A stretch of 64,000 nt of DNA, taken from contig NZ_CP060010.1 in NCBI RefSeq assembly GCF_017798205.1, positions 1,798,001 through 1,862,000 on the forward strand, read 5' to 3'. Of this stretch, positions 1 to 64,000 are shown piece after piece. The stretch comes from Cognatishimia activa (GTDB lineage Bacteria; Pseudomonadota; Alphaproteobacteria; Rhodobacterales; Rhodobacteraceae). Position 1 is the first letter of the stretch. Each line of letters starts with the position of its first letter. The position numbers and the translations under genes were made by a program. The notes under the pieces are model-generated. The model was not told where the DNA came from and did no database searches. It saw only the letters and a program-made list of their open reading frames with translations.

Positions 1-300
1 TATGTGGACGGAGGCTTTGAGGCCGCCAAAGAGCTGATCCTGCGTCTTTGGGGCGACCGCGTGACGCGTGTCGAAGCGGATGCGCGCGACGCCAAGACCT
101 CTTTGCAGGAATGGGCGCAGGCGCGGGGGCTTCAGCCTCCGAAGTATGAAACGGTTTCCCGCAGCGGACCAGACCACGCGCCGGTCTTTACGATTTCGGC
201 CACGCTGGAGAATGGCGAAAGCGATCAGGCGACAGCAGGATCAAAACGGTTGGCGGAACAGGCCGCTGCCAAAGTGCTTTTGGATCGCCTGACCTCGTGA
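1..300 (+). CDS. rnc: Ribonuclease III, C-terminal part (5' end outside the window)
   Basis: The open frame runs in from the left edge and stops at 298-300, so only about 99 C-terminal residues are present. It begins with [10 protein letters not shown], the end of the catalytic domain of RNase III. A double-stranded RNA-binding domain follows: a [11 protein letters not shown] helix, the [14 protein letters not shown] strands and a C-terminal [18 protein letters not shown] helix. RNase III processes rRNA precursors and structured mRNAs in the cytoplasm. The GTP-binding protein Era starts 73 bases downstream on the same strand, and rnc-era-recO is a common alphaproteobacterial order, which supports the call. 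The catalytic motif lies outside the window. Confidence 0.88.
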
Positions 301-373
301 TGGCAAGGCCATCTGGCACAACCATGAATTCTACGCTAGAAGCACGGCTTCTGAACACGCGAAGGACCGCGAC

Positions 374-1282
374 ATGAGCACACGCGCCGGATTTGTTGCC
401 CTGATTGGCGAACCCAATGCCGGGAAATCGACCCTGACCAACCGCATGGTGGGGGCGAAGGTCTCGATTGTGACCCACAAGGTGCAAACCACACGCGCGC
501 GCATCCGTGGCGTGGCGCTGGAAGGTGAGAGCCAGATCGTCTTTGTCGACACGCCCGGCCTGTTCCGTCCGCGTCGTCGTCTGGACCGCGCCATGGTGGC
601 GGCCGCTTGGGGTGGCGCTGCGGACGCTGATATCATCGTGCTGATGGTCGAGGCCCATCGGGGCATCACCGATGGGGTTGAGACGATCCTTGAAGGGCTG
701 GAAGAGATCGGCCAGGGCCGCCGCGTGGCGCTGGCGATCAACAAGATCGACAAGGTGAAATCCGAAGTGCTGCTGGCGCTGTCCGAAGAATTGAACAAAC
801 GCTACAGCTTTGAGCGGACCTTCATGATTTCGGCCGAAAAGGGGCATGGCGCGAAAGATCTGAAAGAATGGCTGGCCGCGGAATTGCCAGAAGGGCCTTG
901 GCTCTATCCAGAGGACCAGATCGCCGATCTGCCCATGCGCATGATTGCCGCCGAAATGACCCGCGAGAAACTGACCCTGCGCTTGCATCAGGAATTGCCG
1001 TATCAGTTGACTGTCGAGACTGAGGCCTGGGAAGAGCGCAAAGATGGCTCGGCCCGCGTTGACCAGATGATCTATGTTATGCGCGACGGCCATAAGGGCA
1101 TCGTGCTTGGCAAAAAGGGCGAGACGATCAAGGCGGTATCCAAGGCTTCGCGCGAAGAGCTTGAGGAATTTCTCGGCCGTCGTGTGCATCTGTTCTTGCA
1201 GGTCAAAGTCCGTCCGAACTGGCTTGAGGAAAAAGAGCGCTATTCCGAGATGGGACTCGATTTCAAAGACGGCAACGCATGA
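374..1282 (+). CDS. era: GTPase Era
   Basis: A 302-residue protein, the usual length for Era, a cytoplasmic GTPase that binds 16S rRNA and helps mature the 30S subunit. The G1 loop GEPNAGKST is near residue 12, the G3 region DTPGLF near 59 and the G4 motif NKID near 123. The C-terminal KH RNA-binding domain contains GKKGETIKAVSKASREELE around residues 243-262. The ATG at 374 has an AAGGA ribosome site seven bases upstream. The stop overlaps the start of the next gene by four bases (ATGA), so translation is probably coupled. It follows rnc and precedes recO in the same direction. Confidence 0.97.
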   Translation: MSTRAGFVALIGEPNAGKSTLTNRMVGAKVSIVTHKVQTTRARIRGVALEGESQIVFVDTPGLFRPRRRLDRAMVAAAWGGAADADIIVLMVEAHRGITDGVETILEGLEEIGQGRRVALAINKIDKVKSEVLLALSEELNKRYSFERTFMISAEKGHGAKDLKEWLAAELPEGPWLYPEDQIADLPMRMIAAEMTREKLTLRLHQELPYQLTVETEAWEERKDGSARVDQMIYVMRDGHKGIVLGKKGETIKAVSKASREELEEFLGRRVHLFLQVKVRPNWLEEKERYSEMGLDFKDGNA

Positions 1283-1611
1283 CGCGATTAACCGCAGAGT
1301 TCTGGGTGAGCGCCTATCTCAACCGGCTGCGCCTTTACGAGATCCCGGCCTTTGTGGTGACCCATGGTGACGACACGGCTGGGGCGGTTTTGGTCAAACT
1401 GAACACGCTAGACGGCAATGCCAAGGCTTTTCAACGCAGCTTTGATCTTATGAGCGGCGAACGCGCCTGGATGGTTCTGGCCGAGGGTGCCGAGTCTGAT
1501 GTCGACGCGGCATTGGCCAAGCAGCGCAGCTTTGATCCGGATCTTTGGGTGATTGAGGTCGAAGATCGGCAAGGTCGGCACCTTCTCGATGAACCGGGGC
1601 TGGCTGACTGA
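1279..1611 (+). CDS. DUF1491 family protein
   Basis: A 110-residue cytoplasmic protein without signal peptide or membrane segment. It starts MTRLTAEFWVSAYLNRL and contains AGAVLVKLNTLDG and a RSFDPDLWVIEVEDRQGRHL C-terminal stretch, the pattern I associate with DUF1491, a small family found mainly in alphaproteobacteria. No biochemical function is known to me. Its ATG overlaps the era stop codon, and it lies between era and recO, so it is probably co-transcribed with ribosome-maturation and repair genes. Family assignment is from recognised motifs. Confidence 0.8.
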   Translation: MTRLTAEFWVSAYLNRLRLYEIPAFVVTHGDDTAGAVLVKLNTLDGNAKAFQRSFDLMSGERAWMVLAEGAESDVDAALAKQRSFDPDLWVIEVEDRQGRHLLDEPGLAD

Positions 1612-1621
1612 CCGTCGGAAA

Positions 1622-1681
1622 ATGAGTATTTTTGGCCAGATGAAGATCCCGCGTCCTTTCATCTTGCTCTAAATACTCAAA
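1622..1681. repeat. Dispersed palindromic intergenic element, copy 1
   Basis: An imperfect inverted repeat fills the gap between the DUF1491 gene and recO. The left arm begins GAGTATTTTTGGCCAGATGA and the right arm ends TTCATCTTGCTCTAAATACTC. The arms match over GAGTATTT and AGATGAA, separated by about 12 bases. Related sequence occurs at 21299-21352 (both arms), 38428-38450 and 46717-46740 (single arms). All copies sit immediately after stop codons, so a role in 3' end formation or as a small non-autonomous repeat is likely. This is inference. Confidence 0.6.
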
Positions 1682-1732
1682 TCCCACTGCGGCCACTGGC
1701 GCAGGCCTTTGCGTTCTGCGCATATTGACGCC

Positions 1733-2461
1733 ATGGATTGGCGAGATCAGGGCATCATTTTATCTACGCGCAAGCACGGCGAGACCTCGGTGATCCTTGA
1801 GGTCTTTACGCCCATGCACGGTCGTCATGCAGGCGTTGTGCGGGGGGGCGTGAGCCGAAAGATGACTCCGATCCTGCAGCCCGGCGGGCAAGTCGATTTG
1901 CATTGGCGCGCGCGGCTTCAGGAACATATCGGATCGTTTTCCGTGGAACCTTTGCGCAGCCGGGCTGATGCTCTGAGTGACCGATTGGCGCTGGCGGGGC
2001 TTAATGCGGTGACGGCGCTGCTTGGCTTTGCTTTGCCAGAACGCGAGCCCCATGAGGCGCTTTATGCGCGCACCGAGCCTTTGTTGGATCTTTTGGGGCA
2101 GAACGATCTTTGGCCTCTGGCCTATCTGCGTTGGGAAATGGCGCTGCTCGAGGATCTGGGCTACGGGCTGGATCTGGGCAGCTGCGCTGTGACGGGGACA
2201 ACGGAAAACCTGATTTTTATCTCACCCAAGTCGGGGCGCGCCGTGTCCAAACAGGGGGCCGGAGATTGGGCGGATCGGCTTTTGCCCCTTGTACCATGCC
2301 TCAAAGGGCAAGGGGACAGCAGCGATCAGGCCATACTAGAGGCCCTCTATGTCACCGGGTATTTTCTTGAGCACAAGCTGGCCGCCAGCCTCGGCAACCG
2401 CCCACTGCCTGAGGCACGTGCTCGGTTTGTGGATCGGTTCAGCCGCCAGATTGCGCGGTGA
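1733..2461 (+). CDS. recO: DNA repair protein RecO
   Basis: A 242-residue protein of normal RecO length. The N-terminus [18 protein letters not shown] forms the OB-fold, with the family-typical [11 protein letters not shown] and [14 protein letters not shown] strands. The helical part carries [19 protein letters not shown], followed by CAVTG and SPKSGRAVS, where many RecO proteins hold a zinc site; here the zinc cysteines look degenerate. RecO loads RecA on single-stranded DNA in the RecFOR pathway. I chose the ATG at 1733 because the family begins MDWRDQG; an in-frame start at 1709 would add eight unlikely residues. The 3' end overlaps the convergent lipoprotein gene by 23 bases. Confidence 0.95.
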
Positions 2462-2834
2462 AGACCATCTCGCCGCCTTGGTCGTTAGACAAGATCAACA
2501 CGTCGCCTGCGATCTCGACAAGGGTCATGCCATTGAGCGCCGTAAAGAAAATCTGTTCTTGATCCAAATCTGCGCAGGCTGCACGGGTCGCGCGTAAAGC
2601 TGAAAGCGAAAACCATGGGTAGGGCGAGGTTTGCTCTGCCGAGAAGCTGTTACAGGGCGCTTTTCCGCTGACAGAGCCCTCGGCCGGGAACATCATTGTC
2701 GCGCTCGCGGGGTAGGTTGCGCCGTCAACGCTGCGCAGAATCCATGTTTTGTCGGCGGCACCGTAGCCGGTCAAAGTTTCATCTGCCTGGCAGGCTACAA
2801 GGCAAATCGACAACGCTGGAACAAAAAGCTTCAT
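2439..2834 (-). CDS. META (HslJ-like) domain lipoprotein
   Basis: A 131-residue protein with a lipoprotein signal peptide: [15 protein letters not shown], with LVAC as the lipobox and Cys15 as the lipidated residue. The mature part carries a META/HslJ-type fold, with [20 protein letters not shown] and APCNSF strands and a long [19 protein letters not shown] segment. META-domain proteins are periplasmic or outer-membrane lipoproteins linked to heat shock or export in other bacteria; the function here is unknown. The start overlaps the stop of the upstream TetR gene by four bases, so the two are one transcript. The 3' end overlaps recO convergently. Confidence 0.75.
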
Positions 2835-3388
2835 GCCTCTTCGTATAGGGCAAGAATGAGGTCGACCAAAGTCACAAGACTCTGACCAGAGACCTCGGGC
2901 TGTTGTTTCGCGAGCAGTCCGAGACCCAAGTGGCTTGCATAGATCAGATGAGCCAGTTCGGCATTCGTGAGATCTATCTCGGTAAGCAGGTCTTTGATCA
3001 GTTCCAGGCGCTGTGCGTCGATGCGTTTGATCGTTTCACGAGCCAGTACGCTTTCTTGCGCCCAGGACCGCAGTGCGGCTTCGGTGCCCGGTGTGTTCAA
3101 CCCTGTTCCGGTTTCTGCGTTGATCTCGGTCACAAGGCGCAGCTTGCTGACGGCTTTGGCGTCGAGTTCACGCAAAGCCTGCAGTTTCGCGGTCGCATGG
3201 GTTTCCCAAGCCAGAAGCAGCGCTTCGTGAAAGGTCGGGACGTCTTTGAAGTGCCAGTAAAACGAACCCTTGGTGGTGTCGAGGTCCCGCGCCAAAGTCT
3301 CAGCGCGCAGCATGCTGGGACCTTTTGAGGTCAGCGCCGCAACACCTGCGGCGATCCAGTCCTGTGGAGAGAGACGATTCTTGGCCAT
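2831..3388 (-). CDS. TetR family transcriptional regulator
   Basis: A 185-residue regulator. The N-terminal helix-turn-helix is clear: RAETLARDLDTTKGSFYWHF at about residues 28-47, the canonical TetR recognition helix with the KGSFYWHFKD signature. The C-terminal ligand/dimer domain (about 60-185) is helical and not diagnostic of a ligand. The gene is translationally coupled to the META lipoprotein. A perfect 14-base palindrome lies 39 bases upstream of its start (3427-3440) and could be its own operator. It is in line with mcd, which ends 90 bases upstream, but there is no evidence that it controls mcd. Confidence 0.88.
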   Translation of the reverse strand: MAKNRLSPQDWIAAGVAALTSKGPSMLRAETLARDLDTTKGSFYWHFKDVPTFHEALLLAWETHATAKLQALRELDAKAVSKLRLVTEINAETGTGLNTPGTEAALRSWAQESVLARETIKRIDAQRLELIKDLLTEIDLTNAELAHLIYASHLGLGLLAKQQPEVSGQSLVTLVDLILALYEEA

Positions 3389-3426
3389 GCTTTAGGGATA
3401 AGTGCTCTTTGCACCTGCAGCAAGGC

Positions 3427-3440
3427 TCGTAGTACTACGA
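3427..3440. promoter_or_regulatory. Perfect palindrome, candidate TetR operator
   Basis: TCGTAGTACTACGA is a perfect 14-base palindrome placed 39 bases upstream of the TetR start codon, between the TetR gene and mcd. TetR proteins usually bind palindromes of 14-20 bases next to their own promoter. Assignment to this regulator rests on position only. Confidence 0.4.
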
Positions 3441-3468
3441 CCCGCGCATCAGCGGTGTGATGCGCGGG
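3441..3468 (-). terminator. Strong stem-loop after mcd
   Basis: CCCGCGCATCA pairs perfectly with TGATGCGCGGG around a six-base loop, giving an 11-bp GC-rich stem ten bases beyond the mcd stop codon. No T-run follows on the mcd strand, so it may be a Rho-dependent or mRNA-stabilising hairpin, not a classical intrinsic terminator. Confidence 0.45.
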
Positions 3469-3478
3469 ACTGTGTCTA

Positions 3479-5164
3479 TTATCCCAGCAAACGGCGGGCG
3501 ATCACCTGCGCCTGGATCTCGGCCGCGCCCTCAAAGATATTGAGGATGCGGGCGTCACAAAGGATCCGGCTGATGGTGTATTCCAGCGCAAAACCGTTGC
3601 CGCCGTGGATCTGCAGACCATTGTCCGCGGCAGCCCAAGCCACACGCGCGCCCAGGAGTTTCGCCATGCCCGCTTCTAGGTCGCAGCGGCGGTCGTTGTC
3701 TTTTTCCCAAGCCGAGAAATAAGTCAGCTGGCGCGCGATCATGATTTCCACTGCCATCATCGCCAGTTTGCCGGCAACCCGTGGGAATTCGATCAAAGAT
3801 TTGCCGAATTGTTTGCGGTCGATTGCGTATTGCATCGAGACATCCAGCGCCGATTGCGCCACGCCAACAGCGCGGGCTGCGGTCTGGATGCGCGCGCTCT
3901 CAAAGGTCTGCATGAGCTGCTTAAAGCCCTGACCTTCTTCGCCACCCAAAAGGTTCTCGCCTTTGACCTTAAAGCCATCAAAGCTGAGTTCGTATTCCTT
4001 CATGCCGCGATAGCCGAGAACTTCGATCTCTGTTCCGGTCATGCCTTCGGTTGGGAAGGGGTTTTCGTCGGTGCCAGGCGTTTTCTCGGCGATGAACATT
4101 GAGAGGCCGGTGTGGTTGATGGTGTCAGGCTTGGTGCGCGCCAGAAGGGTCATGATCTGAGTGCGGGCGGCGTGGGTGATCCAGGTTTTGTTACCGGTGA
4201 TCTCCCAATCGTCGCCGTTCTTCACAGCGCGTGTGCGCAGGGAACCGAGGTCGGACCCTGTGTTTGGCTCAGTAAACACAGCGGTTGGCAGCACTTCGCC
4301 GCTGGCCAATTTCGGCAGCCAATGTTGTTTTTGCTCTTCGGTGCCGCCACAAAGGATCAGCTCGCAGGCGATCTCTGGCCGTGTGCCCAGAGACCCCACA
4401 CCGATATAGCCGCGCGAAAGTTCCTCGGTCACAACCGCCATCGAGGCCTTGGACATGCCAAAGCCACCGTATTCCTCGGGCAGGGTCAGGCCAAAGACGC
4501 CCATATCTGCCAGTTCCTGGATGGTTTCCAGCGGGATCAGCTCGTCCTTGAGGTGCCATTCGTGGGCATGGGGCAGGACTTTTTCGACCGTGTAGCGGCG
4601 GAATTGCTCGCGGATCATTTCGAGCTCTTCGTCCAGACCCGAACCGCCGACGGTGAGGTTGGCCGATTGTTCTTGCATCAGCTCAACCAGACGCAGACGC
4701 GCGGCTTGGCTGTTGCCTTGGTCACAGAGCGTCATGACCGCTGGGATCATCAACCCGCGCATTTCGTCCTGTGTCAGACCCATGTCCTGCAGGCGGATGA
4801 TCTCGCCCTGGCTCATGGGGATGCCGCCATAGATCTGCCAGAGGTATTCGCCGAAAGCGATCTGGTGGATCAGCTGTTCAATCTCGCCGAATTTGCCCTC
4901 GGACTGCAGCTTCTCCGCCCAGCCTTGCATTTGTTTGAGCGATTGCGCGTAGGTCGCAAGCCACGCCAGCGCATGGGCGGCGGTCTGGTTTTCCTCGATT
5001 TTGCCGCCAGAGACGCGGCCTTCGACCGTGACCATCCCGCGCAGTTTTTCGGTTGCGGTGTCGACCAATGCATCCACCGGGGCAAGCGCCGCGCCGGTCA
5101 GATCCAGAAGATCAGAAATCAATGCAGATTGGGTCATGTCGAGGTCCTGTCCGTCGTGCGCCAT
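3479..5164 (-). CDS. mcd: (2S)-methylsuccinyl-CoA dehydrogenase (long acyl-CoA dehydrogenase)
   Basis: A 561-residue flavoprotein, about 160 residues longer at the N-terminus than ordinary acyl-CoA dehydrogenases. The extension contains HALAWLATYAQSLKQMQGWA and FGEYLWQIYGGIPMSQGEI, which I recognise as typical of methylsuccinyl-CoA dehydrogenase of the ethylmalonyl-CoA pathway. The catalytic core follows, with LPEEYGGFGMS, FTEPNTGSDLGSLRT (FAD/substrate loop) and the C-terminal QIHGGNGF and IFEGAAEIQ motifs. Mcd oxidises methylsuccinyl-CoA to mesaconyl-CoA and passes electrons to ETF; etfAB lie at about 49-50 kb. An AAAGGA site precedes the ATG at 5164; a second in-frame ATG nine codons in is possible. 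General acyl-CoA dehydrogenase is the fallback call. Confidence 0.85.
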   Translation of the reverse strand: MAHDGQDLDMTQSALISDLLDLTGAALAPVDALVDTATEKLRGMVTVEGRVSGGKIEENQTAAHALAWLATYAQSLKQMQGWAEKLQSEGKFGEIEQLIHQIAFGEYLWQIYGGIPMSQGEIIRLQDMGLTQDEMRGLMIPAVMTLCDQGNSQAARLRLVELMQEQSANLTVGGSGLDEELEMIREQFRRYTVEKVLPHAHEWHLKDELIPLETIQELADMGVFGLTLPEEYGGFGMSKASMAVVTEELSRGYIGVGSLGTRPEIACELILCGGTEEQKQHWLPKLASGEVLPTAVFTEPNTGSDLGSLRTRAVKNGDDWEITGNKTWITHAARTQIMTLLARTKPDTINHTGLSMFIAEKTPGTDENPFPTEGMTGTEIEVLGYRGMKEYELSFDGFKVKGENLLGGEEGQGFKQLMQTFESARIQTAARAVGVAQSALDVSMQYAIDRKQFGKSLIEFPRVAGKLAMMAVEIMIARQLTYFSAWEKDNDRRCDLEAGMAKLLGARVAWAAADNGLQIHGGNGFALEYTISRILCDARILNIFEGAAEIQAQVIARRLLG

Positions 5165-5286
5165 GAATCATATCCTTTGTTATGCTGCAGTGTGACATAT
5201 CTATTATGCATCTGCAGCGCAATTAAAATACGTCAAGAGCATTAAATGAATAAAAATGTTACGCGACGAAATTTTGCACCTTCCCT

Positions 5287-8200
5287 TTAGAGATCGACTT
5301 TCAACACGCCGCCCGGGTCTTTGGCGCGGGATTGGCAGAGGATGATCTGGCTTTCGCGTTGCTTGTTGGAAAGCACGAAATCGCGATGCTCGGCCTCGCC
5401 CTCAAGCAAGCCGCATTTGCAGACGCCGCAGATGCCGTCAGAGCATTTCACATCCACATGAACTCCGTTTTCAGCCAAGACATCTGTGGCGACACGGTCG
5501 GCGGGCACGAGGATCTGACGCCCGTCGTTCAGTTCCAGCGTGAAATCATGGTTTTCATAATCGGGCTGCTCTGGAACGTTGAAATATTCCAGATGCCGCG
5601 CCTCTTCCGGGAACCCTTGGCGCTCGGCCGCTTGCATCACGCCGTCCATGAAGCGATCCGGCCCGCAGGTATAAACGTGCCAGCCGTCCTGATGGTCCTT
5701 CAACACCGCATCCAGATCGGCGCGGGTGCCTTCGTCTGAGAAATGGAAATGGACTTTGTCGGCCCATGGGAACCCTGCGAGATCGTCAAGATATCCGGCC
5801 GAGGCGCGGCTGCTGCAGGAGTAATGCAGCGCGAAATCAGCCCCAAGTGCATGCAGTCGGTGCGCAAAGGCGATCATCGGCGTGATGCCGATGCCGCCGC
5901 CCATGAGGAAGGTTTTGGTGGCGGTTTCGTCCAGCTCAAAGTGGTTGATGGGTTTGCTGACAAAGACGCGGCGGCCTTCGGTAAAGATGCGATGCAGGAA
6001 CTTCGAGCCGCCACGGCCCTCGTCCTCACGCAACACGCCGATTTCATAGGTGCCGCGGTCGGCGGGGTTGCCGGACATTGAATATTGACGCAGGAACTCT
6101 GGCGCGACGACCACATCCAGATGCGCGCCTGCGGTCCATTCGGGCAGGGCACTGCCGTCAAAAGCGGTGAAGACGTACTTGGTGACGTCAGACGTCATCT
6201 TCTCGACCTTGGCGATTTTGGCCATGACGACGGGGCTGTCAGCGTCGATGGAAAAGCGGTGGATGTGGGCGGTTTCGCCCTGGGCGGATTTCGCTTTGTA
6301 GTCCTCCGCGGAAATCATCGCCTCATAGGCTTTGATGCCCGCCTCGCGGTCCATTGGGAACGGGTAGGGATGTGGGTGGGGCGCGAGCATGGCGGGGTAG
6401 ACCGCGAGCGTTTGATCTTCGTATTTCAGGTCCAGATCAGTCTGTAGGTCGCGGCGGTTCACGGGCTCATCCGTCGGATGATACCCTCCGTCTTCGCCGA
6501 GTTTCAGGTCCCACCACCATTTCTTGGTGTCATTCAGACCACCCCGTTTCATGCGGTCATCCAGCTTGGCGAGCATCGGCGCGGCGGAGGGGATATTGGA
6601 GGCAGCCCAGCGGAAAGGGGCCTCGGCAAAGAGGCCTTCGAGATTCCAGGGGCAGGTCTTCATGCAACGTCCGCACATGGCCCCGCCTGGGGTGGTGATG
6701 CGGTAAGTTGCGCATTTCTGGCTGTCGGATTTCCAGATCTCATAGCCGTTGAACATCAGTTTTGGGCCAGCCGTGATCGCGCCAGAGGGGCATTCGCGCG
6801 CGCATTTGTTGCAGTTCTCGCAGAAGTTCTGCAGGCCAAAGTCGATGGGTTTGTCGTGCGTCATTGGCATGTCAGTGGTGACGACGCCGGACTTGAGGCG
6901 CGGGCCGAGATATGGGTTCAGGATGACTTCGCCGATGCGCGAGACTTCTCCGAGGCCTGCGAGCAACAGTAAGGGGGGCTGGAGGACCTCGCCGTCCATC
7001 ACGGTGTGGGCTTTGGCCTGATAGCCGAGGTTGCGGATCTGTTTGGCGATAACGCCGCCCAAAAGTGAAAACCGCAGATAGGCGCGCATCGATTGGGCAA
7101 CGGCGATCCAGTCGTCGCCGGAAGAGCCCTCCATGGTCTCATAGCCCTGGTCGATGATCATCGAGATCGCTTGATCCTGCGTCGGATGGATCTCGGCCCC
7201 TGTGGCGTCGTGGCTGTACCAGGTCCAGTCGGGGCATTCGGAAATGCCGACGGCGTCGACGCCGAGGAAATAGCTGGCGGCCTTGATATTCGCGGCATTG
7301 CGCTGGGCGTCTGTGGGGCGGGAGCCGTCAGGATTGGCGGGGCCGTCTTGTAGCAGAACAAAGGCCCCCAGCGCGCGGCGTTGCGCGATCGAAGGCGCGG
7401 CCTTGCGGGCGTAGTAGCCACCCTTTGCATTGTCCTGCAGTGTTTTGCCCATGTCGCCGAACTGCGCGCGGGCGAACATGTCGGCGCGCTTGGGGACGCG
7501 GGCGACATTGGCGCGGTCGATATAGGTGGTTGGCTCATCGACGCGTTTCAGACGTTCGAATGGATGCGGGCCGTCGGCAAAGTTGCGTTTCTTATATGGG
7601 TCGCCGTTCAGAGCCCCCTTGGCGTGACCTTTGCCCAACCACCAGCCGGGGCCTTGGGTGGACCAATAGGGCTGGGCCTCCATAGGGGCGATGGGCACAT
7701 CGATGGTCAGATCAAGCGCGCAGGTGACCGCTGCGAGGCCGAAATTGCGGCCGATCCAGGGGGCCGCAATGCCGTCCCCGTCGACGTAGCCGAGACCCGC
7801 AGCGACAGCGAGCGTGTTGAGGTCTACGTCCGAGGCAGTGGCGGAATGGGATTTGGCCGAGACGCCAAGAATGCGCAGGTAGTTCCCAATAACACTGGCG
7901 GTTTCATTGGCGCGCAGGGCGGCGCGGTGGTGGAGCGCATCCTTGAGCCAGTCCACGCCCGGTTCCTCGCGGATATCGCGGGGGTTTTCATAGAGGAAAA
8001 CGATGGCGTGCGTATGGGTGTCAATGCTGCTGGGTTTGGCTTCTATACTGTCGCGCAGATCGGCCATGATGGCGTCGATGCCAGCCGCCAGAGTCTTGGT
8101 CTGGCGGGTGCGCAGGTCCTCAGAGAGGCGCGCGACGCCGGGGTTCACGCGGGTCTCGGAAAGATGTGCTTCACTTGGCAGGCGGCAGATCCCCACCATA

Positions 8201-8493
8201 GAAGCGTCGTTGAAATAGCCAAAAGATTTCAAGTGGTTCGCGCGCTCTTCAGGGTCCGTTGGGATACCGCTTTTGGCAGGGTTCACCAAGCCATCACGCA
8301 GGGCGTCAAGCATAGCTTGGTATTCGTCCATCGCGTTTACGATGCTCTCGGGCATGTCAGGGCGCACGAAGGACAGGGGCTTCATCGCGGGGATTTTGGC
8401 GAGGTTCGCGGCCTCGACCCTCGTCAGTTTTTCAAGCGGATAGGGCCCCAGATGGACGGGCCGTTTCTTGTCAGAGAAAAACCGAACCGTCAT
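5287..8493 (-). CDS. Self-sufficient (catabolic-type) reductive dehalogenase fused to a flavin/2Fe-2S reductase
   Basis: A 1068-residue soluble fusion with no Tat signal. Residues about 1-720 form a reductive dehalogenase-like cobalamin domain followed by two 4Fe-4S sites: C558, C561, C564, C568 (CENCNKCARECP) and C594, C607, C610, C614 (ending CGRCMKTCPW). Residues about 750-970 form a ferredoxin-reductase module with the RQYSMSG flavin motif, GGGIGITPM nucleotide motif and YTCGP. The C-terminus is a plant-type 2Fe-2S ferredoxin with C1017, C1022, C1025 and C1053. This matches BhbA/NpRdhA-type aerobic dehalogenases, which remove halogen from halogenated phenols using NAD(P)H. Y426 and K484 or K494 are candidate catalytic residues by analogy. 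Substrate unknown; no adjacent membrane anchor (RdhB). The ATG has an AAGGA site. Confidence 0.85.
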   Translation of the reverse strand: MTVRFFSDKKRPVHLGPYPLEKLTRVEAANLAKIPAMKPLSFVRPDMPESIVNAMDEYQAMLDALRDGLVNPAKSGIPTDPEERANHLKSFGYFNDASMVGICRLPSEAHLSETRVNPGVARLSEDLRTRQTKTLAAGIDAIMADLRDSIEAKPSSIDTHTHAIVFLYENPRDIREEPGVDWLKDALHHRAALRANETASVIGNYLRILGVSAKSHSATASDVDLNTLAVAAGLGYVDGDGIAAPWIGRNFGLAAVTCALDLTIDVPIAPMEAQPYWSTQGPGWWLGKGHAKGALNGDPYKKRNFADGPHPFERLKRVDEPTTYIDRANVARVPKRADMFARAQFGDMGKTLQDNAKGGYYARKAAPSIAQRRALGAFVLLQDGPANPDGSRPTDAQRNAANIKAASYFLGVDAVGISECPDWTWYSHDATGAEIHPTQDQAISMIIDQGYETMEGSSGDDWIAVAQSMRAYLRFSLLGGVIAKQIRNLGYQAKAHTVMDGEVLQPPLLLLAGLGEVSRIGEVILNPYLGPRLKSGVVTTDMPMTHDKPIDFGLQNFCENCNKCARECPSGAITAGPKLMFNGYEIWKSDSQKCATYRITTPGGAMCGRCMKTCPWNLEGLFAEAPFRWAASNIPSAAPMLAKLDDRMKRGGLNDTKKWWWDLKLGEDGGYHPTDEPVNRRDLQTDLDLKYEDQTLAVYPAMLAPHPHPYPFPMDREAGIKAYEAMISAEDYKAKSAQGETAHIHRFSIDADSPVVMAKIAKVEKMTSDVTKYVFTAFDGSALPEWTAGAHLDVVVAPEFLRQYSMSGNPADRGTYEIGVLREDEGRGGSKFLHRIFTEGRRVFVSKPINHFELDETATKTFLMGGGIGITPMIAFAHRLHALGADFALHYSCSSRASAGYLDDLAGFPWADKVHFHFSDEGTRADLDAVLKDHQDGWHVYTCGPDRFMDGVMQAAERQGFPEEARHLEYFNVPEQPDYENHDFTLELNDGRQILVPADRVATDVLAENGVHVDVKCSDGICGVCKCGLLEGEAEHRDFVLSNKQRESQIILCQSRAKDPGGVLKVDL

Positions 8494-8591
8494 GCCGCAT
8501 ATCCTTCTTCACTGGCCGCACGCCATGGTTGCGTCGGCTCCGCTACAAGGAGGACTGTAGTGGAAAATTAACGGTTTAATAGACCCTTTGG

Positions 8592-9932
8592 TCAAAAGTT
8601 CTGGTGATGATCCACTGGCAGCCCGCTTGGCACCGTTTCAGGCACGACCGACGCCTGTGCTGCGGCTTTCTCGCCCGTGAGAGCGCCAAGAAACGCGACC
8701 AACGCGTCGATATCGTCTTCGCTCACCTGTTTGAGCGCGATATCCAGAACGCCTGCCTGCCGCGCCATTTCGAACCGGTCGTTTTGGATCATGAAGTCAG
8801 CGGCGCGGAACCAAGGCACGTCGGGCAAAACCAGATCGCTGCGTTGCCATGTGGCGCGCCCCTTTTCCGGGTTCATGTGATGGCGCACCATTGCCTCAAG
8901 TGTCGGGTAGGCGCCGTTGTGGCCGTAGGGACCGGTCAAAGCAACATTGCGCAGCATGGGTGTGCGGAACCGGTAAGCGTCGGCCAGGCTGTCGCTTTCC
9001 CCCATACGGCCGACATCGCGGTTGATCAGGTCGAATTTTCGGGTGCGTCCGGGGCCAAAGGCAGGCAGGCCGAGAGCGTGGAACCCTTGGTCCGACAGCA
9101 GGCTACCAACGTGGCAGTTTGAGCAACCGGCCGTGCCGAAGAAGAGCTCCATGCCCTCGCGCTGCAAGCTATTCAAAGCGGTGGAATCACCCGCGAGATA
9201 GGCGTCAAAGGGGCTGTCGAAACTGGTGAAGTCTTGGATAATAAAGGCAGAAATCGCATTTGCAATTTCGACCATCGTAACGTCCTCAGCCGTGTCGATG
9301 TTGTCATAGGCAGCCACAAAAGCCGCGCCATAGGCCGGGATTGTCCGCACACGTTTCGCAAGAATTGGCCAGACATTGTCGATCCGGTCAAATCGCGCGC
9401 CGACGACTTCGTTCTCGCCGGTATTGCCTGCCATTTCGATCTTGGAGGTCACGGGGAACATGGCTTGCGCCGCGAGGATGGTCTCAAGCCCCATGGGCAG
9501 CCATTCTTCGGCGGGCGTGTCAAAGCCGTTTCCGTAAATGTCGTCAACGCTGATACGGCCATCATGCATCACAACATCGATGTCTTTGTGGCCCAGATTC
9601 CAAAGCGCGGGTGCATTGCGTGGCACGCGCCGGATGACGGGGTTTTCACCGGTTTCGGACACGCGTTTCGGACCCAATCCGACCCCACCTTCGCCGAGTC
9701 CCAACGACAACCCATCTGAGGTTCCAAATGCCGGATGATGACAAGTTCCACAGCTAATATTTCTGTTCCCCGACAATATTTTATCGTAAAATAACAGCCG
9801 ACCGATCTCGGCCTTTTCTGGCGAGTGGGGGAGGAAATCTGACGCGGTCAGAGGCTCTGGAAGATCTGAGGAAAAAACCGGGCCTGCCAGAAGGGCTGAC
9901 AGCGTAATTGGGAGTAGACGATGAAGAAACAT
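8592..9932 (-). CDS. Dihaem cytochrome c peroxidase / MauG-like protein
   Basis: A 446-residue exported protein. Residues 1-21 (MFLHRLLPITLSALLAGPVF) are a signal peptide. Two haem-binding CxxCH motifs are present, CGTCHH at residues 61-66 and CSNCHV at 270-275, as in the bacterial CcpA/MauG superfamily. TPMLRNVALTGPYGHNGAYP near the C-terminus is also family-typical. Such periplasmic proteins reduce hydrogen peroxide or carry out oxidative protein modification; the sequence alone does not separate the two. The open frame extends well beyond 9932, but the signal peptide fixes the start there, 12 bases inside the divergent Sel1 gene. It lies upstream of and in line with the dehalogenase, 98 bases away. 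Confidence 0.85.
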   Translation of the reverse strand: MFLHRLLPITLSALLAGPVFSSDLPEPLTASDFLPHSPEKAEIGRLLFYDKILSGNRNISCGTCHHPAFGTSDGLSLGLGEGGVGLGPKRVSETGENPVIRRVPRNAPALWNLGHKDIDVVMHDGRISVDDIYGNGFDTPAEEWLPMGLETILAAQAMFPVTSKIEMAGNTGENEVVGARFDRIDNVWPILAKRVRTIPAYGAAFVAAYDNIDTAEDVTMVEIANAISAFIIQDFTSFDSPFDAYLAGDSTALNSLQREGMELFFGTAGCSNCHVGSLLSDQGFHALGLPAFGPGRTRKFDLINRDVGRMGESDSLADAYRFRTPMLRNVALTGPYGHNGAYPTLEAMVRHHMNPEKGRATWQRSDLVLPDVPWFRAADFMIQNDRFEMARQAGVLDIALKQVSEDDIDALVAFLGALTGEKAAAQASVVPETVPSGLPVDHHQNF

Positions 9933-10391
9933 GTGCTTGCTTTGATGCTTTTGGCGGGACCCGCTTTTGCCGATCTGGAGACCGCGCGGGACCTGATGGA
10001 AGCGGGCGAGTTTGAAGCGGCGCGCGAGATGTTCTTGCCATTGGCGCGCTCTGGGAATGCGGACGCCGAGGAATTGATCGGCGTTATGTATGCGATGGGT
10101 CTTGGTGTTGAGCGCGACGATCAGCGGGCGTTTGAATGGTATCTGCGAAGCTCGCTTAAAGGACATCCCGGCGCGCAATCCGGTATCGGATGGTACTACG
10201 AGATCGGTCGCGGCATGCCCGCGCCGGATTTGGTGCGCGCTTATATGTGGTACACTTTGTCCGCCATCGGCGGCGATCCCGACGCGGCGATTAGCCTTGA
10301 AGAGGTGGTCAAAAAGATGACCCAAGCTGAGATCGATAAAGCGCATATACTCGTCGAAGATTACAGAAGTTGGATGTACCCGCTTCGTTAA
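9921..10391 (+). CDS. Sel1-repeat protein, secreted
   Basis: A 156-residue protein with a clear signal peptide (MKKHVLALMLLAGPAFA) followed by TPR-like Sel1 repeats: AEELIGVMYAMGLGVERDDQ, RAFEWYLRSSLKGHPGAQSG and AYMWYTLSAIGGDPDAA. Sel1 proteins are protein-interaction scaffolds; no specific partner is evident. A GGGAG ribosome site lies six bases before the ATG. The start overlaps the start of the divergent MauG-like gene by 12 bases, so each promoter must lie inside the other gene. A strong terminator follows 22 bases after the stop. Confidence 0.85.
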   Translation: MKKHVLALMLLAGPAFADLETARDLMEAGEFEAAREMFLPLARSGNADAEELIGVMYAMGLGVERDDQRAFEWYLRSSLKGHPGAQSGIGWYYEIGRGMPAPDLVRAYMWYTLSAIGGDPDAAISLEEVVKKMTQAEIDKAHILVEDYRSWMYPLR

Positions 10392-10413
10392 TTCTTTACG
10401 AAAAAGCCTTCAT

Positions 10414-10449
10414 GTACAGGCAAATATGCGTGTTTGCCTGTACTTTTTT
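10414..10449 (+). terminator. Intrinsic terminator after the Sel1 gene
   Basis: GTACAGGCAAA pairs perfectly with TTTGCCTGTAC around an 8-base loop (11-bp stem) and is followed by TTTTTT. A run of A before the stem may also let it end the convergent dioxygenase transcript. Confidence 0.9.
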
Positions 10450-10452
10450 CAC

Positions 10453-11172
10453 TTACGCAGCGACCGAGTTCCCAACCTTCTTCGCGTAGCGTTTTGGTTT
10501 GCCGGTTTCCGGGTCAATAATGGTCTCAACCGAGTACTGGCAGATGTATGCACGACGCGGTTTGTCGGTGGTGTTTGGCCCGGACCGATGCAAAGTTTCT
10601 GACGAGAAGGCGACGATCGTGCCAGCGGGGCACGTCATGGCCTTGCCGGGATCTTCGCCGGAATATCCGTTGAGCTCGTTGCTTTCCTCAAGCCATTCAT
10701 GAGGGTCGAGTCCCGGAGACTCATTAAGATTCCTTGGCAAAACATAGACGCAGCCGTTTTCTTCGGTCGTGTCATCAAGGGCGATCCAAATCGTCAGATA
10801 GGCTTTGTGATCAAACCCCACATAGGCGCCATCCTGATGCCACGCAAAGCTGGCACCGGTGCCCGATCCCTTAACCACGAACTGTTCATTAAACAGCGTG
10901 CCAGAATCGCCAAGGCAAGTTTCATTGATCTTTGCGATTGTGTTGCCCAGCAGAAAGGCCTCGAGTTCGGGAAACTCTTCGTGGCGGTGTGCAAGAAACC
11001 GGCGCGCGGATCCCAGACCGATTTTATGTTTGCCGCTGTGCCCGCCGTCGTCGATTGGTTCGTCCAATAGTGTCTGACAGCTTTGAAGCAGCATTGACAG
11101 CTCGGCGTCGGACAATGCGCTGGGGAAAACCGCGTATCCGTTTTCGCGAAATGACTGATGTGTAGTGTTCAT
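10453..11172 (-). CDS. Phytanoyl-CoA dioxygenase (PhyH) family Fe(II)/2-oxoglutarate oxygenase
   Basis: About 239 residues. The Fe(II) facial triad is visible (numbering from the first Met): H113 and D115 in AWHQDGAYVG and H196 in SSETLHRSGPN, with R208 in PRRAY as a candidate 2-oxoglutarate ligand. The whole length fits the PhyH fold, whose members hydroxylate small molecules such as phytanoyl-CoA or ectoine. The substrate cannot be read from sequence. Two adjacent ATG codons begin the gene; GAGGAG is better spaced from the second (11172), and the first is at 11175. It is divergent from an AraC regulator 80 bases away, a probable regulator-target pair. Confidence 0.82.
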   Translation of the reverse strand: MNTTHQSFRENGYAVFPSALSDAELSMLLQSCQTLLDEPIDDGGHSGKHKIGLGSARRFLAHRHEEFPELEAFLLGNTIAKINETCLGDSGTLFNEQFVVKGSGTGASFAWHQDGAYVGFDHKAYLTIWIALDDTTEENGCVYVLPRNLNESPGLDPHEWLEESNELNGYSGEDPGKAMTCPAGTIVAFSSETLHRSGPNTTDKPRRAYICQYSVETIIDPETGKPKRYAKKVGNSVAA

Positions 11173-11252
11173 CATGTTTCTCCTCTCTCATATTGCAAAA
11201 TAGCGCACGAATTTGATTGTTCTTTGCGAATTTAACCAATTACATTGCATTT

Positions 11253-12107
11253 ATGGTCGATATTGCCGCACACCCGCTTATCGTTGTTGAACCAGGAGCT
11301 GCGATTTGGAAGCGCTCCGATCAGCCGGGCCATGCTTTCCGTCCGCAACGCCACGCTGAGCTTGTGGTTCTCTTGGCGACGGCTGGACACGCCAGCTATT
11401 TCATCGACGGAAATATAGTAGATTTGACGTCAGGCACGTTGCTCTGGGCGCTTGCGGGGCAGGCGCATTTCCTGATGCAAGATTCCAGTGATTTTGACAT
11501 GTGGGTGCTGTTGATCTCTGACCGAGTTCTGACCAATGAGCTGCGCAAGTCTCCTCTATTTCCGCCTTTGACGAAAGATGATCGCGGAGGGGCGCAGTTT
11601 GCGCGCGTACTAAGTGGCGCAGATTTGGACGCATTGACGAGATTGGCCGGTCTGGTGAAAGAGACAGCGGATCCCGAGGCGCAAAGGGTTGGCTTTCAAT
11701 GGTGGATGACGCGCGCCTGGACTGCTTGGCAAAATGCGTCGACGGGAAAACGGCGCGCTGTGCATCCTGCCGTGGATCAAGCCGTTTTATCGATAGAGAC
11801 GGATGTGACCAAAAGCTGGGAGGAGGTTTGCAAACCTATCCCGCTCAGCCCAGGTCGCCTGGCGCGATTGTTTAAACAGCAGACCGGGCAATCACCTTTG
11901 GAATTTCGCAATGAGCGGCGGTTACAGCGGGTAGACGATCTTATGAACTTGACCAACCCGCCGGACTTGTTGACGGCCTGTCTTGATGTCGGCTTCGGCA
12001 GTTACTCTCAGTTTTTTCGCGTCTTTCGAGACCTTAGAAATATGTCGCCCCGAAGCTATTATGCTCCGGGGCGACACGAGATTTTGTCAAAAGATGTGAA
12101 CGATTAG
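11253..12107 (+). CDS. AraC family transcriptional regulator
   Basis: A 284-residue protein with an N-terminal cupin-like sensing domain (about 1-130, with FRPQRHAELVVLLATAGHAS and FLMQDSSDFDMWVL) and a C-terminal AraC DNA-binding domain. The domain carries PLSPGRLARLFKQQTGQSPL and the final helix-turn-helix LDVGFGSYSQFFRVFRDL followed by MSPRSYY. I chose the ATG at 11253; the frame can extend to a TTG at 11217 that overlaps the promoter region. The direct repeat CGAATTT at 11208 and 11227 in the divergent gap could be half-sites. It probably controls the adjacent PhyH oxygenase. Its stop overlaps the convergent dctP stop by four bases. Confidence 0.88.
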   Translation: MVDIAAHPLIVVEPGAAIWKRSDQPGHAFRPQRHAELVVLLATAGHASYFIDGNIVDLTSGTLLWALAGQAHFLMQDSSDFDMWVLLISDRVLTNELRKSPLFPPLTKDDRGGAQFARVLSGADLDALTRLAGLVKETADPEAQRVGFQWWMTRAWTAWQNASTGKRRAVHPAVDQAVLSIETDVTKSWEEVCKPIPLSPGRLARLFKQQTGQSPLEFRNERRLQRVDDLMNLTNPPDLLTACLDVGFGSYSQFFRVFRDLRNMSPRSYYAPGRHEILSKDVND

Positions 12108-13162
12108 TTCAGGTCTTTTGCACGTCCTCCGTTGATGTCTGCTTCTGCTTCAGCAACAGCTGCGGTCAGAGCGTCAAAGATTTTCTCGCCACCCTGAACG
12201 TTCTCTTTGAACCAGTCGTAAACAGGTGCCGCAGCGTCTTTGAAAGCAGCTTTCTCTGCTGGGGTTGGAACGTAAAGGTCACCACCACCGGCAACAAAGT
12301 CAGAGTATGCCTGAATGGACTTACGCTTAGGAGATGCGAAAGTCGCCTGTTGCAGTGCGTAGAAGCCGTCAACAATAACAGTTTTCAGATCATCTGGCAT
12401 GCCCATGAAGGTTTCGTTGTTCATCCACCACAGCGCACCCATGTAGGCGTGGCCGTCGAGAGTCACATACTGCAGACCCGCATCTGGGAATTTCATGCCC
12501 ATGATGTCGGTGATGCCGTTTTTGGACCCTTCAACAACGCCGGTCTGGAAAGAGGTGAAGAGCTCTGGCCATGGGATAGGCGTTGGGGATGCACCCAGTG
12601 CACGCACCAGTTCCTGCGGCAGGTCGGCCACAACAGTCCGGATTTTCAGGCCTTCCATGTCGGAAGGATTCTGAATGCGGCGCTGCGTGTTTGCGAAGTT
12701 ACGCCAGCCGCCGGTGTTGCCGATGGTCATCAGGCGGATGGTTCCACCGGAGTCTTCCAACGCCATGTCACGCATGGTGCGTGTGAAATCGCCAGACATG
12801 ACGTGCTCTGCAACACGGTCGTCCGCCATCAGGTAAGGCAGGTCGAGAACCTGAACATATGGGAACAGGCCTGCTGCACCACCGGAGGTCGAGATGTTGA
12901 TGTCGATGGTGCCATCAGAAACACCCTGCAGACATTCCGCACCGTTGGAGCACAGCTGAGTACCGATGAACAGTTCGACTTCAATCGCGCCGTTGGATGC
13001 GGCTTCGACATAGTTTTTAAAGACGATCAGACCGTCATAGTCTTCGTCGTTTTCGTTGGAGTTGGCTGTTGCACGCAGCTTGTAGTCTGCGGCCGTCGCC
13101 GTCATCGCGGTGCCTGCCAAAAGGGCAGAGACAGCGATCGTTTTGATCATAGTTTTGAGCAT
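12104..13162 (-). CDS. dctP: TRAP transporter substrate-binding protein (DctP family)
   Basis: A 352-residue periplasmic solute-binding protein. The signal peptide MLKTMIKTIAVSALLAGTAM ends around ATAADYKLRA. Family motifs include the KIRTVVADLPQELVRALGAS segment, with the Arg that usually binds a ligand carboxylate, and WPELFTSFQTGVVEGSKNG. I chose the ATG at 13162 because GGGAGGT lies six bases upstream; the open frame extends five codons further. It is the last gene of the six-gene operon starting with the SsuD-like monooxygenase, so its ligand is probably the sulfonated or otherwise acidic substrate of that enzyme. This substrate link is inference. Confidence 0.9.
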   Translation of the reverse strand: MLKTMIKTIAVSALLAGTAMTATAADYKLRATANSNENDEDYDGLIVFKNYVEAASNGAIEVELFIGTQLCSNGAECLQGVSDGTIDINISTSGGAAGLFPYVQVLDLPYLMADDRVAEHVMSGDFTRTMRDMALEDSGGTIRLMTIGNTGGWRNFANTQRRIQNPSDMEGLKIRTVVADLPQELVRALGASPTPIPWPELFTSFQTGVVEGSKNGITDIMGMKFPDAGLQYVTLDGHAYMGALWWMNNETFMGMPDDLKTVIVDGFYALQQATFASPKRKSIQAYSDFVAGGGDLYVPTPAEKAAFKDAAAPVYDWFKENVQGGEKIFDALTAAVAEAEADINGGRAKDLN

Positions 13163-13193
13163 ATAGTTACCTCCCATGAGCTCGAAGTACTTG

Positions 13194-14483
13194 TTAATTC
13201 AGAAAGCCGGTCAGACGCGGAACAGTCAGCGAAATCGCGGGTACAAAAGTGATCAAAAAGATCACGAAGATTTCCACCGCAAGGAAAGGCAGGATCGCCT
13301 TTGCAATGGTGGCCACCTTTTCTCGGGACACCGCCGCGGCCACGAACAACACGAGCCCCATGGGCGGTGTGGCGAGGCCAACGGTCAGGTTAACGGACAT
13401 GATGATCGCAAAGTGGATCGGCTCGACGCCAAGGCCCAGGAAGACGGGGCCGAGGATTGGGCCTAGGATGATGATCGCAGGGCCTGCATCGAGGAACATA
13501 CCCACAACGAACAGAAGAAGGTTGATAAGGAACAACAGAAGCAGCGGGTTCTCGGTGAGCGTCAGGATCCATTGCGCCAAGAGCTCCGGTGCGTGGCTCA
13601 GGCTGACGACGGTTTTGAACGACATCGCCGCGCCAACCAGCAAAAGGACAACCGCAGAGGTGATGCCCGCGCGGGTCAGAACGTCTGGCAGCTCACGGAA
13701 CTTCAGCGTGTTCAGAACAAAGAGCCCGATGACCAGCGCATAGGCAACGGCAACGGCTGCGGCCTCAGTCGGGGTAAAGACACCACCGAGGATGCCGCCC
13801 AGAATGATGACAGGTGTCATCAGCGGGAAGAAGGCTTTCAGAGACGCCTGACCCCGTGCTTTCCAGGTGTATTTCTCTGTGGCGACTGGGAAGTCATAGC
13901 GGTCGGCCATGACCTTGATCATCAGCATAAGGCCAACGCCGACGAGGATGCCGGGCACAATGCCTGCAAGGAACAGAGCGGCGACGCTTTCGCCCATCAC
14001 ATAGGCATAGATGATCATAATGCCTGACGGCGGAATGATCGGACCGATGACCGAGCTCGCAGCGGTGATCGCCGCTGCGAAACGGGTGGTGTAGCCCTGT
14101 TTCTCCATCGCGGGGATCAGCATGGAGCCAAGCGCCGAGGTGTCTGCCACTGCAGAGCCTGACAGCCCTGCAAAGAGCATAGAAGACAGGACGTTGACGT
14201 GGGCAAGGCCTCCGCGGAAGTGACCCATGAGGGCCTGGGCGAATTCGACCAGACGCAGGGTGATGCCACCGCGGTTCATAAGCTCTCCGGCCAGCATAAA
14301 GAAGGGGATCGCCATCAGCGGGAAGCTGTCCATACCGTTGTAGAGGTTACGGTATAGCAGCGTGATATCCCGTTCCTGAGCGGCCAGCCACAAAAGCGCG
14401 CCGGGGGCTGCCAAGAGGCAGAAGAACACCGGCAGGCCGATCAGGAGGAGGAAAAGAAAGACGGGTAGGAACCAGAGCAACAT
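13194..14483 (-). CDS. dctM: TRAP transporter large permease (DctM family)
   Basis: A 429-residue integral membrane protein with about 12 hydrophobic segments. The N-terminus MLLWFLPVFLFLLLIGLPVF and motifs PFFMLAGELMNRGG, GSAVADTSALGSMLIPAM and IIPPSGIMIIYAYV are characteristic of the DctM ion-transporter domain, which drives solute uptake with a sodium gradient. The start codon overlaps the DctQ stop by one base (TAATG), so the two are translationally coupled. DctP follows 31 bases downstream. Together these form a complete tripartite importer in the monooxygenase operon. Confidence 0.95.
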   Translation of the reverse strand: MLLWFLPVFLFLLLIGLPVFFCLLAAPGALLWLAAQERDITLLYRNLYNGMDSFPLMAIPFFMLAGELMNRGGITLRLVEFAQALMGHFRGGLAHVNVLSSMLFAGLSGSAVADTSALGSMLIPAMEKQGYTTRFAAAITAASSVIGPIIPPSGIMIIYAYVMGESVAALFLAGIVPGILVGVGLMLMIKVMADRYDFPVATEKYTWKARGQASLKAFFPLMTPVIILGGILGGVFTPTEAAAVAVAYALVIGLFVLNTLKFRELPDVLTRAGITSAVVLLLVGAAMSFKTVVSLSHAPELLAQWILTLTENPLLLLFLINLLLFVVGMFLDAGPAIIILGPILGPVFLGLGVEPIHFAIIMSVNLTVGLATPPMGLVLFVAAAVSREKVATIAKAILPFLAVEIFVIFLITFVPAISLTVPRLTGFLN

Positions 14484-15073
14484 TATTCAGCACCTCCAGA
14501 CACAGGGCCGCCAATGACGGGCAGGCTCTCGCCTCCGCCAAAGAGAGAAATCACACGACGCAGGATCAGCTCGACATTGACGAGGATCAAAAGCACGACG
14601 CCGACGAACAAGGACAACATCATCCAGCTGCGCGGCACGCGGTACCATTCGTCAAAGCCAAGTGAGGTTGGGACATAGAGCGACGCCGTTGCAAAGCGAC
14701 CGCCGAGGCCGTTGACCTCTTTCCAGCCAATCTGGACGGCAAAGATAAGCACGACCAGACAGACCACCAAAAGGATGATCTGCAAGAGTTGCAGGGCTTT
14801 GGAGGGCAAGAGCGAGTCAATCACATCAATCGCCACAAAGCCTCCGCTACGGAAGGCTGTGGGTGCCATGAGGCCGGTCATCCAAAGCATACAGAACCGC
14901 GCGGCCTCATCAGGCCAGGGCAGCGCGTTGTTGAGGATGTATCGGAAAAAGACCTGGATCAGGATGGCAACAACCATCGCCGCAACAGCGACAACGCCGA
15001 TGCCACGACCAATGCGCAGCAAGAGGTCGTTGATCACCTTTAACACCGTGGCCAAGGCCAGCAAGAAACTCAT
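14483..15073 (-). CDS. dctQ: TRAP transporter small permease (DctQ family)
   Basis: A 196-residue membrane protein with four predicted transmembrane helices, including VVAVAAMVVAILIQVFFRYI and LLQIILLVVCLVVLIFAVQI. The motif LPWPDEAARFCMLWM is typical of DctQ. The start at 15073 is supported by a GGGAGGT site. The frame stays open upstream to 15229, but that part would overlap the flavin reductase gene. The gene is 40 bases downstream of the flavin reductase and coupled to dctM, so the transporter is part of the same transcript as the three enzymes. Confidence 0.92.
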   Translation of the reverse strand: MSFLLALATVLKVINDLLLRIGRGIGVVAVAAMVVAILIQVFFRYILNNALPWPDEAARFCMLWMTGLMAPTAFRSGGFVAIDVIDSLLPSKALQLLQIILLVVCLVVLIFAVQIGWKEVNGLGGRFATASLYVPTSLGFDEWYRVPRSWMMLSLFVGVVLLILVNVELILRRVISLFGGGESLPVIGGPVSGGAE

Positions 15074-15113
15074 ATTTTTTACCTCCCACGCAGCCTTAAG
15101 GGGGCCGCGACCC

Positions 15114-15638
15114 CTAGTCGTTTGTCGAGAAGACTCCCATTTTTCCTTTGAAAAACCCAAGAGCCTCGCCGTCGCCGCGCATCGTGGCGCGATCGATGGA
15201 TCCCAGAATGATCGTGTGATCTCCGGCATCTATGGTTTGGACTTGGGTACATTCGAACCGCGCCAGACAGCCGTCGATCAGGGGCGCATCTCCCTGATTG
15301 AACGTCAAATCCATATCGCGCAGCCCATAGGCGTCTTTCGCAATCGCCCAGCACAGATCAACCTGATCTGCGGCCAGAACGTGAATGGCATAGTGTTTTG
15401 CATTCAGAAAATGCACCGCCCGCCGAGAGCCCTTGTCTGGCGACCAAAGCGCCAAGGCAGGATCCAGCGAGACGGACGAAAAACTATTGGCGGTGATCCC
15501 GATGGGGCCATCTTCGGTCATGGCGGTCACGATGGTGACTCCGGTGACAAACCGACCGAAAGCATCGCGCAGAAGGCGCGTGTTGTCCGCGTCTGGAACA
15601 AAGCTTTCCTGAGTTTCGGTTTGCGTCATGACGTTCAC
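15114..15638 (-). CDS. Flavin reductase family protein (FMN reductase for the monooxygenase)
   Basis: A 174-residue flavin-reductase-like domain protein: RDAFGRFVTGVTIVTAMT at about 24-41, the GITANSFSSVSLDPAL flavin-binding motif, and HYAIHVLA. Such proteins reduce FMN with NAD(P)H and hand it to a separate monooxygenase; here the SsuD-like enzyme two genes upstream is the obvious partner. The GTG start at 15638 overlaps the stop of the aldo/keto reductase (GTGA) and has AGGAGG four bases before it; an ATG three codons in is an alternative. In the known sulfoquinovose monooxygenase pathway the equivalent gene is smoA. Confidence 0.88.
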   Translation of the reverse strand: MNVMTQTETQESFVPDADNTRLLRDAFGRFVTGVTIVTAMTEDGPIGITANSFSSVSLDPALALWSPDKGSRRAVHFLNAKHYAIHVLAADQVDLCWAIAKDAYGLRDMDLTFNQGDAPLIDGCLARFECTQVQTIDAGDHTIILGSIDRATMRGDGEALGFFKGKMGVFSTND

Positions 15639-16525
15639 GGAACCTCCTTGCCGAGTGCGGCCTCATAGAGAGTGAACCATGCTTCGCGGCTCAAAGATAC
15701 TTTCATCGCATCAGAAATGGTCTTGATGCGATCGAGATTGTTCGTACCCAGCACCGGCAGAATGTTCGCAGGGTGGCGCAAGAGGAAGGCCACGGCAACG
15801 GCCGCCCGATCCACGCCGACCTCGGCGGCAATCGCGTCCATGCGTTTCGCCAGATCGCTGTCCTGCGTCATCAGCCCGCCGCCGCCCAGAGGGGACCATG
15901 CCATCATAGGCTGGCCATTCTTTTGGTGGAACGCGATGTCGCCATTGGTGAAAGGTGAGATTTCTGACAGAGAGATTTCCAGTTGGTTGGTGACAAGCTT
16001 ATTGCTCATCGCCGATTGCAGCAGATCCCAGTCCCACGGGCGGAAGTTCGATACGCCGACGCTGCGCACTTTGCCTGATTTTACCAGATCATCCAGCGCC
16101 GCGCCGGTCTCCTCGTGATCCATCAGCGGATCCGGGCGGTGGATCAGCAGCAGGTCGATGTGATCAATGCCCATACCCTTGAGCGACTGGTCGACAGAGG
16201 CTTCGATATGGGCACGAGATGTATCGTAATATTTGACCGGCGCATGGGACCAACGGCCAATCGGCGCGATGATGTCGCATTTGGTGACGATCTCCATCCG
16301 GTCGCGCAGCGCAGGGTTGGCGCGCAGGGCACCGCCCAGGATCTCTTCGGCGCCATAGTCGCCATAGATATCGGCCTGATCAAAGGTGGTGATACCTTGG
16401 TCCAGACATGCCTGAATTTTTGCCTCGACATGGGCTGGCGAGGTGTCTTCGACATCGCCAATGCGCCACATGCCATAGACCAGTCGGCTGAAGCTGAGAT
16501 CAGAAGTGAGGGATACGCGATCCAT
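15635..16525 (-). CDS. Aldo/keto reductase
   Basis: A 296-residue TIM-barrel NADPH-dependent oxidoreductase of the AKR superfamily, close in layout to the YdhF group. The catalytic residues fit: D51-type ITTFDQADIYGDYG, the lysine in MEIVTKCDI, and the IDLLLIHRPDPLMD histidine. The NADP-binding end has PVLGTNNLDRI. It is translationally coupled to the monooxygenase (TAATG) and to the flavin reductase (GTGA). In the sulfoquinovose monooxygenase pathway an AKR (SmoB) reduces 6-oxo-glucose, the desulfonation product, to glucose; a similar job on the product aldehyde is plausible here but unproven. Confidence 0.88.
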   Translation of the reverse strand: MDRVSLTSDLSFSRLVYGMWRIGDVEDTSPAHVEAKIQACLDQGITTFDQADIYGDYGAEEILGGALRANPALRDRMEIVTKCDIIAPIGRWSHAPVKYYDTSRAHIEASVDQSLKGMGIDHIDLLLIHRPDPLMDHEETGAALDDLVKSGKVRSVGVSNFRPWDWDLLQSAMSNKLVTNQLEISLSEISPFTNGDIAFHQKNGQPMMAWSPLGGGGLMTQDSDLAKRMDAIAAEVGVDRAAVAVAFLLRHPANILPVLGTNNLDRIKTISDAMKVSLSREAWFTLYEAALGKEVP

Positions 16526-17679
16526 TATTTGCGCTCTCCTACGCCCAGTGGCGTTGCAGGTGTGGATGCCGGAACGCGGCCATAAGCCTCTGGCATCGAA
16601 CAGGTTTTCAAGTGTGGCATGACGAGTTTGCCGAAATATTCGGCTTCGTCAATGTGTGGATAGCCCGAGAAGATAAAGGCGCGGATGCCCATCTTTTGGT
16701 ATTCTTCGATCTGGCTTAGGACTTGATCTGCGCTGCCGACGAGGGCCGCTCCACAGCCCGAACGCGCGCGACCGACGCCAGTCCAGAGGTTTGGTTCCAC
16801 ATAGCCGAATTTATCTGCCAGCTCGCGCGCCTTGGCTTGGTGTGCCACGCCCAGCGAAATGCTGTCATGCGCACGGTCACGGATCAGTTTGCCGTATTCG
16901 TCATCCAGCTTGGATACGATGTATTCTGCGTATTCCCGCGCCTCGGCCTCGGTGTCGCGCACGATCATGTGGACGCGCAAGCCGTAGTCCAGCGTGCGGT
17001 TGTACTTTTCGGCCACAGCGTTCACATCTTTCATGCGCTGGGCGAGGTTTTCTTTGGGCTCGGGCCACATCAGATAGACGTCGCAATGCTGACCGCAGAG
17101 GTCGAGCGCCGCAGGGGAGTAGCCGCCAAAGTACAGCAGAGGACCGCCGGTCTGATATGGCTTGGCCGGATCGGTGGTCAGGCCTTCGAAGTTATAGACT
17201 TCGCCTTTGTAATTGATCTCGTCCTGCGTCCAGGCCTGTTTCAGGATCTCGACCACTTCACGAGAGCGCTGATAGCGGAAGCCGCTTTCGGCCACTTCAC
17301 CGGGGAAATCCGAGCTGATGATGTTAACGGTCAGACGCCCCTCAAGCATGTGATCGAGCGTCGCAATGGTGCGCGCCAGCATGATCGGTTGCATTTCGCC
17401 ACAACGCACAGCGGCGAGCAGGTTGATCTTGTCCGTGATGGGCGCGCAGCCTGCCACAAAGCTCAGAGTGTCCTGGCCAACTTGATAGGAAGAGGGGCAT
17501 AGGATGTTGCGAAAGCCCTGTGCTTCAGCGGTCTTCACGATGTCAGAGCAATGTTTCCAGGACGACCGCAGGTCGCCATTCGGAACGCCCAGAAACTGAT
17601 AATCGTCCGAGCAAAGTGCTGAAAACCATGACACTTCTGCGGCGTCTAGGTCTGGCGACGTGATGGGGACGACGGTCAT
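16525..17679 (-). CDS. SsuD-like FMNH2-dependent sulfonate monooxygenase (LLM class)
   Basis: A 384-residue luciferase-like monooxygenase closest in pattern to alkanesulfonate monooxygenase SsuD. Residues matching the SsuD sulfonate/flavin site are kept: R235 and H237 in YGLRVHMIVRD, R304/R306 in NLWTGVGRARSG, and Y340 in FIFSGYPHIDEA. LLYFGGYSPAALDLCGQHCD and TIATLDHMLEGRLTVNI are also family-typical. It would oxidatively cleave a C-S bond, giving an aldehyde and sulfite. The ATG at 17679 follows GGAGGA; the frame extends upstream to 17781 but that would run through the promoter. It is the first gene of the six-gene operon. Candidate substrates are sulfoquinovose or another organosulfonate. 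Confidence 0.85.
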   Translation of the reverse strand: MTVVPITSPDLDAAEVSWFSALCSDDYQFLGVPNGDLRSSWKHCSDIVKTAEAQGFRNILCPSSYQVGQDTLSFVAGCAPITDKINLLAAVRCGEMQPIMLARTIATLDHMLEGRLTVNIISSDFPGEVAESGFRYQRSREVVEILKQAWTQDEINYKGEVYNFEGLTTDPAKPYQTGGPLLYFGGYSPAALDLCGQHCDVYLMWPEPKENLAQRMKDVNAVAEKYNRTLDYGLRVHMIVRDTEAEAREYAEYIVSKLDDEYGKLIRDRAHDSISLGVAHQAKARELADKFGYVEPNLWTGVGRARSGCGAALVGSADQVLSQIEEYQKMGIRAFIFSGYPHIDEAEYFGKLVMPHLKTCSMPEAYGRVPASTPATPLGVGERK

Positions 17680-17728
17680 TGATTCCTCCGAAGGCGAGCA
17701 GGCATTTTCATCTTGCATAACCAGCGCT

Positions 17729-17742
17729 TTGATGTAGATCAA
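17729..17742. promoter_or_regulatory. Candidate GntR operator in the divergent promoter
   Basis: TTGATGTAGATCAA is an inverted repeat (TTGAT and ATCAA around GTAG), followed by a further ATCAA at 17749-17753. It lies 50 bases upstream of the monooxygenase start and 39 bases upstream of the divergent GntR gene, the expected place for an operator controlling both. Binding is inferred from position and symmetry. Confidence 0.45.
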
Positions 17743-17781
17743 TGGTGTATCAATTTTTTTTGTTAGCGGTAGCGCGGTCAC

Positions 17782-18489
17782 ATGACGTCCATCGGCGAAG
17801 CAACAGCGATCCCTCTTTACTTGCAGATCAGCGAGACTCTGATCCGCGAGATCGGCTCTGGCCGACTAGAGGATGGCGCGCGTCTGCCGCCTGAACGCGC
17901 GCTTGCCGTTCGGTTCAACACAACCGTCCGCACGCTGCGCAAAGCCCTGTCAGAGCTCGAGAAAAAAGGCCTCTTGGAGCGGATCCAAGGGTCTGGAAAC
18001 TATGTGCGCAGCAGGGATCAGGTCCTCAGCATCTATTCGATGCTGCGTCTGGAGCTGCACGAGGGCGGCGGGCTGCCGACGGCGCAGTTCCTTTCGGTAG
18101 ATGAACTCAGAAAACCTTCAGACTTGCCGGATTTCGGTCGCAAGGGCTGGGGCACGCGATTCCGCCGGTTGCGGTTCATGGATAAGATTCCAGTTGCGGT
18201 CGAAGAGATTTGGCTTGATGGATCCGCCGGTCACGTGGATCCCAAACAGGTGCAGGATTCGATGTACCGCTACTATCGCTTGGCGCTGGATGTCTGGATC
18301 AGCCGCGCCGAGGATCGAGTGGCGATCGGAACCGTCCCTGATTGGGCACCCGAAGCCTTCGGGAAAACCCACGGTGACATTACAGGATATGTAGAGCGGT
18401 TGAGCTGGGCCAAGGATGACGCCCCCGTTGAGTTCTCCCGCACTTGGTATGACCCAGACAAAGCACTTTACGTGCAGCGTCTGACTTAG
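17782..18489 (+). CDS. GntR family regulator with UTRA (HutC-type) ligand domain
   Basis: A 235-residue regulator. The N-terminal winged helix is standard GntR: PLYLQISETLIREIGSGRLE, RLPPERALAVRFNTTVRTLR and LLERIQGSGNYVRS (about residues 10-80). The C-terminal half (about 95-235), with RLRFMDKIPVAVEEIWLDG and ERLSWAKDDAPVEFSRTWYD, is a UTRA ligand-binding domain, often responsive to sugars or amino acids. It is divergent from the monooxygenase-TRAP operon with a palindrome between them, and followed eight bases later by the Gfo/Idh gene. It is the likely substrate-responsive repressor of this locus. Confidence 0.92.
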   Translation: MTSIGEATAIPLYLQISETLIREIGSGRLEDGARLPPERALAVRFNTTVRTLRKALSELEKKGLLERIQGSGNYVRSRDQVLSIYSMLRLELHEGGGLPTAQFLSVDELRKPSDLPDFGRKGWGTRFRRLRFMDKIPVAVEEIWLDGSAGHVDPKQVQDSMYRYYRLALDVWISRAEDRVAIGTVPDWAPEAFGKTHGDITGYVERLSWAKDDAPVEFSRTWYDPDKALYVQRLT

Positions 18490-18497
18490 GAGCAAGA

Positions 18498-19604
18498 ATG
18501 TCTAGAACGACACATTACGGAATCATCGGCTGCGGCATGATGGGCAACGAACATATGCGCAATATTGCGCTGTTGCCGGATGCCAAAGTCTCTGTGATTT
18601 TTGAGCCCGACGCGGGGATGCGCCAGGCGGCGCAACATGTTGAACCCGATGTGGCTTTCGCCGACAGCATCGAAGATCTGCTGGCCTTTGAGAATTTAGA
18701 TTGCGTGCTGATCGCCAGCCCGAATTTTCGCCATGTGGAACAGCTGGAGCTAATGGCCGAAAAACGCGCTTTGCCGGTTCTTGTGGAAAAACCGCTCTTC
18801 ACGGATCCGGCGGATGTCGCGCGGATGGATGCGTTTATTGCGAACTACCCCGCACCGGTCTGGGTTGCGATGGAGTACCGCTATATGCCGCCGATTGCTG
18901 CCTTTCTGGAGGCGGCCGATGAGGCGACTGGCGGGATCAAAATGCTGACCATTCGCGAGCATCGCTTCCCGTTTTTGCCAAAGGTCGGCAACTGGAACCG
19001 CTTCAACGCCAAGTCCGGCGGCACCTTTGTTGAGAAATGCTGTCACTTCTTTGATTTGATGCGTTTGACCATCGGGGCTGAGCCCGTGCGCGTGATGGCC
19101 TCGGGCGCCCAAGATGTGAACCATCTGACGGAAACCTATGACGGTGCGGCCAGCGATATTCAGGACAACGGCTATGTCATCGTTGATTTCGATAATGGCG
19201 CGCGCGCGATGCTGGAGCTCTGCATGTTTGCTGAAGGGGCAGAGTATCAGGAAGAAGTCTTTGCTATTGGCCCCAAAGGCAAGGTCGAGGCGCAGGTGCC
19301 GGGGCCGGGTCGGTTCTGGCCTGCGCATCTGGGCGATGCCCCTGTGCCGAAACTTGTGATCAGCCCGCGTAACCCCAAGGGGCCTGAAGTGCGGGATATT
19401 CCGGTTGATCCTGACATCCTTGAGGCGGGCGATCACAATGGCTCGACTTTCTATCAGCACCAAAAATTCCTCGAAGTGGTGCGCGGCGAGCGTTCCGAAC
19501 CCGAGGTCAGCTTCAACGACGGCAAGATGGCCGTGCTGATGGGCATGGCGGCCCAGCTCTCGATTGCCGAGCAACGGGTCGTGAAAATGAGCGAGATGCT
19601 CTAA
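18498..19604 (+). CDS. Gfo/Idh/MocA family NAD(P)-dependent oxidoreductase
   Basis: A 368-residue sugar/inositol dehydrogenase-type protein. The Rossmann motif GIIGCGMMGNEH is at residues 8-19, and the family EKP motif is in LPVLVEKPLF near residue 100. KCCHFFDLMRLTIGAEP in the second domain holds the histidine-rich active site. Family members oxidise or reduce polyols and sugars. It is in the same transcript as the GntR regulator (AGGAG site before the ATG) and ends in a terminator, so it probably belongs to the catabolic locus across the divergent promoter. The exact substrate is unknown. Confidence 0.88.
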   Translation: MSRTTHYGIIGCGMMGNEHMRNIALLPDAKVSVIFEPDAGMRQAAQHVEPDVAFADSIEDLLAFENLDCVLIASPNFRHVEQLELMAEKRALPVLVEKPLFTDPADVARMDAFIANYPAPVWVAMEYRYMPPIAAFLEAADEATGGIKMLTIREHRFPFLPKVGNWNRFNAKSGGTFVEKCCHFFDLMRLTIGAEPVRVMASGAQDVNHLTETYDGAASDIQDNGYVIVDFDNGARAMLELCMFAEGAEYQEEVFAIGPKGKVEAQVPGPGRFWPAHLGDAPVPKLVISPRNPKGPEVRDIPVDPDILEAGDHNGSTFYQHQKFLEVVRGERSEPEVSFNDGKMAVLMGMAAQLSIAEQRVVKMSEML

Positions 19605-19613
19605 ACAAAGTTC

Positions 19614-19640
19614 AGAGGCCCCGCGGGGCCTCTTTTCTTT
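19614..19640 (+). terminator. Intrinsic terminator after the Gfo/Idh gene
   Basis: GAGGCCCC pairs with GGGGCCTC, followed by TTTTCTTTT, ten bases after the stop codon. It closes the GntR-Gfo/Idh transcript. Confidence 0.88.
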
Positions 19641-19731
19641 TATGAAGTGTCGCTTTCTGCAATCAGATTTCGGGAATCTACAGGCTTAATCAATCGTTCG
19701 TTCGCATGATCTCTGTTAAAAGGAGAGCCAT

Positions 19732-21282
19732 ATGAACGCACCACTTCAACGAGGCCGTGGCGGTGGACGTGCCGCCCGCCGGGCGCTGCGCACAGCCGTA
19801 AATTTCGACATGCTGCCGGGTTTGACCCGCAAGATTCCCCTTTGCGAAGTGATGGATGGCGCGCAGGTCGAAGCGATTGACGCGGCCTCGATGGATATCC
19901 TTGAGAACGTTGGTGTGCAGTTTCGCGACGAAATCGCCTTGGCAGATTGGAAACGTATTGGCGCCAAGGTCGAAGGAGAACTGGTCTATCTGGATCGCGG
20001 CCTCGTACGCGAGTTGATTGCCTCGATCCCGTCGGAATTCACCTATCACGCGCGCGATCCGCAAAAGAATGTTGCCTTGGGCGGTAATGCCTCGGTCTTT
20101 GTGCCGATGACAGGCGCGCCCTTCCTGCGAGACCTCGGCGATGTGCGCCGCAACCCGACGCTGGATGACTTGGCGATGTTTCATAAACTCAGCCACATGC
20201 TGCCAGCGCTGCATTCCTCGGCCCACCATATTGTCGAGCCCTATGATCACCCGATCAGTCATCGGCATTTGCGGATCACATATTCCTCGATGAAGCATTC
20301 CGACAAGATGTTCATGGGCATGACCACCAGCCCCAAGAACGCCGAAGACGTCATGGACATGTGCGCGATCCTCTTTGGTGAGGAGTTTATCGACAGCCAT
20401 CCGGTGACGACGGGCAATTGCAACGGCAACAGCCCGCTGGTCTGGGATGAAACCATGCTAGGCGCGATGCGGGCGTTTTGTAAGCGGAACCAGCCTGTGC
20501 TGTGTTCGCCCTTCGTCTTGGGAGGTGCCAATACGCCAGCCTCTGTGCCTGCGACGGTGGCGCAGCTAAACGCTGAGGCTTTGTCGGCTCTGGCCTATAC
20601 GCAAGTCATCCGCAAGGGCGCACCGGCGATCTATGGGCACTACCTGTCGACGGTCTCTATGAAGTCCGGAGCGCCTATGGCGGGGACACCGGAAATCAGT
20701 TTGATGAATTTCATGATCGGTCAGATGGCACGCTACTATGATGTGCCTTGGCGGACCTCCAACACTTTGGGGGGCGCGAAAACCTTTGACGCGCAGGCAG
20801 GCTATGAAAGCGCCACGACTCTGCAAGCGGTGATCCATGCGGGCGCGAACTACATCTGGCATTCCGCCGGCTGGAATGAGGCCGGCATGCACTGTTCCGT
20901 CGCAAAATTCATCGTCGACGCCGAGCAATGCGCCATGGCCTATCGCATGGCCGAAGGCCCGAAATGGGGTGACTTTGATGCCGCTTTGAAAGCTGTGCCG
21001 GACGTTGGGCCGGGCGGGCACTATCTTGGGCATCCGCACACGCAGGACAATTTCCAAGAAGCCTTCTTCATGCCAGAGCTCTTTGACAACAACTCAATCG
21101 AGCAATGGGTGGCCGAAGGCGAGGTCGAGATCACGGAACGGGCCTTGGGGCATGCGAAAAAACTCTTGAGCGAGTATCAAGAGCCGACGCTGGATGTGGC
21201 CAAAAACGAAGAGCTTCTGGACTATATCGCCCGTCGTGAACGCGAGATCCCGGCAGAGGATGCGCTGAACCAAGATTACTGA
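19732..21282 (+). CDS. Trimethylamine methyltransferase (MttB) family protein, without pyrrolysine
   Basis: A 516-residue protein of the MttB superfamily. Typical segments include ILENVGVQFRDEIALADWK (N-terminal), SMKHSDKMFMGMTTSPKNAE, PLVWDETMLGAM and GGAKTFDAQAGYESA in the barrel, and a C-terminal FDNNSIEQWVAEG region. The frame has no internal TAG, so this is a non-pyrrolysine homologue, the group that includes glycine-betaine and other quaternary-amine demethylases (MtgB-like). Such enzymes move a methyl group to a corrinoid protein; no corrinoid-protein gene is in this window. A GGAGAG site precedes the ATG. It has its own upstream region and is convergent with the FAD oxidoreductase operon. 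Substrate unknown. Confidence 0.85.
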   Translation: MNAPLQRGRGGGRAARRALRTAVNFDMLPGLTRKIPLCEVMDGAQVEAIDAASMDILENVGVQFRDEIALADWKRIGAKVEGELVYLDRGLVRELIASIPSEFTYHARDPQKNVALGGNASVFVPMTGAPFLRDLGDVRRNPTLDDLAMFHKLSHMLPALHSSAHHIVEPYDHPISHRHLRITYSSMKHSDKMFMGMTTSPKNAEDVMDMCAILFGEEFIDSHPVTTGNCNGNSPLVWDETMLGAMRAFCKRNQPVLCSPFVLGGANTPASVPATVAQLNAEALSALAYTQVIRKGAPAIYGHYLSTVSMKSGAPMAGTPEISLMNFMIGQMARYYDVPWRTSNTLGGAKTFDAQAGYESATTLQAVIHAGANYIWHSAGWNEAGMHCSVAKFIVDAEQCAMAYRMAEGPKWGDFDAALKAVPDVGPGGHYLGHPHTQDNFQEAFFMPELFDNNSIEQWVAEGEVEITERALGHAKKLLSEYQEPTLDVAKNEELLDYIARREREIPAEDALNQDY

Positions 21283-21298
21283 TTTATGCCTTCGGCGG

Positions 21299-21352
21299 GG
21301 ATATTTTTGGCAAGAGAAAGATCGGTTTCATCTTGCCCAAAAAATACTCATC
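21299..21352. repeat. Dispersed palindromic intergenic element, copy 2
   Basis: The left arm starts GATATTTTTGGCAAGAGAAA and the right arm reads TTTCATCTTGCCC followed by AAAAAATACTC, forming a near-palindrome between two convergent genes (mttB-like and FAD oxidoreductase). It is the same family as 1622-1681. Its position suggests it works as a bidirectional 3' end element. Confidence 0.6.
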
Positions 21353-21363
21353 TTTGCGTACGG

Positions 21364-22701
21364 CTATTCACTGCGCGCGCGATGTTCTTGCCAGCGCAAC
21401 ACGGCATTGGCGCCGATCTGGCGGAAAGGCTGAGGCGGCAGGCGGCTTGGGCGATCTTCTGACGTGAAGTGCTTTGTGATGTCTGATGTGACGCCACAAG
21501 CCAATTCAGCTGCTCCAATGCCGGTCAGCGTGCCACGTGCAGTGCCTAGACCATTCTGTACACAGGCCGAATAGATCCCATTTTCGACCTCGCGCATGAC
21601 CGAGACTCCATTCATGGAGAGGCAGAGATGCCCGGCCCAAACGTGCTCCATTTGGAGGCCTGCAAGTTGTGGAAAGCGGCTGTCGAATTTGCGCTGCATG
21701 ACGCGTGCAGCCCGAGCCATGTCGCGTGGCGAGGGTTTGGAGTTGGGCTTTAGCATCGCGCAGGTGCGCGTCACGATGCGGTTGCCTCCTTGCGCCGTGT
21801 CGATCCGGCGCATTGTCGTACCCATAGGGTCTGAAGGAGTGATACCCCATCGGCTTTGACCACCAAGTTTCGCGAGGGCTTCGTCATCCAGATCCGGCGT
21901 CATCGAGGCATAGAGAAAGATTTGCATGAGACGGCCTTTTTCAAGGCCAAAGCTTTCTAGATGACCGTTCACTGACAGAATGACTTTGCCGGTCGAAACC
22001 AATCCGCCCCGCGTTTTGACCACCCAAGCGGTGGCGTCTTTTGCGATGTCGACCACGGGGGACTGCTCATAGATGTCAACACCATCGCCGCGCAGCCCAT
22101 CTGCAAGGCCTCGGATATAGCCAGCGGGTTGCAGCACAACTGTGCCCGGTGTGTAGAGACCCGATTGATAGTGCGCGCTGCCGGTGAGGTCTTTCATCTG
22201 TTGCGCGTCGAGCGCTTCTGAGGTTTCGCCCAAAGACGCCAAATGCGCCGCGTAGCTGTCGTTGTGCGCTTTGGCGCGCGCGCTGGCGGCTCCGTTTACC
22301 TTGCCGCATTCGTCAAAGAAATTGCGGTCGATCTGGTAGTCTACGACGGCCTCGCGCGCGAAGGAAATGGCCATGCGGTTCAACCGGATCATCGCTTTGT
22401 CATCACCGCTGCCGGCATAGTCATCCGATGTCAGATCATGCGGCAGGTCTATCATAAAGCCAGAGTTCCGCCCTGCCGCGCCTTCAGCGATGTGCCCAGC
22501 TTCGAGCACGACGATCGAGGCGTCTGGTGCAATTTGTTTAAGACGGCGCCCGGCGGAAAGGCCGGCGAAGCCGCCGCCGACAATGACGAAATCCGCAGTC
22601 TGCGATCCGCTCAATACGGGTCCGTATGTTTGTGGGCCAAGGATGGTATTCCACGCCGCCGGGCCTAAGTGGACCGGCAGGCGTTTAGCGCGATACGCCA
22701 T
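21364..22701 (-). CDS. FAD-dependent amine/amino-acid oxidoreductase (DAO/PuuB-like)
   Basis: A 445-residue flavoprotein. The dinucleotide-binding fold is at about residues 37-70 (ADFVIVGGGFAGLSAGRRL, then IVVLEAGHIAEGAAGRNSG), with the GAAGRNSGF motif shared by gamma-glutamylputrescine oxidase and D-amino acid oxidase relatives. The C-terminal QMEHVWAGHLCLSMNGV and NGLGTARGTLTGIGAAELA complete the DAO domain. It would oxidise a C-N bond to an imine and then an aldehyde or keto acid. The start overlaps the aldehyde dehydrogenase stop by one base (TGATG), so the aldehyde dehydrogenase probably acts on its product or the next intermediate. Exact amine substrate unknown. Confidence 0.85.
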   Translation of the reverse strand: MAYRAKRLPVHLGPAAWNTILGPQTYGPVLSGSQTADFVIVGGGFAGLSAGRRLKQIAPDASIVVLEAGHIAEGAAGRNSGFMIDLPHDLTSDDYAGSGDDKAMIRLNRMAISFAREAVVDYQIDRNFFDECGKVNGAASARAKAHNDSYAAHLASLGETSEALDAQQMKDLTGSAHYQSGLYTPGTVVLQPAGYIRGLADGLRGDGVDIYEQSPVVDIAKDATAWVVKTRGGLVSTGKVILSVNGHLESFGLEKGRLMQIFLYASMTPDLDDEALAKLGGQSRWGITPSDPMGTTMRRIDTAQGGNRIVTRTCAMLKPNSKPSPRDMARAARVMQRKFDSRFPQLAGLQMEHVWAGHLCLSMNGVSVMREVENGIYSACVQNGLGTARGTLTGIGAAELACGVTSDITKHFTSEDRPSRLPPQPFRQIGANAVLRWQEHRARSE

Positions 22702-24200
22702 CAGTCGACAGCTTCGTCTTCGTCGTCAGACAGGTCGATCCAGATGGTCTTGAGCTGCGTGTATTGGTCATGGGCGTGAACAGAGTTGTCGCGCCCGCCA
22801 AATCCTGACTGTTTATAGCCACCGAAGGGGGTCGAGATGTCTCCTTCCCCAAAGCTGTTGACCGTCACCGTACCCGCCCGCAACTGCCGTGCGCCACGGA
22901 TGGCGCGCTTGGCGTTCGCAGTGAAAATCGACGCACAGAGCCCGTAGTCGGTATCGTTGGCGACAGAGATCGCTTCGTCCAGACCCGAGATCTCGATGAC
23001 CGAGAGGATCGGTCCAAAGATCTCTTCACGCGCCAGACGTTGATCGTTACCCGAGATCTCGACCATCGTGGCTTCGACGAATGCGCCATCATGGGATGCG
23101 CCTCCGAAAATGACCTCGCCTTCGCCCAAGTAGCTGCAGACTTTGTCAAAATGCGCTTTGCTGACCAGGGCCCCCATGCGGGTTTCCGGGTTCAGAGGGT
23201 CTCCGATGTTCCATTGCTGGGCGTGATGCGTGATGCGTTCGCAGAGCTCGGCTTTGACGTCTTTGTGGACGATCAGGCGAGAGATCGCAGAGCAGTTCTC
23301 GCCCATATTCCAATAGGCACCACTGACGATATGCTGTGCCACGCGGTCGAGGTTCTCGGCGTCATCCATGACGATAGCCGGGTTCTTACCGCCCATCTCC
23401 AGCACGACCTCTTTGGCGTTGCTTTCGGCGGCATAGGACAGGAAGCGTTTGCCTGTGGCTGTGGAGCCGGTGAAAGACACCATGTCGATATCCATATGCC
23501 GCCCGATAGGTTCGCCGACCTCAGCGCCGCCGCCGGGGAGGATGTTGAGAACGCCCGCGGGTAGGCCTGCTTCGGAGGCAAGCTCTGCGAGGCGTAGCGC
23601 GGACAGGCTGGTTTCCTCGGCAGGTTTGACGACCACAGAGCAGCCCGCTGCTAGCGCAGGGCCGATTTTCCAAGCCAGCATCAGAAGCGGGAAGTTCCAG
23701 GGTAGAACCAATCCAACGACCCCGATGGGTTCGCGGACGACCATCGCGATGTGGTCATCAGAGGCAGGGGAGACCTGATCGTAGATCTTATCAATCGCCT
23801 CGGCGTGCCATTTGATGCAGTGGATGCTTTCAGGGATGTCCACGGTGGCGCAGTCATAGATGGTTTTGCCGCTATCGAGACTTTCGATCACCGCCAGTTC
23901 GTTCTGATTTCGCGTCATCAGTTTGCAGAGACGGATCAAAACGTTTTTGCGCTCGGACGGAGGCATTTTAGACCAGCGCCCGTCGTCAAAGGCTTCGCGG
24001 GCCTTGGTGACGGCAAAGTCCACGTCCTCAGAGCCATAGGCTGCGATTTCGGTAAGCGTGTCGCCGTTGGCCGGATTGGTCGTTGTGAAGGTCGCACCCG
24101 TAGCAGCAGGTCGATAGCTGCCATCCACAAAGCCCGCGTTCGGCAGCGTCAGATTGTCGGCGATGGATTTATATTCTGCATGTGTGAGCAAGTCGGCCAT
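22701..24200 (-). CDS. Aldehyde dehydrogenase family protein
   Basis: A 499-residue NAD(P)-dependent aldehyde dehydrogenase with all key residues: N169 in LPWNFPLLM, E268 in VVLEMGGKNP and catalytic C303 in NMGENCSAISR. The cofactor loop is FTGSTATGKRF near 243-253. The overall pattern resembles gamma-glutamyl-gamma-aminobutyraldehyde and related semialdehyde dehydrogenases (PuuC group). It is the middle gene of an FAD oxidase-ALDH-DapA-like operon and is separated from the DapA-like gene by four bases. A role in oxidising a semialdehyde from amine or imino-acid catabolism is inferred. Confidence 0.92.
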   Translation of the reverse strand: MADLLTHAEYKSIADNLTLPNAGFVDGSYRPAATGATFTTTNPANGDTLTEIAAYGSEDVDFAVTKAREAFDDGRWSKMPPSERKNVLIRLCKLMTRNQNELAVIESLDSGKTIYDCATVDIPESIHCIKWHAEAIDKIYDQVSPASDDHIAMVVREPIGVVGLVLPWNFPLLMLAWKIGPALAAGCSVVVKPAEETSLSALRLAELASEAGLPAGVLNILPGGGAEVGEPIGRHMDIDMVSFTGSTATGKRFLSYAAESNAKEVVLEMGGKNPAIVMDDAENLDRVAQHIVSGAYWNMGENCSAISRLIVHKDVKAELCERITHHAQQWNIGDPLNPETRMGALVSKAHFDKVCSYLGEGEVIFGGASHDGAFVEATMVEISGNDQRLAREEIFGPILSVIEISGLDEAISVANDTDYGLCASIFTANAKRAIRGARQLRAGTVTVNSFGEGDISTPFGGYKQSGFGGRDNSVHAHDQYTQLKTIWIDLSDDEDEAVD

Positions 24201-24203
24201 AGC

Positions 24204-25121
24204 TTATTTCCCCGCCTTAATATCTGCGATTGTGGATTTGAGAACGCGTGTTACCTGTTCCAGCGCGCGTTTGTCGTCTTTGTTCAGACCCTTCAGAGGT
24301 GCGCGCATCGCGCCGGCGTCGATGCCGTTCATGGTAACGCCATGTTTGATGGTCTGAATGAATTTGCCACCCTGCTCGAGCACCCGCATCAGAGGCATCA
24401 TGGCGGACATGATTTTGCGCCCCTTGGCAAAGTCTCCTTCGACAACGCAGGCCTCATAGAGGGCCACATGTTCTTCGGGCAGAAAATTGGACCCGCCGCA
24501 CACCCAGAAAGGCGCGCCCCAGGCAAAGAACTCTAGCGCCTGATCGTCCATGCCGCAGCCGAGTTGGATATGCGGGTAGTCGCGCGCCAAAAGGTGGACG
24601 CGGTTGATGTCGCCCGAGCTTTCCTTGATGCCGCAGAAGTTGCGAGACCGGACCACGCGGTCCAGGAACTCTTCGCCCATCATCGTGCCCGTGCGGTGTG
24701 GGTAGTTGTAGAGCATCACTGGCAGGTTCGCGGCCTTATCAATCGCCAAGGCGTTTAGCGCGTTTTCGCGGTCGGTCGGCACAGCATAGGGCGGCGAGGC
24801 CAAGAGGATCGCGTCGGCACCCATCTCGCGCGCGGCGGTGGCAAGGGCCACGGAATCCGCGGTGAGCATCGCGCCTGTGCCAACAACCAGCGGCACCCGG
24901 CCGTTGATGCGGTCCTTGGTGAACTGCGCCAGCTCGACACGTTCAGCCACGGTCTGGGCATAGTTCTCGCCCGTGGAGCCGCCGGAAATCATGCCGTGCA
25001 CGCCATGGGAAATCAAAAACTCAATCACCTCGGCCAGCGCGTCCCAATTGGGCATGCCATCGGCGTGGTAGGGGGTGACGACGGGCGTATAGATGCCGTC
25101 AAATCGGAAGATTGGGGTCAT
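24204..25121 (-). CDS. Dihydrodipicolinate synthase (DapA) family lyase/deaminase
   Basis: A 305-residue class I aldolase-fold enzyme. The Schiff-base lysine is K166 in CGIKESSGD and the family tyrosine lies in VMLYNYPHRTG (Y138/Y140). The carboxylate-binding loop reads GGSTGEN instead of the GTTGE of true DapA. With an FAD oxidase, an aldehyde dehydrogenase and a GntR regulator around it, a catabolic member is more likely than lysine biosynthesis. Pyrroline-4-hydroxy-2-carboxylate deaminase of hydroxyproline breakdown is one option. The ATG at 25121 has a GAGGA site; the frame extends 13 codons upstream into the regulator gene, which is unlikely. Confidence 0.85.
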   Translation of the reverse strand: MTPIFRFDGIYTPVVTPYHADGMPNWDALAEVIEFLISHGVHGMISGGSTGENYAQTVAERVELAQFTKDRINGRVPLVVGTGAMLTADSVALATAAREMGADAILLASPPYAVPTDRENALNALAIDKAANLPVMLYNYPHRTGTMMGEEFLDRVVRSRNFCGIKESSGDINRVHLLARDYPHIQLGCGMDDQALEFFAWGAPFWVCGGSNFLPEEHVALYEACVVEGDFAKGRKIMSAMMPLMRVLEQGGKFIQTIKHGVTMNGIDAGAMRAPLKGLNKDDKRALEQVTRVLKSTIADIKAGK

Positions 25122-25128
25122 TGGGTCC

Positions 25129-25839
25129 TCATGCAGGCATTTGTGGGGGAAGACTGCCAAGCGGCACGTCCAGAGCGTCCGGAAAAACGAAGAGTTCGAT
25201 CTGATTGCGCGAAAGGTTCCAGTGGTCGATGGCGAGTTGCGCGGCGGTGTCAGCGTCCCGCGCCTCGATGGCTTCGATTATGGCGTCATGTTGGCGGCTG
25301 GCCAGTTCACGCTCTTTGCTTAAGGCGCTGGCGGAGGGATTGTAGAAGGTGATGCTCAGGCGCGCGTGATCGATCAGAAGCCGATTGAACGAGGGCTGCA
25401 GATAGATATTGGCGGCCATCTCTCCGGTGATTTCATGGAAGCGATTGTTGGTCAGCGCACGATCGGCCGCATGGCCTACGTCGAGTGCGTGTTTGAACGC
25501 GGATTGTGCGTCTTTCAGCGCGGTGATCTGAGCGCGCGTGGCATTGAGTGCAGCCATACGCAGGATCGCACCGTAGACCATGGGGGCGGCCTGAAAGAAG
25601 CCGCGCATCGTCGCAAAGGACATGTCGGATACGCGCGCACCTCGGTTGGGTTGCAGCGTTAAATACCCTTCGCCTGCCAGTTCACGCAGTACTTCGCGCA
25701 GTGGGGTGCGCGAGAGGCCGAACTCTTGCGCGAGCTGCGCCTCATCCAAATCCGCACCCGGTGCGAGCGACGTCGTGAGGACCGCGGATCTTATGTGATC
25801 CGCGAGCGCGCGTTTGGGGCTTTTGTCTGTGTCAGGCAT
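25129..25839 (-). CDS. GntR family regulator (FCD/FadR-type)
   Basis: A 236-residue regulator. The winged-helix N-terminus carries ALADHIRSAVLTTSLAPGAD, AQLAQEFGLSRTPLREVLRE and GYLTLQPNRGARVS (about 10-75). The C-terminal helical FCD domain carries NRFHEITGEMA and HDAIIEAIEARDADTAAQLA, with metal-binding histidines typical of the group. I chose the ATG at 25839; the frame extends to a TTG at 25887, but that lies within a dyad that looks like an operator. The gene is first in the FAD oxidase-ALDH-DapA-like operon (seven bases before the DapA-like gene) and divergent from a GlxA-type regulator. Confidence 0.9.
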   Translation of the reverse strand: MPDTDKSPKRALADHIRSAVLTTSLAPGADLDEAQLAQEFGLSRTPLREVLRELAGEGYLTLQPNRGARVSDMSFATMRGFFQAAPMVYGAILRMAALNATRAQITALKDAQSAFKHALDVGHAADRALTNNRFHEITGEMAANIYLQPSFNRLLIDHARLSITFYNPSASALSKERELASRQHDAIIEAIEARDADTAAQLAIDHWNLSRNQIELFVFPDALDVPLGSLPPQMPA

Positions 25840-25880
25840 CTTGCATTTCGTCTTAGGTTGCGAATCTTGTATTTGCGAAA

Positions 25881-25896
25881 TATACAATATGTATAC
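25881..25896. promoter_or_regulatory. Dyad in the GntR/GlxA divergent promoter, candidate operator
   Basis: TATACAATATGTATAC has matching half-sites (TATAC and GTATA) around an AT-rich centre. FCD-type GntR proteins often bind sites of the form TTGTATACAA. It sits 42 bases upstream of the GntR start and 24 bases upstream of the GlxA start, so it could serve both promoters. Inferred from symmetry and position. Confidence 0.45.
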
Positions 25897-25919
25897 AAAA
25901 TTGCGACCCCGTTCCAGAA

Positions 25920-26876
25920 ATGACCGACACGCCTGTTCAACGTTTCACGTTTATCCTTGTAGAAGAGTTCTCTCATCTCGCGTTTTCCTGCGCCGTGGAA
26001 CCGTTGCGCATTGCCAATCTGGTCAGTGGCAAGACGCTTTATGACTGGCAGTTGATTTCCGAAAACGGCGAGACAGCGACCTGTTCAAATGGCACTGTTT
26101 CACTGGTGGATGGTGGGCTTGAGGACATTCAGAGCAGTGCACGGCTGTTTGTGCTGTCTGGTATCCACATGAAAAACCATGTCACCTCAAGCCTGCTGGC
26201 GGTCCTGCGTCGTCACAGAGCCATGGGCACGCCTTTGGGGGCTTTGTGCTCAGGGGCGTGGATCCTCGCAGAGGCGGGCTTTTTGGACGGCAAAGAGGCC
26301 TCGATCCACTGGGAGTATCACGACAGTTTCAGCGAAGCCTTTCCGGACGTGAATCTGGTGCGCAACGTCTTTGTGGCGGATGCACCGTTTTTGACGGCTT
26401 CTGGGGGAACCGCGGCGGCGGATCTGATTTTGCATCTGATTGAGGCGGAGCACGGAGAAGAGCTGGCGCTCGCCGTGGCGGACCAGATGGTTTACAACGC
26501 TGTGCGCGCGGCGACCGCCGAGCAGAAAGTGTCGCTGCAGTCGCGCAATGGCATCCGAAATGCCCACCTGGTGAAGGCGATCACGATTATGAAAGAGGGG
26601 TTGGAGACGCCAGTGTCCCCGACCGTCATCGCCGAAGATCTGGGTATTTCGACACGGCAACTTGAGCGTCTGTTTGGCAAGTTCCTGAACACGTCTCCGA
26701 AGAAATACTACATGGAGCTGCGTTTGGACAAAGCGCGCAATCTTTTGGTGCAGACCGATCAATCCATAACGGATGTGGCGTTGGCCTGCGGCTTTGAGAA
26801 CTCGGGACATTTTTCGCGGGCGTATCGCACCGCTTTTGGGCATGCGCCCTCGTTGCAAAAATCAAAACTCACTTAG
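25920..26876 (+). CDS. GlxA family (DJ-1/PfpI-like plus AraC) transcriptional regulator
   Basis: A 318-residue two-domain regulator. The N-terminal half (about 1-190) is a class I glutamine amidotransferase-like/DJ-1 domain: FILVEEFSHLAFSCAVEPLR, LGALCSGAWILAEAGFLDG with the nucleophile-elbow cysteine, and ASIHWEYHDSFSEAFPDV. The C-terminal half is an AraC DNA-binding domain with PTVIAEDLGISTRQLERLF and ALACGFENSGHFSRAYRTAF. Members of this class control arginine, glycine-betaine, carnitine and dimethylglycine catabolism in other proteobacteria, which fits the neighbouring amine-type oxidase and the MttB-like gene. It is divergent from the GntR-led operon. Confidence 0.9.
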   Translation: MTDTPVQRFTFILVEEFSHLAFSCAVEPLRIANLVSGKTLYDWQLISENGETATCSNGTVSLVDGGLEDIQSSARLFVLSGIHMKNHVTSSLLAVLRRHRAMGTPLGALCSGAWILAEAGFLDGKEASIHWEYHDSFSEAFPDVNLVRNVFVADAPFLTASGGTAAADLILHLIEAEHGEELALAVADQMVYNAVRAATAEQKVSLQSRNGIRNAHLVKAITIMKEGLETPVSPTVIAEDLGISTRQLERLFGKFLNTSPKKYYMELRLDKARNLLVQTDQSITDVALACGFENSGHFSRAYRTAFGHAPSLQKSKLT

Positions 26877-26887
26877 GTTCCGTGGGC

Positions 26888-26932
26888 GGAAACTTTGAAA
26901 GTTTCCGACTCCGATTTCTTCTAAAGAAATCG
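26888..26932. repeat. Two-hairpin dispersed element, copy 1
   Basis: Two palindromes lie in fixed spacing: GGAAACTTT-G-AAAGTTTCC (26888-26906), then GACTC, then CGATTTCTT-CTA-AAGAAATCG (26912-26932). The same 19+5+21 layout recurs at 58961-59005 with different but still self-complementary first arms, so base pairing is conserved while sequence changes. It lies just after the GlxA gene stop. Confidence 0.7.
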
Positions 26933-26974
26933 TGGCCTCTAGCTTTCCAGGGGGCGAAGGCTTAGGCACAGCCT

Positions 26975-28072
26975 ATGAGTAAAATGACCCTTTTCGCTGT
27001 TTGCCCTCCCGGGCTTGAGGATGTCCTGCTGGCTGAGGTGACCGCACTGGGCTGGCCCGAGGCGCAAGCCATACCCGGTGGCGTAGAATTTGCAGGCGAC
27101 TGGCAGGACGTGTGGCGCGCCAATATGTGGCTGCGCGGCGCGACCCGCATTTTAGCGCGGCTGGGGTCTTTTCGCGCCTTCCACCTCGCACAGCTTGATA
27201 AGCGTGCCCGGAAATTTGACTGGGCTTCGGTGTTGCGTTCCGACGTACAGGTAAAGGTCGAAGCAACAAGCCGCCGCTCCAAAATCTATCATGCGGGGGC
27301 CGCCAAACAACGCTTCGAACGCGCGATCTCTGAAACGATTGGCGCCCCAATTGGCGGAGACGACGCGATTGGCATCAAAGTCCGAATTGAGGATGACCTT
27401 GTCACCATCAGCCTCGATACCTCTGGTGAAAGTTTGCATAAACGCGGCCACAAGGAAGCAGTTGGAAAAGCCCCGATGCGAGAAACGCTTGCTGCGCTTT
27501 TTATGCGCTCTTGCGGGTATGATGGACAGGAACCATTGCTCGATCCCATGTGCGGGTCTGGCACTTTCCCGATTGAAGCTGCGGAATGGGCTATGGGGCT
27601 TGCCCCTGGGCGGGCGCGAAGTTTTGCGTTTGAACAGCTCGCAAGTTTTGAGGCAGAGACCTTGGCGGCTATGCGTGCGTCATCTCCAACTCCAACCGCG
27701 TTGCGGTTCTTTGGATCTGACCGCAATGCAGGCGCGATCCAGATGGCGCAGGCCAATGCCCAACGCGCGGGTGTTCAATCTGTAACGTCTTTTCAGCACG
27801 CCGCGATCAGCGATCTAAAACGGCCGGACACAGAGCCAGGACTTGTGATGATCAACCCGCCGTATGGCGCGCGTATCGGCAATAAGAAACTTCTCTATGG
27901 TCTTTATGGATCCATGGGGCAGGTCTTGAAGGAGCAATTTCAGGGGTGGCGTGTTGGGGTTGTGACCTCTGATACAAGCCTTGCACGCGCCACTGGCCTG
28001 CCGCGTCTGACAAACGGCGCGCCGCTGCCGCACGGAGGCCTAAAGGTGCGGCTGTTTCAGTCTCAGCTTTAG
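26975..28072 (+). CDS. THUMP-domain class I SAM-dependent RNA methyltransferase (RlmL-N/YpsC-like)
   Basis: A 365-residue protein. The N-terminal region (about 1-155) resembles the ferredoxin-like and THUMP RNA-binding domains, with FAVCPPGLEDVLLAEVTALG and IGIKVRIEDDLVTISLDTSG. The catalytic domain has the SAM motif LLDPMCGSGTFPIEAAEWA and the N-methyltransferase motif VMINPPYGARIGN. This architecture fits enzymes that make N2-methylguanosine in rRNA (RlmL N-terminal half). It is a single gene between the GlxA gene and a convergent phnM, one base from the phnM stop, so no transcription terminator separates them. Confidence 0.85.
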   Translation: MSKMTLFAVCPPGLEDVLLAEVTALGWPEAQAIPGGVEFAGDWQDVWRANMWLRGATRILARLGSFRAFHLAQLDKRARKFDWASVLRSDVQVKVEATSRRSKIYHAGAAKQRFERAISETIGAPIGGDDAIGIKVRIEDDLVTISLDTSGESLHKRGHKEAVGKAPMRETLAALFMRSCGYDGQEPLLDPMCGSGTFPIEAAEWAMGLAPGRARSFAFEQLASFEAETLAAMRASSPTPTALRFFGSDRNAGAIQMAQANAQRAGVQSVTSFQHAAISDLKRPDTEPGLVMINPPYGARIGNKKLLYGLYGSMGQVLKEQFQGWRVGVVTSDTSLARATGLPRLTNGAPLPHGGLKVRLFQSQL

Positions 28073-28073
28073 G

Positions 28074-29258
28074 TTATTCCGCCGCGACGGGCACTTCGTA
28101 GCTAAGCAGCTGCGTAAAGCGGCGGGCCGCTTCGCCCATCATATGCGTGATCCGTCCACCTGAAATCGTCGCCTCAATCGCCTTGGTGTCCGCATTCACC
28201 ACCACAAGGTCGGCGCGTTTCCCATAGTCTATGACCCCGCGGTCACTGAGGCGCAGCACTTCCGCTGCATTGGTCGAGATCATAGCCCAAGCTTTTTCCA
28301 AAGACATGACGCCGTCCTCGGCCAACTTGAATGCTGCCTGCGCCAAGGCCGGATAGTAATAGTCAGAGACCAGCACGTCGCAAAGTCCAGCCTTTACCAA
28401 ATCTATGGCTGCAATATTGCCTGATTGGCTTCCGCCCCGAACAATATTGGGTGCGCCCATTAGCACTGGGTCATTCACAGCCTTTGCCAAAGCCGCTGGG
28501 GTGCGCGAGGTCGGAAATTCACAGACTTTTGCGCCGATCAAAGAATAGGTCTCGCGCGTGGTGCCATCTGGATCATCGTGACTGCCATAGGTAACGCCCA
28601 TCTGGTCAAAGGCCTCAGCCAGTTTGCACAGATGACGCGGAACCTCCTTGTCCTGATCGCGGGCGGCCCAAACCATTGCCATATGTTCTTCAGAGGTGCG
28701 GCCATTCTTTTTGGCCCAATGGGCGATGTCTTCAGGGCGGGCGTGGCTCATTTCAATCGCCTCATCGAGGTGATTGTTAAAGATCACATAGTCGACGCCG
28801 AATTTTTTGATCGCGGTGAGCAGACGCTCGCGCGTGCCCACTGTATGGGTTTCACAGCGAATTTGCACGCGCAGATCGGTTAACATGCGATGGCGATAGG
28901 CCGCGACGGATGCAAGAAAGCTTTCAGCGAAATCGGGGCCGCGATGACCGCCCTCCCAGCTCCAGCTCTGGGCCATCCATGCGGTTGTGACGCCATTGGC
29001 CGCGGCATCCCGGTCCGTGGCGCGCAGCCCGGTTTCCATCGGAAAAAGGGCCGAGGGGCGTGGGGCCATATGGCGTTCAAATGCATCGCCGTGCAGATCA
29101 ATAATGCCGGGCAAAATCAGATAGCCGGTCAGATCGACGGCCGGGAATGGGCCTTTAGAGATCAGCCCATTTGCAATCGCTAGCGAACGCTGTTGCAAAG
29201 ATCCGTCGCGCAGGACAGTCGCGCCTGTCAGGCGCAAAGGGGAAAGATGAGAAATCAT
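28074..29258 (-). CDS. phnM: Alpha-D-ribose 1-methylphosphonate 5-triphosphate diphosphatase
   Basis: A 394-residue metal-dependent hydrolase of the amidohydrolase superfamily. It shows the PhnM signature LPGIIDLHGDAFERHMAPRP near residues 50-70, where the HGD and the following histidine bind metals, plus YVIFNNHLDEA, GVTYGSHDDPD and GKRADLVVVNAD. PhnM removes pyrophosphate from 5-triphosphoribosyl-1-phosphonate in the C-P lyase pathway of phosphonate use. No other C-P lyase subunit is in the window. I used the ATG at 29258; a GTG five codons upstream (29273) is also possible. The next gene upstream is the phosphonate-linked DUF1045 gene. Confidence 0.9.
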   Translation of the reverse strand: MISHLSPLRLTGATVLRDGSLQQRSLAIANGLISKGPFPAVDLTGYLILPGIIDLHGDAFERHMAPRPSALFPMETGLRATDRDAAANGVTTAWMAQSWSWEGGHRGPDFAESFLASVAAYRHRMLTDLRVQIRCETHTVGTRERLLTAIKKFGVDYVIFNNHLDEAIEMSHARPEDIAHWAKKNGRTSEEHMAMVWAARDQDKEVPRHLCKLAEAFDQMGVTYGSHDDPDGTTRETYSLIGAKVCEFPTSRTPAALAKAVNDPVLMGAPNIVRGGSQSGNIAAIDLVKAGLCDVLVSDYYYPALAQAAFKLAEDGVMSLEKAWAMISTNAAEVLRLSDRGVIDYGKRADLVVVNADTKAIEATISGGRITHMMGEAARRFTQLLSYEVPVAAE

Positions 29259-29371
29259 TAAACTGCTCGCCACTGTTTGGTGTTGAGCTACACTTGTTTT
29301 ATGAACTCATCATGACAAAAGCCCTTGTTTTTATAGGTGAAACCAGAGCCACAAAAGTTGTTGGGATTTCC

Positions 29372-30058
29372 TCAACTACTTCCCAGGGCAAACCGCTCAA
29401 TCGCATGAAACTGACCGTCCTTGGCCTCGCCAGCAAGTGTTAGGCTGCGAATCTCAAAGGGGCTGGGGAGATGGGGCTGAATCGCTTCGGACAACTGGGT
29501 TTCGATTGTAGGCAGCTCGGATTTTGCCAGTTTTCCGCTGAGTGTCATGTGAAAGTGAAAGTCTTGCAGGACATATGGGTATCCCCAGCGCATGAGGTTG
29601 TCTTCCTGACTTGGTGTAAGACCCGCAGCGCGGCGGCGGGCGATCTCGGCCTCTGGGGCAGGGGCACGAAACGCATCAAAAGCCTCAACAACAGACGCGG
29701 CCAATGCGTTCAGTTTGGTTTCATCCCCAACCGGCGTGAGAGCCAAAAATCGTCCGATCCGTTGCAGGGACAGCGCTTCTAGAGTGACGCTATCTAATCC
29801 GGCGCAAATCTGGGCGGTCTGATCTCTAAGTGTCTCAAAATCATAGCCTTCCGCCAAGCGAAACGGAGGCTTCATCGTCGCATGGAACCCATATTTCCGG
29901 GGTGTCGCGGTGATCTGCGAAATGGGTATGGGCAGATCGGCCAAGTCGGGGTGTGGCACTGCCTTGCCGGCCTCAAGATCCCAACCTAGCCAGGCCGCAC
30001 CAAAGTCTGCCAAGGGGCCTGGCTCGGCTGTGAAATAGATGGCGTAGCGTTTGAACAT
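29372..30058 (-). CDS. DUF1045 (2H phosphoesterase-like) phosphonate-metabolism protein
   Basis: A 228-residue protein with the two histidine motifs of the 2H phosphodiesterase fold: HAT in KYGFHATMKPPFRL and HMT in DFHFHMTLSGKLA. MFKRYAIYFTAEPGPLADFG at the N-terminus is typical of DUF1045, a family regularly found inside C-P lyase gene clusters, sometimes in place of the phosphoribosyl cyclic phosphodiesterase PhnP. It lies 113 bases upstream of phnM on the same strand, which supports a phosphonate role. The start at 30058 removes 29 residues of non-conserved upstream frame. Confidence 0.85.
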   Translation of the reverse strand: MFKRYAIYFTAEPGPLADFGAAWLGWDLEAGKAVPHPDLADLPIPISQITATPRKYGFHATMKPPFRLAEGYDFETLRDQTAQICAGLDSVTLEALSLQRIGRFLALTPVGDETKLNALAASVVEAFDAFRAPAPEAEIARRRAAGLTPSQEDNLMRWGYPYVLQDFHFHMTLSGKLAKSELPTIETQLSEAIQPHLPSPFEIRSLTLAGEAKDGQFHAIERFALGSS

Positions 30059-30175
30059 CGTGAGGGCCTCGTAGGTTTTGTGACGCCCGCTGTCGCAGGT
30101 TTGCGTGACAAAGCGATGACATATCCTCAAAGGCGCGACTTGCAAAGCGACGCGCCACTTGATAGGCCCTTCGCA

Positions 30176-30263
30176 TCCGTTGGGGTGCCTTCGCGTAAGG
30201 CTGAGAGGTCAGAGACCAACCCATCGAACCTGATCCGGGGTCAGCACCGGCGTAGGAAACGGA
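30176..30263 (+). ncRNA. Thiamine pyrophosphate (TPP) riboswitch
   Basis: The sequence shows the conserved THI-box elements in order: GGGGTGCC, GGCTGAGA, ACCCATCGAACCTGATC, and CACCGGCGTAGG. TCCGTT (30176-30181) pairs with AACGGA (30258-30263) as the closing P1 helix. It ends 77 bases before thiD and probably turns the eleven-gene thiamine operon down when TPP is abundant. The RNA element is seen directly; the on/off mode (translation or termination) is not resolved. Confidence 0.95.
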
Positions 30264-30340
30264 GACTTGATGATCGCGGCCAAACCCGCACCCGTTTCCC
30301 CAAACCGCCGACAAGACCCCAAGATATTTGGAGGACGCGC

Positions 30341-31138
30341 ATGGTACGTGCGGCGATGACGATTGCGGGATCTGACAGCGGTGGCGGGGCTGGCATTCAG
30401 GCTGACCTTAAGACTTTTTCCGCCTTGGGCGTGTTTGGGACCTCGGCGATTACAGCGATCACAGCGCAGAACACGGTGGATGTGACAGCGGTCGAAGTCC
30501 TGCCTAACGAGGCGATTGCAGCTCAGATTGCGGCGGTTCTCGATGACATCGACATCCATGCGATCAAGATCGGGATGCTTGGGTCTCCGGCGCTGATTGA
30601 GACCGTGGCACGGTCGATTGAGGGTTTTGACGGGCCAGTGGTTCTGGATCCGGTGATGCTCTCGAAATCGGGCGTGGCTTTGTTGCCGGATGATGCGGTG
30701 GACGCTTTGGTGTCGGTTCTGGTTCCGCGCGCAACGGTCGTGACGCCAAACCTGCCCGAAGCGGCGCGGATCGTGAGTGAAGACGGGCCCAGCACGGATG
30801 AGGGAACCCAGGCGCAGGGGCGGCGTATTCTGGATCTGGGCGCGCAGGCTGTCGTGATGAAAGGCGGTCATGCCGAGGGCGAGATCTGTCGCGACTGGCT
30901 GATCACGGCGGATTATGCGGTTTCCTTTGAAGCCCCACGCATAGATACGCGCAACACACATGGTACGGGCTGCTCTATGTCCTCTGCGATTGCGGCAGAG
31001 CTGGCCAAAGGGGCGGCGCTGACAGATGCGGTCGGCACAGCCCATAACTGGCTCCATCAGGCGATCCTCGCGGCGGATGATATTGACATCGGCAAGGGCC
31101 ATGGTCCTGTCCACCATTTCCATGCGCTTTGGTCGTGA
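30341..31138 (+). CDS. thiD: Bifunctional HMP kinase / HMP-phosphate kinase
   Basis: A 265-residue ribokinase-fold enzyme that phosphorylates 4-amino-5-hydroxymethyl-2-methylpyrimidine twice for thiamine synthesis. The N-terminus MTIAGSDSGGGAGIQADLKT, TAITAQNTVDV, and the C-terminal anion-hole motif RNTHGTGCSMSSAIAAELA are all family signatures. The ATG at 30341 follows GGAGGA; the open frame extends to 30080 but that part overlaps the riboswitch. It is the first gene after the TPP riboswitch and its stop overlaps the thiO start (GTGA). Confidence 0.96.
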   Translation: MVRAAMTIAGSDSGGGAGIQADLKTFSALGVFGTSAITAITAQNTVDVTAVEVLPNEAIAAQIAAVLDDIDIHAIKIGMLGSPALIETVARSIEGFDGPVVLDPVMLSKSGVALLPDDAVDALVSVLVPRATVVTPNLPEAARIVSEDGPSTDEGTQAQGRRILDLGAQAVVMKGGHAEGEICRDWLITADYAVSFEAPRIDTRNTHGTGCSMSSAIAAELAKGAALTDAVGTAHNWLHQAILAADDIDIGKGHGPVHHFHALWS

Positions 31139-32109
31139 GTGTTGATTTCACCATAAAAGGCGCCGGGGTGGCCGGGCTTTGCGTTGCAACCGAGCTTGCC
31201 CGGCGCGGGGCAACGGTGCGCGTGTTGGACCCGAATGGCGCTCCCGGTGAACACGGTTGCAGTTGGTGGGCGGGTGGCATGCTCGCGCCTGATTGCGAAG
31301 GCGAGGTGGCCGAGGAGCCTGTGGTGCGTTTGGGACGCGGAGCCGCCGCGTGGTGGGCCGCTCAAGGCGTGGATGTGACCTACAACGGTTCGCTGGTTTT
31401 GGCACTGGGTCGCGACCGAAAAGAGCTGGATCGCTTCGCACGCCGCACGGAAAATCACGAGATGATCGACAAAGCCGCCTTGTCCGCGCTTGAGCCGCAT
31501 CTTGGCGAGCGATTTTCCCGCGCGCTTTACATGGAGGCAGAGGCGCACTTGAACCCGCGTCAGGCCTTGGCGCATTTGGTGTCTGAGCTTGCGCAGCGTG
31601 GTATAGAAATTACCACCGCAGACCCCGAAGGTCAGGTCATCGATTGCCGAGGCCTAGCCGCGCGCGACAGTCTTACCGATCTGCGTGGCGTCAAGGGAGA
31701 GATGGTGGTTCTACGCGCGCCTGACGTGACATTGAGCCGTCCCATCCGGCTGCTGCATCCACGCTTCCCGCTCTATATCGTTCCGCGCGGAGACGGCATC
31801 TTTATGCTGGGCGCGACGCAGATCGAAAGCGGCGAGCGCAGCCGCGCGACGGTGCGCTCTGTGATGGAACTCTTGAACACCGCTTATGCTCTCCATCCCG
31901 CCTTTGGCGAGGCAGAATTGCTTGAGATCGGCGTTGATGCACGCCCAGCCTTCCCGGACAACCTACCACAGATCACCTCGAAGGGTGGGATTACTTACGT
32001 GAATGGGCTCTTTCGGCATGGGTATCTCTTAGCACCTGCGATGGCGCAGATGACGGCGGAATTGGTGATGAACGGCAAGCAGCCGGAACTTTGGAAGGAT
32101 GTGGCATGA
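31135..32109 (+). CDS. thiO: Glycine oxidase ThiO
   Basis: A 324-residue FAD protein of the D-amino acid oxidase group. It starts MSVDFTIKGAGVAGLCVATE with the FAD-binding fold, then HGCSWWAGGMLAPDCEGE near residue 40, and ends with LPQITSKGGITYVNGLFRHG and a C-terminal helix. ThiO oxidises glycine to iminoacetate, the imine used by ThiG for the thiazole ring, in place of ThiH. The GTG at 31135 overlaps the thiD stop; a TTG at 31129 is less likely. It overlaps thiS by four bases. Its place between thiD and thiS-thiG makes the role clear. Confidence 0.93.
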   Translation: MSVDFTIKGAGVAGLCVATELARRGATVRVLDPNGAPGEHGCSWWAGGMLAPDCEGEVAEEPVVRLGRGAAAWWAAQGVDVTYNGSLVLALGRDRKELDRFARRTENHEMIDKAALSALEPHLGERFSRALYMEAEAHLNPRQALAHLVSELAQRGIEITTADPEGQVIDCRGLAARDSLTDLRGVKGEMVVLRAPDVTLSRPIRLLHPRFPLYIVPRGDGIFMLGATQIESGERSRATVRSVMELLNTAYALHPAFGEAELLEIGVDARPAFPDNLPQITSKGGITYVNGLFRHGYLLAPAMAQMTAELVMNGKQPELWKDVA

Positions 32110-32303
32110 AGCTCTTTGTGAATGGTGAGGCGCAAAAGGTTGTGGCGGAGACGCTGGCTGAGGCTCTTGATGTGCTGGGCTATGGAGAAGCCAAGGTCGC
32201 GACGGCTGTGAATGAGGATTTCGTGCCAGCCGGATTGCGGGCCGGACATGCATTGAACGACGGCGACCGGATCGAGATCGTCGCGCCACGGCAGGGGGGC
32301 TGA
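32106..32303 (+). CDS. thiS: Sulfur carrier protein ThiS
   Basis: A 65-residue ubiquitin-like protein: [20 protein letters not shown], with the [13 protein letters not shown]-terminus ending in the diglycine that is adenylated and converted to a thiocarboxylate. It donates sulfur to the thiazole of thiamine. The ATG overlaps the thiO stop by four bases, and thiG begins two bases after its stop, so thiO-thiS-thiG form a translationally linked group. Confidence 0.96.
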
Positions 32304-32305
32304 GA

Positions 32306-33076
32306 ATGCCAGTCTTTTACGGAACAGAGATCGCCTCGCGCCTGATGCTCGGCACCGCGCAATATCCCTCGCCTGCGATTTTGGCGGATGCGTTTCGGCG
32401 GTCGCGTGCAGGCATTGCGACGGTTTCTGTGCGTCGCGAGGCGGGTGAGGATCAGGCGGGGCAGGCCTTTTGGGAGCTGATCAAAGAGCTGAATGTCGCG
32501 CTCTTGCCTAATACCGCCGGATGCCATTCCGTGCGCGAGGCCGTCACCACCGCCCATATGGCGCGCGAGCTGTTTGACACGAAATGGATCAAACTCGAGG
32601 TCATCGGCCATGCGGATACGTTGCAGCCTGACCCTTTTGGTCTGGTGGAGGCCGCGCGGATCCTGACGGAGGACGGGTTCCAGGTCTTTCCCTATTGCAC
32701 CGAGGATCTCGTGCTCTGTGACAAGCTGCTCGATGCGGGCTGCGAGGTTCTGATGCCCTGGGGCGCGCCGATTGGCACGGGGCTTGGCTTGAATAATGTC
32801 TATGGTCTGCGCTCCCTGCGGTCTCATTATCCCGACGTGCCCTTGGTGGTGGATGCAGGCCTCGGCGTGCCGAGTCAGGCCGCTCAAGCCATCGAGATGG
32901 GCTATGACGCGGTGCTTTTGAACACCGCCGTTGCTAAGGCCGGAGACCCTGCGGCGATGGCCGAAGGGTTTGCGTTGGCGGTGGAGGCTGGGGCAATGGC
33001 TGCCGCAGCGGACCCGATGGAGCCACGAGATATGGCGGCTCCCTCGACGCCGGTCCTGGGAAAGGCGTTTTTGTGA
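32306..33076 (+). CDS. thiG: Thiazole synthase
   Basis: A 256-residue TIM-barrel enzyme. The Schiff-base lysine is K96 in [12 protein letters not shown], the typical position. [12 protein letters not shown] near 69-80, [15 protein letters not shown] and the phosphate-binding [20 protein letters not shown] are further ThiG motifs. It condenses deoxyxylulose 5-phosphate, iminoacetate and ThiS-thiocarboxylate. It follows thiS by two bases and its stop overlaps the thiE start (TGATG). Confidence 0.97.
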
Positions 33077-33672
33077 TGGGCTTGCCTGCGTTTTACCCGA
33101 TCTTTGACGATGTGGCCTGGATCAAACGGCTGGTACCTTTGGGCATCAAACTGGTGCAACTGCGGATCAAGGATCAGCCTGAAAATGTGATCCGAGCGCA
33201 GATCCTTGAAGCGCAAGAGATCTGTCGCGCGCACGACTGTGCCTTGGTGATCAATGACTATTGGCAGCTTGCGATCGAGCTTAAGTGCGACTGGGTGCAT
33301 CTGGGCCAAGAGGATCTGGATGACGCAGACGTCGGCGCGATCAAAGCGGCGGGTCTGAAACTCGGGCTGTCCACGCACGACGGTCCAGAGCTCGCACGCG
33401 CTTTGGCGCAGGAGCCGGATTATGTGGCGTTGGGGCCTGTCTATCCGACCATTCTGAAAAAGATGAAATGGCATCAGCAGGGGCTGGGCAAGGTCTCCGA
33501 GTGGAAAGATTTGGTCGGTGATGTGCCTTTGGTCGCCATTGGCGGCATGTCGGTCGAGCGTGCAACGGGCGCGTTTGAGGCGGGGGCCGATATCGTGTCT
33601 GCGGTCACCGACATTACGCTGAACGAGGATCCCGAAGCGCGGATCAAAGCATGGCTCGAGGTCTGCCCATGA
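33076..33672 (+). CDS. thiE: Thiamine phosphate synthase
   Basis: A 198-residue enzyme that joins HMP pyrophosphate and thiazole phosphate. Motifs include VQLRIKDQPENVI near residue 33, CALVINDYWQLAIELKCDWV, the VHLGQEDLDDADV segment, and the phosphate-binding VALGPVYPTILKKMKW, then IGGMSVERATGAFEAGADIV. The start at 33076 overlaps the thiG stop; a GTG one codon upstream is possible. The stop overlaps the ThiF-like start by four bases. Confidence 0.95.
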   Translation: MGLPAFYPIFDDVAWIKRLVPLGIKLVQLRIKDQPENVIRAQILEAQEICRAHDCALVINDYWQLAIELKCDWVHLGQEDLDDADVGAIKAAGLKLGLSTHDGPELARALAQEPDYVALGPVYPTILKKMKWHQQGLGKVSEWKDLVGDVPLVAIGGMSVERATGAFEAGADIVSAVTDITLNEDPEARIKAWLEVCP

Positions 33673-34649
33673 GCCGCTATGCGCGTCAATCTGCGGTGCC
33701 CAGCTTTGGGCCTAAAGGCACAGCTGCCCTGCGCAAAGCACGCGTGCTTGTGATTGGCGCTGGCGGGTTGGCGGCTCCGGTAATGCAGTATTTGGTTGGT
33801 GCTGGCGTTGGGTTCATCCGGCTGGTGGATCCAGATCGCGTGGACCTCAGCAACCTGCACCGGCAGACGTTGTTTCGCGAGGACGACATTGGCGCGCCTA
33901 AGGTGACGGCGGTTGCGGCGCATATGGGATCTCTGAATTCCGAGGTCGAGATTGATGCGGTGAAAGCGCGATTTGATCCGACTTTGGCGCGAATGCTGTG
34001 TCAGGACGTAGACCTCGTTCTCGATTGCGCCGACAGTTTCGCCGCGAGCTATGGGGCCAGTGATTATTGCCTTGAAGCAGGCCTGCCTCTGATCAGTGCC
34101 TCGGTTGTGGGGACCGAAGGCTATGCGGGTGGTTTCTGCGCGGGCACGCCAAGTTTGCGGGCGCTGTTCCCTGATTTGCCGGAGACGCTGGGCAGTTGCG
34201 ACACGGATGGGGTGCTTGGCCCGTCAGTAGGCGTCATCGGCAGCCTACAGGCGCAGATGGCGCTTGCGGTTTTGACCAAAGCCCAGCCAAGCCCGCTAGG
34301 TCAGCTCGTCCGATATGACGCGCTGAGCCTGCGCTTTAGCCAGTTCCGCTTTGATGGGGCACCAGAACCCGAGGTCGGCTACCGCTTTATTGGCGCACAA
34401 GAGATCAGCCCGATTGATCACGTCATCGACCTGCGTGCCGAGGACGAAGACGGCCCGGCTATCCCCCTAACCGAACGCCGCACTGTTGCCGAACTGGCCG
34501 AAAACGGAACCTCCGCGACGGCTGAGGGCGCGCGGATTGTGCTGGCCTGCCGCTCGGGTCAACGGGCTTGGAAGGCCGCAGACGCTTTAACCAAACACGG
34601 ACATGAGAACATCGCGCTAGTCGCTCTGGGCGGCGGTGCTGTAGATTAA
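33669..34649 (+). CDS. thiF: ThiF/MoeB/HesA adenylyltransferase with C-terminal rhodanese-like domain
   Basis: A 326-residue E1-like protein. The nucleotide-binding fold is VLVIGAGGLAAPVMQYLVGA near residues 27-46, followed by DPDRVDLSNLHRQTLF and a DLVLDCADSFA segment. Residues about 245-326 form a rhodanese-like domain with IVLACRSGQRAWKAADAL, where the cysteine is the persulfide candidate. It probably adenylates the ThiS C-terminus and may also supply sulfur. The ATG at 33669 overlaps the thiE stop. The family includes MoeB, so the thiF symbol rests on the operon. A CxxC zinc site is not obvious. Confidence 0.88.
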   Translation: MSRYARQSAVPSFGPKGTAALRKARVLVIGAGGLAAPVMQYLVGAGVGFIRLVDPDRVDLSNLHRQTLFREDDIGAPKVTAVAAHMGSLNSEVEIDAVKARFDPTLARMLCQDVDLVLDCADSFAASYGASDYCLEAGLPLISASVVGTEGYAGGFCAGTPSLRALFPDLPETLGSCDTDGVLGPSVGVIGSLQAQMALAVLTKAQPSPLGQLVRYDALSLRFSQFRFDGAPEPEVGYRFIGAQEISPIDHVIDLRAEDEDGPAIPLTERRTVAELAENGTSATAEGARIVLACRSGQRAWKAADALTKHGHENIALVALGGGAVD

Positions 34650-34665
34650 CTAGGAGATAGAATTC

Positions 34666-35601
34666 ATGAAGAAACTCTTGATGGCAGCGGCCTTTCTGAC
34701 CGCGACGCCTGCTTTCGCCGCCGACAAGATGACACTTTTGCTCGATTGGTTTGTGAACCCCGACCACGGCCCGATCATTGTCGCGCAGGAGCTGGGCTAT
34801 TTCGCGGACCAAGGCCTTGAGGTCGAAGTGATCGCGCCTGCAGACCCAGCGGATCCACCAAAACTGGTGGCCGCTGGCAAAGCAGACCTCGCGATTTCCT
34901 ATCAGCCGCAGCTACACTTGCAGGTGGCCGAAGGCTTGCCTCTTAAGCGGGTTGGCACGTTGGTCGCGACGCCTTTGAATTGCCTCTTGGTGCTTGAAGA
35001 CGGCCCGATCAAAACGCCCGCAGACCTCAAAGGCGGCAAGATCGGCTTCTCGGTCGCAGGCGTTGAAGAAGCTTTGCTGGTCGCGATCCTTGAGAAATAC
35101 GGCGTTGGTTTTGACGAAGTGGAACTGGTTAATGTGAACTGGTCTCTGTCGCCATCCCTGATGTCCGGCCAAGTGGACGCGGTAATCGGCGCCTACCGGA
35201 ACTTTGAGCTGAACCAGATGGAAATCGAAGAGGTGCCCGGCAAGTGTTTCTACATCGAAGAAGAGGGCGTTCCGACCTATGACGAGCTGATCTATGTCGC
35301 GAACCCAGCGACCATGGACGCTGACATGACCCGCCGTTTCCTGCGCGCGACTGAACTGGCGACGCAATACATCGTCAACAACCCAGAGAAATCCTGGGAG
35401 ATCTTCTCCGGCACATCACCTGAACTGCAGGATCGTCTGAACGCAATGGCTTGGGTCGATACATTGCCACGGTTCGCGCTGCGTCCAGAGGCGCTGGATG
35501 AAGGTCGCTACACCCGTTTTGAGGCGTTCTTGGCAGCCTCTGGTTTGGTTGAAGGCACGCGTCCGGTTGCCGATCTGGCAGTCGATCTGGGTGCAGAATG
35601 A
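34666..35601 (+). CDS. thiY: Pyrimidine-precursor ABC transporter substrate-binding protein (ThiY-like)
   Basis: A 311-residue periplasmic binding protein of the NMT1/THI5-like family. The signal peptide is MKKLLMAAAFLTATPAFAAD. The mature part begins KMTLLLDWFVNPDHGPIIVA, with the WFVNPDHGP motif that contacts the pyrimidine in ThiY and Thi5. LQVAEGLPLKRVGTLVATPL and GKIGFSVAGVEEALL follow. ThiY proteins bind formylaminopyrimidine (FAMP), a thiamine breakdown product. With the ATP-binding ThiZ and permease ThiX below, this makes a salvage importer. GGAGAT precedes the ATG, and the stop overlaps tenA. Confidence 0.92.
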   Translation: MKKLLMAAAFLTATPAFAADKMTLLLDWFVNPDHGPIIVAQELGYFADQGLEVEVIAPADPADPPKLVAAGKADLAISYQPQLHLQVAEGLPLKRVGTLVATPLNCLLVLEDGPIKTPADLKGGKIGFSVAGVEEALLVAILEKYGVGFDEVELVNVNWSLSPSLMSGQVDAVIGAYRNFELNQMEIEEVPGKCFYIEEEGVPTYDELIYVANPATMDADMTRRFLRATELATQYIVNNPEKSWEIFSGTSPELQDRLNAMAWVDTLPRFALRPEALDEGRYTRFEAFLAASGLVEGTRPVADLAVDLGAE

Positions 35602-36266
35602 GCTACGGCGTCATTTTCCCAAAATGGCGTGAGGCGGCGGGTCAGTCTTGGCCCGCCTACACCGACCACGCCTTTGTGCGTGGGCTGAAGGACGGCTCGC
35701 TGCCCCGCGAGGCGTTTTTGCATTATCTGGTGCAGGATTACGTCTTTCTGATCCATTTCTCACGTGCCTGGGCCTTGGCGATCACCAAGGCTGAAACGCC
35801 CGAGGAAATGCGGTTGTGTGCAGGCACGGTCAACGCGCTGATCAACGAAGAGATCGCGTTGCATATCAAGACCTGTGCTGAGGCTGGGATTTCGGAAGAA
35901 GAGCTCTTCGCAGCAGAAGAACGTCCCGAAAACCTCGCCTATACACGCTACGTGCTGGATGCAGGTCATTCCGGAGATCTCCTTGATCTGATGGCTGCCC
36001 TTGCGCCCTGTGTGATGGGCTATGGCGAGATTGGCGCGCGGTTGATTAAGGATCATGCGCCTGATTATGCCGAATGGATCGGCACCTATGGGGCTGAGGA
36101 CTATCAGGGCGTTTGCAAAGAGGTCGGTGCTTTGATTGATGCCGCCGTGGCGCGGCGTCTGGGCGACAACCCAGAACAAAGCCCGCGCTGGGCTCGGCTT
36201 TGCCAGCATTTCACCATGGCGACCAAGCTTGAGGTCAGTTTTTGGGATATGGGGTTGAACCCATGA
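35598..36266 (+). CDS. tenA: Thiaminase II / aminopyrimidine aminohydrolase, TenA_C type
   Basis: A 222-residue all-helical TenA protein with the active-site cysteine present: C138 in AALAPCVMGYGEIG. The other usual residues, D47/Y48 in LVQDYVF and a C-terminal glutamate in KLEVSFWD, are also there. TenA_C enzymes hydrolyse aminomethyl-pyrimidine to HMP for salvage. Its ATG overlaps the thiY stop by four bases and its stop overlaps thiZ by four, inside the salvage importer block. A second TenA-family gene of the E type lies two genes downstream. Confidence 0.93.
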   Translation: MSYGVIFPKWREAAGQSWPAYTDHAFVRGLKDGSLPREAFLHYLVQDYVFLIHFSRAWALAITKAETPEEMRLCAGTVNALINEEIALHIKTCAEAGISEEELFAAEERPENLAYTRYVLDAGHSGDLLDLMAALAPCVMGYGEIGARLIKDHAPDYAEWIGTYGAEDYQGVCKEVGALIDAAVARRLGDNPEQSPRWARLCQHFTMATKLEVSFWDMGLNP

Positions 36267-36991
36267 GCAAGGCCCCGGCGCTTTATCTTTCCGGATCGGC
36301 TTCTTTTGAGGACACGCCTGTGTTCACGGGGCTAGATCTAAAGGTCGCGGCGGGGCGATGGACCTGTTTGCTGGGCTCTAGCGGGGTTGGGAAATCCACG
36401 ATCTTGAAGCTTTTTGCTGGGCTGGCGGATCAGGTGGACTTTACAGGGCAATTGGGCGCTGAGGGGATGGATCTGGATGGATCTGTCGCCCTGATGGCGC
36501 AGGATGATCTGTTGATGCCCTGGCTGACGGCCCTTGAAAACGTCCTGCTCGGCGCGCGTTTGCGGGGCGATAAGCCTGACACAATGCGTGCTTTGGACGT
36601 GCTTGCGCGTGTCGGATTGTCAGAAAAGGCGGGTCAAAAACCTGCTGAGCTTTCCGGCGGGCAACGTCAACGCGTCGCGCTGGCGCGCACCTTGATGGAG
36701 GATCGTCCGATTGTATTGCTGGACGAACCTTTCTCTGCGCTCGATGCCAAGACACGGGCGCAAATGCAGGACCTGGCGTGCGAGCTTCTCGCGGGCCGCA
36801 CTGTGCTTTTGGTGACCCATGACCCTGCCGAAGCCGCGCGATTGGGCCATCAGATCATTTTGATGACCGAAGAGAACACCCAAGCAATTACCCCTCCACA
36901 AAGCGACGCACCCCGTGCTGCAACTGATCCTGACGTGCTGCGCGCGCAGGGCGATATGCTTGCTTTGCTCTGTGCTGAAACCCCTGACTAA
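36263..36991 (+). CDS. thiZ: ABC transporter ATP-binding protein (ThiZ-like)
   Basis: A 242-residue ABC ATPase. Walker A GSSGVGKST is near residues 38-46, the signature LSGGQRQRVALART near 130, Walker B IVLLDEPFSALDA near 151, and the switch histidine in LVTHDPAEAAR. It powers the pyrimidine importer with ThiY and ThiX. The ATG at 36263 overlaps the tenA stop (ATGA); the frame extends seven codons upstream. The next gene begins ten bases downstream. Confidence 0.93.
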   Translation: MSKAPALYLSGSASFEDTPVFTGLDLKVAAGRWTCLLGSSGVGKSTILKLFAGLADQVDFTGQLGAEGMDLDGSVALMAQDDLLMPWLTALENVLLGARLRGDKPDTMRALDVLARVGLSEKAGQKPAELSGGQRQRVALARTLMEDRPIVLLDEPFSALDAKTRAQMQDLACELLAGRTVLLVTHDPAEAARLGHQIILMTEENTQAITPPQSDAPRAATDPDVLRAQGDMLALLCAETPD

Positions 36992-37001
36992 AGAGACCCA
37001 A

Positions 37002-37655
37002 ATGCGCGCGACCGACTACCTTAAAGAGCAATGCCAGAGTGACTGGACCGCGGCCACGACCCATGCGTTTACCGACGCTCTGGCCGATGGCAGTTTGGAC
37101 CTGGAAAAAATGGTCGGGTATCTGCAGCAGGACTATCTGTTCATTGAGGATTTCGTCCGGCTTCTGGCGTCAGCCATTGCGCATGCGCCGACCTTGCCGG
37201 ATGCCATCCCCGCGGCGCAATTCATGGGCGTGATCTCTGGGCCAGAAAACACCTACTTTCTGCGCAGCTTTGAGGCGTTGGACGCCCAAAGCGACGCGCT
37301 AGCCACTGAAGAAACCGTCGCGTTTCAGACCCTGATGCGCAAGGCGGCACGGTCTGGTCGCTATGAGGTGATGCTCTCGGTTTTGGTCGTGGCAGAGTGG
37401 GTCTATCTGGAGTGGGCGCGCCCCTTTGAAGATCGCGCAGACGCGCTGCCATTCTATTTCGGTGAATGGATTACGTTGCATTGCGGTGCAGGCTTTGAAG
37501 GTGTCGTGGCCTATCTGCGCGGGCAATTGGATCAGGTCTGGGACGGTCTGGACGCCGCCGCAAAGTCTGATGTTGTCGAGATGTTTACTGCGGCTGTGGC
37601 CTGTGAGCGCGCGTTTTTTGACGCGGCCTGGGCCGGTTTTGAGGTCGCGACATGA
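37002..37655 (+). CDS. TenA family protein, TenA_E type (no active-site cysteine)
   Basis: A 217-residue TenA-fold protein. The aspartate and tyrosine of LQQDYLF (D44, Y45) are kept, but the cysteine position is occupied by VVAEWVYLEWA (E132, E137), the pattern of TenA_E proteins. Plant TenA_E proteins act on formylamino- or amino-pyrimidine in the salvage pathway, and a similar step is possible here. The gene sits between thiZ and thiX in the riboswitch-controlled operon, and its stop overlaps thiX by four bases. The exact reaction is unproven. Confidence 0.85.
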   Translation: MRATDYLKEQCQSDWTAATTHAFTDALADGSLDLEKMVGYLQQDYLFIEDFVRLLASAIAHAPTLPDAIPAAQFMGVISGPENTYFLRSFEALDAQSDALATEETVAFQTLMRKAARSGRYEVMLSVLVVAEWVYLEWARPFEDRADALPFYFGEWITLHCGAGFEGVVAYLRGQLDQVWDGLDAAAKSDVVEMFTAAVACERAFFDAAWAGFEVAT

Positions 37656-38389
37656 AACCTTGGCAGGCCGGCATAGCTTCGACAGTTTTGGGTTTGGCGA
37701 TCTGGCAGGCCGTGGTCTGGACCTTCGACCTGCCGAAGTTTATTTTGCCGAGCCCCGGTTTGGTGGCGGAAACTCTTTGGAAAAGCCGCGCGCTGATAGC
37801 TGAAAACGCTCTGGTGACGTTAAGTGAGGTGCTTGTTGGTCTGGTGCTAGGGGCGATCCTCGGAGGGCTTTCTGCCATAGGCCTAGCAGCGTCGCCGATG
37901 GCGCGGGCCTTGGTACGGCCGATGCTGGTCTTTAGTCAGGCGGTTCCGGTCTTTGCTTTGGCGCCGATCCTGACGCTCTGGCTGGGCTATGGGCTTTGGT
38001 CCAAGGTCGCGATGGCTCTGATCATTATTTATTTTCCGGTAACCTCGTCATTTTTTGACGCGCTGATGCGTACGAACAAGGACTGGCTGGGATTGGCGCG
38101 TGTGATGGGCGCGACACCGTTTCGCGTGATGTGGCATATTCGGATCCCATCGGCGCTGCCGGGGTTTGCCTCGGGGCTGAGGTTGGCGGCGGTCTATGCG
38201 CCGATTGGGGCAATTATCGGCGAGTGGGTTGGGGCCAGCAAAGGGCTTGGCTATCTGATGTTGTTGGCCAATGGGCGTGCCAAGATTGATTTGATGTTTG
38301 CGTCTCTGATTGTCTTGGCCGTGCTGACACTGTGTTTGCACGCGGCGGTGGATCAATTCTGTCGTAAGGTGTTGGATCGTCCCGCTTAA
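37652..38389 (+). CDS. thiX: ABC transporter permease (ThiX-like)
   Basis: A 245-residue permease of the BPD_transp_1 (SsuC/TauC-like) family with about six membrane segments. The EAA-type loop is ARVMGATPFRVMWHIRIPSA, and APIGAIIGEWVGASKGLGYL near the end is family-typical. It completes the pyrimidine importer with ThiY and ThiZ. Its ATG overlaps the stop of the TenA_E gene. It is the last gene of the thiamine operon and is followed at once by a GGGGCTTTGCCCC stem-loop. Confidence 0.92.
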   Translation: MKPWQAGIASTVLGLAIWQAVVWTFDLPKFILPSPGLVAETLWKSRALIAENALVTLSEVLVGLVLGAILGGLSAIGLAASPMARALVRPMLVFSQAVPVFALAPILTLWLGYGLWSKVAMALIIIYFPVTSSFFDALMRTNKDWLGLARVMGATPFRVMWHIRIPSALPGFASGLRLAAVYAPIGAIIGEWVGASKGLGYLMLLANGRAKIDLMFASLIVLAVLTLCLHAAVDQFCRKVLDRPA

Positions 38390-38391
38390 GT

Positions 38392-38404
38392 GGGGCTTTG
38401 CCCC
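38392..38404 (+). repeat. GGGGCTTTGCCCC stem-loop fused to the thiX stop
   Basis: TTAAGTGGGGCTTTGCCCCC begins in the last thiX codon, contains its TAA stop, and forms a small perfect hairpin. The same arrangement ends hbdA on the other strand (46815-46827): TTAAGAGGGGCTTTGCCCCC, again with the TAA inside. This suggests a dispersed element that lands on stop codons, possibly a terminator. Confidence 0.5.
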
Positions 38405-38427
38405 CTAGGCTGCGCCAATTCACCCAG

Positions 38428-38450
38428 GATATTTCTAGCAAGAGAAAGTG
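38428..38450. repeat. Dispersed intergenic element, copy 3 (single arm)
   Basis: GATATTTCTAGCAAGAGAAA resembles the left arm of the element at 21299-21352. It lies between the thiX end and the convergent 2OG-oxygenase stop, again at gene 3' ends. Confidence 0.45.
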
Positions 38451-38451
38451 G

Positions 38452-39231
38452 TCAGCTTAGGCGGCCATAGAACGTCATGCGCGCGCTTTCGGAGAGCTCT
38501 ATGCCGGGTTCGGAGTTATATGCGAGCACGGCCAACATGCGCGTTTTGTCGCTTTCGTTTGGGGACACGCGATGGATGGAATTGCGACCGCGGAATAGCA
38601 CCAACGTGCCGGGATCCATATTGAGGACTTTGGGTGCGGTCTTGCCATCCAGAAGTGCGGCGACGCCGTCGTAGTTCATCTCTCCGACGTCTGCGTCACG
38701 CAGGTCTTTGATGTATTCAAAATCGCTGCCGGCGTCGGGTTTCTGGATCAGAAGGGTGATGGCGAAAGAAGAGTTGTCAAAATGCCAGCCCAATTCCTGA
38801 CCCCTTTCCGCGTAGTGGATATTTATTGAGGACAAGCCGTCCGCATAGGGATGCAGCGCGGATTCTCCGGTGACATGCTTGACGAAGTCACGAAACAGCG
38901 GTGCATCGTAAATCGTGCGCAGGGGAGAGTCTGCAGCCACGACATCATCGCAGATGCAGCCCTTTGATGAGACGACGTGACGGTTCGCTGGGTGATCCTT
39001 GTCAAACGCAGGATTTTCAGGAGTCAGGTAGACCGAATGGCTCTGTGTGCAGAAGTAGGCTTTGGATTGGCCTTGCTTGGCCTCATTCTGCATAGCTTCC
39101 AATGCCGACGAAGTGATGAAGTCTGGGAGAACAAGCACGCCCGCGCTGTCCAAAGCCTCTTTGCATCGGTCTAAGAAGGACGGAGCTGCGAGCGGGTATT
39201 CGGCCGTTTGAACGATCTCTTCTATGGACAT
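38452..39231 (-). CDS. 2-oxoglutarate/Fe(II)-dependent oxygenase
   Basis: A 259-residue protein. The iron triad is H150 and D152 in ELGWHFDNSSFAI and H220 in FRGRNSIHRVSP, with R231 after DKTR as the likely 2-oxoglutarate ligand. It is not close to the PhyH-type protein at 10.4-11.2 kb; the strand order HFDNSS...GTLVLFRGRNSIHRV resembles the ArpA/HalB-like group of oxygenases. AGGAGG sits six bases before the ATG at 39231; 48 more residues of open upstream frame are ignored. It is downstream of pckA on the same strand, separated by a stem-loop. Substrate unknown. Confidence 0.75.
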   Translation of the reverse strand: MSIEEIVQTAEYPLAAPSFLDRCKEALDSAGVLVLPDFITSSALEAMQNEAKQGQSKAYFCTQSHSVYLTPENPAFDKDHPANRHVVSSKGCICDDVVAADSPLRTIYDAPLFRDFVKHVTGESALHPYADGLSSINIHYAERGQELGWHFDNSSFAITLLIQKPDAGSDFEYIKDLRDADVGEMNYDGVAALLDGKTAPKVLNMDPGTLVLFRGRNSIHRVSPNESDKTRMLAVLAYNSEPGIELSESARMTFYGRLS

Positions 39232-39331
39232 GGCTTGCCTCCTGACTTGTGTAGTGATGTCAGACTTGCACGTGTTCCCCAGCAAATCACGTCTAATTGC
39301 GGCACGATGGGACGATTTCGATGAAAGCAAA

Positions 39332-39362
39332 CGGGCCGGCCTCTTGCGCAGAGTCCGGCCCG
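39332..39362 (-). terminator. Stem-loop after pckA
   Basis: CGGGCCGG pairs with CCGGCCCG around a 15-base loop; read on the pckA strand it is followed by TTTGCTTTC, so it probably terminates pckA. It lies 26 bases past the pckA stop. Confidence 0.6.
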
Positions 39363-39387
39363 AAAACTTTCGCAAAGAGCGCTGTGC

Positions 39388-40986
39388 TTAGCCGATCGCG
39401 GCTGCTTTCACGTCGCTGTCGATGTAAGGCAGGTATTGTTCAAAGTTGTCGCTGAACATTTGTACCAGTTTAGCAGCTTGGGCATCATAGGCCGATTTGT
39501 CGTCCCACGTCCGGCGCGGATCAAGCAGTAGTTCTGCGACACCTTGAACCTGCACAGGCACATCAAACCCAAAGTTCGCGTCCTTGCGGAACTCGGCATT
39601 GGCCAGAGAGCCATCCAGAGCCGCAGTCAAAAGCGCACGGGTTGCGCGGATTGGCATACGGGAGCCAGTGCCATAGGCTCCGCCGGTCCAGCCGGTGTTG
39701 ACCAGCCAGCAGGTCGCGCCATGCCGGGCGATCTTTTCACGCAGCAGGTTGCCGTAGACTTCGGGGCGACGCGGCATGAAGGGCGCGCCAAAGCAGGTCG
39801 AGAAGGTGGGTTCCGGTTCGGTCACGCCACGCTCGGTTCCGGCCACTTTGGAGGTGAAACCCGACAGGAAGTGATACATCGCCTGTGCCGGAGTCAAACG
39901 CGCGATTGGAGGCAGAACACCGAAGGCATCACATGTCAGCATGATGATGTTTTTCGGATGGCCACCCATCGCAGATTCCGACGCGTTGGAGATATAGTGC
40001 AGCGGGTAGGCGCAGCGCATATTCGCGGTCAGGCTGTCGTCGTTGAAATCCAACTCTTTGGTGTCTGGATCAAACACCATGTTTTCGATCACGGTGCCAA
40101 ATTTGGAGGTGGTCGCGTAGATCTCTGGCTCTGCTTCTTCAGACAGGTTGATGGTTTTTGCATAGCATCCACCCTCGAAGTTGAAGGTGCCCTGATCAGA
40201 CCATCCGTGCTCGTCATCGCCAATCAGTACGCGATCCGGATCTGCAGAAAGCGTTGTCTTGCCGGTGCCAGACAGGCCAAAGAAGACCGCGGCATCCACT
40301 GGATTGTTTTTCGCGTGGTTGGCAGAGCAGTGCATCGGCATGATGCCTTTTTCAGGCAATAGGTAGTTCAGCAGGGTAAAGACGGATTTCTTATTCTCAC
40401 CCGCATATTCCGTGCCACCGATCAGGATCAGCTTGCGATCAAAGTTCATCGCAATCACGGTTTCTGTGCGGCATCCGTGCTTGGCTGGATCGGCCTGGAA
40501 GCTCGGGCAGTTGATCACGGTGAAATCCGCGGTAAAGTCTTGCAAGTCTTCGGCATCTGGGCGGCGCAGCATGGTGCGGATGAACAAACCGTGCCAGGCT
40601 AGCTCTGTCACCATGCGGACATTGATCGAATGGCGCGGGTCTGCACCACCGACGAGATCTTGAACGAAGTACTCTTTGCCCTTCATATGGGCGAGCATGT
40701 CTTCGTAGAGCGCATCAAATCCGGCCGGATCCATCGGCGCGTTGTTGTCCCACCAGATGGTGTCTTCTACGCTTGGCGTTTTGACCACGAATTTGTCTTT
40801 AGGAGACCGGCCCGTGTATTTGCCAGTGGTGGTGAGGAATGCGCCACCTTGGCCCAGCGTACCTTCGTCGCGCGCGAGTGCGGATTCGATCAGGGCTGGT
40901 TCCAGATAGTTATAATAGACATTCCCCAGACCTTCGATCCCTTGATCTTCGAGGCGGAATTGCGGGTTTACCCGTCCAAATGTCAT
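39388..40986 (-). CDS. pckA: Phosphoenolpyruvate carboxykinase (ATP)
   Basis: A 532-residue enzyme of normal length that converts oxaloacetate to phosphoenolpyruvate in gluconeogenesis. Key motifs: [12 protein letters not shown] near residue 58, HCSANHAKN near 226, the kinase 1a loop [16 protein letters not shown] near 240-255, [24 protein letters not shown], and the adenine-binding [14 protein letters not shown]. It is divergent from chvI, the usual alphaproteobacterial arrangement, where ChvI controls pckA in some rhizobia. With mcd and hbdA in the window it fits growth on C2 or acyl substrates. The 346-base upstream gap may hold shared regulatory sites. Confidence 0.97.
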
Positions 40987-41332
40987 CTTTCAGCTCCTGT
41001 TTCCGCAAGCGATGCGGGGATTAAAGTAAAGCGCGGGCCGTTAAATAGCCGCTTCTGAGAGCGCGTATTTAGCAGCCGCAGAAAGCTCTTATCATGGCGT
41101 TTTAGGGGATGAACAGGTCACAAACGGGTAGTTAGCGCAATCAATGCAATGTTATCGCAAACGCATTGAAACATTCGGAAATCATCGGAAACCATTAGCG
41201 CCAGATTAACACATTTCGCAAAAAATAGTGTCCCCGAAGGGGTGATTCGCTGTTTGGGATTGATTGATTGGCAAAAAAAGGCCCATAATAAGGAAAAAAA
41301 TAGGCACAAAGAGCAGTATAAGGAATAATCCG
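40987..41332. other. Divergent pckA/chvI intergenic region
   Basis: This 346-base gap separates the start codons of pckA (left, minus) and chvI (right, plus). I see no gene in it. It is AT-rich near 41120-41330, with repeated short motifs (ATGCAATGTTATCGC, GCATTGAAACATTCGG) and a good AAGGA ribosome site before chvI. Promoters for both genes must lie here; a ChvI-type operator is expected from related bacteria, but I cannot point to a secure site. Confidence 0.6.
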
Positions 41333-42037
41333 ATGTCCAAGATTGCCTTGGTGGACGACGACAGGAATATCCTGACGTCGGTATCCATGACTCTTGAAGC
41401 AGAAGGCTTTGAGGTCGAAACATACAATGACGGCCAGCAAGCGCTGGACGCCTTTAATCGCAAATTGCCCGACATGGCGGTGCTCGACATTAAAATGCCG
41501 CGCATGGATGGTATGGATCTGTTGCAACGCTTGCGCCAGAAAACCACGATGCCTGTGATCTTCCTCACGTCCAAGGATGATGAGATCGACGAGGTGCTGG
41601 GTTTGCGCATGGGCGCAGACGACTATGTCAAAAAGCCTTTCAGTCAACGTCTGTTGGTCGAACGTATCCGTACACTTTTGCGTCGTCAGGATGCAGAGAA
41701 CGGCGTTGTGCCTGCGGCAGAGACCGAAGAGACCAAGGTTCTCCAGCGCGGAGAGTTGACGATGGATCCACTACGTCATGCGGTAACCTGGAAGGGTCAG
41801 GACGTGACGTTGACGGTCACTGAATTCCTGTTGTTGCAAGCATTGGCGCAACGCCCGGGCTTTGTGAAATCCCGCGACCAGCTGATGGATGTGGCCTATG
41901 ACGATCAGGTCTATGTCGACGATCGTACCATCGACAGTCACATCAAACGTCTTCGCAAAAAGATGCGCATGGCCGACTCAGAGTTCTCTGCAATTGAGAC
42001 GCTCTACGGCATCGGCTATAGATACAACGAAGAGTAA
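41333..42037 (+). CDS. chvI: Response regulator ChvI
   Basis: A 234-residue OmpR-type regulator. The receiver has acidic DDD at 8-10, phospho-acceptor D52 in [12 protein letters not shown], the threonine in VIFLTSKDD and lysine in VKKPFS. The C-terminal winged helix carries [20 protein letters not shown] and [36 protein letters not shown] is the conserved start of alphaproteobacterial ChvI; a longer frame from 41264 lacks support. AAGGA precedes the ATG. It pairs with the sensor kinase that overlaps its stop by one base and in relatives responds to acid and envelope stress. Confidence 0.95.
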
Positions 42038-43728
42038 TGGCACTCGCCGAACAGATAAGCGTGGGACGCATGTCGCAAGGTCGCGAGGGGGAAGTCGTTC
42101 TCGGGGACGACTGGGTGGCCCCTGAAGCAACGGTCGAAAAGGAAATGCGCGGACGTCGTGAGCGTCGGCGTATTCTGCCGTTGAGCCGCTCGCCGCTGAC
42201 GCGCAAAATCATCACGTTTAATCTGATCGCCTTGGTGATGCTGCTTGCGGGCGTTCTGTATCTGAATTCTGCGCGCGACAATTTCGTTGAAGAACGCAAG
42301 GCGAGCCTCGCCAGCGGTGCCTCTTTGATATCCGGAGCATTGCAGGTTCAAATGCCCTCTGGCGCGCCAGTCAATCTGGTGACTGGGGATGGCGTTGATG
42401 TGGCCGGAACGCTCGACAAAATGGACCTGCGCGCGGGTGTACAAGTCTTTGTGGTGGATACATCCGGCAATCTGATCGCTGCGAAAGAAGGACCTATGGG
42501 TGTCGCCAGTGATGATGCCCCAGCGACCCCCTTGACCGACGCGATTGCCTGGGTTTGGGCGCAGGTCGCTGGCGACGATGCGGCGCTTGCCACAGCCTCA
42601 AACCTAGACGAGCTGGCAATTTCATTTGCCGAAAGCGGAAATGCTCTGGCGACCCTGACCGCAGATAACGGCGAAAGCGTTTATGCGGCCTCAGCCCTTT
42701 TGCAACAAAACGGGACTGAATTGGGCACGGTCGTCATGACCAGCGCCGTTGGCGAAGTGGATCAGATCGTGCGTGGCCAGCGCGAACTGGTGTTGCAGAT
42801 GTTCCTGATTGCGACGTTGGTTTCAATTGGCCTTTCCATGGTTCTGGCCTCTACGATCTCTAACCCGATCAGCGATTTGGCCGCCGCAGCCGAGATTGGT
42901 CGTGACAAAGACGCGCGCAAAAAGGCCAATCCGGGTCGCGTGCGTATACCAGATCTGACAGCGCGCCCTGATGAAATTGGCCGCCTGAGTGGTGCTTTGC
43001 GTGGCATGGTGAGTGCGCTTTACGAGCGGATCGATGGCAACGAACAATTCGCAGCCGATGTCGCCCACGAGATCAAGAACCCTCTGGCGAGCCTACGCTC
43101 TGCCGTTGGCTCATTGCGTATGGTGAAACGCGATGACCATCGCGAGAAACTGTTGAATGTGATCGACCACGACGTGCGCCGTTTGGATCGTCTGGTCAGC
43201 GATATTTCCAATGCGTCTCGTCTGGATGCAGAGTTGGTTAAGGAAGAAGAAGAAGCCTTTAATCTGCTCGAAATGATCGACAATCTTGGTCAATATCTGG
43301 GAGAGGATGCCAAGGGAAAAGGCATCGACTTTATTTCTGATCTTCCGCGTGAACCTATTGAAATCAACGGGCTAGAGGCGCGCTTGGCGCAGGTGTTTGT
43401 CAATCTGATCACCAATGCCATCAGCTTCTGCGAAGACGGCGACGCGATCCGGGTCTGGGCACGCCAACGTCAGAACCGCGTGTTGGTTGTTGTCGAAGAC
43501 ACGGGGCCGGGTATTCCAGAGGAAGCGCTGGGTAAGATCTTTAATCGCTTCTATTCGCAACGTCCGGCCGATGATTTCGGAAATAACTCTGGCCTCGGTC
43601 TGGCGATTTCCAAGCAAATCGTCGAGGCGCATGGTGGCGTGATCTGGGCTGAAAATATTCGCCCAACCGACGCCGATATTACGTCAGAGCCTTTGGGCGC
43701 ACGTTTTGTTGTCGGTCTACCCGTCTAA
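42037..43728 (+). CDS. chvG: Sensor histidine kinase ChvG
   Basis: A 563-residue membrane histidine kinase. One transmembrane helix is at about 66-86 (LTRKIITFNLIALVMLLAGV), a periplasmic ChvG-type sensor follows to about residue 250, and a second helix is at MFLIATLVSIGLSMVLASTI. HAMP then leads to the phospho-histidine box DVAHEIKNPLASLRSAVGSL. The ATPase has NLITNAISFCEDG, the VEDTGPGIPEEAL loop and SGLGLAISKQIVEAHGG. It partners ChvI (TAATG overlap). The block chvI-chvG-hprK-rapZ-EIIA-HPr is conserved in alphaproteobacteria and ties envelope sensing to the PTS. Confidence 0.94.
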   Translation: MALAEQISVGRMSQGREGEVVLGDDWVAPEATVEKEMRGRRERRRILPLSRSPLTRKIITFNLIALVMLLAGVLYLNSARDNFVEERKASLASGASLISGALQVQMPSGAPVNLVTGDGVDVAGTLDKMDLRAGVQVFVVDTSGNLIAAKEGPMGVASDDAPATPLTDAIAWVWAQVAGDDAALATASNLDELAISFAESGNALATLTADNGESVYAASALLQQNGTELGTVVMTSAVGEVDQIVRGQRELVLQMFLIATLVSIGLSMVLASTISNPISDLAAAAEIGRDKDARKKANPGRVRIPDLTARPDEIGRLSGALRGMVSALYERIDGNEQFAADVAHEIKNPLASLRSAVGSLRMVKRDDHREKLLNVIDHDVRRLDRLVSDISNASRLDAELVKEEEEAFNLLEMIDNLGQYLGEDAKGKGIDFISDLPREPIEINGLEARLAQVFVNLITNAISFCEDGDAIRVWARQRQNRVLVVVEDTGPGIPEEALGKIFNRFYSQRPADDFGNNSGLGLAISKQIVEAHGGVIWAENIRPTDADITSEPLGARFVVGLPV

Positions 43729-43733
43729 ACTTC

Positions 43734-44189
43734 ATGCCCGGTGACGATCTTTCCGACGCCGGGCCTTTGCCTCAAACCATTCTTCACGCCAGCTGCGTTG
43801 CCGCCCATGGCAAGGCCGTTTTGATCCTCGGCGCCTCCAGCGCTGGAAAATCCGCGCTGGCCTTGGACCTCATGAGCCGCGGCGCAGAGCTGGTTTCAGA
43901 TGACCGTACGCAGCTAACATTACGAGCGGATCACCTTGAGGCGGACGCAGTGAAGACCATCGCCGGCTTCATAGAAGCGCGGGGCGTTGGTATCCTAAGG
44001 GCAACGCCCAAAGGGCCCATGCCCCTTGCTTTGGCCATTGATTTAGACAAAGAAGAAACGACGAGACTGCCAAAACACTACACATTTACGCGATTTGGGG
44101 TCACAGTACCCTTGTTGTACCGAGTTCCGTATCCACATTTTGCACCTGCAATCCTGCAGTTTCTCAAGGCTGGGCGAGGTCATCTATGA
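43734..44189 (+). CDS. hprK: HPr kinase/phosphorylase, short alphaproteobacterial type
   Basis: A 151-residue protein that matches only the catalytic half of Bacillus HprK, as is normal in alphaproteobacteria. The P-loop is LILGASSAGKSALALDLMSR near residues 31-50, followed by GAELVSDDRTQLTLRADHL and the GFIEARGVGIL loop. It phosphorylates HPr on a serine; the HPr gene downstream has that serine (S49). It begins five bases after chvG and overlaps rapZ by four bases. Confidence 0.93.
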   Translation: MPGDDLSDAGPLPQTILHASCVAAHGKAVLILGASSAGKSALALDLMSRGAELVSDDRTQLTLRADHLEADAVKTIAGFIEARGVGILRATPKGPMPLALAIDLDKEETTRLPKHYTFTRFGVTVPLLYRVPYPHFAPAILQFLKAGRGHL

Positions 44190-45085
44190 CCCTGAACTTC
44201 ACCAAAACTCCGCATCGCGTTGTGCTTGTCACAGGGCCGTCGGGCGCTGGTCGATCTTCTGCGATCAAGGTGCTTGAGGACCTCGGCTTTGAAACCATAG
44301 ACAATTTGCCGATCCGCTGGGTGACGCCATTGCTGGCTGGGCAAAAACTTACGCGCCCGCTGGCCCTATGTCTTGATACCCGAAATCGTGATTTCTCGAC
44401 TCAAGCGCTTTTGGATTTGCTCGACCAACTCGAGGAACATGACCCGGAGCTCCTTTACCTAGACTGTGCGCGGTTCGTATTGCAGCGCCGCTACAGTGAA
44501 ACCCGACGCCGCCACCCCTTGGCCCCACAAGAAGAAGCCATCGTTGGGATCGACCGGGAATGTGATCTTTTGTCTCCGATCCGGGGCCGCGCGGATACAC
44601 TGATCGACACATCTGAACTGTCAGTTCATGGGTTGCGCGAACGTCTTGAGGCGCGCTTTGCAGCGCATGGCAAGATGCCTCTAGCAGTGACGTTGACCAG
44701 TTTCAGCTACAAGCGCGGCTTGCCTCAGGGCGCAGATCTTGTGCATGACTGTCGGTTCCTCAAGAACCCATATTGGGACGAAACCCTGAGGGCACTGAAC
44801 GGACGCGACTCAGCCGTCGGCGAATATATTTCACAGGATTCTCATTTTGATGAATTCTTTGAGAAACTCACTGACACCACGCTTTTCCTCCTGCCTGCTT
44901 ATCAAAAAGAGGGAAAAGCCCACCTTTGCATCGCCATCGGGTGTACCGGCGGGCAACACCGTTCGGTTTTTGTGACGGAAAAACTGGCGCAGGCCCTTGC
45001 AGAGCATAACTGGCAAGTGTCAATTAGGCATCGCGAACTGGATCGGACGCACTCACCCGACTCCAAGTCCGCAACCGGCCTGTAG
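44186..45085 (+). CDS. rapZ: RNase adapter protein RapZ (P-loop)
   Basis: A 299-residue protein. The Walker A loop is VTGPSGAGRSSAIKVLEDLG near residues 14-33, with FETIDNLPIRWVTPLL next. The C-terminal domain includes VTLTSFSYKRGLPQGADLVH, CRFLKNPYWDETLR and the IAIGCTGGQHRSVFVTEKLA segment. RapZ senses glucosamine 6-phosphate and controls RNase E action in enteric bacteria; the alphaproteobacterial role is less clear. Its overlap with hprK and closeness to the PTS genes are conserved features. Confidence 0.95.
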   Translation: MTLNFTKTPHRVVLVTGPSGAGRSSAIKVLEDLGFETIDNLPIRWVTPLLAGQKLTRPLALCLDTRNRDFSTQALLDLLDQLEEHDPELLYLDCARFVLQRRYSETRRRHPLAPQEEAIVGIDRECDLLSPIRGRADTLIDTSELSVHGLRERLEARFAAHGKMPLAVTLTSFSYKRGLPQGADLVHDCRFLKNPYWDETLRALNGRDSAVGEYISQDSHFDEFFEKLTDTTLFLLPAYQKEGKAHLCIAIGCTGGQHRSVFVTEKLAQALAEHNWQVSIRHRELDRTHSPDSKSATGL

Positions 45086-45100
45086 CGGAGAAGCAAAAGC

Positions 45101-45493
45101 GTGATTGGAATAGTCATCGTGGCGCATGGAGGATTGGCGAGAGAGTATCTCGCAGCAATCGAACATGTGGTTGGTCAACAGGCCGGCATCCGCGCGATTA
45201 CGATTCAGGCCGAGGATGATCGTTCAGCCAAACAGATCGAGATCTGCGATGCGGCGGAGTCCGTGGACGAAGGGCAGGGTGTTGTTCTGGTGACCGACAT
45301 GTTCGGAGGGTCTCCGAGCAACCTTAGCCTGCAGGCCTGTCGCCCCGTGAACCGACGCATTCTTTACGGTGCGAATCTGCCTATGTTGATCAAACTGGCC
45401 AAATCCCGCCGGTTGCCTCTGGCGGATGCAGTGGACCGTGCTTTGGCGGCAGGGCGCAAGTATATTGACAGCAAGAATATGTCAGCTGGCTAA
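45101..45493 (+). CDS. PTS mannose-type EIIA component
   Basis: A 130-residue EIIA-Man domain protein. The phosphorylated histidine is H9 in IVIVAHGGLAREYLAAIEHV. VLVTDMFGGSPSNLSLQAC near 64-82 is the family signature. Without any sugar permease nearby, this belongs to a regulatory PTS, passing phosphate from HPr to control functions. The start is GTG at 45101, 15 bases after rapZ, with GGAG upstream. HPr follows 26 bases later. Confidence 0.92.
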   Translation: MIGIVIVAHGGLAREYLAAIEHVVGQQAGIRAITIQAEDDRSAKQIEICDAAESVDEGQGVVLVTDMFGGSPSNLSLQACRPVNRRILYGANLPMLIKLAKSRRLPLADAVDRALAAGRKYIDSKNMSAG

Positions 45494-45519
45494 AATAAGC
45501 GGCGACTATAAGGGACAGA

Positions 45520-45798
45520 ATGGCGGACGCAACTTCTCGGACACTGACGATTGTCAACGAAAAGGGCTTGCACGCACGCGCGTCGGCGAAGCTGGTCGAG
45601 CTGGTCGAAGGCTTTGATGCCGCGGCCGAAGTCAGTAAAGATGGCTTGAGTGCTGGGGGCGACAGTATTATGGGGCTTCTGATGCTGGCGGCCTCTAAGG
45701 GGACCACCATCGACGTGGAAACTAATGGGCCTGAGGCACTCGCCTTGGCAGATGCGATCGAAGCCTTGGTCGCGGACAAATTCGGAGAAGGGTTCTAG
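45520..45798 (+). CDS. ptsH: Phosphocarrier protein HPr
   Basis: A 92-residue HPr. The phosphorylated histidine is H18 in VNEKGLHARASAKLVEL, and the regulatory serine is S49 in AGGDSIMGLLMLAASKG, the site used by HprK. It transfers phosphate from enzyme I to the EIIA upstream. No enzyme I gene is in the window, so the system must be completed elsewhere. Last of the chvI-to-HPr block. Confidence 0.95.
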   Translation: MADATSRTLTIVNEKGLHARASAKLVELVEGFDAAAEVSKDGLSAGGDSIMGLLMLAASKGTTIDVETNGPEALALADAIEALVADKFGEGF

Positions 45799-45836
45799 CG
45801 GCCAATAGGCCGCTGGATCTGTGTGGGGACGGACGC

Positions 45837-46712
45837 TTGCTGGATAAGACCTCTGAGATCAAAGTCGCATCGGACGACAATACCATCGAGGTCTATGACC
45901 GTCGCACGCTGACCTATGCGAACTCTTTTGATGATCCGTGGACGTCCACAGCGATCCGCGTGATTGAGTGGTTCACGGGCAAAATCACCATCCTGCGCAT
46001 GGTGCGCCGCTTTGAACGTCAGAACGGCAATCATCGCGGGCAAAGGTTCTGGAAGGGTGCTCTTGATGTGATGGGCATCGACCTGACCACGCCTAATGAG
46101 CAACTGGCGAATATCCCCAAAGAAGGCCCCGTTGTCGTGGTTGCGAACCACCCGCATGGCATGGTCGATGGGATGATCTTGGCGGAACTGATCGGCCGTG
46201 TGCGTGAAGACTACCGCATCCTGACTCGCTCGGTTTTGACAGGCTTGGATGAAACCGCGACCTCTTTCATGATCCCGGTGCCGTTTCCTCACGATCCGGA
46301 AGCGCAACGCAAGATGGTTGAGATGCGCGCGGCGGCTATGGCTTACCTCAAAGACGGCGGCGTCGTGGCCCTTTTCCCATCTGGCGTTGTGTCGTCGTCC
46401 GACACAGCTTTTGGCCCTGTCATTGAACGAGAGTGGAATGTCTTTACCGCGCAGCTCATTCGCCGCTCTGGCGCGCGGGTTGTGCCGATCTTCTTCCCGG
46501 GTGCAAATTCGCGCTGGTATCAGGTCGCCAATCGGGTCTCTGCGATTCTGCGACAGGGCCTGTTGCTGCATGAGATCGTGAAAGCCTGCAACAAGCCTCA
46601 AAGCCCGGTCATCGGTCCCGTTCTAACAGACGAGGAAATGGAGCCGCTCCACAGCAACCCGCGCGGTTTCATGAGCTGGCTGCGCGACCATACGCTTGGC
46701 CTCGGCAAATAA
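45837..46712 (+). CDS. Lysophospholipid acyltransferase family protein (PlsC-like)
   Basis: A 291-residue glycerolipid acyltransferase-fold protein. The active-site block is VVVANHPHGMVDGMILAELI near residues 101-120, with the histidine and aspartate of a variant NHP-type motif (spacing differs from the classical HX4D). GVVALFPSGVVSSSDTAFG gives the second motif and GARVVPIFFPGANSRWYQ the third. It probably acylates a lyso-lipid at the membrane. The start is a TTG at 45837 after GGGGACGGA; no ATG lies near. It follows the HPr gene and ends before a convergent hbdA. Confidence 0.82.
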   Translation: MLDKTSEIKVASDDNTIEVYDRRTLTYANSFDDPWTSTAIRVIEWFTGKITILRMVRRFERQNGNHRGQRFWKGALDVMGIDLTTPNEQLANIPKEGPVVVVANHPHGMVDGMILAELIGRVREDYRILTRSVLTGLDETATSFMIPVPFPHDPEAQRKMVEMRAAAMAYLKDGGVVALFPSGVVSSSDTAFGPVIEREWNVFTAQLIRRSGARVVPIFFPGANSRWYQVANRVSAILRQGLLLHEIVKACNKPQSPVIGPVLTDEEMEPLHSNPRGFMSWLRDHTLGLGK

Positions 46713-46716
46713 GCCG

Positions 46717-46740
46717 TTTCATCTTGCTTTAAGTACTCTT
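46717..46740. repeat. Dispersed intergenic element, copy 4 (single arm)
   Basis: TTTCATCTTGCTTTAAGTAC corresponds to the right arm of the element at 1622-1681. It begins four bases after the acyltransferase stop. Further right, AAAAGCTCGAGGAGCTTTT (46758-46776) forms a separate hairpin in the same convergent gap. Confidence 0.45.
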
Positions 46741-46814
46741 GGGTGAGACCCGTCATACAAAAGCTCGAGGAGCTTTTGAGGGTCGAACGGGCGGCGCCCA
46801 GGCCTTAGGGCAAG

Positions 46815-46827
46815 GGGGCAAAGCCCC
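46815..46827 (-). repeat. GGGGCTTTGCCCC stem-loop fused to the hbdA stop
   Basis: On the hbdA strand the sequence reads TTAAGAGGGGCTTTGCCCCC, with the hbdA TAA stop included. It matches the element at the thiX stop (38392-38404) in all but one of those 20 positions. Confidence 0.5.
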
Positions 46828-46829
46828 TC

Positions 46830-47705
46830 TTAACGTGTCGGAACCGGAACCTCGCCACGGTAGTCATAAAACCCGCGCTTGGATTTACGACCCAACCACC
46901 CAGCCTCGACGTATTTCGTCAACAGAGGGCACGGGCGGTATTTAGTGTCGGCCAATCCGTCGTGAAGCACATTCATGATGGCGAGACAGGTGTCCAGGCC
47001 AATGAAATCCGCCAGTTCCAGCGGTCCCATCGGGTGGTTCGCACCCAGCTTCATCGCCGCATCAATGGAGGCCACGTTGCCCACGCCTTCATAAAGCGTA
47101 TAACAGGCCTCGTTGATCATCGGGATCAGAATGCGGTTCACGATAAAGGCCGGGAAATCTTCGGCGGAGGCTGCGGTTTTATCCAGAGCGTTTACGATCC
47201 CCAGACAGGTCTGATAGGTCGCATCATCGGTCGCAATGCCTCGGATCAATTCGACGAGCTTCATCAAAGGCACCGGGTTCATGAAATGGAAACCCATGAA
47301 TTTCTCAGGCCGGTCTGTGCGGCTTGCAAGGCGGGTGATGGAAATCGAAGAGGTGTTGGACGTCAGAATAGTCTCGGGCTTTAGATGCGGCACCAAGCCT
47401 TCAAAGATCTTGTACTTGATTTCTTCGTTCTCGGTGGCGGCTTCGATGACCAGATCGGTCTGCCCGACCTCAACCACGTCTTGCGAGGTTTTGATGCGAC
47501 CCAAAGCGTTTTGCATATTGTCGGCGGTGATCAAATCACGGCTCACCTGACGTGCCATATTCTTGTCGATCCGCGCTACGGCGGCTTCAAGAGCCTCAGC
47601 GGAGATATCATTCAGCACCACATCATAGCCCGCCAAAGCCATCACATGCGCAATCCCGTTGCCCATCTGACCTGCGCCAATGATGCCGACTGATGCCACA
47701 CTCAT
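46830..47705 (-). CDS. hbdA: 3-hydroxybutyryl-CoA dehydrogenase
   Basis: A 291-residue NAD-dependent enzyme. The NAD fold is VGIIGAGQMGNGIAHVMALA at residues 5-24. The catalytic histidine lies in FMGFHFMNPVPLMKLVELIR, and the C-terminal dimer domain has GPLELADFIGLDTCLAIM. It oxidises 3-hydroxybutyryl-CoA in butyrate, polyhydroxybutyrate or ethylmalonyl-CoA-linked carbon flow. The start at 47705 drops 15 non-conserved residues. In Rhodobacterales it is commonly near etfAB, as here (etfA ends about 1 kb away, with one convergent gene between). Confidence 0.93.
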   Translation of the reverse strand: MSVASVGIIGAGQMGNGIAHVMALAGYDVVLNDISAEALEAAVARIDKNMARQVSRDLITADNMQNALGRIKTSQDVVEVGQTDLVIEAATENEEIKYKIFEGLVPHLKPETILTSNTSSISITRLASRTDRPEKFMGFHFMNPVPLMKLVELIRGIATDDATYQTCLGIVNALDKTAASAEDFPAFIVNRILIPMINEACYTLYEGVGNVASIDAAMKLGANHPMGPLELADFIGLDTCLAIMNVLHDGLADTKYRPCPLLTKYVEAGWLGRKSKRGFYDYRGEVPVPTR

Positions 47706-47861
47706 GCTGGAATACCCCTTCGCCTGTGAGGCGACTTTACGCATAGGCAAGAGCTGGCTGCAAGGGGCGGAGATGTCAAAAAACCGAGTCGAATTGTCCC
47801 CTTAGCAAATTGCTAACAGGAATCACGCAGAGTGACCGATGGGTGAGAAATTGGGGGTAAT

Positions 47862-48707
47862 ATGTCGTTTCATCATTCGGTTCAAAGATCGCTAAACTAT
47901 GATCCCGTGCGCTACGGGACGTCTCGCATTTCGTTTCGGGGGCCTAAGAAGGACCTATCAGGGCGCTATGTGGCCTTTCTGGGGGGCTCGGAAACCTATG
48001 GGAAGTTCATTCAAGATCCCTTTCCCGATCTTGTCGAACGTGCCTTGGGGATGACCTGTGTCAATCTTGGCTATATGAACGCGGGCGTGGATGCCTTTAT
48101 CCACGAGGCCGAAGTGCTGTCCCTTGCAGCAGGTGCCGAAATCACAGTCATTCAGCTGATGGGCGCGCAGAATATGTCCAACCGGCTTTATCGCGTGCAT
48201 CCGCGTCGCAATGATCGGTTTCTAACCGCCTCTTCGATGATGAAGTCCGTGTTCCGCGAGGTGGACTTCACCGAGTATAACTTCACGCGCCATATGCTGC
48301 AGGACATCGCGGCACAGGCCAGCGACCGGTTTTCCTTTGTCACCGGAGAGCTGCGCACCGCCTGGAGCGCGCGCATGCTGCAATTGCTGGACGCTTTGCC
48401 GAGCAAGAAAGTTCTTCTGTGGTTTTCTGACCATCGCCCTCCCAAAGAGTCTCAGATATTGCCGGGCAAAGACCCGTGGTTTGTGGATAAAGGCATGATC
48501 GACCGGTTGCGGGATCATGTGGATGGGATCGTCGAAGTACGCGTCACAAAGAAGGCACTGGAACAGGGCAGCAAGGGCAAACACTTCAGCCCGGTGGAAT
48601 GGTCGGCGGCCCAGCACATGTTCGGCCCTATGGCCCATGCCGAGGCTGCCAAGGCTTTAGTAGAAACTTTGAAACCCATGATTTCAAAAAAGAACAGGCC
48701 CCTCTGA
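47862..48707 (+). CDS. DUF6473 family protein
   Basis: A 281-residue protein without signal peptide. It has FLGGSETYGKFIQDPFPDL near residue 38, NLGYMNAGVDAFIHEAEVL and VIQLMGAQNMSNRLYRVHPR, a pattern I associate with DUF6473, a family of Rhodobacterales with no known function. The GGSETYG and GAQNMSNRLY segments suggest an SGNH-like or sugar-modifying fold, but I cannot confirm that. It is alone between hbdA and etfA, divergent from the former and convergent with the latter. The stop lies inside the etfA terminator hairpin. Confidence 0.7.
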   Translation: MSFHHSVQRSLNYDPVRYGTSRISFRGPKKDLSGRYVAFLGGSETYGKFIQDPFPDLVERALGMTCVNLGYMNAGVDAFIHEAEVLSLAAGAEITVIQLMGAQNMSNRLYRVHPRRNDRFLTASSMMKSVFREVDFTEYNFTRHMLQDIAAQASDRFSFVTGELRTAWSARMLQLLDALPSKKVLLWFSDHRPPKESQILPGKDPWFVDKGMIDRLRDHVDGIVEVRVTKKALEQGSKGKHFSPVEWSAAQHMFGPMAHAEAAKALVETLKPMISKKNRPL

Positions 48708-48716
48708 GGGGGCCTG
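48685..48716 (-). terminator. Intrinsic terminator of the etfBA transcript
   Basis: CAGGCCCC (48695-48702) pairs with GGGGCCTG (48709-48716). On the minus strand the stem is followed by TTCTTTTTT, so it terminates etfA. It overlaps the 3' end of the convergent DUF6473 gene. Confidence 0.85.
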
Positions 48717-48740
48717 CCAAATCATGGTATCGCGGATCGC

Positions 48741-49670
48741 TTAGCCGAGTTTCTCGGTCAGCTCTGGAACGGCTGCAAAGAGGTCAGCCACCAGACCGAA
48801 GTCAGCCACCTGGAAGATCGGTGCTTCTTCGTCTTTGTTGATCGCAACGATGATCTTGGAGTCTTTCATGCCCGCAAGGTGCTGGATCGCGCCCGAGATG
48901 CCGACAGCGACATATAGCTCAGGAGCAACAACCTTGCCGGTCTGACCAACCTGCCAGTCGTTTGGCGCAAAGCCAGAGTCAACTGCGGCACGGGACGCGC
49001 CAACAGCAGCACCCAGCTTGTCAGCCAGCGCTTCGATGATGGCGAAGTCTTCTTCCGAGCCAACACCACGGCCACCGGACACAACAACGCCAGCGCTTGT
49101 CAGCTCTGGGCGATCGCTTTCGGCAACCTTGTCTTCAACCCACTCAGACAGACCTGGGTTTTCAGCAGCAGCCAGCGCTTCGACGCCAGCAGAGCCACCT
49201 TCGCCAGCCGCTTCAAACGACGCGGTACGGACGGTGAAGACTTTGGTCGCGTCAGAGGATTTGACCGTCTGGATCGCGTTGCCCGCATAGATCGGGCGTT
49301 CAAACGTGTCGCCGTCGACAACCGCGGTCACATCAGAGATCACCATGACGTCGAGCAGAGCTGCGACGCGTGGCAGGATGTTTTTCGCGGATGCGGTCGC
49401 TGGCGCTGCGATGTGGCTGTAGTCACCTGCGATAGAGGTGATCAGAGCCGCGATTGGTTCCGCCAGACCGTTGCCATAAGAGGCATCGTCTGCGCAAAGA
49501 ACTTTCGCAACACCGTCGATTTTGCCAGCCGCTTCGGCTGCGCCACCGCAGGATGCGCCTGCGCAAAGAACGGTAACATCACCCAGGGACGCCGCTGCTG
49601 CGACGGCTTTGGCGGTTGCGTCTACGGCCAGTTCGCCGCCAACAACTTCTGCAAGTACAAGAACAGCCAT
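48741..49670 (-). CDS. etfA: Electron transfer flavoprotein alpha subunit
   Basis: A 309-residue protein. The C-terminal FAD-binding domain shows the ETF-alpha signature [57 protein letters not shown] and [19 protein letters not shown]. It carries electrons from acyl-CoA dehydrogenases such as mcd to the quinone pool. Its start overlaps the etfB stop by one base (TAATG), and a terminator follows. Confidence 0.97.
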
Positions 49671-50428
49671 TATACAGCTCCCGCCTCTTTGAGTTTCTCA
49701 ACCAGCTCATCCACAGAGCCAACGATGATTCCAGCAGAGCGCGCTTCTGGCTCAGAGGTTTTGACGATTTCCAAACGTGGGGTCACGTCAACGCCGTAGT
49801 CCGCTGCGGTTTTCTCATCCAGAGGCTTTTTCTTGGCCTTCATGATGTTTGGCAGAGACGCGTAACGTGGCTCGTTCAGACGCAGGTCAGCGGTGACAAT
49901 CGCAGGCATTTTCACAGAGATGGTCTGCAGGCCGCCGTCGATTTCACGGGTGACTTTCGCGCTGTCGCCGTCGATGTCCAGCTCGGACGCGAAGGTCGCC
50001 TGGGACCAGCCCAGCAGAGCAGACAGCATCTGGCCAGTTGCGTTCATATCGTTGTCGATCGCTTGCTTGCCGGCGATGACCAGACCAGGCTGCTCTTCTT
50101 CGACAACTTTCGCGAGGATCTTGGCAACGGCCAGAGGCTCGATGTCTTGGTGTACGTCGTCCGCGGCCACAACCAGGATCGCGCGATCAGCACCCATTGC
50201 AAGGGCGGTGCGCAGGGTTTCCTGAGCTTGTTTCACACCGATGGACACGGCCACGACTTCGTCTGCCTTGCCTGCTTCTTTCAGACGGATCGCCTCTTCG
50301 ACGGCAATCTCGTCGAAAGGGTTCATCGACATCTTAACGTTGGCGAGATCTACACCGCTGCCGTCCGCTTTGACGCGTACTTTCACGTTATAGTCGATCA
50401 CGCGCTTGACAGGTACGAGGACCTTCAT
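49670..50428 (-). CDS. etfB: Electron transfer flavoprotein beta subunit
   Basis: A 252-residue protein. [20 protein letters not shown] is the standard start, followed by [36 protein letters not shown] and the ETF-beta signature [20 protein letters not shown], then [20 protein letters not shown]. It binds AMP and pairs with EtfA. It is first of the etfBA transcript, with AGGAG before the ATG. The 184-base gap upstream holds its promoter; a direct repeat TTTTGC lies there on the etfB strand. Confidence 0.97.
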
Positions 50429-50612
50429 GGGCGATTTACTCCTTAGGTTAACGAGCCAAAAAGACTCGCGGAAAACTCTTTCTCGGCGGTTTTACTCAAA
50501 TGCTGCACCGCAAAACAGTGCAAAATCGTCATGTTTGTATTCCGGAACGTCGCGTTCTTAGGAATCTCTGCGCCAAAGGGGCAAGAATTTCCTAAAGGAA
50601 CCTGACCTTTGG

Positions 50613-51191
50613 TCAGCTCTCGCGTGTGGCGCCAGGCACCCACAAAACATCGTCTTTTCCGTTGTTATTTGCGACGCGGGCGGCCACGAAGAACCAATCA
50701 GACAGGCGATTGAGATAGGTCACGGCATGGGTGTTCACGTCGCTTTCAAGAGCAAGTTCGGTCGCCAAACGTTCGGCACGGCGGGCGACAGTGCGGCAGA
50801 CATGCAAATAGGCCGCCAGCGCAGATCCACCGGGCAGGATGAAGCTGCGCAGGGTTTCCAGATCGGCATTCATCTCGTCGATCTCGGCCTCAAGGCGTTT
50901 GACTTGAGCCTCGATCATGCGCAGGGGTGGGTATTCTGCCTCGGCGTCTTTGGCCATGTCCGGGCGGCACAGGTCTGCGCCCAGATCGAAGAGGTCGTTT
51001 TGGATTAGGGACAGCCGCTTATCCATGGTGCCATCTGCATGCAGACGCGCGACGCCAACATGCGAGTTCAATTCGTCGCTCGTGCCATATGCCGAGACGC
51101 GCGCATCATGTTTGGCAACTCGGTCGCCATTGCCGAGCGCAGTGGTGCCTTTGTCCCCAGTACGGGTGTAGATTTTGCTAAGAACAACCAT
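50613..51191 (-). CDS. cobO: Cob(I)yrinic acid a,c-diamide adenosyltransferase (PduO type)
   Basis: A 192-residue ATP:corrinoid adenosyltransferase. The ATP motif is IYTRTGDKGTTALGNGDRVA near the N-terminus, with a YGTSDELNSHVGVA helix and RRAERLATELA and YLNRLSDWFFVAAR near the end. It attaches the adenosyl group to cobalamin; adenosylcobalamin serves mutases such as those of the ethylmalonyl-CoA pathway. It overlaps the twin-membrane-helix gene by one base (TGATG). The symbol cobO is used loosely; this fold is the PduO type. Confidence 0.92.
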   Translation of the reverse strand: MVVLSKIYTRTGDKGTTALGNGDRVAKHDARVSAYGTSDELNSHVGVARLHADGTMDKRLSLIQNDLFDLGADLCRPDMAKDAEAEYPPLRMIEAQVKRLEAEIDEMNADLETLRSFILPGGSALAAYLHVCRTVARRAERLATELALESDVNTHAVTYLNRLSDWFFVAARVANNNGKDDVLWVPGATRES

Positions 51192-51394
51192 CAGCGGCCT
51201 CCTCCGAACCAGACAAACACAAGGATCAGGATCACGGCCACGAATTGCGCGGCGATACGCAAACGCATCAGTTTGTTGGCATATTTACGGTTGAAATCAC
51301 CGCCGCGGGCAAAGCCTCCGACGCCGATCATAAGGACGATCAGCACCGCAAAACAGGCGATGGCCGCGATGATAAAAAGAGGGTCTTGCAGCAT
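51191..51394 (-). CDS. Twin transmembrane helix small protein (HIG1-like)
   Basis: A 67-residue membrane protein with two helices, PLFIIAAIACFAVLIVLMIG and FVAVILILVFVWFGGG, joined by GGFARGGDFNRKYANKLMRL. The NRKYANKLMRLRI linker is the signature of the small HIG1-type proteins found before the cobalamin adenosyltransferase and etf genes in Rhodobacterales. Function unknown; in mitochondria HIG1 proteins associate with respiratory complexes. Confidence 0.8.
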   Translation of the reverse strand: MLQDPLFIIAAIACFAVLIVLMIGVGGFARGGDFNRKYANKLMRLRIAAQFVAVILILVFVWFGGGR

Positions 51395-51465
51395 GTCTGC
51401 GCTCCTGTTCGGGCGGGTTTCCCCTTACTTAGAGTGTGGCGCGTAATTTGCGAGGGTTTTCTGTG

Positions 51466-52296
51466 TCACACCCTGCGGATGATGTTGTCCAATGCGCGCG
51501 TTGGCAGAATGCGCCGCAGGAACCCCATGAAATAGGTTGGGGTGGTCACATAGTAGCGTGGCTTCGGATTCTTTGCAGTCACCGCACGCAAAAGTTTCGC
51601 GGTGACGGCTGAGGCTGGCAGTTCAAACGCATCTTTGCCGCGATCCTCATAAAGTCGCTTTAGAAGGCCACGCCGATAGTGTTCGGCGCGTGCAGAGCCC
51701 TCCCAGTTGATCCATTTCTCAAAATGCGGGATCGAGTTGACGCGGATTTTCGACGTCACGGGGCCAGGTTCAATCAGGATGAAATGGATCGGCGTGTCGC
51801 GCATTTCCAGACGCATCACATCGGTTAGGCCCTCTAGGGCAAACTTGGACGATACATAGGCCCCACGCCAGCGCGCGGCGACCAATCCAAGGACCGAGGA
51901 GTTGTTCACAATGCGCCCATGGCCTTGCGCGCGCATGACGGGGATGACCTGTCGCGTCAGTTCATGCCAGCCGATGACATTGGCCTGATAGATGGCGCGC
52001 AGGGCGCCCGAAGGCAGGTCTTCGACCGCGCCCGGGACTGCATAGGCGCCGTTGTTGAAGAGGGCGTCCAATGTGCCACCGGTCGCGGTGAGGACCTCGG
52101 CGAGGCCAGAGGTGATGGTGGCTTCGTCCTCATAGTCGATCAGCGGGCTTTCAAAGCCTTCGGCTTGCAAGGCCGCGCAGTCGTCGGGTTTGCGGCAACT
52201 GGCAAAGACCCGCCAACCCGCCTCGCGCATTCCGCGCGCCGCGTCAGCGCCGATTCCAGATGAACAGCCTGTTATCAATATAGATTTCTGCGCCAT
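51466..52296 (-). CDS. SDR family oxidoreductase
   Basis: A 276-residue short-chain dehydrogenase. The cofactor motif is LITGCSSGIGADAARGM near residues 7-23, NNGAY near 86 and the catalytic NNSSV serine and YVSSK tyrosine/lysine near 135-155. The C-terminal part includes FELPASAVTAKLLRAVTAKN. Substrate unknown. It lies between the HIG1-like gene and the SH3 protein gene, all on the minus strand with 55-70 base gaps. Confidence 0.88.
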   Translation of the reverse strand: MAQKSILITGCSSGIGADAARGMREAGWRVFASCRKPDDCAALQAEGFESPLIDYEDEATITSGLAEVLTATGGTLDALFNNGAYAVPGAVEDLPSGALRAIYQANVIGWHELTRQVIPVMRAQGHGRIVNNSSVLGLVAARWRGAYVSSKFALEGLTDVMRLEMRDTPIHFILIEPGPVTSKIRVNSIPHFEKWINWEGSARAEHYRRGLLKRLYEDRGKDAFELPASAVTAKLLRAVTAKNPKPRYYVTTPTYFMGFLRRILPTRALDNIIRRV

Positions 52297-52351
52297 ATGC
52301 CCCTCCGCTCGCTTGAGGTTTTATGCAAGCAAGCTGGAGCCTACGCAATGA

Positions 52352-52885
52352 CTAGCTGGTGAACGCAGAAAGGAACCGTCTTTTGACCCACCCAACACGG
52401 CCAGAATCCAAAGACCGGAGTTTCACCCACCCGCGCACCGAGCCGTCGAGCAATTTAACACGTGTGTCCACCGCAAGATTGTCTACCACGACAAATTCAG
52501 TTCCAGGACCCGTGCGCATGTTCACGTTGTCGGCTCTGATGCGACGAATTTCCGGCGACGGTTCAGCCGTGGAGAGGCTAAACACCAATTTCCGGTCATT
52601 GGGAACATCTGTGGCAGACATGGTATAGTTGGTAATACCGCGTCCGGGAACAGTTTCATCTGCGATCGCCATGCGGGTCACGATCAACCCAGTCTCAGAT
52701 GTCTCGGTCTTGTTTTCGCGCAGACGAATTGCGGCTTGTTCGACACCTATCGTCGAGGACGTTGGACTCGTGTTTTGCGTCGCCGCAATCACTGCGGAGA
52801 TGCGTGGCTGAAAATCTGGACCGCCACTTACTTCATAAAATGCCCACCCAAGAAAGGCGAAACTTAAAAAAATGAAACGGCTCAC
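52352..52885 (-). CDS. SH3 domain-containing protein, membrane-anchored or secreted
   Basis: A 177-residue protein. An N-terminal hydrophobic segment RFIFLSFAFLGWAFYEVSGG serves as signal or anchor. Residues about 115-177 form a bacterial SH3 (SH3b) domain with NVNMRTGPGTEFVVVDNLA, RVKLLDGSVRGWVKLRSLD and GWVKRRFL. Such domains bind cell-wall peptides. I chose GTG at 52885, eight bases after GGAG; the frame extends to TTG at 52918. It is divergent from parC. Confidence 0.75.
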   Translation of the reverse strand: MSRFIFLSFAFLGWAFYEVSGGPDFQPRISAVIAATQNTSPTSSTIGVEQAAIRLRENKTETSETGLIVTRMAIADETVPGRGITNYTMSATDVPNDRKLVFSLSTAEPSPEIRRIRADNVNMRTGPGTEFVVVDNLAVDTRVKLLDGSVRGWVKLRSLDSGRVGWVKRRFLSAFTS

Positions 52886-53076
52886 GCTCGTTACTCCACG
52901 CAGTTCAGCCCCCACCAATTGGCCTTACTGACTGCTCGAGAATACAGCGCATTGTCCCCGGGTTTCCCCGATGCGAGCGACCGTTCTTTTAGACGTTTTC
53001 CGCGTGATGCAGAAAAAAGGGCTATGTTGACCACAGCTCGCTTGTCGCGATTCCATCCTCACTATATCACGGTGAC

Positions 53077-55386
53077 ATGAGTGAAATCCTAGACGACGAC
53101 GAATTCGAATCCTACGAAGTTGCAGAACCGCTACACCGGGCCATTGGCGATCGGTATCTGACCTATGCGCTCAGCACGATTATGCACCGGGCTTTGCCGG
53201 ATGCGCGCGATGGTCTGAAGCCGGTGCATCGCCGTATCCTCTATGCGATGAACCGCTTGAAGCTGGCCTCAAACGGTAAGTTTCTGAAGTCAGCTAAGAT
53301 TTCAGGCGACACCATGGGGGATTTCCACCCGCATGGAGATGCGGCGATCTATGACGCGATGGCGCGTTTGGCGCAGGATTTCGCGGTGCGTTATCCACTG
53401 GTCGATGGGCAGGGCAACTTCGGCAACATTGACGGAGACAACCCGGCGGCCTCGCGCTACACCGAGGCACGGATGACCTTTGTCGCTGAGGCGATGCTGA
53501 AGGGTCTCGATGAAAACGCCGTCGATTTCCGTGACAATTACGATGGGCGTCTGACGGAGCCGGTGGTTCTTCCGGCGGAATTCCCGAGCCTCTTGGCCAA
53601 TGGCGCTGCGGGCATTGCCGTGGGCATGGCGACAAACATCCCGCCTCACAACATTGCGGAACTAGTGGATGCTTGTATCCACCTGATCAAAACACCAGAT
53701 GCGCGTGACGACACGCTGTTGAACTACGTACCGGGACCAGACTTCCCGACCGGCGGCGAGATTGTCGAGCCTAAGGAAAGCATCGCGAATGCTTACTCCA
53801 CTGGGCGCGGGTCCTTCCGTCTGCGCTGTAAGTGGGAGGTCGAGGATCTGGGGCGTGGTCAGTGGCAGGTCGTCGTCACCGAGATCCCGTATCAGGTTCA
53901 GAAATCCAAGCTGATCGAAAAGATTGCCGAGCTGATTCAGAACAAGAAGGTTCCGATCCTCGCCGATATCCGTGATGAATCCGCCGATGATATCCGCGTG
54001 ATCCTTGAGCCGAAATCCAAGAACGTAGAGCCCGATATCCTGATGGGCACGATGTTCAAACACAGCGATCTTGAGGTGCGCTTTAGCCTCAATATGAACG
54101 TGTTGATTGATGGTGTGACGCCTAAGGTTTGTTCGATGAAGGAAGTGCTGCGCGCCTTCCTTGATCACCGGCGCGAGGTATTGGGGCGGCGCTCTAAACA
54201 CCGGATGGAGAAGATCGATCACCGTCTTGAGGTGCTCGAAGGTTTCATCATCGCTTTCCTCAATCTGGATCGTGTGATCGACATCATCCGCTTTGACGAC
54301 AAACCCAAAGAGGCCTTGATGGCCGAAACCTGGGGTGGCGCTTTTGCGCGGGCGACGTCAGAGGCGGATTACATCTCGCCTTTGCCTGCCAAAGACGAGG
54401 GTGAGCTGAGCGAGGTTCAGGCAGAAGCGATCCTGAATATGCGCCTGCGCAGCTTGCGTCGGTTGGAAGAGATCGAACTGGTCAAGGAACGCGATGCCTT
54501 GATGGAAGAGCGCGCGGGGCTTGAGGATCTGTTGGCCTCTGAGGACCTGCAATGGGGCCGCATCACGGAACAGCTGCGCGAGACCAAGAAGAAATTCGGC
54601 AAGGATTTCGAAGGTGGCGCGCGTCGTACGGCCTTTGCCGAGGCCGGCGATTTCGAAGAAGTGCCGATCGAAGCCATGATCGACAAAGAGCCGATCACGG
54701 TGGTTTGCAGCCAAATGGGCTGGATCCGGGCGATGTCAGGCCATATCGACCTGACCCGAGAGTTGAAGTTCAAGGATGGCGACGGGCCAAAATTCATCTT
54801 CCACGCGGAAACCACGGACCGGCTCTTGGTCTTTGGCACGAACGGGCGCTTCTATACCGTGTCTGCGGCGAACCTGCCCGGTGGCCGCGGGATGGGAGAA
54901 CCTCTGCGTCTGATGGTCGATCTGCCGAACGAGGCGGATATCATTGATATCTTTGCGCATCAGCCGGATCGCAAGCTGTTGGTGGCCTCCACGGCGGGCG
55001 ATGGGTTTGTGGTGGAAGAAAACGAGATCCTCGCGCAAACACGGACTGGTAAGCAGGTCCTGAACGTGCGGGCTCCGTCGCAGGCCTTGGTGTGTAAGCC
55101 GGTCGACGGGGACTCTGTCGCCTGTGTCGGTGAAAACCGCAAAGTCCTGGTGTTTGATCTGGATGAGCTGCCCGTCATGGCGCGCGGCAAGGGTGTCCGG
55201 TTGCAGAAATACAAGGACGGCGGCTTGTCGGATGCAGCGACCTTCACGCGGTCTGAGGGCCTGAGTTGGAAAGATCCGGCGGGTCGTACACGCACCGAAG
55301 TCGAACTGGCGGAGTGGACGGGTAAACGCGCGGGGACAGGCCGTATGGCACCGCGCGGATTCCCACGGGATAACAAGTTCAATTGA
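53077..55386 (+). CDS. parC: DNA topoisomerase IV subunit A
   Basis: A 769-residue type IIA topoisomerase subunit that separates daughter chromosomes. [20 protein letters not shown] near residues 38-57 and [20 protein letters not shown] near 85 lead to the catalytic tyrosine in [13 protein letters not shown] near 128. The C-terminal beta-propeller is short, with [18 protein letters not shown] and no GyrA box, which separates ParC from GyrA. It is divergent from the SH3 gene. A perfect inverted repeat (55403-55463) follows it. Confidence 0.95.
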
Positions 55387-55402
55387 GGGACGTTGCGGAA
55401 GA

Positions 55403-55463
55403 GGCGGGCTGAAGCCCGCCCTACGGGTTTTTGTTTCTAGGGTAGGGCGGGCTTCAGCCCGCC
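55403..55463. repeat. Perfect 22-base inverted repeat with a T-rich spacer
   Basis: The arms 55403-55424 and 55442-55463 are exact reverse complements. Each arm itself is a hairpin (GGCGGGC-TGAA-GCCCGCC). The 17-base spacer contains TTTTTG, so the left hairpin can terminate parC. The right arm runs into the last codons of the convergent P450. A related hairpin, CCCACCCTACG, follows tuf at 58888-58910. Confidence 0.75.
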
Positions 55464-56833
55464 TCCACCGCCTCAACTTCCTCGACATTTAGCCACACCC
55501 CTCCCTCAGGGCGTAGGGTCAGGATCATGACGGGTTCTGGATCTTTGCCTTCAATCGGCGTGAACTTGAATCGCGCCAAGAGGGTTGCCAATATGATCAC
55601 TGCTTCTTGCAAAGCGAAGCTTGCCCCAATGCAAATGCGAGGTCCGTCGCCAAAAGGCAAATAGGCGTAACGATCTGGTTTCTCTCCCATAAATCGATCA
55701 GGGCGAAAGGCGTCTGGGTTATCCCAAAGCATCTCATGGCGGTGCAGCGCGTAGATCGGGATCATGACTGTATCGCCTGGCAAAATCTCCCGTCCGCACA
55801 GTGTGTCCTTGGCCTGCGCCGTTCGGCTAACGATGCCCGCGGGTGGATAAAGCCGCAGGGTCTCATCGATGATAGCGCGGATGAAAGGAAGCTTGGAAAC
55901 GTTATCTCCGGTGGCAGAGCCATTCAGCACGGACTGCGCCTCAGCACGGGCCCGGTCTTGGACATCCTGATCAAAGGCACAAAGGTAAAGTGCCCAGCTG
56001 AGTGCCAGCGCCGTGGTTTCGTGGCCCGCCACGATGAAGGTCAACAAATTGTCGCGCAGCTCTGCGATATTCATTGAGCGTTTGGTCTCGGGGTCTTCGC
56101 CTGAGAGCAGCAGATCCAAAAGGTCAGGGATGTCTCCTTGGCCTTGTTCGCGTCGCGCCTCGATAGAGTCATCGGCGATTTGTTTCATCTCGCGCAGGGC
56201 CGCGCCTGACATCAAACGGCCGGGACGAGGCACCCAATTGGGAAAGCCGAGAATGTCAAAAAGCGAGACCTTTCCAGCCTCGGCAATATAAGCGTCAATC
56301 GCGTGATGCACGTTTTGGGAATCGATATCGCTTTTGCCGGAGAACGTGACGTCGGACGTCACATCAAAGGTCGCGCGCACCATTTCAGTATAGAGGTTCA
56401 CCGCTTTGGGTTTCTGCGCCTCGATCCGCGCGCAGGCGTTTTCTGCGGCTCGGGTCATGATGGGCGCAAGGTTCATAACATTGCGATGCGAAAAAACCGG
56501 AGCGGCAGCTCGCCGTTGCCACCGCCAATGCGCGCCTTCGGCGATGAACAGGCTTTCCCCGATGGCAGGGCGAAGCAGAGATTTCGTCGTGTTGGACTTG
56601 GGGTAATCATCAAGCCGTTCCAGCAACATGCGCCGGATCGCATCGGGATCCATCACCATATGCCAGCGAATGCCTGTGCGCCCAGAGACCATGGGCTGCT
56701 TCACGGCGAGCCACGGCAAAATGCTAAGCACATTGCGCCGCGCCGCTTGCAAAGAAGCCCAAACGCCCATTGGCTCGCGGCCCAAGTCGATGTGAACAGG
56801 CAGTTTTTCCGGCGAGGCTTTGGCTGGCACCAC
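55454..56833 (-). CDS. Cytochrome P450
   Basis: A 459-residue P450. The haem-binding loop is YLPFGDGPRICIGASFALQE with the axial cysteine, the I-helix is FIVAGHETTALALSWALYL, and the ExxR is in IIDETLRLYPPAGI. Soluble and unfused, so it would need a separate ferredoxin system. Substrate unknown. The start is GTG at 56833, with a second GTG one codon on and GGAG before both. The final codons lie in a dispersed inverted repeat shared with the parC 3' end. Confidence 0.92.
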   Translation of the reverse strand: MVPAKASPEKLPVHIDLGREPMGVWASLQAARRNVLSILPWLAVKQPMVSGRTGIRWHMVMDPDAIRRMLLERLDDYPKSNTTKSLLRPAIGESLFIAEGAHWRWQRRAAAPVFSHRNVMNLAPIMTRAAENACARIEAQKPKAVNLYTEMVRATFDVTSDVTFSGKSDIDSQNVHHAIDAYIAEAGKVSLFDILGFPNWVPRPGRLMSGAALREMKQIADDSIEARREQGQGDIPDLLDLLLSGEDPETKRSMNIAELRDNLLTFIVAGHETTALALSWALYLCAFDQDVQDRARAEAQSVLNGSATGDNVSKLPFIRAIIDETLRLYPPAGIVSRTAQAKDTLCGREILPGDTVMIPIYALHRHEMLWDNPDAFRPDRFMGEKPDRYAYLPFGDGPRICIGASFALQEAVIILATLLARFKFTPIEGKDPEPVMILTLRPEGGVWLNVEEVEAVEAG

Positions 56834-56972
56834 GGGTCTCCACTTGGTTTGGCTAGAAACAATCTATGTCGAAAATTGGGTTTTGACAGCGGAACCTTGC
56901 TTAATCAGCCCTGTAGATTGTCGAAATGCGGGCGATCGGCTAAGTCAGTTAACCAAACAACGGGGAAAAACC

Positions 56973-57551
56973 ATGAAACGCTGGATCGCCCTTGCGGCTT
57001 TGGTAGGTTTGGTCGCTGCATGTTCGCAGCCCGAGGAAACGGCTGAACGTTTGGATCTTGGCGACTTTGTGCTCGGTCACAATGTCGTTGTCGCGCCCGA
57101 TTTGCAGAAGGGGCCGACGTCCCGAAACGCCGAACCCGAAGAATTGATTGCCGCGGTGCAAGGGGCCGTTGCCTCCCGGCTCGGGAAATATGATGGGGAC
57201 CGCTTGGTGCATCTCGGCATCAACATTGGCGGCTATGCCTTGGGGCGGCGCGGTATTCCTCTGATTTACACACCGAAATCTGCCTTCGTTGTCACTGTTA
57301 CCGTCTGGGATGATCGTGCGGGCGAGAAATTCACCAAAGAACCCAAGCAATTGCTGATCTTTGAGAATTTCGGCGACGGGGCCGTGATTGGCACCGGTTA
57401 CACCCGCTCTCGCGACCAACAAATCGCGACGCTGGCCAACAATACTGCCCGCAAAATCGAGGCTTATTTGGCGGAGAATGCGATCTGTATGACCGACGAC
57501 GCGACCGAAGAGCAACTTGCAGAGTGCTGGCCCTTGGATGAGGCGAACTGA
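56973..57551 (+). CDS. Putative lipoprotein
   Basis: A 192-residue exported lipoprotein. The signal is MKRWIALAALVGLVAACSQP, with the lipobox cysteine at residue 17. The mature part has LDLGDFVLGHNVVVAPDLQK, HLGINIGGYALGRRGIPLIY and FVVTVTVWDDRAGEKFTKEP, which I do not match to a named domain. The ATG at 56973 fits the signal peptide; the frame is open from 56820. A terminator follows and tuf lies beyond. Probably periplasmic or outer-membrane bound; role unknown. Confidence 0.75.
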   Translation: MKRWIALAALVGLVAACSQPEETAERLDLGDFVLGHNVVVAPDLQKGPTSRNAEPEELIAAVQGAVASRLGKYDGDRLVHLGINIGGYALGRRGIPLIYTPKSAFVVTVTVWDDRAGEKFTKEPKQLLIFENFGDGAVIGTGYTRSRDQQIATLANNTARKIEAYLAENAICMTDDATEEQLAECWPLDEAN

Positions 57552-57595
57552 GTCGCTCTGATCTCGCCCCAAAGCGCAATAAAATGCGCCATTTC

Positions 57596-57624
57596 AAGCG
57601 CCTCAAAACTGGCGCTTGATTTTT
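57596..57624 (+). terminator. Intrinsic terminator after the lipoprotein gene
   Basis: AAGCGCC pairs with GGCGCTT around an 8-base loop, followed by GATTTTTCTT. It separates the lipoprotein gene from tuf. Confidence 0.7.
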
Positions 57625-57702
57625 CTTCCTGAACCCAATACATCGCGCCCGAAGAGTAATTGGGCCAATGAGAGGCCCCCAAACACAGAAGGCGCCTCTA
57701 TT

Positions 57703-58878
57703 ATGGCAAAGGAAAAGTTTGAACGTTCCAAACCGCACTGCAACATCGGCACCATCGGCCACGTTGACCACGGTAAAACCACTCTGACCGCAGCGATCAC
57801 CAAGCAATTCGGTGACTTCAAAGCGTACGACGAAATCGACGGCGCACCAGAAGAAAAAGCCCGCGGCATCACCATCTCGACTGCACACGTTGAGTATGAA
57901 ACCGAAGCACGTCACTACGCACACGTCGACTGCCCAGGCCACGCTGACTATGTGAAAAACATGATCACCGGTGCGGCGCAGATGGACGGCGCGATCCTGG
58001 TTGTGAACGCGGCTGACGGCCCTATGCCTCAGACTCGTGAGCACATCCTGCTGGGCCGCCAGGTTGGCATCCCAGCCATGGTTGTCTTCATGAACAAAGT
58101 GGATCAGGTTGACGACGAAGAGCTGCTTGAGCTGGTTGAAATGGAAATCCGCGAGCTGCTGTCTGAGTATGAATTCCCAGGCGACGACATCCCTGTGATC
58201 GCTGGCTCCGCTCTGGCGGCTCTGGAAGATCGTGACGCAAACATCGGTTCCGAGAAAATCGCTGAGCTGATGGCGGCTGTTGACGAATACATCCCACAGC
58301 CTCCACGTGCGACTGACCAGCCGTTCCTGATGCCAATCGAAGACGTGTTCTCGATCTCTGGTCGTGGTACCGTTGTGACCGGCCGTGTTGAGCGTGGCGT
58401 GATCAACGTGGGTGACGAAATCGAAATCGTTGGCATCAAAGACACTCAGAAAACCACCTGTACTGGTGTTGAGATGTTCCGCAAGCTGCTGGACTCCGGT
58501 GAAGCAGGCGACAACATCGGCGCGCTGCTGCGTGGTGTTGACCGTGAAGCCGTTGAGCGTGGCCAGGTTCTGTGTAAGCCAGGTTCCGTTCAGCCTCACA
58601 CCAAGTTCGAAGCAGAAGCCTACATTCTGACCAAAGAAGAAGGTGGTCGTCACACCCCATTCTTCGCGAACTACCGTCCACAGTTCTACTTCCGGACTAC
58701 TGACGTCACCGGCACCGTGAACCTGCCTTCCGGCACTGAGATGGTTATGCCAGGCGACAACCTGAAGTTCGACGTTGAGCTGATCGCACCAATCGCGATG
58801 GAAGCAGGTCTGCGCTTCGCGATCCGCGAAGGTGGCCGCACCGTTGGTTCCGGTGTTGTTTCTAAGATCGTTGAGTAA
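57703..58878 (+). CDS. tuf: Elongation factor Tu
   Basis: A 391-residue GTPase. The P-loop is [20 protein letters not shown] near residue 16, [12 protein letters not shown] is the G3 region, and [19 protein letters not shown] is the G4 region. Domains 2 and 3 follow with the expected conserved segments, ending [11 protein letters not shown]. It delivers aminoacyl-tRNA to the ribosome. The codon use is more biased than that of neighbours, as expected for a highly expressed gene. Here tuf is not directly beside tRNA-Trp, which lies 5 kb downstream; a second tuf copy elsewhere is likely. Confidence 0.98.
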
Positions 58879-58887
58879 TTTGGGTTC

Positions 58888-58910
58888 GGTGGGGTCAAAG
58901 CCCACCCTAC
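58888..58910 (+). repeat. Stem-loop after tuf related to the parC/P450 repeat
   Basis: GGTGGGGTCAAAGCCCACC followed by CTACG, ten bases past the tuf stop. The CCCACCCTACG end resembles CCCGCCCTACG of the repeat at 55403-55463. Confidence 0.45.
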
Positions 58911-58923
58911 GCAAGACTTACGG

Positions 58924-58957
58924 AAAGGCCGTCCTTAGGGGCGGCCTTTTTTTTGTG
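58924..58957 (+). terminator. Intrinsic terminator of tuf
   Basis: AAGGCCGTCC pairs with GGGCGGCCTT (one G-T pair) around TTAG, then a run of eight T follows. It ends the tuf transcript. Confidence 0.9.
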
Positions 58958-58960
58958 TGC

Positions 58961-59005
58961 AGATCCTTTGAAAGGATCTGACGCCGATTTCTTTTAAAAA
59001 AATCG
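58961..59005. repeat. Two-hairpin dispersed element, copy 2
   Basis: AGATCCTTT-G-AAAGGATCT (58961-58979), then GACGC, then CGATTTCTTTTAAAAAAATCG as two near-complementary arms (58985-59005). Layout and spacing match copy 1 at 26888-26932. The first hairpin keeps CTTTGAAAG but its outer bases differ from copy 1 on both sides of the stem, so pairing is preserved. Confidence 0.7.
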
Positions 59006-59048
59006 CTCAGGCCGGCCGCTCGATATGCGGCCTTATCGGGTCACATTT

Positions 59049-59456
59049 TCAACGGATGACGTGCACAGCCGAAGGGGAGTGCCGAACCACCCTCGCAGCC
59101 GTCGAGCCGATGAAGTAATCGCCAAAGCCGGGTCTGTGCGATGCGAGAATGATACAATCCACGTCGTGGGTTTTCGCATATTCGAGGATTTCGTGCGCGG
59201 CGTTTCCAGAGGTAAGAACCCGCTGAGATCCGGGTAACTTGTTCGCCGTTTCCTCAAGACGTCCTTCGACCTCTTCGCGCGCCGTGATCAAGGCTTCGGC
59301 AAGCACATGCGATGTTGCATAGACTGGAATGGCTTCGAGAACATGCATGACGGTCACTTTCGCGTCGTCATCCGCCAGTGTTTTGGCCGCGCGGAAAGAG
59401 GCTTCTGTGTCATGCTCCTCGTCGAAGAGAACAGGTAAGAGAATGTTCTTGTACAT
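59049..59456 (-). CDS. Universal stress protein (UspA family)
   Basis: A 135-residue cytoplasmic Usp. It starts MYKNILLPVLFDEEHDTEAS and ends with the nucleotide-binding-type GDYFIGSTAARVVRHSPSAV, where the Walker-like GSTA motif suggests ATP binding. Start at 59456 is supported by AAGGAG eight bases before; 34 residues of open upstream frame are ignored. Its 3' end lies beside the two-hairpin element. Regulation under stress is expected from the family, but nothing in the sequence shows it. Confidence 0.88.
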   Translation of the reverse strand: MYKNILLPVLFDEEHDTEASFRAAKTLADDDAKVTVMHVLEAIPVYATSHVLAEALITAREEVEGRLEETANKLPGSQRVLTSGNAAHEILEYAKTHDVDCIILASHRPGFGDYFIGSTAARVVRHSPSAVHVIR

Positions 59457-59621
59457 GCGGTGGTCTCCTTTCACCAGTTGAGTGGCTGAAGAAGAAACTA
59501 AAGGTGTTGCCGCGTCTGGTCCTTGAGATAGATCAAGTCGCTGTTGCGAGCGAAACATCGTTAGAATTGGTGAAAGACGTGGGTTTCGACACGATCAGCA
59601 AGTGACCTCTACCCAAATGAA

Positions 59622-59654
59622 CGAAAATTGGCCGACCCTGTTTGGGGCCGGCCA
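59622..59654 (-). terminator. Terminator of the fasciclin gene
   Basis: On the minus strand TGGCCGGCCC pairs with GGGTCGGCCA (one mismatch) and is followed by ATTTTCG. It lies 45 bases past the fasciclin gene stop. Confidence 0.65.
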
Positions 59655-59698
59655 TCCATCCCATAGGGATCACACTTGGTGTCTTAGCAGACGATCTC

Positions 59699-60172
59699 TT
59701 AGCCCGCAGGCAAGATCACTTTGTCGATGACGTGGATCACGCCATTGCTCGTCACGATATCCGCTGCTGCGACGGACGCATCGTTGATCATGACACCGTT
59801 ATCGAGGTCGATCATGATGTCGCCGCCCTGAACAGTTGCTGCAGTCATATCGTCAACCAGATCGGTGGACATGACTTTGCCAGGCACCACGTGATAGGTC
59901 AGGATCGAGATAAGCTGCTCTTTGTTTTCAGGCAGCAGCAGGCTTTCGACGGTGCCGGCTGGCAGTGCGGCAAAGGCCTCGTCGGTTGGCGCGAAAACGG
60001 TGAACGGACCGTCGCCTTTGAGTGTATCGACTAGTCCAGCGGCTTGGACTGCTGCGACAAGAGTGCTGAAGCCTTCGGTGCCTGCGGCTGTGTCGACGAT
60101 GTCTTTCTGGCTGCCAGCAAAGGCAGGGACTGCGACTAGGGTTGCCAGTGCAAAAGTTGCTGCGCGGATCAT
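59699..60172 (-). CDS. Fasciclin (FAS1) domain secreted protein
   Basis: A 157-residue exported protein with signal [20 protein letters not shown] and one FAS1 domain: [59 protein letters not shown] and [17 protein letters not shown]1 proteins take part in adhesion or surface interactions. GGAGAG precedes the ATG. It is separated from the universal stress gene by a stem-loop. The 242-base gap between 60173 and 60414 holds its promoter and no evident gene. Confidence 0.9.
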
Positions 60173-60414
60173 TTTGGTCTCTCCATGTATAACATTTCAG
60201 AATGCCCTCGTGAGCATCTGACGGGGTTACGGGGAAAGATTGGCCTTGGATCAGGCGGAATTTTTGCAATCTGGGGTTGTCGACGGGCGCTGCCGACCTA
60301 AGCCACGGTGTTTTTCTTTTTCAACTCACGATTTAGTGTGGCGAAGTTTATCTGAAGAGAAGTTTTCGGTTCCATTTTCGACGCTGGCACGTCGCTCAGA
60401 AGGTGAATTTCTCT

Positions 60415-61308
60415 TCAAGCATCCTCGCGACACAGCGCCTGCGACAGGCAATGCACACCGCCGCCGCCTAGCGTAAACATCGACATATCCGGATCATAGA
60501 CCTCAAACCCTAGCGCCCGCATTTTGGCGTTCAGATCCGTCGCGCCCGCCATTGACAGCACTTTTCCATTTCCCAGAGCTACCAAATTCACCCCTAGGTT
60601 TTTGGCCTCGCGGTAAGAGACATCCACGATTTCGATCCCCCAACCTTTGACGATGTCGACAAGCCAAGGCTCCATGGCGTCGATACAGGCGACCGCAAGC
60701 TTTTCCGCCAATGGTACGATCAGCCCGTCCATATGCACGAATTCTCGGCTGATCGGAGCAACCACGGCCTCCCAACCCTCAGCCCGCACAAACTCTGCCA
60801 CCTGCTCAGAACCCTCTTTTTCCGAGCGTTCGCCGCAATAGCCAATCAGAATGCGACCGGGTTCGATGATATTGAAATCTCCGCCTTCGAAATGCCCCGC
60901 GGTGGCGTATTTCCAGATTGGGATATTGTGGTCCTGATAGAACTGGATAGCCGTCACATAATCCGCGCGGCGGCATTTGAGCTGCATGTGACAGATCAAT
61001 GCGCCCCATGGGCTCATGGCAGAGCTATCGCGGGCAAAGAAGTTGCGATGCAGGGCCTCGTCGCTTTGCAGATAATGGCAATTGACGCCGTTCTCTTCAT
61101 AGATCGAAACCATTTCCGCGTGCTGCGCCATCGCAAGTTGCAGATCGAATTTGACGCCGGTTTTGTCGGCATTCGCCAGTGTGCGCCCGATCAGCGGCCC
61201 GGCCTCAACCCATTTGTAAAACTCGGGCCGTCCTAGCAGAACATGTTTGAGCGGCGAATAGTCGTTGTTGATGCCCCAGCTCGCCGATAGATCCATATGC
61301 GTTGTCAT
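60415..61308 (-). CDS. Amidinotransferase-fold hydrolase (DDAH/arginine deiminase-like)
   Basis: A 297-residue enzyme of the guanidino-group modifying superfamily. The catalytic residues are E141 in GHFEGGDFNII, H192 in EFVHMDG and C287 in GGGGVHCLSQ, the Glu-His-Cys pattern of dimethylarginine dimethylaminohydrolase and glycine amidinotransferase. It therefore acts on a guanidino substrate; which one cannot be read from this sequence. Start at 61308 follows GGGAGGG; 26 further open codons upstream are ignored. It is divergent from an acyl-CoA dehydrogenase gene, with an inverted repeat in between. Confidence 0.8.
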   Translation of the reverse strand: MTTHMDLSASWGINNDYSPLKHVLLGRPEFYKWVEAGPLIGRTLANADKTGVKFDLQLAMAQHAEMVSIYEENGVNCHYLQSDEALHRNFFARDSSAMSPWGALICHMQLKCRRADYVTAIQFYQDHNIPIWKYATAGHFEGGDFNIIEPGRILIGYCGERSEKEGSEQVAEFVRAEGWEAVVAPISREFVHMDGLIVPLAEKLAVACIDAMEPWLVDIVKGWGIEIVDVSYREAKNLGVNLVALGNGKVLSMAGATDLNAKMRALGFEVYDPDMSMFTLGGGGVHCLSQALCREDA

Positions 61309-61442
61309 TTTGCCCTCCCGTATTCTCCCAGATGGAATCATTGCAGGCGACCGATGATTTCCCAAATTATTTCTGCATCTTTTCAAATATTATCGCCGCG
61401 AGGATGTGCCCCAACGTCACAAAATCCAGCGATTGCAGAGGG

Positions 61443-61478
61443 TTCAATTGTCCGAGATTTAATTGTCTGACAATTGAA
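61443..61478. promoter_or_regulatory. Inverted repeat before the acyl-CoA dehydrogenase, candidate operator
   Basis: TTCAATTGTC (61443-61452) and GACAATTGAA (61469-61478) are exact reverse complements 16 bases apart, and the intervening sequence holds another AATTGTC. It lies just upstream of the acyl-CoA dehydrogenase start (61492) and may bind a regulator for it or the divergent hydrolase. Confidence 0.5.
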
Positions 61479-61491
61479 TTTGGAGGGTACC

Positions 61492-62667
61492 GTGTCTGTA
61501 TCAATAACCAGTATTTTGAAAGCCGCTCGCACACATTGCGAGGAAGAGATCATGCCGAATGTGGACGCCTGGAATGCGTCTAGTGTCTGGCCAAGGGCGA
61601 GTTCTGACAAGGCGGCAGCGCTTGGGCTGACCGGGCTTTATGCACCAGAGGAGTTTGGCGGGCAGGGGCTCAGCCTTGGCGATGGCATCCAGGTTTACGA
61701 AGAACTGGGGCGCGGCGATGGTGCTTATGCGTTCGCTTTGTCGATGCACAATATCTGCACCTACGCCGGGTGTGGTTTCGGCACAGAAGCTTTCAAAGCC
61801 GAATGGGGCCGCGAGCTGACCTCTGGGCGCAAGCTCGCCAACTTTGCTCTTACCGAGCCGCAATCTGGATCAGACGCCTCCAACATGTACAGCCGCGCTG
61901 TGATCAATGCGGATGGTACCTGGACGATCAGTGGTGCCAAGGCCTGGGTATCTTTGGCAGGTGAGGCGGATATCTATTTCACGGTGGTCAAAACTTCAGA
62001 CGAGCCGGGTCACAAGGACATGGCCATGATCGCTATTCCGAAAGATACGCCGGGTCTGAGTTTCGGACCGCGCTATGAGACGCCATCATATAATTTCCTG
62101 CCGATGTCTGAGATGTATTTGGATAATGTGGTGGTGAGCGAGGACAATATCATCTTGCCGGTTGGGCAGGGTCTGCAAGGGTCACTCATGGCGATCGATA
62201 TTGCTCGGGTTTCGATTGCGTCGGGGTGTTGCGGTTTGATGCAGTCCGCTTTGGACACCGCGCTGGCCTATAGTCACAACCGCAAAATGTTCAAAGGCAC
62301 CAATTTGGATCTGGATGGCATTCAATGGATGCTCGGAGAAGTAGCGACAGATCTAGAGGCCTCTCGTCTTTTGTACAAAGCGGCCGCTAACGCTTTAGGT
62401 ACAGACCAAGGTCCCCTGATGGCCGCGCATGCAAAGCGGTTTGTACCGGATGCGGCGGTGAAAGCGGCGAACACCTGCACGCAGGTTTTGGGTGGTATGG
62501 GTTTGCTTAAGCCTTACGGCATGGATCGGCTGTCGCGCCTGTCTCAGATGCTGCGGATCGTGGATGGCACCACAGAGATCAGCCGAGTTGTGATTGGACG
62601 CTCGCTGAAAGCCAGGGCGAAAACGCTTCCGGTGCCAGTGATCCCAAAAGGGTTTGGTGAGGCCTGA
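61492..62667 (+). CDS. Acyl-CoA dehydrogenase family protein
   Basis: A 391-residue flavoprotein of the acyl-CoA dehydrogenase fold. It has LYAPEEFGGQGLSLGDGIQV, FALTEPQSGSDASNMYSR near residue 125 (FAD/substrate loop), GAKAWVSLAGEADIYFTVVK, GGMGLLKPYGMDRLSR and IVDGTTEISRVVIGRSL at the end. The GTG at 61492 has TTGGAGGGT before it; the frame opens at 61474 with a TTG, but that lacks a ribosome site. It is divergent from the amidinotransferase-fold gene. Substrate unknown; it is far shorter than mcd. Confidence 0.88.
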   Translation: MSVSITSILKAARTHCEEEIMPNVDAWNASSVWPRASSDKAAALGLTGLYAPEEFGGQGLSLGDGIQVYEELGRGDGAYAFALSMHNICTYAGCGFGTEAFKAEWGRELTSGRKLANFALTEPQSGSDASNMYSRAVINADGTWTISGAKAWVSLAGEADIYFTVVKTSDEPGHKDMAMIAIPKDTPGLSFGPRYETPSYNFLPMSEMYLDNVVVSEDNIILPVGQGLQGSLMAIDIARVSIASGCCGLMQSALDTALAYSHNRKMFKGTNLDLDGIQWMLGEVATDLEASRLLYKAAANALGTDQGPLMAAHAKRFVPDAAVKAANTCTQVLGGMGLLKPYGMDRLSRLSQMLRIVDGTTEISRVVIGRSLKARAKTLPVPVIPKGFGEA

Positions 62668-62728
62668 GGCTAGTAGCCGCAAAAAAGGCCGCCCAAATCG
62701 GCAGCCTAGCGGCGAGTCACACTGAAGT

Positions 62729-62780
62729 TGGGGCGCTTAAGCCCCATTGCTCCCCGCGACCAAACTGCGGTCGCAGGGAG
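62729..62780. repeat. Two stem-loops between convergent genes
   Basis: TGGGGC-GCTTAA-GCCCCA (62729-62746) and a longer stem, CTCCCCGCGACC with GGTCGCAGGGAG (62750-62780, one mismatch), lie between the acyl-CoA dehydrogenase end and the first small secreted gene. Neither has a T-run on either strand. Confidence 0.45.
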
Positions 62781-62794
62781 AGGGACGTGTTGCC

Positions 62795-63034
62795 TTAGCC
62801 GTTTTTCAGGATCGAGCGCACGTGTGCTTGGGTCTGAACAAAGCTGTCATCGCCATCATCGTTGATGGTGTTCAGCAGGTGAACGATGGTTGCATCTGAC
62901 ACGGTGGACAGGTCAGCTTCGGGAGCGAACTTTTGGATCAGGGCTTCATTTGCGCCTGTCGCGTTTGTCATTGCGGATGCTGCACCAGTTGCTGCGATAA
63001 GAGCGACGACGGAGGCTGTAAGAATGCGTTTCAT
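62795..63034 (-). CDS. Small secreted protein, tandem copy 1
   Basis: A 79-residue protein with signal peptide MKRILTASVVALIAATGAAS. The mature part (about 58 residues) reads NEALIQKFAPEADLSTVSDA, then IVHLLNTINDDGDDSFVQTQ and a lysine-rich end RSILKNG. It is nearly identical to the next gene, with differences at only a few positions. No family is known to me. AAAGGA precedes the ATG. It looks like a recent tandem duplication. Confidence 0.8.
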   Translation of the reverse strand: MKRILTASVVALIAATGAASAMTNATGANEALIQKFAPEADLSTVSDATIVHLLNTINDDGDDSFVQTQAHVRSILKNG

Positions 63035-63100
63035 GATATTTTCCTTTCGGTTTCGTTAGACGGGGAGTAGCCGTCAGAGCTTGGAGTTGTTGAGAACGAA

Positions 63101-63340
63101 TTAGCCGTTCTTCAGGATCGAACGAACGTGGGACTGGGTCTGAACAAAGCTATCATCGCCATCGTCGTTGATGGTGTTCAGCAGGTGTACAATGGTTGCG
63201 TCAGACAGTGTGGACAGGTCTGCTTCAGGTGCAAATTTCTGGATCAGAGCCACGTTTGCGCCAGATGCGTTGGTCATTGCGGATGCTGCACCAGTTGCGG
63301 CGATCAGGGCGACGACGGAAGCTGTAAGTACACGTTTCAT
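63101..63340 (-). CDS. Small secreted protein, tandem copy 2
   Basis: A 79-residue paralogue of the gene above, sharing the signal peptide (MKRVLTASVVALIAATGAAS), KFAPEADLSTLSDATIVHLL and NDDGDDSFVQTQSHVRSILK. The two differ at I4V, T26S, E30V, V47L and A70S, by my reading. Only 66 bases separate them. The acidic NDDGDD patch could bind metal or a partner, but nothing shows a function. GAAAGGAATACATT precedes the ATG. Confidence 0.8.
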   Translation of the reverse strand: MKRVLTASVVALIAATGAASAMTNASGANVALIQKFAPEADLSTLSDATIVHLLNTINDDGDDSFVQTQSHVRSILKNG

Positions 63341-63804
63341 AATGTATTCCTTTCGGGTTGTAGGACGGGGAGTGACCGTCTGGTTGGGTGCCAGTGTCTT
63401 GCTGACGAGTTCAAGCTAGGGATCGGATTGCTGAGTTTGAAATCACGAAATGGCACACGCTGGCTCACGCCGTTATGAGTTGAAAAGAGCAGCATTCGTA
63501 CAGGGTGCTGCGCATTTCTGCACATCAAAGGTGCGCATCAATATACAAAGGGATGTGTCACACACAGGCCGTGGTTTTTTGAGAGTGCCATGTGAAGTTC
63601 CAGCGTTCCGATCCCCGCAAAAAAAATCGTTCACCATTTTATGAGTGCTATTTTTTCGCTTTTGTTTCAAAAGTTTCACTGATCTGTGTACAATGGGATA
63701 CCGTAAATTGGCCTAGTCTTGCTTCGAATCCCGCAGAAATGCGCAAGTAAGAGTCTTTCCCTCTTGCAGTTTTCGTGAGTCTTGCGTAATTCCAGCGTCA
63801 CCGT
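63341..63804. other. Gene-free region between the secreted paralogues and tRNA-Trp
   Basis: This 464-base gap lies between divergent transcripts. I find no convincing gene: short frames here have no ribosome site or domain. The left part must hold the promoter of the second secreted gene. The right end holds a good promoter for tRNA-Trp. A run of A (63619-63626) sits in the middle. Confidence 0.6.
63764..63792 (+). promoter_or_regulatory. Candidate promoter of tRNA-Trp
   Basis: TTGCAG (63764-63769) and TAATTC (63787-63792) fit a sigma-70 -35/-10 pair with a 17-base spacer. The tRNA starts 13 bases after the -10 box, so transcription would begin close to it. Confidence 0.45.
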
Positions 63805-63880
63805 AGGGGTATAGCTCAGTTGGTAGAGCGACGGTCTCCAAAACCGTAGGTCCCGGGTTCGAGCCCTGGTGCCCCTGCCA
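63805..63880 (+). tRNA. trpT: tRNA-Trp (CCA anticodon)
   Basis: A 76-base cloverleaf. The acceptor is AGGGGTA with TGCCCCT and the encoded GCCA end. The D arm is GCTC...GAGC, the anticodon arm ACGGT-CTCCAAA-ACCGT with CCA at 63838-63840, and the T arm is CCGGG-TTCGAGC-CCTGG. In related bacteria secE and nusG follow tRNA-Trp, and these would lie past the right edge of the window. Confidence 0.97.
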
Positions 63881-64000
63881 TTAATTTCAAACACTTAGTG
63901 GTTTTTCGCGAAACGGCCTCGCCGTATTTTGTGCGTTTTTTTGTGCGAAATGCAGAAATTTGACACTGGCACTGTGTTGATACCGGTGCCCGAACCCAAA

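What the first reader, a model, noticed from the sequence alone, without database searches (positions are those of the whole stretch)
5287..8493. Soluble self-sufficient reductive dehalogenase in a marine alphaproteobacterium
Seen: one 1068-residue frame joins a reductive dehalogenase-like domain with two 4Fe-4S motifs (C558/561/564/568 and C594/607/610/614) to a flavin reductase (RQYSMSG, GGGIGITPM) and a 2Fe-2S ferredoxin (C1017, C1022, C1025, C1053). There is no Tat signal and no anchor gene. Known: catabolic enzymes of the BhbA/NpRdhA type have this layout and use NAD(P)H and cobalamin under oxic conditions. Inference: this organism can reduce halogenated phenols or similar marine haloorganics without a membrane electron chain.
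Basis: partly seen in the sequence, partly recalled or inferred. Interest (0 to 1): 0.82.

Follow-up and report, generated by a model that had tools for sequence, protein, structure and literature searches.

The report
Self-sufficient marine bromophenol-removing enzyme gene
This marine bacterium carries one gene for a large vitamin-B12 enzyme that very probably strips bromine or iodine from phenols using ordinary cellular reducing power; the enzyme type is already known and is common in its bacterial family, so the gene is a good new example rather than a new kind of thing.

Summary
In detail: window 5287-8493, on the MINUS strand, encodes one 1068-residue protein: a vestigial B12-domain copy, a reductive dehalogenase (RdhA) core with two 4Fe-4S motifs, and a phthalate-dioxygenase-reductase (PDOR) module with 2Fe-2S. 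It has no Tat motif and no room for an anchor gene. The gene is under strong purifying selection (dN/dS 0.022). QueG is a separate gene.

The class is published: BhbA, and JtRdhA from a marine relative, which uses NADPH on bromo- and iodophenols in air. So: a new member of a known kind.

Added here: 109 of 295 sampled family genomes (one per genus) hold a near-full-length homologue. The pocket round the second halogen differs from both NpRdhA and BhbA and is conserved. In its genus the gene was gained at least twice, once on a circular replicon. A MarR gene adjoins it in 14 of 80 loci; pobA lies near it more often than uniform placement predicts, and nitrilase-family genes in two relatives. 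That points to bromo-4-hydroxybenzoate-type substrates. No assay could be run.

The parts
5287..8493 (-). rdhA: fused self-sufficient reductive dehalogenase, 1068 aa (P0001)
7504..8493 (-). residues 1-330: vestigial duplicate of the B12-binding RdhA domain; residues 62-269 align with residues 378-551 of the core (171 columns, 32% identity, E 1.4e-21)
   Evidence: profile-profile comparison of residues 1-330 with 331-640; duplication described for this class in PMC10463259
8023..8133 (-). about residues 121-157: stretch present in the four other reductase-fused members printed (BhbA, Nitratireductor OM-1, Aminobacter, L162) and absent from the unfused NpRdhA and L164; exact borders unsure, because residues 104-111 of NpRdhA were not in my row
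6274..7503 (-). residues 331-740: catalytic RdhA core (cobalamin site, two 4Fe-4S)
7078..7080 (-). Y472, predicted proton donor (NpRdhA Y426)
   Evidence: Y in 152 of 152 rows
6892..6894 (-). K534, partner of Y472 (NpRdhA K488)
   Evidence: K in 152 of 152 rows
6700..6702 (-). R598, predicted to bind the phenol hydroxyl (NpRdhA R552)
   Evidence: R in 152 of 152 rows
7099..7101 (-). V465 (NpRdhA A419, second-halogen pocket): clade-specific substitution
   Evidence: V in 132 of 152 rows; pocket role of A419 in PMC7565698
7000..7002 (-). V498 (NpRdhA N452): clade-specific substitution
   Evidence: V in 151 of 152 rows
6790..6822 (-). C558/C561/C564/C568: first 4Fe-4S motif
6652..6714 (-). C594/C607/C610/C614: second 4Fe-4S motif
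5290..6231 (-). residues 755-1068: PDOR module (flavin, NAD(P)H, 2Fe-2S)
   Evidence: (2PIA E 1.4e-52; 6KBH E 5e-59)
5335..5445 (-). C1017/C1022/C1025/C1053: 2Fe-2S ligands
8502..8509 (-). Shine-Dalgarno-like AAGAAGGA before the ATG
   Evidence: read by eye

Best explanation
The gene encodes a cytoplasmic, cobalamin-dependent, NAD(P)H-driven reductive dehalogenase of the self-sufficient catabolic class (BhbA/JtRdhA). NADPH gives a hydride to flavin in the C-terminal PDOR module; electrons pass one at a time through the 2Fe-2S and two 4Fe-4S clusters to base-off cobalamin. The phenolic hydroxyl of an ortho-bromo (or iodo) phenol is held by S468, K534 and R598, the halogen sits on cobalt, and Y472 donates the proton as the carbon-halogen bond breaks. 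The likely job is to turn bromo-4-hydroxybenzoate-like aromatics into 4-hydroxybenzoate-like products that the cell's PobA/protocatechuate route can use. Shown here: architecture, conservation of the residues, selection, presence of PobA, protocatechuate dioxygenase beta and CobN in the genome, and physical linkage to pobA in some relatives. Inferred: cofactors, electron path, NADPH, substrate, oxygen tolerance.
For: Full-length match to the BhbA plasmid gene, 49.4%, annotated there as WP_015585978, the BhbA accession in PMC10463259. NpRdhA is best by sequence and by fold. Six active-site residues kept: five in 152 of 152 rows, F340 in 151 with one gap (147 distinct sequences, three of them shortened). 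The 12 cluster cysteines are kept in every row covering them. dN/dS 0.022 against the 98%-identical sister, similar to the neighbouring acyl-CoA dehydrogenase gene at 0.026. Own genome: PobA over cut-off, protocatechuate dioxygenase beta over cut-off, CobN over cut-off with its parts added, separate QueG. pobA within 400 bases of rdhA in 3, and within 20 kb in 6, of 67 genomes where both places are listed (expected 0.07 within 2 kb and 0.69 within 20 kb); also near rdhA on Comamonas pBHB and Nitratireductor pOM-1. A fused enzyme of this class from a marine relative was shown by others to use NADPH on bromo- and iodophenols in air (PMC10463259).
Against: No activity, cofactor or expression data. 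In the window genome rdhA is about 370 kb from pobA, and its neighbours (a MauG-like protein, an acyl-CoA dehydrogenase that I take from memory to be the methylsuccinyl-CoA type, a TetR-like protein named by eye, no Pfam match) are not an aromatic pathway. Of the 67 genomes, 61 do not have pobA within 20 kb. The linkage was noticed in the output and tested afterwards. Five positions facing the ring and second halogen differ from NpRdhA, so the exact substrate may differ. The AlphaFold model is poor round the active site (mean pLDDT 69.9; under 50 at 501-531 and 564-619) and fits NpRdhA with an rmsd of about 9 A, so geometry was not tested. CobN alone does not prove a complete B12 pathway.
Confidence: 0.87

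Rival explanations
1. It is a reductive dehalogenase of this class, but its natural substrate is not a hydroxybenzoate: for example bromotyrosine-derived phenols or nitriles, hydroxyphenylacetates, or iodophenols; the window gene acts as a stand-alone detoxifier or salvage enzyme.
For: Gene order round rdhA is not conserved and its neighbours are mostly unrelated to each other; pocket residues differ from the two hydroxybenzoate enzymes NpRdhA and BhbA; two carbon-nitrogen hydrolase (nitrilase-family) genes lie beside rdhA in two relatives of the same genus; JtRdhA works about equally well on 3-bromo-4-hydroxyphenylacetate and 3,5-dibromo-4-hydroxybenzoate.
Against: The only catabolic gene whose linkage I tested against an expectation is pobA, and it is in excess; JtRdhA's best substrate is 3,5-dibromo-4-hydroxybenzoate.
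Confidence: 0.35
2. A respiratory (energy-conserving) reductive dehalogenase.
For: Same RDH family model; matches to PceA chains (4UQU E 1.3e-29).
Against: No Tat motif or N-terminal hydrophobic stretch; no space for rdhB in the 98- and 122-base gaps; fused PDOR module.
Confidence: 0.02
3. Not a dehalogenase: a QueG-like or other B12/FeS reductase.
For: Weak QueG match, 25.3 bits, residues 481-579.
Against: QueG cut-off is 200 bits; a true QueG (424.9 bits) is elsewhere in the genome; RDH is over its cut-off; NpRdhA active-site residues kept.
Confidence: 0.03
4. A decaying, non-functional copy.
For: Broken or split copies occur in relatives (G269 with an inner stop, G193 second place with two stops, G099 in two pieces).
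Against: Open frame, all ligands kept, dN/dS 0.022.
Confidence: 0.02

Closest known systems
JtRdhA, Jhaorihella thermophila (WP_104007082; PMC10463259)
   Same: By the paper: no Tat signal, duplicated B12 domain, two 4Fe-4S, fused PDOR, NpRdhA Y426/K488/R552 kept, an insert specific to the fused enzymes; a marine relative
BhbA, Comamonas sp. 7D-2 plasmid pBHB (WP_015585978)
   Same: Same full-length architecture, 50.2% identity over 1056 columns, same catalytic residues and cysteines
   Different: Pocket residues F/S/V/S/A against M/Y/A/V/V here; BhbA sits beside ligAB-type genes and a pobA-like stretch, this one does not
NpRdhA, Nitratireductor pacificus (4RAS, 6ZXU, 6ZXX)
   Same: RdhA core with vestigial domain, 42.5% identity over 661 columns, S422/M423/Y426/K488/R552/F291 kept
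   Different: The NpRdhA chain lacks the PDOR module and the stretch near residues 121-157; F290, F310, P311, A419, N452 are replaced here
Ros_A3X954, Roseobacter sp. MED193 (PMC13101508)
   Same: Marine roseobacter debrominase without Tat signal
   Different: Its RdhA domain and cluster motifs are given at residues 174-345, so it is laid out differently and seems a short form (my inference); it was reported oxygen-sensitive

Membership tests
Self-sufficient catabolic reductive dehalogenase (BhbA/JtRdhA class) | RdhA core with two 4Fe-4S motifs | tested here: met
   TIGR02486 196.7 bits over 160.35; cysteines
Self-sufficient catabolic reductive dehalogenase (BhbA/JtRdhA class) | Vestigial duplicate of the B12-binding domain | tested here: met
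   171 columns, E 1.4e-21
Self-sufficient catabolic reductive dehalogenase (BhbA/JtRdhA class) | C-terminal fused PDOR module with flavin, NAD(P)H and 2Fe-2S sites | tested here: met
   2PIA over residues 756-1062, E 1.4e-52; fold
Self-sufficient catabolic reductive dehalogenase (BhbA/JtRdhA class) | Catalytic Tyr-Lys and hydroxyl-binding Ser/Arg | tested here: met
   by alignment; not by structure
Self-sufficient catabolic reductive dehalogenase (BhbA/JtRdhA class) | No Tat signal, no anchor partner | tested here: met
Self-sufficient catabolic reductive dehalogenase (BhbA/JtRdhA class) | Active-site geometry over the corrin | tested here: inconclusive
   AlphaFold model under pLDDT 50 at 501-531 and 564-619
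Self-sufficient catabolic reductive dehalogenase (BhbA/JtRdhA class) | NADPH-driven dehalogenation of ortho-halophenols, oxygen tolerance | not testable with these tools
   needs an assay
Respiratory reductive dehalogenase (PceA type) | Tat signal and RdhB anchor | tested here: not met
Epoxyqueuosine reductase QueG | Score over the TIGR00276 cut-off | tested here: not met
   25.3 of 200 bits; true QueG elsewhere

The most novel reading that the evidence does not exclude
In the window's family this enzyme is a mobile, single-gene adaptor, held by over a third of sampled genera, that plugs the sea's natural bromo-aromatics (bromo-hydroxybenzoates, bromotyrosine-derived phenols and nitriles) into the ordinary 4-hydroxybenzoate/protocatechuate route under air. 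Its clade has its own pocket (M339, Y361, A/V362, V465, V498 in place of NpRdhA F290, F310, P311, A419, N452), and this pocket sets the bromine/iodine-only preference seen in JtRdhA. In two relatives of the same genus rdhA travels with two nitrilase-family genes, which would give a marine counterpart of the bromoxynil pathway.
Probability: 0.3. Interest if true: 0.55.

Novelty: new member of a known kind. Interest (0 to 1): 0.3.

Why it matters
Aerobic debromination by soluble B12 enzymes has, to my knowledge, been shown for only a few proteins, while fused homologues are common in this marine family (109 of 295 sampled genomes). A conserved clade-specific pocket and the linkage to pobA make the natural substrate and the bromine-over-chlorine preference testable with a handful of purified enzymes and point variants. 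If confirmed, a large share of coastal heterotrophs would take part in the oxic turnover of natural organobromine.

Tried and rejected
Respiratory RdhA: rejected (no Tat, no room for an anchor gene, fused reductase). QueG: rejected. Decayed gene: rejected.

A conserved operon round rdhA: of the 53 ORFs (real and spurious) of the window's rdhA region, searched against the 70 loci L032-L101, rdhA itself is found in 69, ORFs in other frames of rdhA in up to 52, the acyl-CoA dehydrogenase in 17 (median identity 32%, so mostly other members of that large family), and each other ORF in at most 8. On the other side of rdhA the order acyl-CoA dehydrogenase, tetR-like gene, META-type gene, recO, era is kept in all 7 other genus members examined (L213-L219), without rdhA. 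In 80 one-per-genus loci the commonest neighbour group is in 16, and only 3 of these within 2 kb. 28 of the first set (24 titled Ruegeria) have a xanthine-dehydrogenase-family operon downstream, which scores below every specific cut-off shown, so no function was drawn from it.

Pfam tally of nearest neighbours: MarR_2 in 12 of 141 scanned; of 137 proteins further away, MarR is not among the 25 families listed, whose lowest count is 2, so at most 2; against 2 the Fisher p is 0.011. pobA was not visible in that tally, because only one of the adjacent pairs (L170) was in the set.

Virus-borne copies: 18 candidate stretches in viral contigs, none confirmed, with only two short patterns searched. 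Structural check of the active site: the model is too weak there. CobN co-occurrence was looked at but not used: weak matches probably include magnesium chelatase (my inference), and some rdhA carriers (for example G005, G009, G027) have no CobN match. rdhA-pobA co-occurrence is 86 both, 23 rdhA only, 112 pobA only, 74 neither (Fisher p 0.0013), but it ignores kinship between genomes, so I give it little weight. The linkage test was made after the adjacency caught my eye in the output; it uses hand-copied places, a uniform-placement model with a 3.9 Mb genome, and 67 of 86 genomes (the pobA place of 19 was not listed; 12 of these 19 have a locus of up to 7 kb flanks in which pobA was not found).
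Full report
Observation. The frame exists exactly at 5287-8493 but on the minus strand: 1068 codons from ATG, with a Shine-Dalgarno-like sequence before it. The whole-genome search places the window in a single 3.25 Mb contig with one copy of the gene; the only other match is a weak one to the reductase part (E 1.6e-6). The nearest named record is the MAG Cognatishimia sp. DT_16 (98% over the full length; L032); by its coordinates it is the same genome as G298. I therefore call the genus Cognatishimia; the genome search itself gives no names.

What it is. NCBIfam gives the reductive dehalogenase model TIGR02486 at 196.7 bits (cut-off 160.35) and QueG at only 25.3 bits (cut-off 200). By sequence the best solved structures are NpRdhA (4RAS, E 2.1e-152) for the RdhA part, and CYP116B-type fusions and phthalate dioxygenase reductase (2PIA) for residues from about 755 to 1062. 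Foldseek on an AlphaFold model ranks the same structures first (14 NpRdhA chains, E 4.7e-50 to 4.4e-48, TM by target 0.70-0.72, rmsd 8.7-9.5 A; then 6LAA, 6KBH, 2PIA). The model itself is weak (32 aligned sequences, mean pLDDT 69.9, under 50 at 501-531 and 564-619), so I draw no geometry from it. A profile comparison of residues 1-330 with 331-640 finds the internal duplication that PMC10463259 describes for this class (171 columns, 32% identity, E 1.4e-21).

Active site. PMC7565698 (passages read) names the NpRdhA residues round the substrate. In an alignment of 157 rows I counted the 152 rows left after taking out NpRdhA, the unfused L164, BhbA, Nitratireductor OM-1 and the fragment L101. 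They are 147 distinct sequences, three of them shortened (L094, L179, L180), and a few genomes are in twice. S422, M423, Y426, K488 and R552 are the same in 152 of 152, and F291 in 151 with one gap; in this protein they are S468, M469, Y472, K534, R598 and F340. By contrast the residues facing the ring and second halogen have changed together: F290 to M339 (M in 135 of 152), F310 to Y361 (143), P311 to A362 (V 96, A 49), A419 to V465 (V 132, C 16) and N452 to V498 (151). BhbA has F, S, V, S, A there. The function of these changes is inference. A stretch near residues 121-157 is present in the fused proteins printed and absent from NpRdhA and the unfused L164, in line with the fusion-specific insert reported for JtRdhA.

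Is it alive? Against the sister DT_16, dN/dS is 0.022 for rdhA, 0.026 for the neighbouring acyl-CoA dehydrogenase gene, 0.087 for the MauG-like gene and 0.063 for the tetR-like gene (NG86). Catalytic residues and ligands are intact.

Supply and use. The genome has a CobN match over the cut-off when its two parts are added, a separate QueG (424.9 bits), PobA over its cut-off (700.5 bits, about 370 kb from rdhA) and protocatechuate dioxygenase beta over its cut-off (365.1 bits). So a debrominated 4-hydroxybenzoate could be used. A complete B12 pathway was not checked.

Distribution. In a sample of 295 genomes of the window's family, one per genus, 145 match at E 1e-50, but that includes genomes where only the reductase part matches; by hand count of the listed rows 109 of 295 have a fused homologue covering at least 1000 residues of the query (list). 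Broken or split copies occur too (G269, G099, second place in G193). The plasmid collection holds 8 records with a match over at least 80% of the protein, among them BhbA on Comamonas pBHB (49.4%), Nitratireductor pOM-1 (50.1%), Aminobacter (57.3%), Ruegeria sp. TM1040 (71.3%) and Jannaschia (69.0%). In the tree of 128 rows the window protein and DT_16 stand together, and BhbA with Nitratireductor OM-1 forms a separate, earlier branch (FastTree, rooted on NpRdhA and L164, whose branches are long).

Gain and movement. 5 of 9 genomes of the genus have the gene. Three of these (G296, G300, G301) carry a different lineage: they group together (99, local support) away from the window pair, and the genus label needs two changes on the tree. 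The acyl-CoA dehydrogenase gene beside rdhA in the window is in 9 of 9 genomes, but only the window's genome and G298 have rdhA beside it; the other seven loci show none within the 12 kb fetched on that side. In G300 the gene spans the ends of a 99 kb contig whose ends overlap by 77 bases, so it lies on a circular replicon. I read this as repeated horizontal gain.

Neighbours as clues. Gene order round rdhA is not conserved. Three signals stand out. First, a MarR-like gene lies directly beside rdhA (within about 100 bases) in 14 of 80 one-per-genus loci, one of them (L130) a weak match; it is also adjacent on the Aminobacter and Jannaschia plasmids. The window locus has none. Second, pobA: among 67 genomes with both genes and both places listed, it lies within 400 bases in 3 (G197, G073, G227) and within 20 kb in 6 (expected 0.07 within 2 kb and 0.69 within 20 kb under uniform placement, binomial p about 5e-5 and 7e-5; recounted). 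The other 61 do not have it within 20 kb, the window genome among them, and the test was made after I had noticed the adjacency. A pobA-like stretch also lies 2.3 kb from bhbA on pBHB (277 aligned residues) and pobA 3.4 kb from rdhA on pOM-1, with extradiol-dioxygenase genes annotated near both. Third, in two genus relatives (G301 and the G300 replicon) two carbon-nitrogen hydrolase genes lie 1.1-5.4 kb from rdhA; the G301 pair was confirmed with Pfam, together with an aldehyde dehydrogenase, an AraC-type regulator, a MarR-type regulator and a TRAP DctM gene. These were the only such loci among those searched (L032-L186, L213-L222). BhbA belongs to a bromoxynil route (PMC10463259); that this route starts with a nitrilase is recalled, and a natural brominated nitrile in the marine genomes is my inference.

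What is known. PMC10463259 (abstract with part of the introduction, Results part 1, substrate section, Discussion, cloning section and passages read) describes exactly this class in a marine relative, with NADPH-driven, tightly coupled debromination and deiodination, also under air, and no turnover of chlorinated analogues; it also lists a Ruegeria pomeroyi homologue. PMC13101508 (abstract, Results part 1 of 2, phylogeny section, Discussion) reports a marine roseobacter debrominase of another layout and says that putative bhbA homologues are widely distributed in the Roseobacter clade. The class and its spread in roseobacters are thus in print. In the listings of searches I saw no paper on the clade-specific pocket, the pobA linkage or the nitrilase-family pairs; but only titles and abstract openings of most hits were seen, 74 and 75 listed 12 of 354 and 15 of 59 papers, and none of these searches named pobA or nitrilase.

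Verdict. Real, functional-looking and correctly interpreted, but a new member of a known kind. The added value lies in the testable pocket signature and in the genome context that points to bromo-4-hydroxybenzoate-type substrates.

Noticed in passing
L221 (G301:C11) 1590-14651 and L222 (G300:C19): rdhA with two carbon-nitrogen hydrolase (nitrilase-family) genes; in L221 also an aldehyde dehydrogenase, an AraC-type and a MarR-type regulator and a TRAP DctM gene: a possible bromo-hydroxynitrile catabolic island, on a circular 99 kb replicon in G300.
   Followed up: partly
window 10453-12107: A PhyH-type dioxygenase gene and a divergent AraC-type regulator gene are present here but have no match in the sister locus L032, where the flanking genes are kept.
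   Followed up: no
window 8592-10346: MauG-like di-haem protein gene (Pfam CCP_MauG); best NCBIfam match is the His-Xaa-Ser system-associated MauG-like model, 231.7 bits, below its cut-off of 340.
   Followed up: no
L033 13308-16935 and 27 more loci (list): A xanthine-dehydrogenase-family operon directly follows rdhA, 24 of the 28 records titled Ruegeria; the large subunit's best model is 4-hydroxybenzoyl-CoA reductase alpha, 462.6 bits, below its cut-off of 994.55.
   Followed up: partly
L044 9178-9936: A fumarylacetoacetate-hydrolase-family gene lies directly upstream of rdhA in Shimia sagamensis; Pfam FAA_hydrolase was found in 2 of 141 nearest neighbours of the other set.
   Followed up: partly
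G000:C1:246141-249422 (L193, L194): The CobN match of the window's own genome comes in two parts with model positions 704-809 missing; many relatives in the list show a first part ending near position 700.
   Followed up: no
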